In this document: positions 1-34,575 of the stretch, in pieces
Layout: the number at the start of each line of letters is the position of its first letter
How positions within the stretch are numbered: the stretch's first letter is position 1
From: Candidatus Methanoperedens sp.
Lineage (GTDB): Archaea > Halobacteriota > Methanosarcinia > Methanosarcinales > Methanoperedenaceae
Assembly (NCBI GenBank): GCA_028715885.1
Contig: JAQUQX010000017.1
Coordinates: forward strand, 1-34,575
Direction: 5' to 3'
DNA: 34,575 nucleotides
The notes under the pieces: generated by a model
Told to the model about the DNA's origin: nothing
Database searches by the model: none
Seen by the model: the letters and a program-made list of their open reading frames with translations, nothing else
Program-made: the position numbers and the translations under genes

Positions 1-524
1 CCCTTCGGATACCCGAATATCAACGGCGCAACAGCCTTATATCCCGCAGGCGCGCCCAGTTCTTTCAATAATCCCTCATCCATAAGCGCAGGCAGCACGC
101 CCCCTATCCAGCAGCTTCCGATGCCCTTTGAATGCGCCGCAAGCATCATATTCTGCGCCGCCATGGCGCAGTCCCAGTCAGCAGTCGCAGCATTTTTATT
201 CGCAAGAATAATCACAAGCACCGGGGCATTATAGAACATATCCGTGCCTTTTGTCTTGAGATAAACAAGGAAATCCGCCGCTTTCTTGGAGGTATTTTTG
301 ACAGGCTCAAGCAAGGGAATCATGGATTTCTTGCCCTGCTCGGATATTTTCCGCATAACGTCTTTATTCTTAATGACCAAGAAACTCCACGGCTGCATGT
401 TGAAACCTGAGGGAGCGTATCTCGCGCAATCGATAAGGAATTTTATATCTTCATCAGGAATATGGTCTTCCTTATATTCACGCACAGAGCGTCTTGTTTT
501 GATTAGTTCAATAATGTCTTTCAA
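1..524 (-). CDS. Nitroreductase family flavoprotein, C-terminus cut by window edge
   Basis: This is an FMN-dependent nitroreductase-like oxidoreductase, presumably cytosolic; the substrate cannot be told. The visible 174 codons show the family's N-terminal phosphate-binding stretch RRSVREY (residues 11-17), the SGFNMQPW motif (39-46) and a later GSCWIGG segment typical of the fold. The start is taken as TTG at 524 because a GGGTGAT ribosome site lies just upstream and the nearest ATG (in another frame) hits a stop after five codons. It lies 68 bases downstream of kbl on the same strand, so co-transcription is possible. The reading frame is open to base 1, so the end is missing. Related families include NADH dehydrogenase/NAD(P)H nitroreductases and BluB-like proteins; the general family call is firm, a specific role is not. 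Confidence 0.85.
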   Translation of the reverse strand, partial: MKDIIELIKTRRSVREYKEDHIPDEDIKFLIDCARYAPSGFNMQPWSFLVIKNKDVMRKISEQGKKSMIPLLEPVKNTSKKAADFLVYLKTKGTDMFYNAPVLVIILANKNAATADWDCAMAAQNMMLAAHSKGIGSCWIGGVLPALMDEGLLKELGAPAGYKAVAPLIFGYPK

Positions 525-592
525 AATATATCACCCATATCAGGATATTCCTCGTTCTTAATTATACTTTCCTTAAGGCTCCATACCGCCCT

Positions 593-1771
593 CTAAATCA
601 ACTTCATACTCTTGCCCACCCTCTCGAAAATAGATATCGCATCGTCCAGGTCTTTCCTTGTGTGCTGGGCTGTCACGATGATTCTTACCCTGGCTTTGTC
701 CTTCGCAACCAGCGGGAACACAATCGGTTTTGCAAACAGCCCTTCATGGAACAACTGCCTGGATAGTTCCATGGCAGTTTTGCTCTCCCCTGCCATAACA
801 GGCGTTATCGGCGTCTGGCTTCTTCCGATATCGAATCCCATGCCGCCCATGGCTTTTTTGAAATACCGCGTATTGTCCCAGAGATTCCTCAGGTGCTGCG
901 GTTCGTCCTGTATCATCCGCAGGGCTTCCATGGTAGCCGCAGCCACAGCGGGCGGTTGGGCGGTTGTAAAAATAAAACTGCGGGCTGAATTGATGAGATA
1001 CTCCCTCAACTCCAGACGCCCTGCGATATAACCCCCAAGGCAGCCGAAAGCCTTGCTCAGCGTGCCCATGTCGATATCCACTTTGCCCTCCAGCCCGAAA
1101 TGGTCTATTATGCCCCTGCCGTCCTTTCCAAGCACCCCGTCGCCGTGCGCGTCGTCCACCATTACCATTGCATCATGCTTCTCAGCCAGCTCCACTATCC
1201 GGTCAAGCGGCGCAATGTCCCCGTCCATGCTGAACACGCCATCTGTTACAATGAGCCGCCGCCGTGCATCTTTTGTCTCCAGCAGGGCTTTCTTCAAGCC
1301 GTCCATATCCATGTGCGGATAGATTTTCCGCGCGGATTTGGTCAGCCTTACGCCGTCGATGATGCTGCCGTGGTTAAGCTCGTCGCTGATTATGGCATCC
1401 TCTTCTCCCATTATTGCCTGTATAGTGCCCCTGTTCGCGGCGATGCCGGCGACAAATACCAGCGCGGCTTCCGTGCGTTTGTATTCAGCCAGCATCTCCT
1501 CAAGCCGGATATGTATTTCCATGGTACCCGCTATCTGGCGCACGGCTCCCGTGCCGAACCCCCATTTATCGATAGCAGCTTTAGCAGCATTCCTCAGTCT
1601 AGGGTGGTTCGCAAACCCGAGGTAGTTGTTGCTGCACATCATAATGACATCTTTTCCATTCAGCACCACCCGGTTCTTCTGTTCAGTACCCAGCACCGGG
1701 AGTTCGATATACAGGTTCTGCTCCTTCAGTTCCTGAATCATATCCTTTAAAAAATCCATTCTTCCTGCCAT
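593..1771 (-). CDS. kbl: Glycine C-acetyltransferase (2-amino-3-ketobutyrate CoA ligase)
   Basis: A PLP enzyme of the alpha-oxoamine synthase family, 392 residues, which is the usual length for Kbl. It cleaves 2-amino-3-ketobutyrate with CoA to glycine and acetyl-CoA. The PLP lysine is K240 within GTLSKAFGCLGG, and the cofactor-binding DDAHG (206-210) and DELNHGS (130-136) motifs are present. An upstream in-frame extension to 1828 exists, but the start at 1771 is preferred because GGGGTGAG stands directly before it and the protein then begins like family members. The gene is divergent from tdh with 87 bases between them, which pairs the two steps of threonine catabolism. The paralogous 8-amino-7-oxononanoate synthase (BioF) is the main alternative; the tdh neighbour favours Kbl. 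Confidence 0.9.
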   Translation of the reverse strand: MAGRMDFLKDMIQELKEQNLYIELPVLGTEQKNRVVLNGKDVIMMCSNNYLGFANHPRLRNAAKAAIDKWGFGTGAVRQIAGTMEIHIRLEEMLAEYKRTEAALVFVAGIAANRGTIQAIMGEEDAIISDELNHGSIIDGVRLTKSARKIYPHMDMDGLKKALLETKDARRRLIVTDGVFSMDGDIAPLDRIVELAEKHDAMVMVDDAHGDGVLGKDGRGIIDHFGLEGKVDIDMGTLSKAFGCLGGYIAGRLELREYLINSARSFIFTTAQPPAVAAATMEALRMIQDEPQHLRNLWDNTRYFKKAMGGMGFDIGRSQTPITPVMAGESKTAMELSRQLFHEGLFAKPIVFPLVAKDKARVRIIVTAQHTRKDLDDAISIFERVGKSMKLI

Positions 1772-1858
1772 AAACTCACCCCATTTAGTGTTCAGTTTTA
1801 ACAAACTATATATATTGTACAGCCGCAAAACTAATTATAGTTTTTCGGTGGGTTAATC

Positions 1859-2899
1859 ATGAATATGATGAAAGCAGTAAGAAAGATGAAAGAGGGTGCG
1901 GGGCTTGAACTTGTCACTGCACCTATTCCCGAACCAGAGGACAACGAGGTATTGGTGAAGGTCAGAGCCTGCTCTTTATGCGGCACCGACGTGCATATCT
2001 ATGACTGGGAGCATCCGTGGTCTGAAGGCAGGATAACGCCTCCAAGAACTCTGGGTCATGAGGTATGCGGGGAGGTTGTGCAGGCTGGAAGCGATGTTAC
2101 CCTTGTGCAGGAAGGCGACCTGGTATCTGCGGAATCCCATATCTTTGACGGGAAATGCCTGCAGTGCAGGATGGGTAATATGCACATCTGCTCGAACCTA
2201 AAATTCTTCGGCGTGGATGTTGACGGCTTTTTTGCAGAGTATGCGGTCATACCCGAAACCAATGTCTGGAAGAACCCGCCTGACATGCCTGTGGAGATTG
2301 CCTCATTGCAGGAATCCATAGGCAACAGCGTTTATACCGTGTTCAGCCAGGATGTGGCTGCAAAGACTGTCGCTGTGTTCGGGGGAGGACCGACTGCCCA
2401 GTTCGCTGTCGGACTCCTGCGCGCTGCAGGGGCTGCAAGTATCATAGTTGTGGCAGGCTCAATGCTGCACCTTGACCTTGCAAGGAAGATGGGCGCGGAT
2501 GTTGTTATAAACCGGCACGAATCAGACCCTGTGAAGGAAATCATGGAACTGACATCGGGTCAGGGCACGGACGTGTTCCTTGAGATGTCAGGAAATGGCA
2601 GCGCTTTTAACCAGGGTCTGAAAACGTTGCGACCCACCGGCAGAGCAGCAGTACTGGGACTGCCCACGAAGGATGTATGTATGGATATGTCCAGAGACTT
2701 CGTTATGAAAGATATTACAGTGCGCGGGGTATATGGCAGGAAAATATGGGATACATGGCTCACCACGTCAAGACTGCTCTCCACAGGTAAGTTCGATCCT
2801 TCTCCCGTGATAACCCACAGGCTCAAGATGGATGACTTCGAGAAGGGGTTTGACGCTATGAAAAAAGGGGAGGCTGGAAAGGTTGTGATGTTCCCGTAA
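1859..2899 (+). CDS. tdh: L-threonine 3-dehydrogenase (zinc medium-chain dehydrogenase)
   Basis: A medium-chain zinc alcohol dehydrogenase, 346 residues, expected to oxidise threonine to 2-amino-3-ketobutyrate, the substrate of the divergent kbl product. Catalytic zinc residues are visible as C41, H67 and E68 (LGHEV). The segment FFGVDVDGFFAEYAV and the following WKNPP are strongly Tdh-like. The structural-zinc loop has Cys at 100, 103 and 111, but the position of the usual first Cys is Asp97. The nucleotide-binding loop reads GGGPTA rather than GxGxxG, and the acidic residue that normally ends the second beta strand in NAD enzymes is absent, so cofactor preference may differ. The start at 1859 is supported by GGTG eight bases upstream. 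Function is inferred from family and neighbour. Confidence 0.87.
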   Translation: MNMMKAVRKMKEGAGLELVTAPIPEPEDNEVLVKVRACSLCGTDVHIYDWEHPWSEGRITPPRTLGHEVCGEVVQAGSDVTLVQEGDLVSAESHIFDGKCLQCRMGNMHICSNLKFFGVDVDGFFAEYAVIPETNVWKNPPDMPVEIASLQESIGNSVYTVFSQDVAAKTVAVFGGGPTAQFAVGLLRAAGAASIIVVAGSMLHLDLARKMGADVVINRHESDPVKEIMELTSGQGTDVFLEMSGNGSAFNQGLKTLRPTGRAAVLGLPTKDVCMDMSRDFVMKDITVRGVYGRKIWDTWLTTSRLLSTGKFDPSPVITHRLKMDDFEKGFDAMKKGEAGKVVMFP

Positions 2900-2903
2900 A
2901 ATG

Positions 2904-2928
2904 AAAAGGAGGTTTTAACCCCCCTTTA
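2904..2928. terminator. Hairpin between convergent tdh and ftr
   Basis: The stretch pairs AAAGGAGG with CCCCCCTTT around a TTTTAA loop (one mismatch). It sits in the 33-base gap between the stop codons of tdh and ftr, so it could stop transcription from both sides. A short A/T-rich tract follows on each side. Confidence 0.5.
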
Positions 2929-2932
2929 ATGT

Positions 2933-3826
2933 TTAAAAAAGCCCTTTCAGGTTGAACTTGTACGGACCCAGCGTGCCGCCGTAGTTCCCCGCGCTAATCT
3001 TCTTGACTCCGGGGATTTTCACAGCAGCCTCGATACCTGCTTTCATGGAGCTGCTGATTGCCTCCACGCTCAAGCCATTGATTACGATTTCGTAAATGGC
3101 ATTGACGTCTGCTGGTACCTTCGTGTCTTTTATTTTAGCCTTAATAGAAGGGCAATACTTCTCGTTTGTTGTAGCCTTCATGAATTTATAGTTTGTAAAA
3201 CCCACTTTTGAGCCGCTTGCCACTATACCTCCGGGGAAAGGAGTGATTGTCCCTTCAAGCTGCGCTATCGCATCCACCGCATTCTCTGCTGCTGCAAGTG
3301 CTGCCATCTGGTTGTCAGCCATTATAAAGAAATTTCCTTCAGCAATGCCGTCCTGCGCCCCGACATTGTGCTCCGCAACGAAATCCCCCTGCATCATGGG
3401 TATCTTATACGCTTTTCTTCCGCCGATACTTGTCTCTGATTCAAACCCGTCGCCGAAGAATTTAAGCTTGAACCCTGTGTCGAACTGTTTCTCGGCTTTG
3501 GGAAGCCCGTTCCACATCGCAGCCGTGGGCGCTGTCAGGACGCACTGCCCGAGGCGTTTTAACAACTGCTCCTCCAGAGCCTTGAAACCGAATGTGCATA
3601 TCTGGATATATGCGCCCGGTCTCCCATCGGGTGTCTCGTTGCCGTTTACCACCTTTTCAATGCCTGCCTCCGCAGGGCACATTATAACAGACGTCCCGAA
3701 GCCGGTTGCTTCCTGCGCCGCTACCAGTGCCCATTTCTTGGTGGCTCCTGTTATCAATACTCTTGCTATTTTTATCGGAAACGCTTCCGCAAATGTATCT
3801 TCTATCTGTACTCCATTGAGTTCCAT
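2933..3826 (-). CDS. ftr: Formylmethanofuran:tetrahydromethanopterin N-formyltransferase
   Basis: This enzyme transfers the formyl group between formylmethanofuran and tetrahydromethanopterin (or tetrahydrosarcinapterin). It is the second step of CO2 reduction in methanogens and runs in reverse in methane oxidation. The 297-residue length is that of the family. The N-terminus (ELNGVQIEDTFAEAFPIK), the RVLITG segment and the repeated FPGGIVASGSKVG-type glycine-rich region are characteristic. It acts in the cytosol as an oligomer and has no cofactor of its own. The start at 3826 has a GAGGG ribosome site. The gene is monocistronic here: tdh converges on it and a UPF0058 gene lies upstream. Its leader carries a perfect 12-base inverted repeat (separate entry), suggesting individual regulation. 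Confidence 0.95.
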   Translation of the reverse strand: MELNGVQIEDTFAEAFPIKIARVLITGATKKWALVAAQEATGFGTSVIMCPAEAGIEKVVNGNETPDGRPGAYIQICTFGFKALEEQLLKRLGQCVLTAPTAAMWNGLPKAEKQFDTGFKLKFFGDGFESETSIGGRKAYKIPMMQGDFVAEHNVGAQDGIAEGNFFIMADNQMAALAAAENAVDAIAQLEGTITPFPGGIVASGSKVGFTNYKFMKATTNEKYCPSIKAKIKDTKVPADVNAIYEIVINGLSVEAISSSMKAGIEAAVKIPGVKKISAGNYGGTLGPYKFNLKGLF

Positions 3827-3839
3827 GTATATCCCTCAC

Positions 3840-3884
3840 TTTGATGAATCCAAAAATTATCCATCATTATACGGATTCATCAAA
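3840..3884 (-). promoter_or_regulatory. Perfect 12-base inverted repeat in the ftr leader
   Basis: TTTGATGAATCC at 3840-3851 is the exact reverse complement of GGATTCATCAAA at 3873-3884, with a 21-base loop. On the ftr strand the hairpin ends about 13 bases before the start codon, immediately in front of the GAGGG ribosome site. The likely TATA box (3911-3920) would put the transcription start close to the upstream arm. The repeat could therefore be a repressor operator or an RNA hairpin controlling translation. Confidence 0.6.
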
Positions 3885-3910
3885 CGAATAACTGTTCTTT
3901 ACTGTAGTGC

Positions 3911-3936
3911 CTAATATATGCTTCGAAATGTTTCGA
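3911..3936 (-). promoter_or_regulatory. Candidate ftr promoter: TATA box next to a TCGAAA palindrome
   Basis: On the minus strand GCATATATTA (3920-3911) resembles an archaeal TATA box about 90 bases before the ftr start. Immediately upstream, TCGAAA-TG-TTTCGA (3923-3936) is an inverted repeat with 6-base arms, where a transcription factor or TFB recruitment element would sit. Promoter strength and factor are unknown. Confidence 0.4.
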
Positions 3937-3969
3937 GGCATTAAAAAAATAGAATCGTTTTAATCGTTT

Positions 3970-4245
3970 TTAGTGCATCATTTCATCCACAGCGCGGCTT
4001 GCAAGTTCCTGCATTCGCACCTGGGTTCTTCCGGGACCGGAGAATTCATCGTGCGCCATTATGGATGCAATCTCTTTGCCGAGGACGAAGATGGCGTGTT
4101 TGTGTTCGGCTTTGCTGCGATGTACATGGATGGGGCTTATCTTAAGGGATTGGTAATGGGAAAATTCTCCATTTCCGTTTTCCTCGAAAAATTTCTTCAT
4201 TTGCACCATCAGTGTATGTAGCTGAATCAATTCTTCCTTGTGTAT
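3970..4245 (-). CDS. UPF0058 family protein, apparent AUA (or AUU) start
   Basis: A small soluble protein of 91 residues with the archaeal UPF0058 pattern: an ELIQLHTLMVQMKKFFEE helix followed by SPIHVHRSKAEHKHAIFVLG. The function of the family is unknown. No ATG, GTG or TTG lies at the expected start. A perfect GGAGG site (4253-4257) is followed by ATT (4248) and ATA (4245), and from ATA the protein reads xHKEELIQLH, which fits my recollection of family members beginning MHKEELI. The TTG at 4230 would be about 22 bases from GGAGG and would remove the conserved beginning. In-frame codons upstream reach a TAG without any normal start. A single-base sequence error (ATG read as ATA) is the alternative. 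A competing plus-strand frame is judged a shadow. Confidence 0.75.
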   Translation of the reverse strand: MHKEELIQLHTLMVQMKKFFEENGNGEFSHYQSLKISPIHVHRSKAEHKHAIFVLGKEIASIMAHDEFSGPGRTQVRMQELASRAVDEMMH

Positions 4246-4274
4246 AATACCGCCTCCTGACTGTGGGACACTGT

Positions 4275-4292
4275 TTACTGCAGACGCAGTAA
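4275..4292 (-). promoter_or_regulatory. Stem-loop in the UPF0058 leader
   Basis: TTACTGC (4275-4281) and GCAGTAA (4286-4292) form a perfect 7-base stem with a 4-base loop, about 18 bases upstream of the GGAGG site of the UPF0058 gene. It could be a leader structure; no known riboswitch class is recognised. The rest of 4293-4419 is A/T-rich, with a possible minus-strand TATA box near 4341-4351. Confidence 0.35.
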
Positions 4293-4419
4293 CTCTGAGC
4301 TATTGACATTTATCCAATACTAAAACGATTGTGCCGGAAGTATATTTCCCACATCTTAAAGTTAAAGTTTGCGATTTAATTTTAACGATTCTTCGTGACT
4401 ATTTCATTGTTTATATTTT

Positions 4420-4920
4420 TTATTTGGAAACAACAATCTTCTGGTGTGTAAGCCTTGGATACTCATGAATATATACGCCGTAAGTTCCGGGTTTTGTGAA
4501 TGTATAGTTGATTTTCTGGTAGTTCCACCGCAACTTGGCGCTCGTATTGCTCCATAACCCCTGTTCGCTTACGATAGTAAGTATCTCATCAGGATCAGCA
4601 TCATTTATCCATAATACAGTATCCCCTACATGGATATTCAGTGTAAGATTTTCATACGCAAATTGCGTATAATTGGACTCAACGACCCTCTTGAATCCAT
4701 AATACTGGTCCACAAAGGACTTGTAAACGCGAGGGATACTTTCCGGTGTTGGAGAAGGAGTGGTAATGGGAGTTGTCGGAACAACGGTTGGCTTTTCTGT
4801 CGCTGTAACAGTTGGCGTTGCTGTGGGAGTCGGAGTGCTAATTGGCGGCTGGGGCTGGATGCATCCCAGAAAAATCAATGTTAAGGTAATAACCATCAGG
4901 ATTAATTTTATATTTGTCAT
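4420..4920 (-). CDS. Lipoprotein with a degenerate cupredoxin-like domain
   Basis: A 166-residue exported protein. A hydrophobic signal sequence ends in the lipobox-like LIFLGC with Cys20, so the mature protein is probably lipid-anchored on the outer face of the membrane. Residues 22-65 form a Pro/Thr-rich linker of the kind that is heavily glycosylated. The C-terminal ~90 residues resemble a plastocyanin-like beta sandwich: GDTVLWINDADPDE, then FTKPGTYGVYIHEYP and a final QKIVVSK strand. The usual copper ligands are not all there: no His follows the DPDE loop and the Cys of the YxCxxH segment is missing (YIHEYP instead). It may bind copper differently, or not at all. It stands alone and is divergent from the next gene. 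Confidence 0.75.
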   Translation of the reverse strand: MTNIKLILMVITLTLIFLGCIQPQPPISTPTPTATPTVTATEKPTVVPTTPITTPSPTPESIPRVYKSFVDQYYGFKRVVESNYTQFAYENLTLNIHVGDTVLWINDADPDEILTIVSEQGLWSNTSAKLRWNYQKINYTFTKPGTYGVYIHEYPRLTHQKIVVSK

Positions 4921-5030
4921 ACCATCACTATGACAATAATTGTACTGTTCATAAATAATGTTATCGATTTGCTCTCGGATAGCGATTTATTAGAGAGATT
5001 TATTATTAATGCATTACATCAATTCCTCCT

Positions 5031-6257
5031 ATGCATGAAAGCGCAAAAAAAGAGATGAAATGGATTTACGAGGAAATCGTGGGCAGGATACCACCATTTT
5101 CCATGCTTTCATACCAGTATAGCATCCTTTTGCAATTGTTTTTTCTTCTGGTAATCGGTCTTATCCTCGGCTTCATATTCAACCTGGGAACGATTTCACT
5201 ACTATATGGTTCGCTGGCTATCCTTGTCGCAGTATCATGGAGCCTGTTGATTCTTCAGCTTGGACCCACGCTTCGCAAATTCAGGGCGCCGTTAAGCAAA
5301 GATGAAAACGAGTTGCTTGAACAGTATAAAGGGATACTTTTTCACAGGAACCATTATGAAGCTATACCCGGGCTTGCTATTTTCATTACGTTTATGCTGT
5401 ATCTTTTCTATTACGGCCCAAACCTGCTTGAGAGCTGGCTTGGGAAAAACCCGCATATTCTACTCCTGTTGTTTGTCAGTCTCCTGATATGGGATATATG
5501 TTACAGGATGGGACTTGGATTGTGGACGTCCGTTCTTGCCCTGTGGCGGTCTCTCCGGCTTAAAAAGCTCTCCGAAAAAAGAACCGAACTTGAACATACG
5601 CCATACACGGAACTGCGCTCGCTGCGGAGGCTGGATATTAATAACGCATTCTTCGGGATAATTTCGCTTCTTTTAATACCACTGCTCCAGACCGACAGGC
5701 TTCTCGTCACCATAATATTCACGTTCATGGTTTTTGTAACGCTAATCTCGGCGGTTTCAGCCTATATCGTATCAAAAGTGCCCTGGCTTCCGCCTGACAT
5801 ATACAATCTTGTAAACGAATCCAGTTTTGCATATATAGGAGTTTCTTTTAAAGGCGTTACACATGTCACTCCGGTTGTATATGTTTTTGACGGGCAGGAG
5901 ATTTTTTTTAATACCTCGAAAGAATCAAAAAAATTGAAAATAATGCAAAAAAACAATAAAGTCGCTTTCCTGATCGATAAAAGGGATATGAGCAACATTT
6001 ATGAGAACAAAGCGGTCATGTTTACGGGTGTAGTAAAAATATACGGTCTGCGGGATGTCCCGCTTCAGCTTAAACAGATGCTTGAGGTACGAAAACTTTT
6101 CATTAAAAAATATCCCGAATATACCAGGAAGTATTCAACCTCGGAATTACCAAGGGCATGGCAGTTAACGCCAATTATAGCAAGAATACTGGTAGAAGTA
6201 AAGCCTGCCAAAATCATATACTGGAGAGGAGCCAAGCAAATTAGCGTGCCGGTGTGA
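5031..6257 (+). CDS. Membrane protein with C-terminal flavin split-barrel (PPOX-like) domain
   Basis: 408 residues in two parts. Residues ~25-255 contain about six hydrophobic segments in three pairs, joined by a basic cytoplasmic loop (LRSLRRL). From ~265 to the end is a pyridoxamine-phosphate-oxidase-like split barrel: FAYIGVSFKGVTHVTPVVYV, then IFFNTSKESKKLKIMQKNN and a terminal IIYWRGAKQISV. Such domains bind FMN, F420 or heme; the ligand cannot be told. No ribosome site is obvious, but a TATTATTAAT stretch about 25 bases upstream suggests a leaderless transcript. The next gene encodes a stand-alone copy of the same domain two bases downstream. Function unknown; a membrane-tethered redox or heme/flavin-handling protein is plausible. 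Confidence 0.75.
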   Translation: MHESAKKEMKWIYEEIVGRIPPFSMLSYQYSILLQLFFLLVIGLILGFIFNLGTISLLYGSLAILVAVSWSLLILQLGPTLRKFRAPLSKDENELLEQYKGILFHRNHYEAIPGLAIFITFMLYLFYYGPNLLESWLGKNPHILLLLFVSLLIWDICYRMGLGLWTSVLALWRSLRLKKLSEKRTELEHTPYTELRSLRRLDINNAFFGIISLLLIPLLQTDRLLVTIIFTFMVFVTLISAVSAYIVSKVPWLPPDIYNLVNESSFAYIGVSFKGVTHVTPVVYVFDGQEIFFNTSKESKKLKIMQKNNKVAFLIDKRDMSNIYENKAVMFTGVVKIYGLRDVPLQLKQMLEVRKLFIKKYPEYTRKYSTSELPRAWQLTPIIARILVEVKPAKIIYWRGAKQISVPV

Positions 6258-6259
6258 TT

Positions 6260-6745
6260 ATGATATTCCCTGACGAGATGCGAAATATATTATATGGTAA
6301 TTATTTCGGGTACGTCTGCACAAGCGACAGGCATGACCAGCCGCACCTGACGCCGGTATTTTTCGTATATGACGAGCATTCAAGGAAAATATTTTTCATA
6401 ACCAATGACAGGTCAAAAAAGGTCCGGAACATATCGGAAAATCCGAATGTGAGCATAACTATCGATATAAGAGACCCTGTAAATCCTTTCAATAATGAAG
6501 GCGTTATGGCTCAGGGAAAAGCCAGGATAACAGAGAAAGCGCCTATTTATTTCATGTCTGAGGAGACGTTGCAGTTATACTACGACATCTATATGGAATT
6601 TAAAAGCAAATACCAGCAGGTAATCGAGAACAAGCCGCTGGGGGAGAACGATGTGATTGTCCAGATTAATATTGAAAAAATGGTTTACTGGAGAGGACCG
6701 CATTTCAAGTCAGTGCGTATTGACGCGGAAGGTAAAATAATATAA
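6260..6745 (+). CDS. PPOX-like split-barrel flavin-binding protein
   Basis: A 161-residue single-domain protein of the pyridoxamine 5'-phosphate oxidase-like superfamily. It opens with a helix (FPDEMRNIL), then FGYVCTSDRHDQPHLTPVFFV and FFITNDRSKKVRNISENPNV, which give the nucleotide-cofactor pocket, and ends with VYWRGPHFKSVRI. This end matches the end of the preceding protein (IYWRGAKQISV), so the two are paralogues. The ATG at 6260 has GGTG five bases upstream; a GTG at 6254 overlapping the previous stop is possible. The substrate is unknown: options include F420-dependent reduction, flavin reduction or heme breakdown. It is co-transcribed with its neighbours, judging by the 2- and 3-base gaps. 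Confidence 0.82.
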   Translation: MIFPDEMRNILYGNYFGYVCTSDRHDQPHLTPVFFVYDEHSRKIFFITNDRSKKVRNISENPNVSITIDIRDPVNPFNNEGVMAQGKARITEKAPIYFMSEETLQLYYDIYMEFKSKYQQVIENKPLGENDVIVQINIEKMVYWRGPHFKSVRIDAEGKII

Positions 6746-6748
6746 ATT

Positions 6749-7375
6749 ATGTACATAGATACCTATACCTCACGCTGCAAAATATTCGAGTTAATACCAT
6801 CCGGCTCAAAAGTGCTGGAAATCGGCTGCGGCTCGGGAAGGCTCGCCAATCTTCTCTCAATAAAGAAAAAATGCCGCGTCTATTGTGTTGATAAAGAGCC
6901 CAAAATGGCAGGCATTGCCAGGAACAAATGCGTGGAAATGTTGAATATCGATATCGAGAGAACAGAATTGCCGTATGAAAACGGATATTTCGATTGCATC
7001 ATTCTTGGAAATGTCCTCGAACACACGAAAGACCCGCCCGGAATATTAACCAGCCTTAAAAAATATCTTTCAGACGATGGGTTTTTAATATATTCTGTCC
7101 CGAACATTGTCAACTGGCATTCGAGAATGACCATCTTTTTTGGAAAATTTGAATACGCGGATAGCGGCATTTTTGATAAGACCCATCTGAGGTTTTACAA
7201 TCTTAACTCGGCGAAAAAGCTCGCGCAGTATGCAGGATACAGGATTATAGGGCTGGATGTTACGCCCAGCATCTATATTTTCAAGGAGAAATTGAATTTC
7301 CTGTGGTATGGGCTTGCGAAGCTTTGGAAGAATCTTTTTGCAGACGAGTTTATAATCCGGGCGAAAAAAGCTTAA
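6749..7375 (+). CDS. Class I SAM-dependent methyltransferase
   Basis: 208 residues. The SAM-binding motif I is VLEIGCGSG (residues 22-30), followed by VYCVDKEP (acidic end of strand 2) and the motif NVLEHTKDP near residue 90, which is common in MetW/UbiG-like methyltransferases. FDKTHLRFYN resembles family members that act on lipids or surface saccharides; the substrate cannot be told from sequence. The gene begins 3 bases after the split-barrel gene and is probably the third gene of that operon. Its TAA overlaps the TAA of the convergent disulfide oxidoreductase gene within the palindrome TTAA. No strong ribosome site is visible before the ATG. Confidence 0.87.
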   Translation: MYIDTYTSRCKIFELIPSGSKVLEIGCGSGRLANLLSIKKKCRVYCVDKEPKMAGIARNKCVEMLNIDIERTELPYENGYFDCIILGNVLEHTKDPPGILTSLKKYLSDDGFLIYSVPNIVNWHSRMTIFFGKFEYADSGIFDKTHLRFYNLNSAKKLAQYAGYRIIGLDVTPSIYIFKEKLNFLWYGLAKLWKNLFADEFIIRAKKA

Positions 7376-8034
7376 GAATACATTGGATTATATCCCTTGA
7401 CAAGTGCAAGAGTTATCTGCTGTAGAAATACCTCGGGCGGCTGCGCCCCTACGAATGATGTGTCCTCGTTGATTACGATGTGTGGGGTGCTCATCACCGC
7501 GTACCTCTGGACAAGATACGGGAATTCTGTCATCTCGATAACATCCGACCTGATAAACTCGCTCTCGATGGCGAACTGGTAAGCAACCTTTACTGCTACC
7601 GGACAATAGGGGCATGTTGGTGAAACAAATACCTGTATATGCACTGGTTTTCTAATCTCTGCCAGTTTATTCTTGATAGTATCAGGCAAAGACGTCGCGC
7701 CTTTTGAAACATCGAGAATAGCATCCACAAGAACAGAGAATTCATAACCTGCGGGAACGCCGTAATACCTGATACCATAGTCGGATTTCCCGACAATAGC
7801 TATGGCGGGGATTTTTTTTATGTCATATTTCAGGTCTTCATCGCCATTTTTTACGAAGTCATAGACTTTTGTTTTTATCTTTGGGGATAAAGCTCCCAGT
7901 TCAAGCGCAATCTCCCTTGTTTCCTTGCAGAACTGGCATTCATTTTCCTGCGTGAAAACAATGAGTTCAACATCTTCCGTGAGTTCGGCAAGGTGTTTTT
8001 TCAAATGCTCTTTCAGGCTATCCGGAATCGCCAT
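7372..8034 (-). CDS. Protein disulfide oxidoreductase (two-thioredoxin-fold, archaeal PDO)
   Basis: 220 residues, close to the usual length of archaeal PDO/glutaredoxin-like proteins. It has two thioredoxin folds, each with a redox-active pair: C33-QF-C36 in the N-terminal unit and C141-PY-C144 in the C-terminal unit. Each unit has its cis-proline (KIPAIAI and STPHIVI). It should form, reduce or shuffle protein disulfides in the cytosol, taking electrons from a thioredoxin reductase-like partner. It is the last gene of a three-gene operon (regulator, small membrane protein, PDO) with gaps of 11 and 6 bases. Family assignment is firm; partner and substrates are not visible. Confidence 0.92.
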   Translation of the reverse strand: MAIPDSLKEHLKKHLAELTEDVELIVFTQENECQFCKETREIALELGALSPKIKTKVYDFVKNGDEDLKYDIKKIPAIAIVGKSDYGIRYYGVPAGYEFSVLVDAILDVSKGATSLPDTIKNKLAEIRKPVHIQVFVSPTCPYCPVAVKVAYQFAIESEFIRSDVIEMTEFPYLVQRYAVMSTPHIVINEDTSFVGAQPPEVFLQQITLALVKGYNPMYS

Positions 8035-8040
8035 AACTTT

Positions 8041-8220
8041 TTACTCAACCGACTCAAGAACCTTTCCAACCCTTTCCAGCGCGCGTCTCATTTCTTTCAG
8101 TTCCACAAGAATCATATAACTCAAATAGATAGATATTAATCCAAGAATAGCCGCCACTATTATAAGACTATATATAGGTCCCTGCGCAGTAGAGCCGAAC
8201 GCCCAGTCCATCATTTGCAT
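8041..8220 (-). CDS. Small single-pass membrane protein
   Basis: A 59-residue protein with a short N-terminal stretch (MQMMDWAFGSTAQGP), one transmembrane helix of about 20 residues (YSLIIVAAILGLISIYLSYM) and a charged helical tail (LKEMRRALERVGKVLES) that could form a coiled coil. The ATG is preceded by a good AGGAGG ribosome site. It sits between the ArsR-like regulator and the disulfide oxidoreductase, 11 and 6 bases away, so all three are likely on one transcript. The function is unknown; it may anchor a partner to the membrane. Confidence 0.8.
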   Translation of the reverse strand: MQMMDWAFGSTAQGPIYSLIIVAAILGLISIYLSYMILVELKEMRRALERVGKVLESVE

Positions 8221-8231
8221 ATATTTTCCTC

Positions 8232-8519
8232 CTATTTTACTATCTCTTTAATCCTACTTAATGACAATACTAATTCAAAATTCTTTGCTTTGTAAAATTT
8301 CTTCGTATAAGGCGGTTCCTCAAAATGCCGTATCTCGCTTTCCACAAGACCTGCGTTTTCAAGTTTTTTAAGGTGCAGGTAAAGAAGCGGGCGGGAAATC
8401 CCTACAATCTTAGCCAGTTCTGAAACATAGCACTCTCCTCCCGCAAGAATTGCCATGATGGCGAGGCTGTGCTCATTGCCGAGGGCGTTTAAGAGTTCAG
8501 CCAGGGATTTTTTATCCAC
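8232..8519 (-). CDS. ArsR-type winged-helix transcriptional regulator
   Basis: 95 residues with a winged helix-turn-helix: ELLNALGNEHSLAIMAIL, then YVSELAKIVGISRPLLYLHL as turn and recognition helix, and KKLENAGLVESE leading to the wing (PPYTKKFYKAK). No Cys pair typical of metal-sensing ArsR proteins is seen near the recognition helix (only one Cys, in GGECYV), so a metal or redox signal is open. The start is GTG at 8519 with GGTG just upstream. It heads an operon with a small membrane protein and a disulfide oxidoreductase. An A/T-rich TATA-like element lies near 8545-8555. It may regulate its own operon or the divergently positioned PepSY-like gene upstream. Confidence 0.87.
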   Translation of the reverse strand: MDKKSLAELLNALGNEHSLAIMAILAGGECYVSELAKIVGISRPLLYLHLKKLENAGLVESEIRHFEEPPYTKKFYKAKNFELVLSLSRIKEIVK

Positions 8520-8582
8520 CTTTTCACCGTGTTACTAAAAGATGCTGAATATATTTAAAATAAAAGGGGGTTTACCGGAAAT

Positions 8583-9323
8583 TTACTGAACTTCCAGTAT
8601 TTTTACAAAAGCCCCATGCCAGTTGTGGTACCATACGGTGCCTGTGTTGCTGTTGACGCTGAGCATTCCATATACCTTGCCGTCTTTTGTTACCTCTATG
8701 GTGTAGTAGCCGTAGAACGCATCGACATCAGCCGTCCGGGTTCCGGGGAGCGAACTGTCCAGGAACTTCTGTGCATTTTCAATCGCCTGCTTCTCTGTTA
8801 CAGTAGCCTGCGCCGCGCCTGTACCCATGTGTCCGTATTTGGTATTCCACATCATATTCGGACCCATCTCAGGGGTTATAGCGCCCGTATATTTATTTAC
8901 AAGCACCTCGAAGGCGTGGATGCCCGTACTCTTTTCCTTGACGCCTGCATAGAAATGGTTGTCGAATTCTATGACCTCTGTAAGCGCAAGGTCTGAGTTA
9001 CCTGTGGAGATAAGATATTGCCCAGCAGCTTCTTTTGCCTTCTCGATGGTTATGGGGCTTGTATTTGCCCCATAACCTGTGTCATAGCCTGCGCCGCAGT
9101 GACCGGGACCGAAGCCGCCGTTTGCGCTGTAGCCTCCCATCATGCCGCCGCTATAACCCATCATGCCTCCGTTGCCGTTCATCATTCCGTTTCCATATCC
9201 ATAGCCATTGCCGTAGCCCATCATGCCGTTCCAGAAGCCGCCGTTAGCCGGTCCTGCCAGGGCATAGCCGGCTCCCAGCACTACAAGAACTGCTGCTATT
9301 GCCACAATTGTTTTTGTTTTCAT
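8583..9323 (-). CDS. Secreted Met/Gly-rich protein with PepSY-like repeats
   Basis: 246 residues. A Sec-type signal peptide ends near ALAG (residue ~24). Residues 25-85 are rich in Gly, Met, Asn and Tyr, with repeated GMM/MMG clusters plus a GPGHCG segment; Met-rich runs of this kind often bind Cu(I) or Ag(I). The rest holds two related PepSY-like units, about residues 92-160 (ITIEKAKEAAGQYL through NKYTGAITPE) and 172-246 (VTEKQAIENAQKFL through NSNTGTVWYHNWHG). The start has GGAG eight bases upstream. A TATA box and a palindrome stand before it (separate entry), so it is likely a regulated single gene. A role in metal binding at the cell surface is an inference. Confidence 0.8.
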   Translation of the reverse strand: MKTKTIVAIAAVLVVLGAGYALAGPANGGFWNGMMGYGNGYGYGNGMMNGNGGMMGYSGGMMGGYSANGGFGPGHCGAGYDTGYGANTSPITIEKAKEAAGQYLISTGNSDLALTEVIEFDNHFYAGVKEKSTGIHAFEVLVNKYTGAITPEMGPNMMWNTKYGHMGTGAAQATVTEKQAIENAQKFLDSSLPGTRTADVDAFYGYYTIEVTKDGKVYGMLSVNSNTGTVWYHNWHGAFVKILEVQ

Positions 9324-9358
9324 GTTTTTCTCCGTTTAAGTTTTTATTTATTTCATGT

Positions 9359-9390
9359 GTAAGTTTTACTTACATACTATACTTTATATT
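9359..9390 (-). promoter_or_regulatory. TATA box and operator-like palindrome before the PepSY-like gene
   Basis: GTAAGT-TTT-ACTTAC (9359-9373) is a perfect inverted repeat with 6-base arms, and partial symmetry extends further out. On the minus strand a TATA-like AATATAAAGTATA lies just upstream (9378-9390). The palindrome would overlap the transcription start, the usual place for a repressor. The remaining sequence to 9544 holds no supported gene. Confidence 0.45.
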
Positions 9391-9544
9391 ACTATGGTAT
9401 AAAGATTTCGCATGGAAAAAACTATGGTTTTTAGCCGTGAACTGATTGTATTTACTTCCCTACAGGCTCGATTATTTTAAACAACCCACATCAACCAGCC
9501 CCATATCTCCAAAATTCGTGCCCACAAGAACGACATTGTGCGAA

Positions 9545-11149
9545 TTATGCCATGCTGCTTATTGCGTGGGTGTGGTCGTGGTAATTTGCCCTATTTTTCC
9601 GAGCCTTAAGCATTTCTATAAACAACAATGATTTTGTATGGACATCGGGTAAAATATCAGATTTTGGTTTTTCTATATAATAATCTATTCCTTCCGCATA
9701 TTTAGCCATCACTGAGCTGACTTTTTCGCTAATCCAGCCAATTTCAACATAATAATCCAGCATATCTTCTAAATTATTTCGCCCTACTTTTTCCATAAGG
9801 AATTTGATCCAGTTCACTAAAATTATGAAAGTCTCTGGTGTATTATCCAGGAAGGACAGCCTTACTATCTTCTTTCTTCCGTATAGGGATTCTTCAGGTG
9901 TTTTTTGCATAAATTGAGATATTGATGGAATTTTTGGCATAGATACATGCTCGGCAGGCTTGATGTTGTTCAAAACTTGCCCGGCAGCTTTTTCAGCCAT
10001 AATGTTTTTCGAATCCACCAGTTTTCTTAGCTCTTTTATATTCTCTTCAATAGCCCTGGTTTTATTATCGTAGTCCTGTGTAAGACTTGGAGGCATTTCA
10101 GAGATTTTCATTCCAAGTTCTTCGATTTTTTTCTCGATATCAATCAGCTTTTCAGTTACAACGTCTTCAGCCATAACGTTTTTCGAGTTCACAAATTCTC
10201 TTAGCTCTTTTATATTCTCTTCAATAGCTCTGGTTTTAGTATCATAATCATGTGTGAGATTTGGGGGCATTTCAGAGATTTTCATTCCAAGTTCTTCGAT
10301 TTTTTTCTCGATATCAATCAGCTTTTCAGTTACAACGTCTTCAGCCCGGATGTTTTTTGAATCCACCAATTCTCTTAGCTCTTTTATGTTCTCTTCAATA
10401 GCTCTGGTTTTAGTATCATAATCCTGTGTAAGACTTGCAGGCATCTTGGAGATTTTCATTCCAAGTTCTTCTTCCTTTTTCTCGATATCTGTTAGCTTTT
10501 CACTCACAGCTTTTTCAGCCATAACGTTTTTTGAATCCACCAGTTTTCTTAGCTCTTGTATGTTCTCTTCAATAGCTCTGGTTTTAGTATCATAATCCTG
10601 TGTAAGACTTGCAGGCATCTCAGAGATTTTCTTGCCCTGTTCTTCAACCCGTTTCTCGATATCTGTCAACTTGTCAGCTATAAAATTTTCTATCTTTATA
10701 ACATTAAAAACCCTGTTTTGGATATCTGCCTCGATTGGGAGTTGCCCCAATCCCCTAATCTCCCGATCTTTTTTCTGTGTCACGTTCCCGATGTTCTCTT
10801 CACGGCTCTCAGGACGAGCCAGTTTTTCCCCCTCTATTCTTGTTTGTATTGTAAATTCTTGAATTTTCCTGAGAACATCCAGGGCAAGATGCGCTACCTC
10901 ATCATTTTCATGCAGCAAAACTTTCTGTAAATCCTTATAATCTCCTACAATCCCACGATCAACCAAGACATTAAGCGTTTTTAATGATTCCATTGCAAAA
11001 CTTGGCGCGGACAATGCCTGATTGCAAAAAAGGGGATACATGGATTTCCAGGCATCAGCTTTTACTTCAACCGTCTCATCCTTTTGCTTCTGAAACTTAC
11101 CCAGGAATTTATTTGCTACCGATTTAATGGTTTTTCCATTGAAAATCAT
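9545..11149 (-). CDS. FlaD/E-domain protein with four coiled-coil repeats
   Basis: 534 residues. The C-terminal part (~428-490) matches the archaellum accessory FlaD/FlaE domain: WIKFLMEKVGRNNLEDML followed by DYYVEIGWISEKV and KYAEG. In archaella such proteins form part of the cytoplasmic complex under the motor. Residues 159-390 are four tandem 58-residue units, each with a heptad-rich helix beginning EKL(T/I)DIEKK and containing a conserved DYDTKTRAIEENI. The N-terminal ~110 residues are helical and HEAT-like (VLLHENDEVAHLALDVL). The protein is divergent from the coiled-coil/ATPase/platform operon, consistent with it serving that machine. No strong ribosome site is seen at the ATG. An archaellar gene name is avoided because no archaellin is present. 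Confidence 0.8.
   Translation of the reverse strand: MIFNGKTIKSVANKFLGKFQKQKDETVEVKADAWKSMYPLFCNQALSAPSFAMESLKTLNVLVDRGIVGDYKDLQKVLLHENDEVAHLALDVLRKIQEFTIQTRIEGEKLARPESREENIGNVTQKKDREIRGLGQLPIEADIQNRVFNVIKIENFIADKLTDIEKRVEEQGKKISEMPASLTQDYDTKTRAIEENIQELRKLVDSKNVMAEKAVSEKLTDIEKKEEELGMKISKMPASLTQDYDTKTRAIEENIKELRELVDSKNIRAEDVVTEKLIDIEKKIEELGMKISEMPPNLTHDYDTKTRAIEENIKELREFVNSKNVMAEDVVTEKLIDIEKKIEELGMKISEMPPSLTQDYDNKTRAIEENIKELRKLVDSKNIMAEKAAGQVLNNIKPAEHVSMPKIPSISQFMQKTPEESLYGRKKIVRLSFLDNTPETFIILVNWIKFLMEKVGRNNLEDMLDYYVEIGWISEKVSSVMAKYAEGIDYYIEKPKSDILPDVHTKSLLFIEMLKARKNRANYHDHTHAISSMA
9980..10675 (-). repeat. Four tandem 174-base repeats inside the FlaD/E-domain gene
   Basis: Units at 10502-10675, 10328-10501, 10154-10327 and 9980-10153 encode 58 residues each. 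The DNA is highly similar between units (for example the stretch around the DYDTKTRAIEENI codons), implying recent duplication. They keep the reading frame and lengthen a coiled coil by a fixed step. Confidence 0.9.
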
Positions 11150-11366
11150 ACTTTATCGAAATGTGAATCTTTTTATCTATAGAAACATCTGTCAGTCTCC
11201 ATATTTATATTATAGATGCCCTTTTAAGATATAAATTTATCATTAAATATAAGATAAATTAAAGAATTCAGGAACAAAATTATTTTTTTAAATGATTTCC
11301 AGTGGATTAAATTGCCGTGAACATACAATATTTCATAAGTCCGACATTGCTATTAAATACTCCTAA

Positions 11367-11380
11367 AGTAATATATTACT
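11367..11380 (+). promoter_or_regulatory. 14-base perfect palindrome, TATA-like, before the coiled-coil operon
   Basis: AGTAATATATTACT is its own reverse complement. It lies about 27 bases before the TTG start of the coiled-coil gene, where a TATA box for a nearly leaderless transcript would sit. The divergent gap 11150-11406 is A/T-rich, has further TATA-like stretches for the opposite gene (about 11195-11212), and contains no other supported gene. Confidence 0.4.
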
Positions 11381-11406
11381 GTTGATTACCTGAAAGGGGA
11401 TTCAGA

Positions 11407-13041
11407 TTGGCGCGAAATAAACCGGAAAATATTGGAAACGGCATCCTGAAAATGAGGGACGACCTTATGAAGCTCGTCATCGAGGAGGAAGCTGCTGCCA
11501 AGAATGCAAGAAAAGCGAGAATCTCTGCCCTGAAAGCCAGATATGCCGCAATAAGCTCTGAGAACATTGTTTCAGAATTGCCACATCGGTGGATTTTTTT
11601 CAATAAACTGCTACAGAAAAACCATAGCTACAGGAAAAGCCGTGCGGAAAAACTTGAGACTAAATGCAGGGAATCGGACGATACGTTAAAAAGACTGACA
11701 GGGTCAAGAAGAGCGCTTACGGCAAGTCTTGCACAGGCGCTTGGAGTTGAACCTCCGGCAAACGTATCAGAACAGGATATAGAAGAATACCTTACAAAAG
11801 AGAAATTGCAGCTCCAGACTATATCAAAAGAACTGGAAGAAGCGGAAGCTGCTTTGAAAGAAGCGGCGTTGGAAAAAGAAAAGAAAGAGCAGAAGCCTGA
11901 AAAACCGCAAGAACCTGTTGCGATAAAGGCAAGAACTGAAACTGCTGATGAGGAACGTGAACGCCAGAAGAAGGCAGAAGCTGCTTTGAAAGAAGCGGCG
12001 TTAGAAAGAGAAAAAAAAGAGCAGAAGCCTGAAAAACCGCAAGAACCTGTTGCGATAAAGGCAAGAACTGAAACTGCTGATGAGGAACGTGAACGCCAGA
12101 AGAAGGCAGAAGCTGCTTTGAAAGAAGCGGCGCTGGAAAAAGAAAAGAAAGAGCAGAAGCCTGAAAAACCGCAAGAACCTGCCAGAATAAAAGCGGCTGA
12201 AATCACAGATGAGGAGCGGGAGCGCTTAAAGACGGCAGAGGCAGAATATCTGAAAGCTGTTGAGAAAGAAAAAATCATTCTAAATGCGGCTCAAAAAAAG
12301 AGGGAACTTATCGGGGAACAAAAAAAAGAAAAAAAGGCTCTCCAGACCAAATCAAAAAAATTAGAAGAGGCAGAGGCGGCTTTAAAAGAAGCAATTTTAA
12401 ATCGGGGGCTACTCGAGCAGGAACTCCAGAACCTGAAAAAATCCATAGAGACAAGCGTGAAAACTGAACTAACAGATGAGGAACAGGTGCGTCTGGAAAA
12501 AGCAAAAGCAGAGCACCATAATGCTGTTGAGATGGAAAAAAGCATTGAGAGCGTAGTTAAGAAAAAGAAGGAACATATTAGTGGTCAGCCGGAAAAATAT
12601 AAACCGCTTATCCAGTTCATGTTAAAAGAATTAGAGGAAGCAGAATCTGCTTTAAAGGAAGCTGCTTTAGAGAGAGAACGAAAAGAAAATGAGTTAAACA
12701 ACCTGGTAGAAAACCTGGTAGAATCGATTGAAACAAGAGTTAAAGCCAATATTTCGGAAGAAAAGCTGGGACGTTTAAAGAAAACTGAGGTTGAATATCT
12801 CAATGCTCTGGAAAAGGAAAAAAGCATTGAGAGCGAGTTTATAAAAAAGAAACAACTTGAGGAAAAAAATCAAGAAAAAGATAAAACAGTTTTCCAATCA
12901 TTATTAATAGAATTAGAGGAAGCAGAATCTGCTTTAAAGGAATCTGCTCTGGAGAGAGAGCAAAAAGAGTGTGAATTCCAGAACCTGAAAAAAGCTCTCG
13001 ATATAAAAGCAAAACCCGAATCCACGGAGAAGGAGGTTTAA
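11407..13041 (+). CDS. Repetitive Lys/Glu-rich coiled-coil protein
   Basis: 544 residues, almost wholly helical and charged, with no recognised enzymatic domain, signal peptide or membrane segment, so probably cytosolic. The N-terminus (~1-100) is a basic helical region. From ~147 there are nearly identical 44-residue units (EAALKEAALE, QKPEKPQEP, TADEERERQKK), followed by more divergent units that share a motif of the form EYxxAVEKEKxI and a repeated LEEAExALKEAALE. The start is TTG with GGGG about seven bases upstream. The gene ends 3 bases before the ATPase gene, whose GGAGGT ribosome site lies inside its last codons, so they are translationally linked. A scaffold or spacer for the filament motor is an inference from position. 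Confidence 0.8.
   Translation: MARNKPENIGNGILKMRDDLMKLVIEEEAAAKNARKARISALKARYAAISSENIVSELPHRWIFFNKLLQKNHSYRKSRAEKLETKCRESDDTLKRLTGSRRALTASLAQALGVEPPANVSEQDIEEYLTKEKLQLQTISKELEEAEAALKEAALEKEKKEQKPEKPQEPVAIKARTETADEERERQKKAEAALKEAALEREKKEQKPEKPQEPVAIKARTETADEERERQKKAEAALKEAALEKEKKEQKPEKPQEPARIKAAEITDEERERLKTAEAEYLKAVEKEKIILNAAQKKRELIGEQKKEKKALQTKSKKLEEAEAALKEAILNRGLLEQELQNLKKSIETSVKTELTDEEQVRLEKAKAEHHNAVEMEKSIESVVKKKKEHISGQPEKYKPLIQFMLKELEEAESALKEAALERERKENELNNLVENLVESIETRVKANISEEKLGRLKKTEVEYLNALEKEKSIESEFIKKKQLEEKNQEKDKTVFQSLLIELEEAESALKESALEREQKECEFQNLKKALDIKAKPESTEKEV
11845..12182 (+). repeat. 132-base tandem repeat in the coiled-coil gene
   Basis: Copies start at 11845, 11977 and 12109, exactly 132 bases apart. 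The first two are complete and nearly identical; the third follows the pattern to about 12182. Each unit encodes 44 residues (helical Ala/Glu/Lys stretch plus a KPEKPQEP hinge), so copy changes stay in frame. Confidence 0.92.
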
Positions 13042-13044
13042 AGA

Positions 13045-14862
13045 ATGCAGGAACAAAAATATGAACATCCGGATGCTATAAAAAAGGAAAACCAGCTAAA
13101 GGAACTCGTTCATAAAAAGAAGGTTCTTGCCGAACTTGCTGATTTGAATTACAGGAACGCCGTTGAAAAGGCTGTTATAAAAAAAGAATCGGAAATTCTG
13201 AAACCATTGCTCCTTGAGCCTGCTGCATCAGGTTTTAAGAAAGTTATTCTCACGGTTAAAATGGTTTTTGAAGTGATACATAGCAAGTTCGTGAAAAAGG
13301 AACTTACCGAGGTACCAGCCTATGATACGATGAGGTATGGCGATATTGTCGGTTTTGCGCCGCCAAAGGATTTTGATGTGGTTGAGCAGACATGGATCTC
13401 TAAACCATACACTATGGTCACTATACTCTACAATAAACAAACACACAAGAATATCTATTATATTTCAGAACCGGAACTCAATTCTTTTGAAGAGTCTCTT
13501 TTGCAGCGTGTGAATAATACTCTCAAAGTATTTCTTGTAGAGCAAGAGATTGATTTCAGTCACATGAATAAAGAGATAGTTCTTTATAATAATTTTATTA
13601 AGATATTAAGCATATATGGTATCGACCTTGACCCAAGATCTCAGTATAAAATATGGTACCATATAAAGAGGGACTACGTCGGTTACGGAAAACTTGATAC
13701 GCTTTTGAAAGACCCTATGATTGAGGATATATCCTGCGTCGGAGCTGATACGGCTGTGTATCTTTATCACAGGAAATATACCAACATCGAAACCAACACA
13801 GTCTTTGAAGAAGAAGAGCTTAACGAGATGATAATGAAACTTGCCCAGATATCCGGCAAATCAATCTCGGTTGGATATCCTATAATGAATGCCCGCCTGC
13901 CGGAAGGCTCCCGACTTGAGGCAACCCTGGGCAGGGAAGTGACCACGCGCGGCGGCACTATCACGATACGAAAATTCAGGGAAGAACCCTTCACTCCCAC
14001 AGACCTTATAAAATACGGGACGTTCAATAAGGAAATAATGGCGTATTTCTGGCTTGCCGTAGAGAATAACAAGAGTATAATATTCGTGGGTGAAACCGCA
14101 TCGGGCAAGACCACAACCCTTAACGTGATATCCCTTTTTATCCCTTCCGAATCAAAAGTAATATCCATAGAAGATACCAGAGAAATCACCTTATATCATA
14201 AGAACTGGATTCCCGGCGTTGTCAGGGAAGCGTTCACGGGACAGGAAGCCGCTACAATAGATATGTTCGAGCTTCTTCGCTCGGCGCTGCGGCAGCGTCC
14301 CGAGTATTTGATAGTGGGAGAAGTAAGAGGCAAGGAAGCATATACTTTATTCCAGGCGATGAGCACCGGGCACACGACATTCTCTACCATGCATGCAGGC
14401 AGCGTCCAACTGGCGGTAAACAGGCTGCTTAACGAGCCCATAAACGTCCCTCTCATGATGTTAAACGCCCTCGATATAATGGTTATACAGGTACTTCGTT
14501 ATGTAGGACAAAAAAGATTGAGAAGAATGGAAGTACTCTCGGAGTTCGTGGGTGTAGATGCAACAACCGGGAACATCAGCACCCGGGAACTATATGTATG
14601 GAACCCTTTGCAGGATAAAATGGAGCAAACAGGTTCATCAAAAGTTCTTGAAGACATAACTAATGCACGGGGATGGAGCAGGGAGCAGCTTAGAAAAGAA
14701 ATTGATAACAGGGAAACTGTGCTGCAATATATGATTGATAACAATATGAGTGATTACAGGGATGTATCTTTAATCATAAGGATGTATGCATCAGACCCGG
14801 CAAATGTCCTTGAATTAATAAAGCAGGGGAAATCCATTCTGAGTGAGAGCAAATGGGCATAA
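13045..14862 (+). CDS. Type IV filament assembly ATPase (ArlI/GspE family)
   Basis: 605 residues. This is a secretion-type hexameric ATPase that should power filament assembly at the inner face of the membrane. Visible motifs are Walker A GETASGKTT (349-357), the Asp box ISIEDTRE (374-380), Walker B YLIVGEVRGKE (421-431) and the His box HTTFSTMHA (443-451). The segment RLPEGSRLEATLG is typical of archaeal members. The first ~55 residues are an extra coiled coil (LNYRNAVEKAVIKKESEI) that resembles repeats in the preceding coiled-coil protein. The start has GGAGGT upstream. It overlaps the platform gene by 10 bases. Whether it drives archaella or pili is undecided: downstream genes encode pilins rather than archaellins, which favours pili. 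Confidence 0.93.
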   Translation: MQEQKYEHPDAIKKENQLKELVHKKKVLAELADLNYRNAVEKAVIKKESEILKPLLLEPAASGFKKVILTVKMVFEVIHSKFVKKELTEVPAYDTMRYGDIVGFAPPKDFDVVEQTWISKPYTMVTILYNKQTHKNIYYISEPELNSFEESLLQRVNNTLKVFLVEQEIDFSHMNKEIVLYNNFIKILSIYGIDLDPRSQYKIWYHIKRDYVGYGKLDTLLKDPMIEDISCVGADTAVYLYHRKYTNIETNTVFEEEELNEMIMKLAQISGKSISVGYPIMNARLPEGSRLEATLGREVTTRGGTITIRKFREEPFTPTDLIKYGTFNKEIMAYFWLAVENNKSIIFVGETASGKTTTLNVISLFIPSESKVISIEDTREITLYHKNWIPGVVREAFTGQEAATIDMFELLRSALRQRPEYLIVGEVRGKEAYTLFQAMSTGHTTFSTMHAGSVQLAVNRLLNEPINVPLMMLNALDIMVIQVLRYVGQKRLRRMEVLSEFVGVDATTGNISTRELYVWNPLQDKMEQTGSSKVLEDITNARGWSREQLRKEIDNRETVLQYMIDNNMSDYRDVSLIIRMYASDPANVLELIKQGKSILSESKWA

Positions 14863-16685
14863 GTACGGTTGACCTGGTATCATACAGGATATTTGGAAAA
14901 TGGGTTGAGTCAAGAATCTGGGAATATCTTGAGCTCTCGCATAAACTGGTTCAGGCTCGCATAGGAGTCCCATTAGAGGTCTATATTTCAAGGGCATATT
15001 TTGTATCAATACTTGCGTCGCTGCCTCTGGGCATGGGGGTGTATATGCTCATGCAGGACTATTTCAACCTGCTTCTCGGGAGCTACTCTTTCTTGATAAT
15101 ACCTTTTTTGTCGTTTTTATTTGGTTACATGTTTTTTAGCGTTTTTTTGGCTTACCCTTCAATTACAGCCAGGCTCCGGGGACGCAAGATAGATATTGTT
15201 ATGCCTCACACAGTTGCGCTTATGCATGCTTTAAGCAAGGGGAGCAGCAATATTATAAATTTTTTTGAAATCATCGGCAATAATAAGGAGATATACGGAG
15301 AGGTTTCGGCTGAGGTCAAAGGCGCGCTTATAGAAACAAAAATCTTTCACAAAGACCTCAAAACTGCCCTGAAAAACATGGCTGAAGACACGCCGTCTGA
15401 GAGTTTTAAGAATTTCATTGAAAGCCTTTCAACTATAATTACAAGCGGAAGCGACATCGTAGCATTTTTCCTTGCAAAATCCGAGCAATACAGGGTGAAG
15501 GCGCTTAATGAGAACAAGGCGTTCATGGATACCCTGGGTTTACTCTCAGAAGTGTATGTTATATGTTTTGTGGCTGGTCCTCTGTTTATTATTGTTCTTC
15601 TTGTGGTGCTGGGATTGGTTGGCGGTACAAAATATTTTCTTCTTTTGATGATAGTTTATATCTGGATTCCAGGCGGTTCGCTACTTTTTTTGGTTTTATT
15701 AGACACGCTGGCAGAAGGTGCGGGTTCGGGATTCATTAAAATTAAAGAAAGCTCAAAAGAAGGCGAAAACCTCCTTATCCAGAAGGGAATAATGCGGATG
15801 CAGATTTACGGGTTCTTCAAACATCCATTGAAAAAATTGGTTGAAGTGCCGGAAAAAGTGTTATATTTTTCGATACCGATTGCTTTGATATTTTTTATCT
15901 TAACAACCTATGGTTATTATAACCTTGAGTATAATGAAATGATTTATAAAATTGACGACTACATTATTTTTGCAGTCCTCATTGCTCTTATTCCTTACTC
16001 GTTGTTTGTGGAAGCGCATTTCAGGAGAATTAATCAGATTTCCAGGGAGTTTCCTGAATTTCTAAACAGGCTGGTCAGTCTTCATGAATCGGGTCTGACA
16101 CTTGCAGCATCTATTAAACGGCTCACCACATCCAAACTCGGTGTGTTGACATCCGAGATAAATAAAATAAACACCGACATTGAGTTAAAAGGTAACTTTG
16201 CGGAGGCTTTCCAGGATTTCGGGAAGCGCGTAAATACTGTTGCTGTACAGAGGTTTGTTATTCTTATTGAGAACGCTATACGGATGACGGGCAACATTAA
16301 AGACACACTTGCAATAGCGGCTTCTGATGCTACAACAGCAAGGGCGCTCGAAGAGGAGAGAATGAGTTCAACAAAGATGAATGTAGTTGTAATATATATA
16401 TCGTTTTTTGTTTTTCTTTATGTGGCATGGTCATTGGTCACCGGTTTTTTCCCCCAGCTGCCTGAGGTCCCAATAGCAAGTCTCGAAAATATTGCGGGTG
16501 AGGGGATTGCTTTTTCCGGCATTGATAAGCCGCTGTACGTTAGGCTTTTTTTCCATGCCTCTGTTTTTGGGTTTTTTTCCGGTCTTGTTGCAGGACAGAT
16601 GGGTGAAGGTGATGCAAGGCTGGGGTTAAAACACGGTATAATAATGACGGCAATAGCGTATCTCCTCTTTGCGTTTATCACGTAA
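14853..16685 (+). CDS. Filament platform membrane protein (ArlJ/TadC family)
   Basis: 610 residues, the polytopic membrane partner of the ATPase encoded just upstream. It holds two type II secretion F-type halves: a first cytoplasmic domain at about 110-220 (MPHTVALMHALSKGSSN) and a second at about 395-500 (FPEFLNRLVSLHESGLTLAASI), each followed by transmembrane helices. About eight to nine hydrophobic segments are seen, including a C-terminal pair (residues ~560-610). The ATG at 14853 lies inside the last codons of the ATPase gene, so the two are translationally coupled. The gene is convergent with the pilin gene downstream, with 21 bases between them. The length and two-domain layout fit archaeal ArlJ/pilus platform proteins. 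Confidence 0.9.
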   Translation: MGISTVDLVSYRIFGKWVESRIWEYLELSHKLVQARIGVPLEVYISRAYFVSILASLPLGMGVYMLMQDYFNLLLGSYSFLIIPFLSFLFGYMFFSVFLAYPSITARLRGRKIDIVMPHTVALMHALSKGSSNIINFFEIIGNNKEIYGEVSAEVKGALIETKIFHKDLKTALKNMAEDTPSESFKNFIESLSTIITSGSDIVAFFLAKSEQYRVKALNENKAFMDTLGLLSEVYVICFVAGPLFIIVLLVVLGLVGGTKYFLLLMIVYIWIPGGSLLFLVLLDTLAEGAGSGFIKIKESSKEGENLLIQKGIMRMQIYGFFKHPLKKLVEVPEKVLYFSIPIALIFFILTTYGYYNLEYNEMIYKIDDYIIFAVLIALIPYSLFVEAHFRRINQISREFPEFLNRLVSLHESGLTLAASIKRLTTSKLGVLTSEINKINTDIELKGNFAEAFQDFGKRVNTVAVQRFVILIENAIRMTGNIKDTLAIAASDATTARALEEERMSSTKMNVVVIYISFFVFLYVAWSLVTGFFPQLPEVPIASLENIAGEGIAFSGIDKPLYVRLFFHASVFGFFSGLVAGQMGEGDARLGLKHGIIMTAIAYLLFAFIT

Positions 16686-16706
16686 GGATTGGTTATGTTC
16701 TTCACA

Positions 16707-17135
16707 CTATATTTGCCTGTTATACAGTACCTTCTTTGAGCCGTCTTTGTATGTTGCGACGATTATTATCCTCGATAGGTTGCTACTGCTGCTGGTATTA
16801 ATTTCTATATTGTCCCCGACATTAGCATAAGTTATGTTTGTGTAATTTACGTATAACCCCTGGCTCCAGTTTTGATATGAGATATTCAGTAATGGTATGG
16901 GCGCCGAGCTTGGCGGGTCTATAGACGTTATCACTGTTGTGATATTAGTTCCAATACGTTCAATATCCAGACCGACAGTCGTGGGCGTGGTGGGAGCCCT
17001 TATCCCGGAACTCCACGAAGCAACGATAGCAGCCATTATCACTGTTATTGCCACCATCAGGATAACGCCAACAACTGGAGATACGCCAGCATCATTTTTA
17101 TCAGGTCCCCCCTGTTTCTTATCCCTGTTATTCAT
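16707..17135 (-). CDS. Archaeal type IV pilin
   Basis: 142 residues with the archaeal type IV pilin N-terminal domain: a short charged leader (NNRDKKQGGPDKNDAG) followed by VSPVVGVILMVAITVIMAAI, the hydrophobic assembly helix. The prepilin peptidase would cut just before this helix. The rest is a small beta-rich head with many N-glycosylation sequons (NIT, NTS, NLS) and a C-terminal YKDGSKKVLY. The start at 17135 is chosen for GGTG seven bases upstream; a GTG at 17159 is possible. The helix and the tail are nearly identical to the pilin at 17748-18209, so these are duplicates. No prepilin peptidase gene is seen in the window. Confidence 0.9.
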   Translation of the reverse strand: MNNRDKKQGGPDKNDAGVSPVVGVILMVAITVIMAAIVASWSSGIRAPTTPTTVGLDIERIGTNITTVITSIDPPSSAPIPLLNISYQNWSQGLYVNYTNITYANVGDNIEINTSSSSNLSRIIIVATYKDGSKKVLYNRQI

Positions 17136-17199
17136 AACTAAACACCATTTATTAATCACTAGATAATATTATTAGTGAATATAACATACTCGGTACTGT

Positions 17200-17667
17200 T
17201 TATATTTTTCCACTAAATATTTTTATTGTTTTCGTATCATTGATCGCAGCCGTGATTTCAACATATTCATCGTAACCTGAAACAGGAACAATACCGTATT
17301 CTCCCGCATCCCGCAGCGGTTCAAATGGACTGGCGGAACTGTTGATAACTCCCCTTCCCCTTGTTGTGGCGTATGTTAGATGCCTGATTGTTGTACCACT
17401 TTCCATATATATTATCATAACTTCGACCTCGTTCTCGTTCAGTCTTGTCAATGAGACTTCTATCTTCTGCTGAACTGCTGGAGGTTTTACTCCTGTTGCC
17501 CAATTTAGTACAAACACTGCAAGCATAACGCAGATTGCAGTTAAGATAATCACTCCGGTTGTGGGACGGAAATAGTTTTCCGAATATTTTGCAAGGGTCT
17601 GTTCAAACCTGCGTTTTGCAAGCCTGAAGCCTGTATCCTTGGCTGTGGGCTTTTTTGCCGTAACCAT
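17200..17667 (-). CDS. Pilin-like single-pass membrane protein
   Basis: 155 residues from the ATG at 17667 (a TTG at 17691 is an alternative). A basic N-terminus of about 35 residues leads to one hydrophobic helix (TTGVIILTAICVMLAVFVLN), then a beta-rich C-terminal domain with one or two sequons. The plan is that of a pilin or a pilus accessory subunit, but it does not have the VSPVVG start of the two flanking pilins. It lies between them on the same strand with gaps of 64 and 80 bases, so it may be a minor pilin or tip protein. I do not recognise a specific family. Confidence 0.65.
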   Translation of the reverse strand: MVTAKKPTAKDTGFRLAKRRFEQTLAKYSENYFRPTTGVIILTAICVMLAVFVLNWATGVKPPAVQQKIEVSLTRLNENEVEVMIIYMESGTTIRHLTYATTRGRGVINSSASPFEPLRDAGEYGIVPVSGYDEYVEITAAINDTKTIKIFSGKI

Positions 17668-17747
17668 ACCTCTACGCAGGATTAATAGCAAACAGTGAAC
17701 ACTTTTTACGCATCAAGGATGTGCAAAAGTACGATGAGAAATGCGTT

Positions 17748-18209
17748 CTAGGTCGCCTGAGAGTACAGCACTTTCTTTGAGCCATCTTTATACGTTGCCG
17801 TAAGGATTAACAGTCTCGGCGTGGTACCGTTTGTAACTATGGTGTTTGAATTTCCAACATCGGCATTGGTAAAAAGTCCTGAACTATTTGTGTAAACACC
17901 TGAATTAGAGAGAAGATACACATATTCAGTAGTGGAATTCTGATACGTGAAATTTATGGATGGTATGGGCGCTGCGCTGGGGGGGTCTATGGAGGTTATA
18001 ACTATGGTAATATTCTGAGTATTGCGTTCAATGTCCATTCCTACGGTCGTTGGCGTGGTCGGCGCCTTAATTCCTGAACTCCATGAAGCTACAATGGCAG
18101 CCATAATTACAGTTATTGCAACCATCAGTATGACTCCCACAACAGCGGATACAGCTATCTCATCTTCAGTTATTTTTTTATTGAATGCCATCTTATTTTT
18201 CGACCGCAT
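17748..18209 (-). CDS. Archaeal type IV pilin (paralogue)
   Basis: 153 residues. The leader (KMAFNKKITEDEI) precedes AVSAVVGVILMVAITVIMAA, the type IV pilin assembly helix, and SSGIKAPTTPTTVGMDIERN matches the other pilin almost residue for residue. The head domain differs more, with Ser/Asn/Thr-rich loops and many sequons, and ends in TATYKDGSKKVLYSQAT. AGGATGA stands before the ATG. TATA-like elements upstream (18243-18253) fit a strong promoter. The pattern of conserved core and variable loop region between the two copies suggests duplication followed by divergence of the exposed face. Confidence 0.92.
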   Translation of the reverse strand: MRSKNKMAFNKKITEDEIAVSAVVGVILMVAITVIMAAIVASWSSGIKAPTTPTTVGMDIERNTQNITIVITSIDPPSAAPIPSINFTYQNSTTEYVYLLSNSGVYTNSSGLFTNADVGNSNTIVTNGTTPRLLILTATYKDGSKKVLYSQAT

Positions 18210-18240
18210 ATTTTTTCATCCTAAATTATTGCCTGTAACT

Positions 18241-18281
18241 TAATATATTTATACTTTAGTATGACTCAATATATTTATACT
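18241..18281. promoter_or_regulatory. Directly repeated TATA-like element between pilin and adhesin
   Basis: AATATATTTATACT occurs at 18242-18255 and again at 18268-18281, 26 bases apart. The sequence reads as a TATA box on both strands. The left copy is well placed for the pilin gene (start 18209) and the right one could serve the adhesin gene to the right. It is the only notable structure in the 188-base gap. Confidence 0.5.
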
Positions 18282-18397
18282 CTACTATTTTTAAACATCC
18301 AAAAATTATTTACTTAATTAAATTACACCAGAATGATAGATATTCACTGAAAATCAGGATGCAAAAATTTTTACATGATAACATCGTTTGTGATACT

Positions 18398-21300
18398 ATG
18401 AGAAGTGGATTCCTGCAAAATGAGACCGCAGTATCTCCAATTCTCGGCGCTATTCTAATTCTGGCTGTCAGCACTGCTATAATCACGAATATCCAGATAA
18501 ATTTTGTTCCGGTGTGGAACACACAGGAGGAATTAAATCATCTGGAAAAGATGAATGACGATTTCAGGGAACTTAAATCAAGTATAGAGGAGGGGGCTTC
18601 AATTGGTACGCCCTTCGCCTCGCCTCTGAGGATGGGTTTTAAATATACCCCAAAAATCATTGCATATAATCCAAAAGAGAGCGCCCCTGCCACGTTGAGT
18701 ATCCAGGAGGACATGTGGGCTGAAGTACGGTACAATGAGGTGCTGCCAGAGGGTATGAACGATGCCACGACTGTCAAGAACATTAGCACCGCCACAATTA
18801 CCTATTCCCTGCAGGGTACCCGGAACATGAGCTATTTCATCTATGAGTACGGATTGTTAAGACGCAGCGGCTCAAATTACACAAGCAGCGCCCAGACATT
18901 TTTGGTTAATGGCAGCCTGTATCTGCTCAGCGTAAATGCAACAGAGCCGGAAACCACAAGCGGCGTGGAAAGACGGGTGGTAAATATCTATCCCACATCG
19001 CAGGCAAAGAACTCGGTAATTGGAAAAAATGTCTGGCTGATAATGCATACGAGGTATGTTGACTGGTGGACGGACCCAAACAACCCATCAAGCCTGCAGA
19101 ACCAGGGAGCGACAATAAAAAAGAAAGACCTTGCCAACGGAACTATTATTGCGTATTTCAATAGCATCGTGATCAGAATGGGTGAGACGCAGGTCACTTC
19201 TGCTTCTAAAAAACCGCCTTCGCGCTTAACGCCTGCAAGGCTTGTCAGGATAACTCCTCAGGACGTTATGATGCCTGTAATGGGAATAAACAATTTTCAA
19301 GTAGAAGTGCAGGATTTTTATAACAATCCCGTACCGAACGTACCTGTGAATTTCAGTGTCAACAGCACCGGAAAACCCAACAATGCTTATAAGAATGCCA
19401 CCCTGCTTCAGACCTCGGCGATATCAGGTGCTGACGGGAGAGTGAACATACAGATGAGGACGAACGGCTCAGGCATTTATTTTATTGATGCCAATTTTGC
19501 AGGTTATACAACCACTTTCACTTATCCCGCTTCATCGCAGGGGGCGTTCATCTCCCTTGCATATACCGGTTCTGAACCCACATATCCAGTGACGGCTACA
19601 TTAACCGATGGGTTCGGAAATCCTGGAAGTGGAACGATATATTTTTCGACCAGCGAAGGTACGGTAACCCCCCCCCAACAAACCGCGGACGGAAACGGGA
19701 ATGCCGCCACAACATTGAATACCAGTACTGCAACCGGTTTAAAGCTGACAAATGTCCAGACCGATAATGTAACCAATAATTCTGCACGAATAACGTGGGA
19801 CACCACAAATACAATAACAGTCGCGGCTAATCGCACTCCGGGAGGAGTTGTTTTTAATTCCATCGATATTCCCACAAGCGTCAGTAGCAATGGCTGCGTG
19901 CGCTACGGGACAGCGCCGGGAAATTATCCAAATATTAATTGCAGCGCTCCCGGTTCTTCGCACACTGTTACCCTCTCGGGCTTGCTGCCATATACGGTTT
20001 ACTATTTCATAGTGAACAGCAGCCGCACGGGCGGGGCGAGCGTGAACAGCAGTGAGTATATGTTTGTCACCGAACCTACTGTGGATATCATTCCACCGGC
20101 AAGCGTAACAAATCTCATCAATGTTACCTATGAGCCGCTATACATCAGGTGGACATGGACTGACCCTGCAGATTCGGACTTTGACCATGTAAATGTGTAC
20201 ATCGACGGCGTATCCAATGGCACTGTTGCCAGGGGCGTACAGTCCTTCAATTCCAGCTACTTCAGACCTGATTCAACGCACACAATAAGTACGCACACCG
20301 TGGATACCTCTGGAAATGTGAATGCTACATGGGTGAACTGGACTGCTACTACCCCCTCATTATTCACCTACCTGATTGGTTTCCTGAATACTACAGGCAC
20401 CGTGACCAATTTCCCTGCGGCACAGAATGCCAGCGACAGAGGGAACTCTGCTTTGTTTAATGAGTCTATTAGCGGGGGAACGGCAGAATCGAATAACTAC
20501 ACCAATGTTACAGACTACACCGCTGCAAACGGTACTGTAACAAACTTTGCAAATATGCAGAGCGCTATAGACGGGGGAGCATATGCGACGTTAAACGAGA
20601 GTGCAGTTGTCGACATATACGCGCGTTACAATTGGTCTTTCACTCCTCCAATCGTCAATAACGGGTCGTGGACATTTTCTTATACTTATACTACAGCTAC
20701 TGGAAATACTATTGTGAAAGGAGGGAGCAACATCACTGATGGTGTTCCTCCTGGTTCGCTTTTTGCCAGCCTTTCCGCCACAACAAATAGTGATAGGAAT
20801 GTAATAACTTCATGGCGCTCGCCTAACTTCACCTGGACAAATGGAACGCCAACGTCAGCCACTCTAAACTTCAGCTTCAGGGTTACGCAGCTCACTCTGG
20901 CATTAACTACTGCTACTTCTGCGGTATTTCTTATAGATCCGAATGGAGTTCAAAAACAGATAAACCAATCAACAACGTACACCGCACAAGGTGTTTGGGG
21001 CAATTTTTCTAATAGTTCTATCGTTTTATCAGATTTCAGCGCATCAGGAAATTACAGCATTCTGTTAAATGCAACTCTATTCACAACCAACAATGGCGCC
21101 GTAGTCAACGTAAGCTGGGACAATCCAACCATCACGCTCAATCGCACTTTATACTCACTTAACATAACCACGAACACAACATCGGTTCCTGTCGATACAA
21201 ATTACTACCTTGAAATAAACTACAGCCGCGATGCCAATGAGGCGGGTTATGACGTTTATGTTTTCAATGGCACTGCATGGAATAACAGGGGCAGCCTGAC

Positions 21301-21796
21301 CTCTCTTTCGTGGGCAGTGTCCAATATCACGTTAAACGTGGGCGAATATAATTCAGGAACCCCGAGAATCAGGTATATCGACCAGACGCCAACGGGCTCA
21401 ACTCAGGGCAACCTCTACATCGATTACCAGCGCATCCACGGCTATACTCCCGCGATTCCGGCAGCTTACCGGCTGGATGTCACTACCAATACCACTTCTA
21501 TACCCGATGCAAGCACACAGGTGCTTCAGCTCAGATACAATGTTTCCAGCGACAATTTCACGCTGCAAGTCTGGAACGGCTCGGCATGGGACTACAGAAC
21601 AACGCTTAACGATACTGTCATGTCATACCGCAACATCACACTGCTCTCTGGTGATTTGCAGCCTGATGGAGCTTTTACGGGCGGGATTGTGGACTTGAAC
21701 AAATATTATGTGTCTGTTCGGTATGTGGGCATTACCGCAAGCCCCACACAGCAGGGCAAATTGTATCTGGATTACCAGCGGGTGTACTCAAGCTGA
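18398..21796 (+). CDS. Giant adhesin with type IV pilin-like N-terminus
   Basis: 1132 residues. The N-terminus (MRSGFLQNETAVSPILGAIL) has a prepilin-type signal: short charged leader, AVSPILG and one hydrophobic helix. It is followed by a ~240-residue beta-rich region resembling archaeal pilin/DUF-type surface domains. Next come Ig-like units of the Big_1/invasin kind (about residues 280-445; VPNVPVNFSVN and GADGRVNIQM), two fibronectin type III-like domains (about 450-650; NSARITWDTT, YIRWTWTDPADSDFDH), a short duplicated TNF/ALFNE-type unit (~665-735), and two C-terminal copies of a ~105-residue domain each ending in YIDYQR or YLDYQR. Sequons are very numerous. ATG 18398 is chosen over 18359, which has no spaced ribosome site. 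A C9 tract lies inside the Ig-like part. It is probably incorporated in, or displayed on, the pili. Confidence 0.8.
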   Translation: MRSGFLQNETAVSPILGAILILAVSTAIITNIQINFVPVWNTQEELNHLEKMNDDFRELKSSIEEGASIGTPFASPLRMGFKYTPKIIAYNPKESAPATLSIQEDMWAEVRYNEVLPEGMNDATTVKNISTATITYSLQGTRNMSYFIYEYGLLRRSGSNYTSSAQTFLVNGSLYLLSVNATEPETTSGVERRVVNIYPTSQAKNSVIGKNVWLIMHTRYVDWWTDPNNPSSLQNQGATIKKKDLANGTIIAYFNSIVIRMGETQVTSASKKPPSRLTPARLVRITPQDVMMPVMGINNFQVEVQDFYNNPVPNVPVNFSVNSTGKPNNAYKNATLLQTSAISGADGRVNIQMRTNGSGIYFIDANFAGYTTTFTYPASSQGAFISLAYTGSEPTYPVTATLTDGFGNPGSGTIYFSTSEGTVTPPQQTADGNGNAATTLNTSTATGLKLTNVQTDNVTNNSARITWDTTNTITVAANRTPGGVVFNSIDIPTSVSSNGCVRYGTAPGNYPNINCSAPGSSHTVTLSGLLPYTVYYFIVNSSRTGGASVNSSEYMFVTEPTVDIIPPASVTNLINVTYEPLYIRWTWTDPADSDFDHVNVYIDGVSNGTVARGVQSFNSSYFRPDSTHTISTHTVDTSGNVNATWVNWTATTPSLFTYLIGFLNTTGTVTNFPAAQNASDRGNSALFNESISGGTAESNNYTNVTDYTAANGTVTNFANMQSAIDGGAYATLNESAVVDIYARYNWSFTPPIVNNGSWTFSYTYTTATGNTIVKGGSNITDGVPPGSLFASLSATTNSDRNVITSWRSPNFTWTNGTPTSATLNFSFRVTQLTLALTTATSAVFLIDPNGVQKQINQSTTYTAQGVWGNFSNSSIVLSDFSASGNYSILLNATLFTTNNGAVVNVSWDNPTITLNRTLYSLNITTNTTSVPVDTNYYLEINYSRDANEAGYDVYVFNGTAWNNRGSLTSLSWAVSNITLNVGEYNSGTPRIRYIDQTPTGSTQGNLYIDYQRIHGYTPAIPAAYRLDVTTNTTSIPDASTQVLQLRYNVSSDNFTLQVWNGSAWDYRTTLNDTVMSYRNITLLSGDLQPDGAFTGGIVDLNKYYVSVRYVGITASPTQQGKLYLDYQRVYSS
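19668..19676 (+). repeat. C9 homopolymer within the adhesin gene
   Basis: Nine consecutive C residues encode Thr-Pro-Pro in the Ig-like part of the adhesin. Such tracts slip during replication. A change of one base would truncate the protein after about 430 residues, so the tract could switch the adhesin on and off. The frame is intact in this copy. Confidence 0.6.
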
Positions 21797-21803
21797 TTAA
21801 TAA

Positions 21804-21888
21804 GGGGCAACCCCGTACAACCAGAAAACGCTGCGGGTGGAATATCTAACACCCGAAAAATATAAATACTATAAATGTATAAACTATT
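21804..21888 (+). promoter_or_regulatory. Two short hairpins and TATA-rich promoter before the first KaiC-like gene
   Basis: GGGG-CAA-CCCC (21804-21814) directly follows the adhesin stop and may terminate it. CGGGTG (21834-21839) pairs with CACCCG (21850-21855). These are followed by an A/T-rich stretch with several TATA-like words (AAATATAAATACTATAAATG, 21857-21878), 35-60 bases before the KaiC-like start at 21915. Confidence 0.4.
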
Positions 21889-21905
21889 ATTGAGAGTATA
21901 ATACC
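21889..21905 (+). promoter_or_regulatory. Repeated 17-base box, copy 1
   Basis: ATTGAGAGTATAATACC lies 10 bases before the first KaiC-like gene. It matches copy 3 (26052-26068) at 15 of 17 positions and copy 2 (22886-22902) at 14 of 17. The role is unknown; it may be a shared promoter or leader element. Confidence 0.4.
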
Positions 21906-21914
21906 GGAAAGATT

Positions 21915-22799
21915 ATGATGGCAAATAATATAGGAACCGTACAGACTCTGGTTAAACTGGACCGGGTACCTACGGGTATCTCATCTTTTGACCCTATAAT
22001 ACGCGGCGGTTTCCCTTCGGGTTCCCTGGTATTGCTGGTTGGAGAGGCGGGGTCGGGCAAGACTGAATTTGCCTATTCTTCAATGGGCATGCTCTCTTTA
22101 ATGAGAGGCGAGCCTGAGAAATACAAAGCCGTGAAAGAACAACTGCAAGGTCTATTGTTGAAAGAGGAGAGCCTGAAGCTCCCCGATAACATTTGCTACG
22201 TATCATTCGCGCGCTCAAAGGAAAGTATCATCAAGGAGCTTGAACGTGCTTATCCGCCTGAGTTTGCAAGAAGCCTTTCCACCAGCATGGTTTTCAAAGA
22301 TTTAAGTTCAATGCCTGTTGTATATTCTAAAGAATGGCAGAGCATGAAAACGCTGGGAAGCGCGGAGATAGAGAAAGAGATTTTCAAGGAGTTTGTTTCG
22401 ATACTGGATTCCCAGGCGCCCAACAGCATTGTTATTATCGATTCCCTGAACCATCTCGTAAATCTATGTAAAAAATTCATGGACTGGACTGAGATTATCT
22501 CCTTTGTCAAAGACCTCCAGAGGCAAGCCAAGAAATGGGACGGGGTAGTGTATCTGCTTCTTGGCAGGGGAGTAATGGAGAGCATGAAGGAAGAGGAGGT
22601 AATGGGTATGGTTGATGGGGTGCTGGTATTTGAGTGGGTGCAGGAAGGCTTCTTGAGACAGCAGGCGATGTACATGAAAAAATTCAGGGGGCTTATGCCG
22701 CTCATATCCAGGGACAATATAGCAAGGTTCGATACCCTTGTGACAAGCGCCGACGGTTTTGTGGTGACAAATGTAAAGCGCATCTCAGGGCGCAGGTAA
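21915..22799 (+). CDS. KaiC-like RecA-superfamily ATPase
   Basis: 294 residues, a single RecA/KaiC-type domain. It begins VPTGISSFDPIIRGGFPSGS, the usual entrance to KaiC-like folds, then Walker A GEAGSGKT (43-50) and Walker B SIVIIDSLNHL (171-181). An inserted charged segment at about 65-90 interrupts the usual spacing. It is in the same superfamily as ArlH, the archaellum regulator ATPase. Its place after the filament locus allows an ArlH-like role, but the sequence is not close enough to name it so. It is followed, after 190 bases, by two histidine kinases. Promoter elements stand upstream. The cellular role is an inference. Confidence 0.82.
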   Translation: MMANNIGTVQTLVKLDRVPTGISSFDPIIRGGFPSGSLVLLVGEAGSGKTEFAYSSMGMLSLMRGEPEKYKAVKEQLQGLLLKEESLKLPDNICYVSFARSKESIIKELERAYPPEFARSLSTSMVFKDLSSMPVVYSKEWQSMKTLGSAEIEKEIFKEFVSILDSQAPNSIVIIDSLNHLVNLCKKFMDWTEIISFVKDLQRQAKKWDGVVYLLLGRGVMESMKEEEVMGMVDGVLVFEWVQEGFLRQQAMYMKKFRGLMPLISRDNIARFDTLVTSADGFVVTNVKRISGRR

Positions 22800-22885
22800 G
22801 TTTAAGGTTAAGCAGGCTGTTTTTTCTGCTGTTCATTTTAAAACTACAAAAATATAAGTCATATGAGTGCTAATATTCTGCAGTG

Positions 22886-22902
22886 ATAGAGGGAATAATA
22901 CC
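22886..22902 (+). promoter_or_regulatory. Repeated 17-base box, copy 2
   Basis: ATAGAGGGAATAATACC differs from copy 1 at three positions. It contains AGAGGG, which could also serve as ribosome site for the mini-ORF at 22904, so part of the similarity may have that cause. A TATA-like AAAAATATAAG lies about 40 bases upstream. Confidence 0.35.
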
Positions 22903-22903
22903 C

Positions 22904-22984
22904 ATGCGGGAATCTCTGTGGATAAGGGGAAATATGAACTCAATTCTTAAAGTGTTGCTACTAAAACAGAAAAAGAAGGAATAA
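22904..22984 (+). CDS. Possible 26-residue leader peptide
   Basis: An ATG with AGAGGGA about ten bases upstream opens a 26-codon frame (MRESLWIRGNMNSILKVLLL, then a Lys-rich end) that stops 5 bases before the ATG of the first histidine kinase. Its last codons contain the AAGGA used by the kinase gene. It may be translated and coupled to the kinase, but frames of this length arise by chance. No family is recognised. Confidence 0.25.
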   Translation: MRESLWIRGNMNSILKVLLLKQKKKE

Positions 22985-22989
22985 GTGCT

Positions 22990-23997
22990 ATGAAACTTTC
23001 CCCGGAAAAAATAAACCAAAAAGGTTCAAATGCACTGAAAGACCTGATCATTATAGCTGTCATTACTGTTATTGTGTTTATACTGGCGTCTGTTTTTAAT
23101 GTATTTGAGATACTTGCAGGATTCTCCAAAAAGTATGAAAAATGGCAGGTCGATGAAATTATTACTGTTTTTATGATATTGTCGCTCGCTTTTGGCGTTT
23201 TCTCTATGCGAAGATGGAGTGAACTCAGGGCTGAAATTTCCAGGCACGAAAAAACACGGCACGAAAACGAGCGCCTTATTCTTGCAAACCAGCTAAAGTC
23301 TGAGTTTCTTGCAATTATGAGCCATGAACTCCGTACTCCTATGAACGCAATCATCGGGTTTTCAGAGCTCTTACAGCGAAAGAAAGCCGGGGAGCTAAAT
23401 GAAAAACAGGAAACTTATCTGGATTATATAATTTCAAGCGGGCAACACCTGCTTAACCTTATCAGCGACGTTCTTGACATGTCCAAGATAGAAGCGGGAA
23501 GGATGGAACTGGCGGTTGAGAGGGTGTCAGTGCCAGAAGCTATTTACGAGGTGCAAACCCTTATAAAAACAAGCGCGGAAAAACGCAATGTCATTCTTAA
23601 AAAAGAAATTGAGCCGCAGTTGGAGTTTATAGAGGCTGATAAGAGGAAGTTCAAACAGGTGCTTTTCAACCTGCTGAGCAATGCAGTAAAATTCAGCAAG
23701 GAAGAAGGGGGAACTGTAACAATAATGGCGAAGAGGAGAGGAGACATGGCTGAATTCTCAGTCTCGGACACTGGCATAGGCGTTAAGGAAGAGAATATGG
23801 GTAAATTATTTACGGTGTTCCAGCAGCTTGACTCCGGTATTACCAGAAAATACGGAGGCACGGGGCTCGGGCTTGCGATTACAAAACAATTGGTGGAATT
23901 GCACGGGGGCACTATAAGCGTTGTGAGCAAATACGGCGAGGGGACAACGTTTACTTTTGTTCTGCCTTTGAGCGCTGACAAACCGGTGGAAAAATGA
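22990..23997 (+). CDS. Membrane sensor histidine kinase
   Basis: 335 residues. Two transmembrane helices (about 18-42 and 56-73) with almost no external loop are followed by a short coiled coil and a HisKA/HATPase core. The phosphorylated His is H112 in SHELRTPMNAIIGF. The ATP-binding boxes are NLLSNAVKFSKEEGG (N), SDTGIGV (G1) and GGTGLGLAI (G2). With no extracytoplasmic domain, it may sense membrane state or a partner protein. The kinase core is very similar to that of the next gene (both have GELNEKQE and the ends [18 protein letters not shown]), pointing to tandem duplication. The likely phosphate acceptor is the receiver protein at 25205. This kinase type is bacterial in style and common in methanogens. 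Confidence 0.92.
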   Translation: MKLSPEKINQKGSNALKDLIIIAVITVIVFILASVFNVFEILAGFSKKYEKWQVDEIITVFMILSLAFGVFSMRRWSELRAEISRHEKTRHENERLILANQLKSEFLAIMSHELRTPMNAIIGFSELLQRKKAGELNEKQETYLDYIISSGQHLLNLISDVLDMSKIEAGRMELAVERVSVPEAIYEVQTLIKTSAEKRNVILKKEIEPQLEFIEADKRKFKQVLFNLLSNAVKFSKEEGGTVTIMAKRRGDMAEFSVSDTGIGVKEENMGKLFTVFQQLDSGITRKYGGTGLGLAITKQLVELHGGTISVVSKYGEGTTFTFVLPLSADKPVEK

Positions 23998-24058
23998 ATA
24001 AAATCTATTCAGCATATGCGTTGGCACCATGCTTTACAACCGCGGGCGGTTAACAAAC

Positions 24059-25183
24059 ATGGGCATTGAAATAAGTACGTATCTCGACGCTACCGAAAAC
24101 GAGATGCGTGATGGTCTTATAGTTCTCAACAAAAGTGGAGTAATCGAGTCCTTAAACTCCGCTGCTGAATCTATCTTTGGTTATTCATCAGATGAAGTCA
24201 CAGGCAAGAGCGCCAATATGCTGATTTTTGAAAACTACCAGGATAAGCCCGGTGAAAATCTCATGAACATTTGCGCCAACGAAAATGGTATCAATGGCAT
24301 CAGGCGCAGGGTTTCGGGGCGCAGAAAAAATGGCTCTACTTTTCCTGTTGATCTCTCGGTAAGCGAGATGCAAGTGGAAAAGAAACAACTGTTTTTAGGC
24401 ATCATACGTGATATCACCATGCGAGCGTGTATTGAGGAAGCTCTTATTTCTGCCAGGGAAGACGCCGAACGCGCAAACCTGGCTAAATCCGAGTTCATGT
24501 CAAGAATGAGCCATGAACTGCGCACTCCTCTGAACGCAATCATCGGTTTTTCGGAAGTCATGAAGCAGAAGATAGGAGGGGAGCTGAACGAAAAACAGGA
24601 GCATTACGTGGATAATATTCTTATGCAAAGCCAGCACCTGCTTACCCGTATTAACGACGTTCTCGATATGACAAGGATAGAATCAGGGAAGATGGAAATG
24701 CTCATTGAGAAAATGCCTGTACAAATAGCTATAAATGAGATTTTGATTGTTATAAAAGAAAGAGCACAGAAGCGTAACGTTGTCATTAAAGAAGAAATAG
24801 AGCCTCAACTTGATTATATATACGCTGATAAACAGAAATTCAAACAGGTATTATTAAATCTTCTTGATAATGCAGTGAAATTCAGCAAGCCGGAGGGAGG
24901 AACTGTAACGATAAAAGCAAAGAAAGTTGAAGACACGGCAGAGTTCTCGGTTTCTGATAACGGTATAGGCATTAAGGAAGAATATACGGGAAATATATTT
25001 AATATGTTCCAGCAGGTTGATTCCGGCGTTGTCAGGAAATATGGGGGCACCGGACTCGGGCTTGCAATATCAAAGAGGCTGGTTGAGATGCATGGCGGGA
25101 AAATCCGCGTAAAGAGCAGATACGGCGAGGGAAGTAACTTTACATTTACGCTGCCTTTGAAAGCAAAAATAAAAAAATTATGA
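24059..25183 (+). CDS. PAS-domain histidine kinase, soluble
   Basis: 374 residues without transmembrane segments. A PAS domain (about 10-125; [43 protein letters not shown]) precedes the HisKA/HATPase core with phosphorylated H152 in [15 protein letters not shown] box [16 protein letters not shown]1 SDNGIGI and G2 [10 protein letters not shown]. The start is taken at 24059 (MGIEI) because the 24029 alternative adds residues unlike a PAS N-terminus; neither has a strong ribosome site. The core is a close paralogue of the preceding kinase. It lies 21 bases before the receiver protein gene, the likely partner. The PAS ligand (heme, flavin or small molecule) is not evident. Confidence 0.9.
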
Positions 25184-25204
25184 GGAATAACGAGGTTTTG
25201 AGGA

Positions 25205-26056
25205 ATGGAACATCAAGCAAAAAAATATAAAGTCCTTGTGGTGGACGATGAAGAAGTAAACGTAGAACTTATTTCAGTTCTTCTCGAAACAGATTATCAC
25301 GTAATCCCGGCATACAGCGGGAAAGAAGCACTTGAAAAAATAGCTAAAGAAGAACCCGATATTGTGCTGCTGGATATCATGATGCCGGAGATGAGCGGAT
25401 ACGAGGTGTGCGAAAAAATAAAGCAGCAGGATGTTACCCGTTTCACGCCTGTTGTGATTGTTACAGCCCTTTCCGAATTAAAAGATAAAGTAAAAGCTAT
25501 AGAGGCGGGAGCTGACGATTTTCTTACAAAACCCGTAAACACCATAGAACTTATTACCCGTGTAAAATCCCTGCTTAAGTCCAAATACTTTCATGATCAG
25601 CTCATAAAAAGCAAGGAAAAGATAGAGGCGCAAAACGAATTCAAGACAATAATGGCTAACCTTCTCCCGCTTATGATTGAGAGTATCCCGCCGGATAAAA
25701 AAACGGAGGTTATAAAAGAAATGAGCAAGCGTGTAGAGGAAGTTATCTCTAAAAAGTATATTTATGACTCGCCGCTGGATATGCCCCGGGCCGCTCATCT
25801 CTCATGCTATATTATGAACCTGCTGGGGGGAAATTTCTCGGAGGAAATAGTGGATGGGAAAGGCTGTACTGTAAAAAATCTCGTATGCCCGTGGGGAGAA
25901 CCGGGCAGCATAAATCCCATGCTCTGCATGCTGACAAAATCCATCTTCTCCAGAGTTGGAGTCCGGGTGGACAGGAACGTCAATGTCGATATTAAAAAAA
26001 CCATAGCAGGCGGCGATGGTTTCTGCCTGATTGAAGTATATAAGGGAGAGTATTGA
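25205..26056 (+). CDS. Response regulator with Cys-rich methanogen-type output domain
   Basis: 283 residues. The receiver domain (about 8-125) has all key residues: D14/D15 (VVDDEE), phospho-acceptor D57 (LLDIMMP), T87 and K109 (LTKP). A coiled-coil linker follows (~128-180). The C-terminal ~95 residues contain C201, C221, C228, C241 and C274 in patterns such as LVCPWGEP, NPMLCMLTKSIF and IAGGDGFCLIEVY. This resembles the methanogen output domain family (MetOD1) as I recall it, and more loosely V4R sensor domains. It has no DNA-binding motif, so the output is probably protein interaction or ligand/metal binding. It is downstream of two kinases and just ahead of a KaiC-like pair. Confidence 0.87.
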   Translation: MEHQAKKYKVLVVDDEEVNVELISVLLETDYHVIPAYSGKEALEKIAKEEPDIVLLDIMMPEMSGYEVCEKIKQQDVTRFTPVVIVTALSELKDKVKAIEAGADDFLTKPVNTIELITRVKSLLKSKYFHDQLIKSKEKIEAQNEFKTIMANLLPLMIESIPPDKKTEVIKEMSKRVEEVISKKYIYDSPLDMPRAAHLSCYIMNLLGGNFSEEIVDGKGCTVKNLVCPWGEPGSINPMLCMLTKSIFSRVGVRVDRNVNVDIKKTIAGGDGFCLIEVYKGEY

Positions 26057-26068
26057 AAGTATAATCCC
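26052..26068 (+). promoter_or_regulatory. Repeated 17-base box, copy 3
   Basis: ATTGAAAGTATAATCCC overlaps the stop codon of the receiver gene and lies 44 bases before the chosen start of the second KaiC-like gene. It differs from copy 1 at two positions. A TATA-like CATATTTATC (26079-26088) follows, placed about 28 bases before the ATG, as for a leaderless transcript. Confidence 0.4.
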
Positions 26069-26112
26069 CGCATACAAAACATATTTATCTCTTGAAAAAC
26101 ATATATTACGTC

Positions 26113-26829
26113 ATGGAGCGAGTGCGCACAGGTATTGAAGAATTTGACAAAAAAATAGGGGGTGGCTATCCAAAAGGACGCACGATGCTGGTAACAGGCA
26201 CCACTGGCACGGCAAAAACCATTTTAGGTATTCATTTTATTTACCAGGGCTGTCTTGAAGGCAAGAAATGCAGGATTATAGCCACAGAAGAGATTCCGGA
26301 GGATATACTGGACCAGGCGGAATCTCTCGGCATGCATCTTGGGGACTACTATGAAAACGGCTCACTGTCTATAGACAAGGTCTATGAGGAACGTACAGGG
26401 CATGCGGGGGAGGTAATGTCTTTCGGGATAGAAAAAATTGATGAACTGCAATTCAATCTTCTCGGGTTACAGGAAAGAATACCAGATGGTACCGATATTG
26501 TCTTACTGGATAACATCGGGGTTTTTACCCTGAATATGTCAGCCAATGAATTCCGGGCGCAATTTGACACTTTAATCTTCGGTCTTTCCAGAAAGAACAT
26601 CACAGTTATGGTGATAATGGACAGTGAAGCCAATGAACGTACGGGCGGCGTAGCTGCGTATTCTGTCTACGGGATTATAAAGACTTCAATAAAAGATAAC
26701 CCATATAAAGATGAAAGGGAGCGATTTTTGGAAGTATTGAAAATCAGGAATACAACAATTTCCCTCAATCCAGTCAAGTTTGAAATCACTTCAAAAGGCA
26801 TAGTTCTCTTGAAAAAAGAAAAGAAATGA
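26113..26829 (+). CDS. KaiC-like ATPase, single domain
   Basis: 238 residues. It begins RVRTGIEEFDKKIGGGYPKG, then Walker A GTTGTAKT (29-36, with Ala where Gly is usual), the catalytic Glu pair in IATEEIPED (57-65) and Walker B IVLLDNIG (129-136). It should bind and hydrolyse ATP. The ATG at 26113 is chosen over a TTG at 26092 because a TATA box sits about 28 bases upstream, fitting a leaderless message. Its stop overlaps the start of the next gene (ATGA), whose product is a related domain with a ruined P-loop; the two probably form a complex. A regulatory role alongside the adjacent two-component proteins is likely but not proven. Confidence 0.87.
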   Translation: MERVRTGIEEFDKKIGGGYPKGRTMLVTGTTGTAKTILGIHFIYQGCLEGKKCRIIATEEIPEDILDQAESLGMHLGDYYENGSLSIDKVYEERTGHAGEVMSFGIEKIDELQFNLLGLQERIPDGTDIVLLDNIGVFTLNMSANEFRAQFDTLIFGLSRKNITVMVIMDSEANERTGGVAAYSVYGIIKTSIKDNPYKDERERFLEVLKIRNTTISLNPVKFEITSKGIVLLKKEKK

Positions 26830-27521
26830 CTTCCGAAAAATTGCTTTCTACAGGATTACCTGCGCTGGATATCGAACTTGAGGGCGGGCTGTTTCCGGGT
26901 TCTCTGGTTTATATTAAAGCCGACCCTATGGCAATGGGAGATATGTTCCTGTATCATTTTATCAGGCAGAGACCAACCTATTATGTAAATACTGAACGCA
27001 AACCGGAATTCATTATACGTAACCTGGAACATCTGGATTTTGAGACAGAAGGTATAAAATTTATTGACGTGCACCAAAAGTATTATGAAAAAGTGGAGAA
27101 ACTGTTAGACCACGGCGGGGAAATCAGGGATTATAAAATTCTGGATTATTTGAAAAGGCAGTTGGAAGCCATAGAAGTTACAGATGCAAACCTTATAGTG
27201 GATACCATTACCTTTTTCCTGTATCTTGATGTGAAAATAGATATAATACGGGAATTGGTGGATACCATATATAATACCACAAAAAGGATGGGGGGACTTG
27301 GATATCTTTACGGTCTTAAAGGAGACACATCTTCCCCCGTTGAAAACGAAGTAATGAGCCTTTGCGACGCCGTCTTTGAGATATCTATGATACGAAAGAG
27401 TGATAAAACAATTTCCGAGCTTATTGTACCCAAAGCAAGGGACCGTCCTGTTCGCGGAAATGTCCTGAAATTCAGGATAGAACGCGGCGTTATCATGGAT
27501 ACGTCAAGAGAGATTGCATGA
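26826..27521 (+). CDS. KaiC-like protein without a P-loop (pseudo-ATPase)
   Basis: 231 residues with the KaiC/RecA layout: an opening STGLPALDIELEGGLFPGS, a strand (LVYIKA) and then DPMAMGDMF where Walker A should be, so neither the GK nor the T needed for phosphate binding is present. A Walker B-like strand (NLIVDTITFFLYL) remains, and the C-terminal strands (ELIVPKARDRP, LKFRIERGVIMD) match the superfamily. It overlaps the active KaiC-like gene by 4 bases (ATGA), strongly suggesting a paired active/inactive complex. It is full length and shows no frameshift, so it is not a pseudogene. No exact family is recognised. Confidence 0.8.
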   Translation: MTSEKLLSTGLPALDIELEGGLFPGSLVYIKADPMAMGDMFLYHFIRQRPTYYVNTERKPEFIIRNLEHLDFETEGIKFIDVHQKYYEKVEKLLDHGGEIRDYKILDYLKRQLEAIEVTDANLIVDTITFFLYLDVKIDIIRELVDTIYNTTKRMGGLGYLYGLKGDTSSPVENEVMSLCDAVFEISMIRKSDKTISELIVPKARDRPVRGNVLKFRIERGVIMDTSREIA

Positions 27522-27533
27522 AGGCTGGAACAA

Positions 27534-27620
27534 ATGAGCAGTGAAGGTATCGATACGCAATTTCTCAAAACATTCGCAACGTTTATATGCGATGCGCTCG
27601 CTTACGAACTGGGATTATGA
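27534..27620 (+). CDS. Possible 28-residue ORF overlapping the next gene
   Basis: ATG at 27534 opens a short frame (MSSEGIDTQFLKTFATFICD and eight more residues) whose TGA overlaps the ATG of the PGF-CTERM gene as ATGA. That overlap is typical of coupled genes, but a TATA-like TTTATATG inside the frame argues that the region is promoter. No family is recognised. Low support. Confidence 0.2.
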   Translation: MSSEGIDTQFLKTFATFICDALAYELGL

Positions 27621-28627
27621 AATCAGGCAATTTACTTGTGATAGTGCTGGCATCGATATTGATTTTGGCTTTTGCTATTGTTATCATTAAAGGCGATGTT
27701 GTCCTTGAATCCGGTTACAAGTCCCCTCCTTCCGTTTCGTCGCTTTCCATCCTTGATGTGGATGTCAAGCCTGTTGAGGTAACAAGTGCCATGATAGAGG
27801 CGAATGTTACAGCTTATATAAACCATCGTGGGGATAAGACAAAGAATGCAACCATGCTCATAAGAGCCATAAGCAGCGATACGAGGCTTCTGGAAACGCA
27901 GGTTTCAGCGCCGATACCTGAAACCGAATCGGAAAAAACGCTGTCGATATCAACAAATATAAAAGTTGAGCGAACTGGCGGCTATGAACTGAACATCCTG
28001 CTTTTTGACAACGGCAGCATCCGCGACAGCGGCTCTGTGAATATACAGGGATTGAATGCGCTCACGCCCCAATCAAAGCGTAGCGGTGTGGTTTTGAGCA
28101 ATATCGATTTTACGGTCGGCAGCGTTTCGGCTGGAAAAGTTTCCATTAAATCCGACATATACCTTGAAAATAAGGGCACGGAAGCTTCCGAAAACCTGAC
28201 AATGACCGTTAAAGCGCGTGAGGCGACTTCCAACCTGCTTGCAGATAAAGTCGGCACCGAAACAGGCATGATTGCAAGCGAGGCTACAGCCGTTAAAAGC
28301 GTTCAGGTTGTAGTGCCCGAAGGGTACAATTACATGGTTGTAGTGGAACTCTGGAAAGGCGATACTTTAATAAACACATGGGAGAAGCCCGTGCTTCTGG
28401 CTCCCACAAAGACAGTTCCCAAGGAAAGCGTGGAGAAAAAGGTAAATATCGAAGTTTCCAAATTCGTGCGTGAAGGCGCGCCAGATGTATCCGAAAAAGA
28501 GGGAAAGTATTATCCTGCGGCAACTCCCGCCCCTGCGTATGCCGGTATGCCCAAGGAGCCGGGATTTGAAACACTTGTTGCAATTTCAGTGCTATTGGTT
28601 GTGTTTACTCTAAGAAGGAGGTTATAA
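27617..28627 (+). CDS. PGF-CTERM surface protein
   Basis: 336 residues. It has an N-terminal signal/anchor helix (LLVIVLASILILAFAIVII), two beta-rich extracellular units (about 45-140 and 155-265) of the kind seen in archaeal DUF7490-like surface proteins, a Pro/Ala-rich linker (AATPAPAYAGMPK), and a C-terminal tripartite tail: EPGFETL, a hydrophobic helix and RRRL. This tail is the PGF-CTERM signal processed by archaeosortase A, which swaps it for a lipid anchor. The start at 27617 lies ~33 bases after a TTTATATG TATA-like element. The small membrane protein that follows starts 2 bases after this gene's stop. Confidence 0.85.
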   Translation: MKSGNLLVIVLASILILAFAIVIIKGDVVLESGYKSPPSVSSLSILDVDVKPVEVTSAMIEANVTAYINHRGDKTKNATMLIRAISSDTRLLETQVSAPIPETESEKTLSISTNIKVERTGGYELNILLFDNGSIRDSGSVNIQGLNALTPQSKRSGVVLSNIDFTVGSVSAGKVSIKSDIYLENKGTEASENLTMTVKAREATSNLLADKVGTETGMIASEATAVKSVQVVVPEGYNYMVVVELWKGDTLINTWEKPVLLAPTKTVPKESVEKKVNIEVSKFVREGAPDVSEKEGKYYPAATPAPAYAGMPKEPGFETLVAISVLLVVFTLRRRL

Positions 28628-28628
28628 A

Positions 28629-28850
28629 ATGGTAGATCGAGAAAAGATGGAGAATTATTTTTATCTTGGGATTTTCCTGATAGCCATGTTATTTGCATTG
28701 ATTTCCGTATTCGGCCTTTATTCTGCAATCAGCAGACTCATCTCTAACTGGTTTAATTACAGATACCAGCCCATATTCGATGCGCTTTTTAATCTGGCTA
28801 TACTGGCAATCAGTATTTATTTGATAAGAGAAAGAATGATTAAAAAATAA
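28629..28850 (+). CDS. Small two-helix membrane protein
   Basis: 73 residues with two hydrophobic segments (about 11-35, YFYLGIFLIAMLFALISVFG, and 50-65, ALFNLAILAISIYLI) and a basic end (RERMIKK). A strong AAGGAGGT ribosome site lies within the last codons of the PGF-CTERM gene, so the two are translated together. A T-rich stretch downstream (28860-28866) may end the transcript. No family or function is recognised; a helper for the surface protein or a membrane anchor for the signalling proteins is conceivable. Confidence 0.8.
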   Translation: MVDREKMENYFYLGIFLIAMLFALISVFGLYSAISRLISNWFNYRYQPIFDALFNLAILAISIYLIRERMIKK

Positions 28851-28959
28851 AAGCATCCATTTTTTGCAATTGTTCATGACCCGGTGATTCAACCAGATAC
28901 GTAGTTTTTCATCAACCTTGATATACCCCCACGCAAATATTATCTCCTGAGGTTTTCCC

Positions 28960-30267
28960 ATGCAACAGACAAAAATACTTTTAGATGAAAACGACATCCC
29001 GAAGAAATGGTACAACATCCTTCCCGATATGCCCACGCCTCTTTCTCCTCCTTTGAACCCCGCCACGAACGAACCTGTAGGTCCGAAAGACTTAGCACCT
29101 ATTTTTCCTATGGAACTTATCAGGCAGGAGGTAAGCCGGGACAGGTTCATACCAATACCCGATGAGGTTCGGGACATCTATGCGTTATGGCGTCCCTCTC
29201 CGCTTTACAGGGCGCATCGCCTCGAAGCAGCGCTCAAAACCCCGGCTAAGATTTATTACAAATACGAAGGCGTAAGCCCGGCAGGCAGCCACAAACCCAA
29301 TACCGCGATAGCCCAGGCTTATTATAACATGAAAGAGGGGATGCAGAGGTTAGCCACGGAAACAGGCGCAGGGCAGTGGGGAAGCGCGCTGGCTCTCGCT
29401 ACCAATTATTTCGGTCTTAAGTGCACGGTCTATATGGTGAAAATAAGCTACCAGCAGAAACCGTACCGCAAATCCCTGATGCACCTGTGGGGCGCGGATG
29501 TGATACCATCACCAAGCAAACTTACAAACTCCGGGAAAAAAATACTGGAAAAAAACCCAGATTCCCCGGGCAGTCTCGGAATTGCCATAAGCGAGGCTAT
29601 AGAGGATGCTGCGACCCATGATGATACGCATTATTCCCTGGGAAGCGTTCTTAACCATGTGATGCTTCACCAGACAGTGATAGGTCAGGAAGCGAAGGAG
29701 CAGCTTGCAGAGGTTGAGGAATATCCTGATTATATCATCGGATGCGTAGGCGGGGGCAGTAATTTTGCAGGAATAAGTTTTCCTTTCCTGATGGATAAGC
29801 TTGCAGGTAAAAAGGACGTAAACGTGGTTGCTGTTGAACCAACCGCATGCCCCAGCCTCACAGGCGGAGAGTTCAGGTACGATTTCGGTGACACCGTCGG
29901 CTTGACTCCGCTTTTGAAGATGTACACCATGGGGCATGAATACGTGCCGCCCGCAATCCATGCAGGAGGTCTGCGGTACCATGGTGATTCCCCTATCGTG
30001 AGCCAGTTATACGCCGATAAAGTGATAGACGCCGTGGCATACCACCAGACCGCAGTGTTTAAGGCTGCGGTGACATTTGCACGAAGCGAGGGCATTGTCC
30101 CTGCGCCGGAATCCTCACATGCCATAAAATGCGCAATAGATAAAGCGCTGGAATGCAGGAAGAGCGGCGAAAAGAAGACGATTCTCTTCAACCTGAGCGG
30201 GCACGGGCATTTTGACATGGGCGCATACGACAGCTATTTTAGCGGGACTATGAAGGATTCGGATTGA
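28960..30267 (+). CDS. trpB2: Tryptophan synthase beta chain, TrpB2 type
   Basis: 435 residues, longer than TrpB1 and typical of the TrpB2 group (PLP fold type II). It condenses indole with serine, or with phosphoserine in some archaea. The PLP lysine is K112 in [11 protein letters not shown] and the phosphate-binding loop is CVGGGSNF. The N-terminal block ([21 protein letters not shown]) and the insertion after [11 protein letters not shown] are TrpB2 hallmarks. No trpA or other trp gene is nearby, consistent with TrpB2 working alone or as an indole salvage enzyme. GAGGT precedes the ATG. Its end overlaps the next gene by 4 bases (TTGA). Family assignment is firm; the physiological role is uncertain, as for many TrpB2 proteins. 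Confidence 0.93.
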
Positions 30268-31517
30268 ACTGGATTGACAGGCTGTTTGGGAAAAAGGAAT
30301 CCTCGCCCCGGATAAAATTTGAGGAGCTTCCTCTCTGGCTTGAAGCGAAGTCGAAGAAAATATCCGAAGGAATCGGCAGGCAGGCTTCTTCTATATATTC
30401 CGACATCGATGGGGCGCTTTCGAAGATAAAAGAAAGCACAACATTACTTGAAGAAGCAGAGCCTGAGGGAAGATTTCATCTCAAAATGGTGAAGGTCGCC
30501 ACGACTAACAGGGATAACATGGCGCGGCAGGTCAGGATGCTTCTTGAGAACATAACCATCCCGCAGGCTGCTGATGTGAAAAGTGTGGCGGGTTTCCATG
30601 AAAATGCTATCCAGACGCTGACAGTATGCCTTGAAAACATGATGAAGAGCTACCAGTACACCAAATTAGTGTTTATTGAAGAATCAAAGCAGGTTATTGC
30701 TGATGTAAATGCGCTTGGAAGACTTTTGAATGAGCTTATAGAACCGGTTAATACCCAAAAAAATGTGCTGGATGCCATTGAAAATGCCCGCAGCATCATA
30801 AAAAACATCAAAAATATAAGTTCGGATATTGAAATTGGGGAAAAAGCGATAACAGAATACGGGGAAAGAATTGCCCTCCTGAATAAAGAGCTGGAAGGTA
30901 AGCAAACTGCCCTCACCCGCCTCAGGGACAGCGAATCCTGGAAACAATATAACAATTATAAAGATGAACTTGTTTTGCTTGAAATCAATGCCGGAAAAAA
31001 GGAAGCCGAAATTAAAGGGCTTATTTCGCCTCTTAATAAAGCTCTGGGCAGGCTCAAGCAGTTAAGCGATAGCGGCAGATATACCTTAAAACCTGAAATT
31101 AAGGAAGGATTAAATTTATGCTTATTATCTCCTCTAAATGTCGCTTCCGGGTTTTTTATTGAGTTCCAGAATATCGCTGCAAGCGGTGTTCTGAACATGA
31201 ATACTGAAAGAACAAATAAATTAATGGAACAGATACAAAATGTCGTGTCATCGTTGAATTCATCTAAAGAGGAATATCTGGCTCTTGTAAAGGATATTGA
31301 GCGGAAAAAAGATGAAATTTCAGGAATGAACATAGCTTTTGAAGAGACAGACATGACAAAGGGAATATCAGCCATGCAGGAGAAACTTGCAGGTCTGGAA
31401 ATCGAACTGGAAATATCGAAAAATCATGTTTCAGCTCTTAAAAACAATCTTGAATTAAAAATGCAGGACCTGCAGCGGAACATTTTCATCATTGATGACA
31501 AAATAAAGATATCCTGA
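30264..31517 (+). CDS. Coiled-coil protein of unknown function
   Basis: 417 residues, soluble and mostly helical. It opens with [20 protein letters not shown], followed by a conserved-looking [18 protein letters not shown] segment, then long heptad-rich helices (about 45-80, 125-270 and 325-410) separated by a less helical stretch near 285-300. No ATPase motif, signal peptide or metal site is visible, so it is not an SMC/SbcC protein, though it resembles such coils in composition. The start is TTG, overlapping the trpB2 stop as TTGA, so the pair is translationally coupled; the functional connection is unclear. A TTTCCT-GAA-AGGAAA stem-loop lies just after its stop. Confidence 0.75.
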
Positions 31518-31524
31518 AATATCA

Positions 31525-31539
31525 TTTCCTGAAAGGAAA
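31525..31539 (+). terminator. Short stem-loop after the coiled-coil gene
   Basis: TTTCCT (31525-31530) and AGGAAA (31534-31539) form a perfect 6-base stem with a 3-base loop, 8 bases after the stop codon. No clear T run follows, so termination is only a possibility. The following A/T-rich stretch (about 31545-31570) may hold the promoter of the sulfur/Fe-S cluster. Confidence 0.3.
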
Positions 31540-31583
31540 AGTGTATCTATCATTAATCATAATATCATACCGGGAGAAAAATA

Positions 31584-31943
31584 ATGACAAACCTTCTATA
31601 TGTCCAGACAAGCGGAATCGATACGCCAGAACGCCTTTATTCGCCGTTTATCCTCGCCCAGACTGCAAAAGCGATGGGTATAGACGCTATCATCTATTTC
31701 CTCGGCATGGGTATAACGGTCGTGAAAAAAGGGAATGCTGAAAAGATAAAAATAGGTAAATTCCCCTCACTCAAGGAAGTAATGGACCAGACAGTAAAAG
31801 CTGGTGTTAAACTCATGGTCTGCGAACAGAGCACGCAGCTTATAAACCTTTCAAGGGGGGATTTTATCCCTGCGGCAGAGATAGTAGGAGCTGCCACGCT
31901 CAACGACCTGGTGCTTGAAGCAGATGGAACGATGTGGTTTTAG
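31584..31943 (+). CDS. DsrE-like sulfur-relay family protein
   Basis: 119 residues with the DsrE/DsrF/TusD fold signature: NLLYVQTSGIDTPERLYSPF at the start, a middle AIIYFLGMGITVVKKG, and KAGVKLMVCEQS with Cys80 at the position where DsrE-like proteins carry persulfide sulfur. It would act in the cytosol as a sulfur carrier. GGGAG precedes the ATG. It is the first of four closely spaced genes (gaps of 8, 15 and 8 bases) that continue with a rubredoxin-like protein, a desulfurase homologue and an IscU fusion, so a role in delivering sulfur for cluster assembly is suggested. Members of this superfamily also serve other purposes, so the relay role is an inference. Confidence 0.85.
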   Translation: MTNLLYVQTSGIDTPERLYSPFILAQTAKAMGIDAIIYFLGMGITVVKKGNAEKIKIGKFPSLKEVMDQTVKAGVKLMVCEQSTQLINLSRGDFIPAAEIVGAATLNDLVLEADGTMWF

Positions 31944-31951
31944 GAGGAATT

Positions 31952-32113
31952 ATGAAAATCCAGTGGAAATGTTCCCTGTGCGGATACCAGTTTGAGGGAG
32001 AACCCACGCCGCCAAAAAAGTGTCCTTCGTGTAAAGAAGCCTGCACTTTTATTGATGCCACCTGCTACATACCTGAATGCGAGGGACCAGAAGGCAGGGA
32101 CAGACGGATATAA
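31952..32113 (+). CDS. Rubredoxin-like / zinc-ribbon mini-protein
   Basis: 53 residues. Two Cys pairs (KCSLCGY at the start and KCPSCKEA in the middle) make a rubredoxin-type knuckle site for one Fe or Zn. Three more Cys follow (EACTF, ATCYI, PECEG), more than a plain rubredoxin has. GGAGGA stands before the ATG, overlapping the stop of the DsrE-like gene. It could donate electrons (if Fe is bound) or be structural (if Zn). Its place between a sulfur-carrier-like protein and the desulfurase homologue suggests it belongs to the Fe-S assembly group. Confidence 0.85.
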   Translation: MKIQWKCSLCGYQFEGEPTPPKKCPSCKEACTFIDATCYIPECEGPEGRDRRI

Positions 32114-32128
32114 GAAAAAGAGAGAAAA

Positions 32129-33292
32129 ATGAGACCGGTTTACATGGATCATGGCTCAGCTTCGCCCGTTGATAGCTGGGTGCTTGAAGCCATGATGCCC
32201 TATTTTGATAAAGATATTGGGAATCCCTCCTCTCTTCACTCTTCAGGGAGGAAAGCCAAACGAGAGCTTGAAGCCGCACGCCGGAATGTCGCAAACCTTA
32301 TCGGCGCGCCGAACCCCAAAAGCATAATATTCACATCCTGCGCCACAGAATCGAACAATCTTGCGCTGCGCGGCGCTGCAATGCGCTACAAAGATAAGGG
32401 AAATCATATAATCACGACTTCCATCGAGCACATGTCCGTGATGAACTCCTTAAAAGACCTGCAGAGAAGCGGGTTTGAGGTCACTTATATCCCGGTGGAT
32501 AAAGACGGGCTTGTGAGCGCAGAGCAAATCAAGAACGCGATAACTGAAAAGACCATTCTCATCTCAGTGATGTACGCAAACGGGGAAGTGGGAACCGTGC
32601 AGCCGATACGGGAAATAGGGGAGATAGCATCCGATAAAAAAATATTATTCCATGTTGACGGGACGGCTGCTGTTGGCAAAGTGCCTGTAAATGTCGAAAA
32701 TGAACATATCGACCTTCTTGCGATTTCATCGAATGATATATACGGTCCCAAAGGCGCTGGCGCGCTCTATGTCAGGCAGGGTGTGAGAATACTCCCGTCC
32801 ATGTTGGGAGGAGGGCAGGAATCCGGTATGAGGAGCGGCTCTGAGAATATCCCGGGAATTGTTGGCATGGGAAAAGCCGCTGAGCTTGCTATGGCGGAAA
32901 TGGTTGATAACGGCGCGCGGCTTATCAGGATGCGCGACCGGCTGATAGACAATATCCTGAAAATGGAATATACGTATCTCACAGGCAGCAGGACAAAGAG
33001 GCTTCCCAATAATGCGAGCTTCCGTTTCAGTTTCATTGAAGGGGAAAGCATCATACTACAGCTTAACGACCTTGGAATTACGGCGAGCACCGGCTCTGCG
33101 TGCTCCACGAAAACGCTTGAGCCATCGCATGTGCTCATAGCCATGGGACTGCGGCATGAGGAGGCGCACGGTTCGCTACTGCTCACGCTTGGCAGGTCCA
33201 ATACAGAAGAAGATGTGGATTACGTGCTTGGCTCCGTGCCAGCAGTTGTGGCAAAGCTCAGGGCATTGTCGCCGCTATATCCGAAAAAATAG
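32129..33292 (+). CDS. Cysteine desulfurase homologue (IscS/NifS) lacking the PLP lysine
   Basis: 387 residues, full length for IscS/NifS. The fold is clear: YMDHGSASP start, TSCATESNN (69-77), IEHMSV with the PLP-stacking H101, D177 in HVDGTAAVGK, R235 in GMRSGSEN and the mobile-loop Cys325 in STGSACSTKTLE. The Schiff-base site, however, reads SSNDIYGPKG (200-209) where SGHKIYGPKG is normal: N202 and D203 replace the His-Lys pair. The usual Gln near D177 is also Ala180. From the literature I recall that Archaeoglobus fulgidus IscS likewise has Asp in place of this Lys, lacks desulfurase activity and instead offers its Cys as a cluster ligand to IscU. The same is likely here, with the IscU fusion 8 bases downstream. 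Confidence 0.9.
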   Translation: MRPVYMDHGSASPVDSWVLEAMMPYFDKDIGNPSSLHSSGRKAKRELEAARRNVANLIGAPNPKSIIFTSCATESNNLALRGAAMRYKDKGNHIITTSIEHMSVMNSLKDLQRSGFEVTYIPVDKDGLVSAEQIKNAITEKTILISVMYANGEVGTVQPIREIGEIASDKKILFHVDGTAAVGKVPVNVENEHIDLLAISSNDIYGPKGAGALYVRQGVRILPSMLGGGQESGMRSGSENIPGIVGMGKAAELAMAEMVDNGARLIRMRDRLIDNILKMEYTYLTGSRTKRLPNNASFRFSFIEGESIILQLNDLGITASTGSACSTKTLEPSHVLIAMGLRHEEAHGSLLLTLGRSNTEEDVDYVLGSVPAVVAKLRALSPLYPKK

Positions 33293-33300
33293 GTGAAATT

Positions 33301-34575
33301 ATGGAAGAACAATTCGAATATTCAGAAAAAGTCATGGAGCATTTCAGGAACCCGCGAAATGTGGGAGAAGTCAAGGACGCTGACGGGATTGGAAGGGTAG
33401 GAAATCCTGTATGCGGGGACTTGATGGAAATCCAGATAAAAGTCGAGAATAATATCCTGAAGGACGTGAAGTTCAAGACTTTCGGCTGCGGCTCGGCGAT
33501 TGCCACAAGCAGCATGGTTACGGAAATGGCAAAGGGTAAGACGCTTGAGGAAGCGCTTAAAATCACTCGCAGCGATGTGGCGGCTGAACTTGACGGCCTT
33601 CCTCCAATCAAGATGCACTGTTCAAACCTTGCGGCTGATGCCCTCCATGCAGCCATAAAGGATTACATGTCGAAAAAAGAAGAGCGGGCTAAAGTCGAGG
33701 CAGAGAAATATGATTTTGATGTGGTTATCGTAGGCGGAGGACCGGGCGGGCTGACCACTGGGATTTTATGTGCTTACCGGGGGCTTAAGACAGCAATATT
33801 CGAAGCTTCAAACTGGGGCGGTATCCTTTCATGGCTGTGCCCCACCAAGATGATTGAGAACTTCCCGGGACTATGCGAAAAAACAACATGCTCAGACCTT
33901 GTTGAATCATGGGTGAATGAGGCGAAGAAACTGAAGGTCGAACTGAAAAAGGAACGAGTGAATGAAATCACTCAGGATAAGAAAGTTATTACCGATAGCG
34001 GTGAGTACAGAGGGAAGGTTATTGTCCTTGCCACAGGCAGTTCTCCATCACAGGCGGGTGTTAAGGGCGAGGAAAAATTCAGCAAGGACGAGCGTGGAGT
34101 ATATTATTACGTGAGGAATCCTGAAAAGTTTGCGGGAAAGCGGGTTCTCGTTGTTGGCGGGGGCAATTCGGCTGTTGATGCGGCGCTTTCCCTGGCTGAT
34201 ACCGCCGACCTTATTACCATTGCGCACAGGAAGGATGAGCTGCGAGCCCTCCCGCATAAGCTTGAGCGCATGAAAGCGATGGACAAAATCAAGGTGCTGT
34301 ATAATACCGAAGTTCTTGAAATAGCAGGCGCGGAAAAAGTAGAGAAGGCGGTAATGCGGAACTTGAAAGAGGATGAAACGTTCCAGCAGGTGGTGGATGT
34401 GGTCGTACTGGCTGTCGGTTTGACCCCGAATACCGAGATTTTCAAAAAGCTGGGGCTTGGGATGGATGAGAAAGGCTACATCAAGACCGATAAAACGCAA
34501 AAGACTAACATAGACGGGATTTACGCTGTGGGCGACATAGCCTCGGACCTGCAGCTTGTCGTGGTCGCGGTGGCG
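33301..34575 (+). CDS. IscU scaffold fused to a thioredoxin-reductase-like flavoprotein (C-terminus outside window)
   Basis: At least 425 codons, open to the last base. Residues 1-125 are an IscU scaffold with all three cluster Cys: C38 (NPVCGD, with D40), C63 (FGCGSA) and C107 (MHCSNL). After a Lys/Glu-rich linker (~124-137), residues 138 onward are a thioredoxin-reductase-type flavoprotein: FAD motif VVIVGGGPGG (141-150), ATGSSP (244-249), NAD(P)H motif VVGGGNSAVDAAL (284-296) and terminal FAD motif GIYAVGDIAS. The redox CxxC that precedes the NAD(P)H motif in true thioredoxin reductases is absent (GVYYYVRNPEKF there), so electrons probably pass from NAD(P)H via FAD to another acceptor, as in TrxR-like ferredoxin-NADP reductases. 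GGTGA precedes the ATG. The two parts are in one continuous frame. Confidence 0.92.
   Translation, partial: MEEQFEYSEKVMEHFRNPRNVGEVKDADGIGRVGNPVCGDLMEIQIKVENNILKDVKFKTFGCGSAIATSSMVTEMAKGKTLEEALKITRSDVAAELDGLPPIKMHCSNLAADALHAAIKDYMSKKEERAKVEAEKYDFDVVIVGGGPGGLTTGILCAYRGLKTAIFEASNWGGILSWLCPTKMIENFPGLCEKTTCSDLVESWVNEAKKLKVELKKERVNEITQDKKVITDSGEYRGKVIVLATGSSPSQAGVKGEEKFSKDERGVYYYVRNPEKFAGKRVLVVGGGNSAVDAALSLADTADLITIAHRKDELRALPHKLERMKAMDKIKVLYNTEVLEIAGAEKVEKAVMRNLKEDETFQQVVDVVVLAVGLTPNTEIFKKLGLGMDEKGYIKTDKTQKTNIDGIYAVGDIASDLQLVVVAVA

Follow-up and report, generated by a model that had tools for sequence, protein, structure and literature searches.

A lysine-less IscS beside sulfur-relay genes in Candidatus Methanoperedens and other archaea: a possible persulfide dock in place of a cysteine desulfurase

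How does sulfur enter the clusters built on IscU when the accompanying IscS is not an active cysteine desulfurase? Archaeoglobus fulgidus is the standard case of this question, and the window, that is, the whole stretch of 34,575 nucleotides of Candidatus Methanoperedens sp. analysed here (contig JAQUQX010000017.1), raises it again. It carries a tight row of genes for a DsrE-like protein, a rubredoxin-like protein, IscS and an IscU-flavin reductase, separated by gaps of 8, 15 and 8 bases, and the IscS lacks the lysine that forms the Schiff base with PLP. A lysine-less, probably non-working IscS beside sulfur-carrier genes suggests a sulfur route other than cysteine breakdown, with DsrE and TusA as concrete candidate donors. 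The features of the row are as follows.

31584..31943, + strand: DsrE-family sulfurtransferase-like protein, 119 aa (PF02635, 64.9 bits against a cut-off of 22.7)
31952..32113, + strand: rubredoxin-like protein of only 53 aa, carrying two CxxC motifs (PF21349, 32.6 bits against a cut-off of 26.5)
32129..33292, + strand: lysine-less IscS/NifS-type protein, 387 aa (Aminotran_5, 246 bits; closest structure A. fulgidus IscS, 4EB5/4HVK)
32666..32668, + strand: Ala180 (codon GCT) replacing Gln183 (E. coli numbering)
32732..32737, + strand: Asn202-Asp203 replacing E. coli His205-Lys206, the latter being the PLP Schiff-base Lys (codons AAT 32732-32734 and GAT 32735-32737)
33101..33103, + strand: Cys325 (codon TGC), the mobile-loop Cys, kept (E. 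coli Cys328)
33179..33181, + strand: Leu351 replacing E. coli Arg354, the substrate-carboxylate Arg (alignment to E. coli IscS)
33301..33690, + strand: IscU/NifU_N domain (PF01592, 168.6 bits), with the cluster ligands C38, D40, C63, H106 and C107 all present
33700..34575, + strand: flavin reductase domain fused to IscU, TrxR/FNR type without CxxC (PF07992, 151 bits; PDB matches TrxR and FNR)

Residue equivalences were taken from an alignment to E. coli K-12 IscS (NC_000913.3). Codon reading and this alignment bore out the first-pass annotation in placing Asn202 and Asp203 at E. coli H205 and K206; the SSNDIYGPKG motif that it described was also found, at 32726-32755, one codon later than the interval 32723-32752 it had given. 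Its claims that the Gln near Asp177 (codon GAC 32657-32659, aligned with E. coli D180) is lost and that Cys325 is kept were likewise upheld, with Ala180 at Q183 and Cys325 at C328. The loss of the substrate Arg (R354 to L351) and the change of Asn155 to Gly152 were absent from that account. The Lys, His, Gln and substrate Arg of canonical cysteine desulfurases are thus represented by D203, N202, A180 and L351, and the persulfide-carrying loop Cys is present as C325, as judged by residue identity. Scores for TIGR03402 (501.8 bits, cut-off 530.75) and TIGR02006 (447.1 bits, cut-off 643.2) were both below the cut-offs. In E. coli IscS, the K206A, H104Q and Q183E variants have no desulfurase activity (PMC9978102).

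The best PDB sequence match of the window IscS was 4EB5 (E 2e-138), which has an identical SSNDIYGPKG and aligns without gaps at the motif. The AlphaFold2 model (pLDDT 91), in which the Cys325 loop is the least certain stretch, gave 4HVK, 4R5F, 4EB7 and 4EB5 as best fold matches, with TM-scores of 0.93-0.95. The precedent of A. fulgidus IscS, named in the first-pass annotation, therefore holds; according to the summary in PMC7585200, that protein is reported to be without desulfurase activity owing to the Lys to Asp change, and to provide a Cys as ligand to the IscU cluster.

A sequencing or assembly error as the source of the Asn-Asp (N-D) pair was ruled out, as orthologues in many genomes agree. 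Same-genus orthologues, retrieved by protein search rather than by motif, carry N-D, and dN (0.06-0.11) is far below dS (0.9-1.9; dN/dS about 0.04-0.07), indicating that the gene is under purifying selection; the change is therefore neither error nor chance. This selection bears on the idea that the gene is a degenerate paralogue heading for loss while a canonical enzyme does the work. The window's genome indeed also holds a canonical His-Lys IscS (AHKIYGPKG) followed by a normal IscU (C1:164752, L002), as well as a more distant SufS-like protein. Nevertheless, strong purifying selection, conservation over many archaeal groups, the intact gene row, and the presence of N-D IscS as the only IscS in some genomes make such decay highly improbable.

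When 84,980 species genomes were scanned for the N-D DNA motif, 117 stretches were obtained. Among the matches listed, these were mostly archaeal (Bathyarchaeota, Thermoplasmata, Hermodarchaeota, Hadesarchaea, Methanomassiliicoccales and ANME groups), together with a few bacterial bins. They included Candidatus Methanoperedens nitroreducens (L119), with the same gene order as in the window. N-D was present in 130 aligned sequences spanning many archaeal groups; beyond close relatives this set was retrieved by the N-D DNA motif, so that the frequency of N-D itself follows by construction, while the states of Gln, Arg and Cys and the neighbouring genes were not selected for. The Gln183 position was Ala in 119 of the 130 forms, the Arg354 position was mostly Leu, Gln, Val or Met, and the Cys328 position was Cys in all 128 sequences covering it. 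In contrast, Lys, Gln and Arg were kept in 66/66 His-Lys forms, a control set mostly of the same class and from genomes also carrying an N-D copy. The mobile-loop Cys is common to the N-D, His-Lys and His-Thr forms.

These losses have to be weighed against a residual or different PLP chemistry, in which the pocket would bind PLP and an unusual activity would depend on a Lys of the loop or on an amine from outside. N-D forms conserve T73, H101, D177 and S200, so that contacts to the PLP ring and phosphate remain, and in the title of 4HVK the A. fulgidus protein is termed an unusual L-cysteine desulfurase. The first-pass annotation had held that a different lysine in reach of PLP would speak against its reading. 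By alignment, no replacement Lys equivalent to K206 stands at or near that place in the window IscS. Only K109 and the loop residue K328 are enriched as Lys in N-D forms, the latter in 125/130 against 24/65, and because K328 sits inside the mobile Cys loop its approach to PLP is conceivable. Fisher tests gave p-values of 1e-36 and 4e-15; as they take no account of common descent, these values are not read as probabilities. Such chemistry is opposed by the loss of K206, Q183 and R354, by the further loss of the stacking His in the His-Thr form, and by a later A. fulgidus paper, cited in PMC7585200, which reports no desulfurase activity for a protein that carries loop K328 too. We therefore regard it as quite unlikely. 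Taken together, the residues and the published A. fulgidus work strongly indicate a loss of catalysis in N-D IscS. Probably many of the archaeal genes now labelled cysteine desulfurase do not encode such an enzyme, and misannotation of this kind has consequences for how early iron-sulfur assembly, and the sulfur metabolism of anaerobic methane oxidisers, are reconstructed.

The neighbouring genes offer a sulfur source. The DsrE-like protein combines a DsrE fold with a conserved Cys, the features of DsrE/TusD sulfurtransferases: its AlphaFold2 model (pLDDT 96) matched 3MC3 (DsrE/DsrF-like; TM-score 0.88), DsrEFH 2HY5 (0.80-0.83 to chains A and B) and TusBCD 2D1P, and its Cys80 (codon 31821-31823) was Cys in 80/80 DsrE neighbours of N-D IscS. 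The rubredoxin-like gene, starting 8 bases past the DsrE stop, was found in many same-genus loci. The IscU domain begins 8 bases past the IscS stop, and its cluster ligands were kept in all covering IscU sequences adjoining N-D IscS. The fused reductase is cut by the contig end at 34575; in relatives the full-length fusion has about 445-470 aa (e.g., L012 2665-4017). The fusion was seen in 68 ORFs, which come from the window's genus and from family f2 within its order; none of these ORFs contains a CxxC. Further upstream, a 417-aa ORF without Pfam or NCBIfam match (30264-31517, +) directly precedes the DsrE gene, and a TrpB-like PLP enzyme (NF009057; 28960-30267, +) lies two genes upstream of the cluster.

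The association with such genes is widespread. In loci with enough upstream sequence to judge, 106/119 N-D IscS genes had DsrE and/or TusA next to them, but none of 64 His-Lys genes did. Where both kinds occurred in one genome (23 sampled genomes), relay genes stood beside the lysine-less gene in 21 and beside the His-Lys gene in none. No literature linking DsrE or TusA to a lysine-less IscS was found in a search of mainly open-access papers, and this near-exclusive link appears to be new. Some N-D genes that lack a neighbouring DsrE have an orthologue of it elsewhere in the genome; in several other genomes none was found, and most of these loci have TusA beside IscS. TusA is not adjacent in the window's own cluster but is encoded elsewhere in the same genome, where two clusters of TusA and DsrE-family genes (G000:C62:6367-7670 and G000:C14:35766-36627) are possible trans partners. 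Gene linkage supports a co-function of lysine-less IscS with DsrE/TusA, although it would also fit an outward flow of sulfur from IscS, or regulation.

The linkage also bears on the view that IscS is a structural ligand only, binding IscU while Cys325 ligates the nascent [2Fe-2S] cluster, with free sulfide as donor and DsrE/TusA acting elsewhere. Such a role is reported for A. fulgidus IscS-IscU (4EB5/4EB7), according to the summary in PMC7585200; IscU lies downstream in 91/119 N-D loci, and the related SMS system can take its sulfur from sulfide (PMC12192291). However, this view leaves unexplained why DsrE/TusA adjoin lysine-less but never His-Lys genes. Moreover, in Thermoplasmata and some other lineages IscS adjoins DsrE and TusA genes without an IscU alongside, so IscU binding is not the whole role in such lineages. 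In two Thermoplasmata loci (L099 814-3740; L104 4260-7070), in neither of which an adjacent IscU was found, the N-D IscS gene is preceded by a LarC-like nickel insertion gene, and TusA or DsrE lies in between. We consider a ligand-only role unlikely, and the first-pass argument that retention of Cys325 points specifically to a ligand is not established, as the adjoining DsrE/TusA genes give an equally direct reason, namely persulfide relay.

We therefore propose, with a probability of roughly 0.55, that the lysine-less IscS is a non-catalytic dock whose Cys325 takes persulfide from DsrE/TusA and passes it to IscU, with the reductase giving electrons. The IscS fold and mobile Cys loop would be kept, while internal aldimine formation and cysteine processing would be lost; in place of desulfurase chemistry, the loop would be charged from DsrE/TusA. 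Persulfide on the linked DsrE protein, plus TusA in many lineages, would be handed to Cys325, which may deliver it to IscU or hold it on IscU during cluster formation, and in the window's lineage the reduction of S0 to sulfide may draw its electrons from the flavin reductase fused to IscU. Inward sulfur flow and this electron step are deduced, and Cys325 could in addition act as a cluster ligand, which is compatible with relay.

Several lines of evidence support the relay proposal. K206, H205, Q183 and R354 are lost together while Cys328 is invariant in N-D forms, and relay genes adjoin most N-D but no His-Lys loci. DsrE Cys80 is invariant and the IscU ligands are intact. On E. coli IscS, docked TusA places its Cys19 close to Cys328 (PMC2854127). 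The crystallised A. fulgidus IscS and its paralogue adjoin dsrE or tusA-dsrE, the genomes of A. fulgidus and a relative have only N-D IscS, and a second lysine-less form also adjoins TusA-DsrE2. The proposal is weakened by the genomes in which no DsrE orthologue was found, by the missing TusA neighbour in the window, and by the partial conservation of the residues that contact TusA in E. coli (R55 is kept in N-D IscS; W45, E49 and R237 are variable). With these candidate donors, the question of sulfur supply can be put to the test in vitro using only a handful of small proteins.

The second lysine-less form has His-Thr at the PLP site. It was found in 28 genomes of a family of the same order, f5 (inferred to be Methanosarcinaceae; loci L265 2403-4906, - strand, and L293-L320), with Gln changed to His, the stacking His to Asp, and Arg and Cys kept. 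TusA-DsrE2 lies upstream in 21/28 and Thi4 in 6/28. In L265, IscU has an extra C-terminal FeS_assembly_P domain. There are also Tyr-Lys forms (L261 2070-3296, +; L262 3115-4335, -), with Lys kept, Gln changed to Asp and Arg to Leu, and followed by a distant IscU. A quick tree grouped Asn-Asp, His-Thr and one Tyr-Lys row against the His-Lys forms (SH-aLRT 99), and a smaller careful tree without the Tyr-Lys row gave the same grouping a support of 74/88. The His-Thr forms sit on a long branch, and a single clade of Asn-Asp forms was not rejected (p-AU 0.27). Lys may have been lost more than once, giving Asn-Asp in one case and His-Thr in another, with relay genes accompanying each loss. The broader proposal, that archaea widely use an ISC-type assembly without cysteine desulfurase, in which DsrE/TusA charge the Cys of a dead IscS for transfer to IscU, with the fused reductase as electron source in Methanoperedens and relatives and Lys loss perhaps repeated, is more tentative, and we give it somewhat less than an even chance.

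Compared with known systems, the window IscS is by its sequence an ordinary member of the A. fulgidus IscS family (4EB5/4HVK), and the substitution itself is therefore already known. A. fulgidus IscS (4EB5, 4EB7, 4HVK; D199K mutant 4R5F) likewise has SSNDIYGPKG with Asp at the PLP-Lys place, Ala for Gln, Leu for Arg, the loop Cys, and adjoining DsrE and IscU. The rubredoxin-like gene, the IscU-flavin reductase fusion and a canonical His-Lys IscS in the genome are found only on the window's side. Genome G170 is in effect A. fulgidus, its L046 protein being 99.7% identical to crystallised 4EB5; this gene sits in dsrE-iscS-iscU and the paralogue (L035) in tusA-dsrE-iscS-iscU. In G170 and its relative G140 only N-D IscS was found, with no other homologue at E <= 1e-20. 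For Methanosarcina acetivorans IscS1, too, absence of the Lys is reported, and four extra neighbours are listed with unknown function (PMC7585200); it is probably the His-Thr form with TusA and DsrE2, a match made by inference and not by name.

In E. coli, IscS works with TusA and TusBCD in the tRNA thiolation relay (3LVJ), and the partners are of the same kinds: a Cys loop, TusA and a DsrE/TusD-type protein. Cys328 there passes persulfide to IscU and TusA (PMC2854127; PMC11302051). However, E. coli IscS makes persulfide from cysteine and exports it, whereas the window IscS is predicted to be unable to make persulfide, which is why an inward flow of sulfur is proposed. The archaeal MIS system (MisS-MisU) resembles the window in its two-gene IscS-IscU core without chaperones, and in the 31584-34575 gene row IscS and IscU are indeed adjacent with no neighbouring HscAB. 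MisS is described as a cysteine desulfurase, whereas the window form, judged from its residues, is without the catalytic set.
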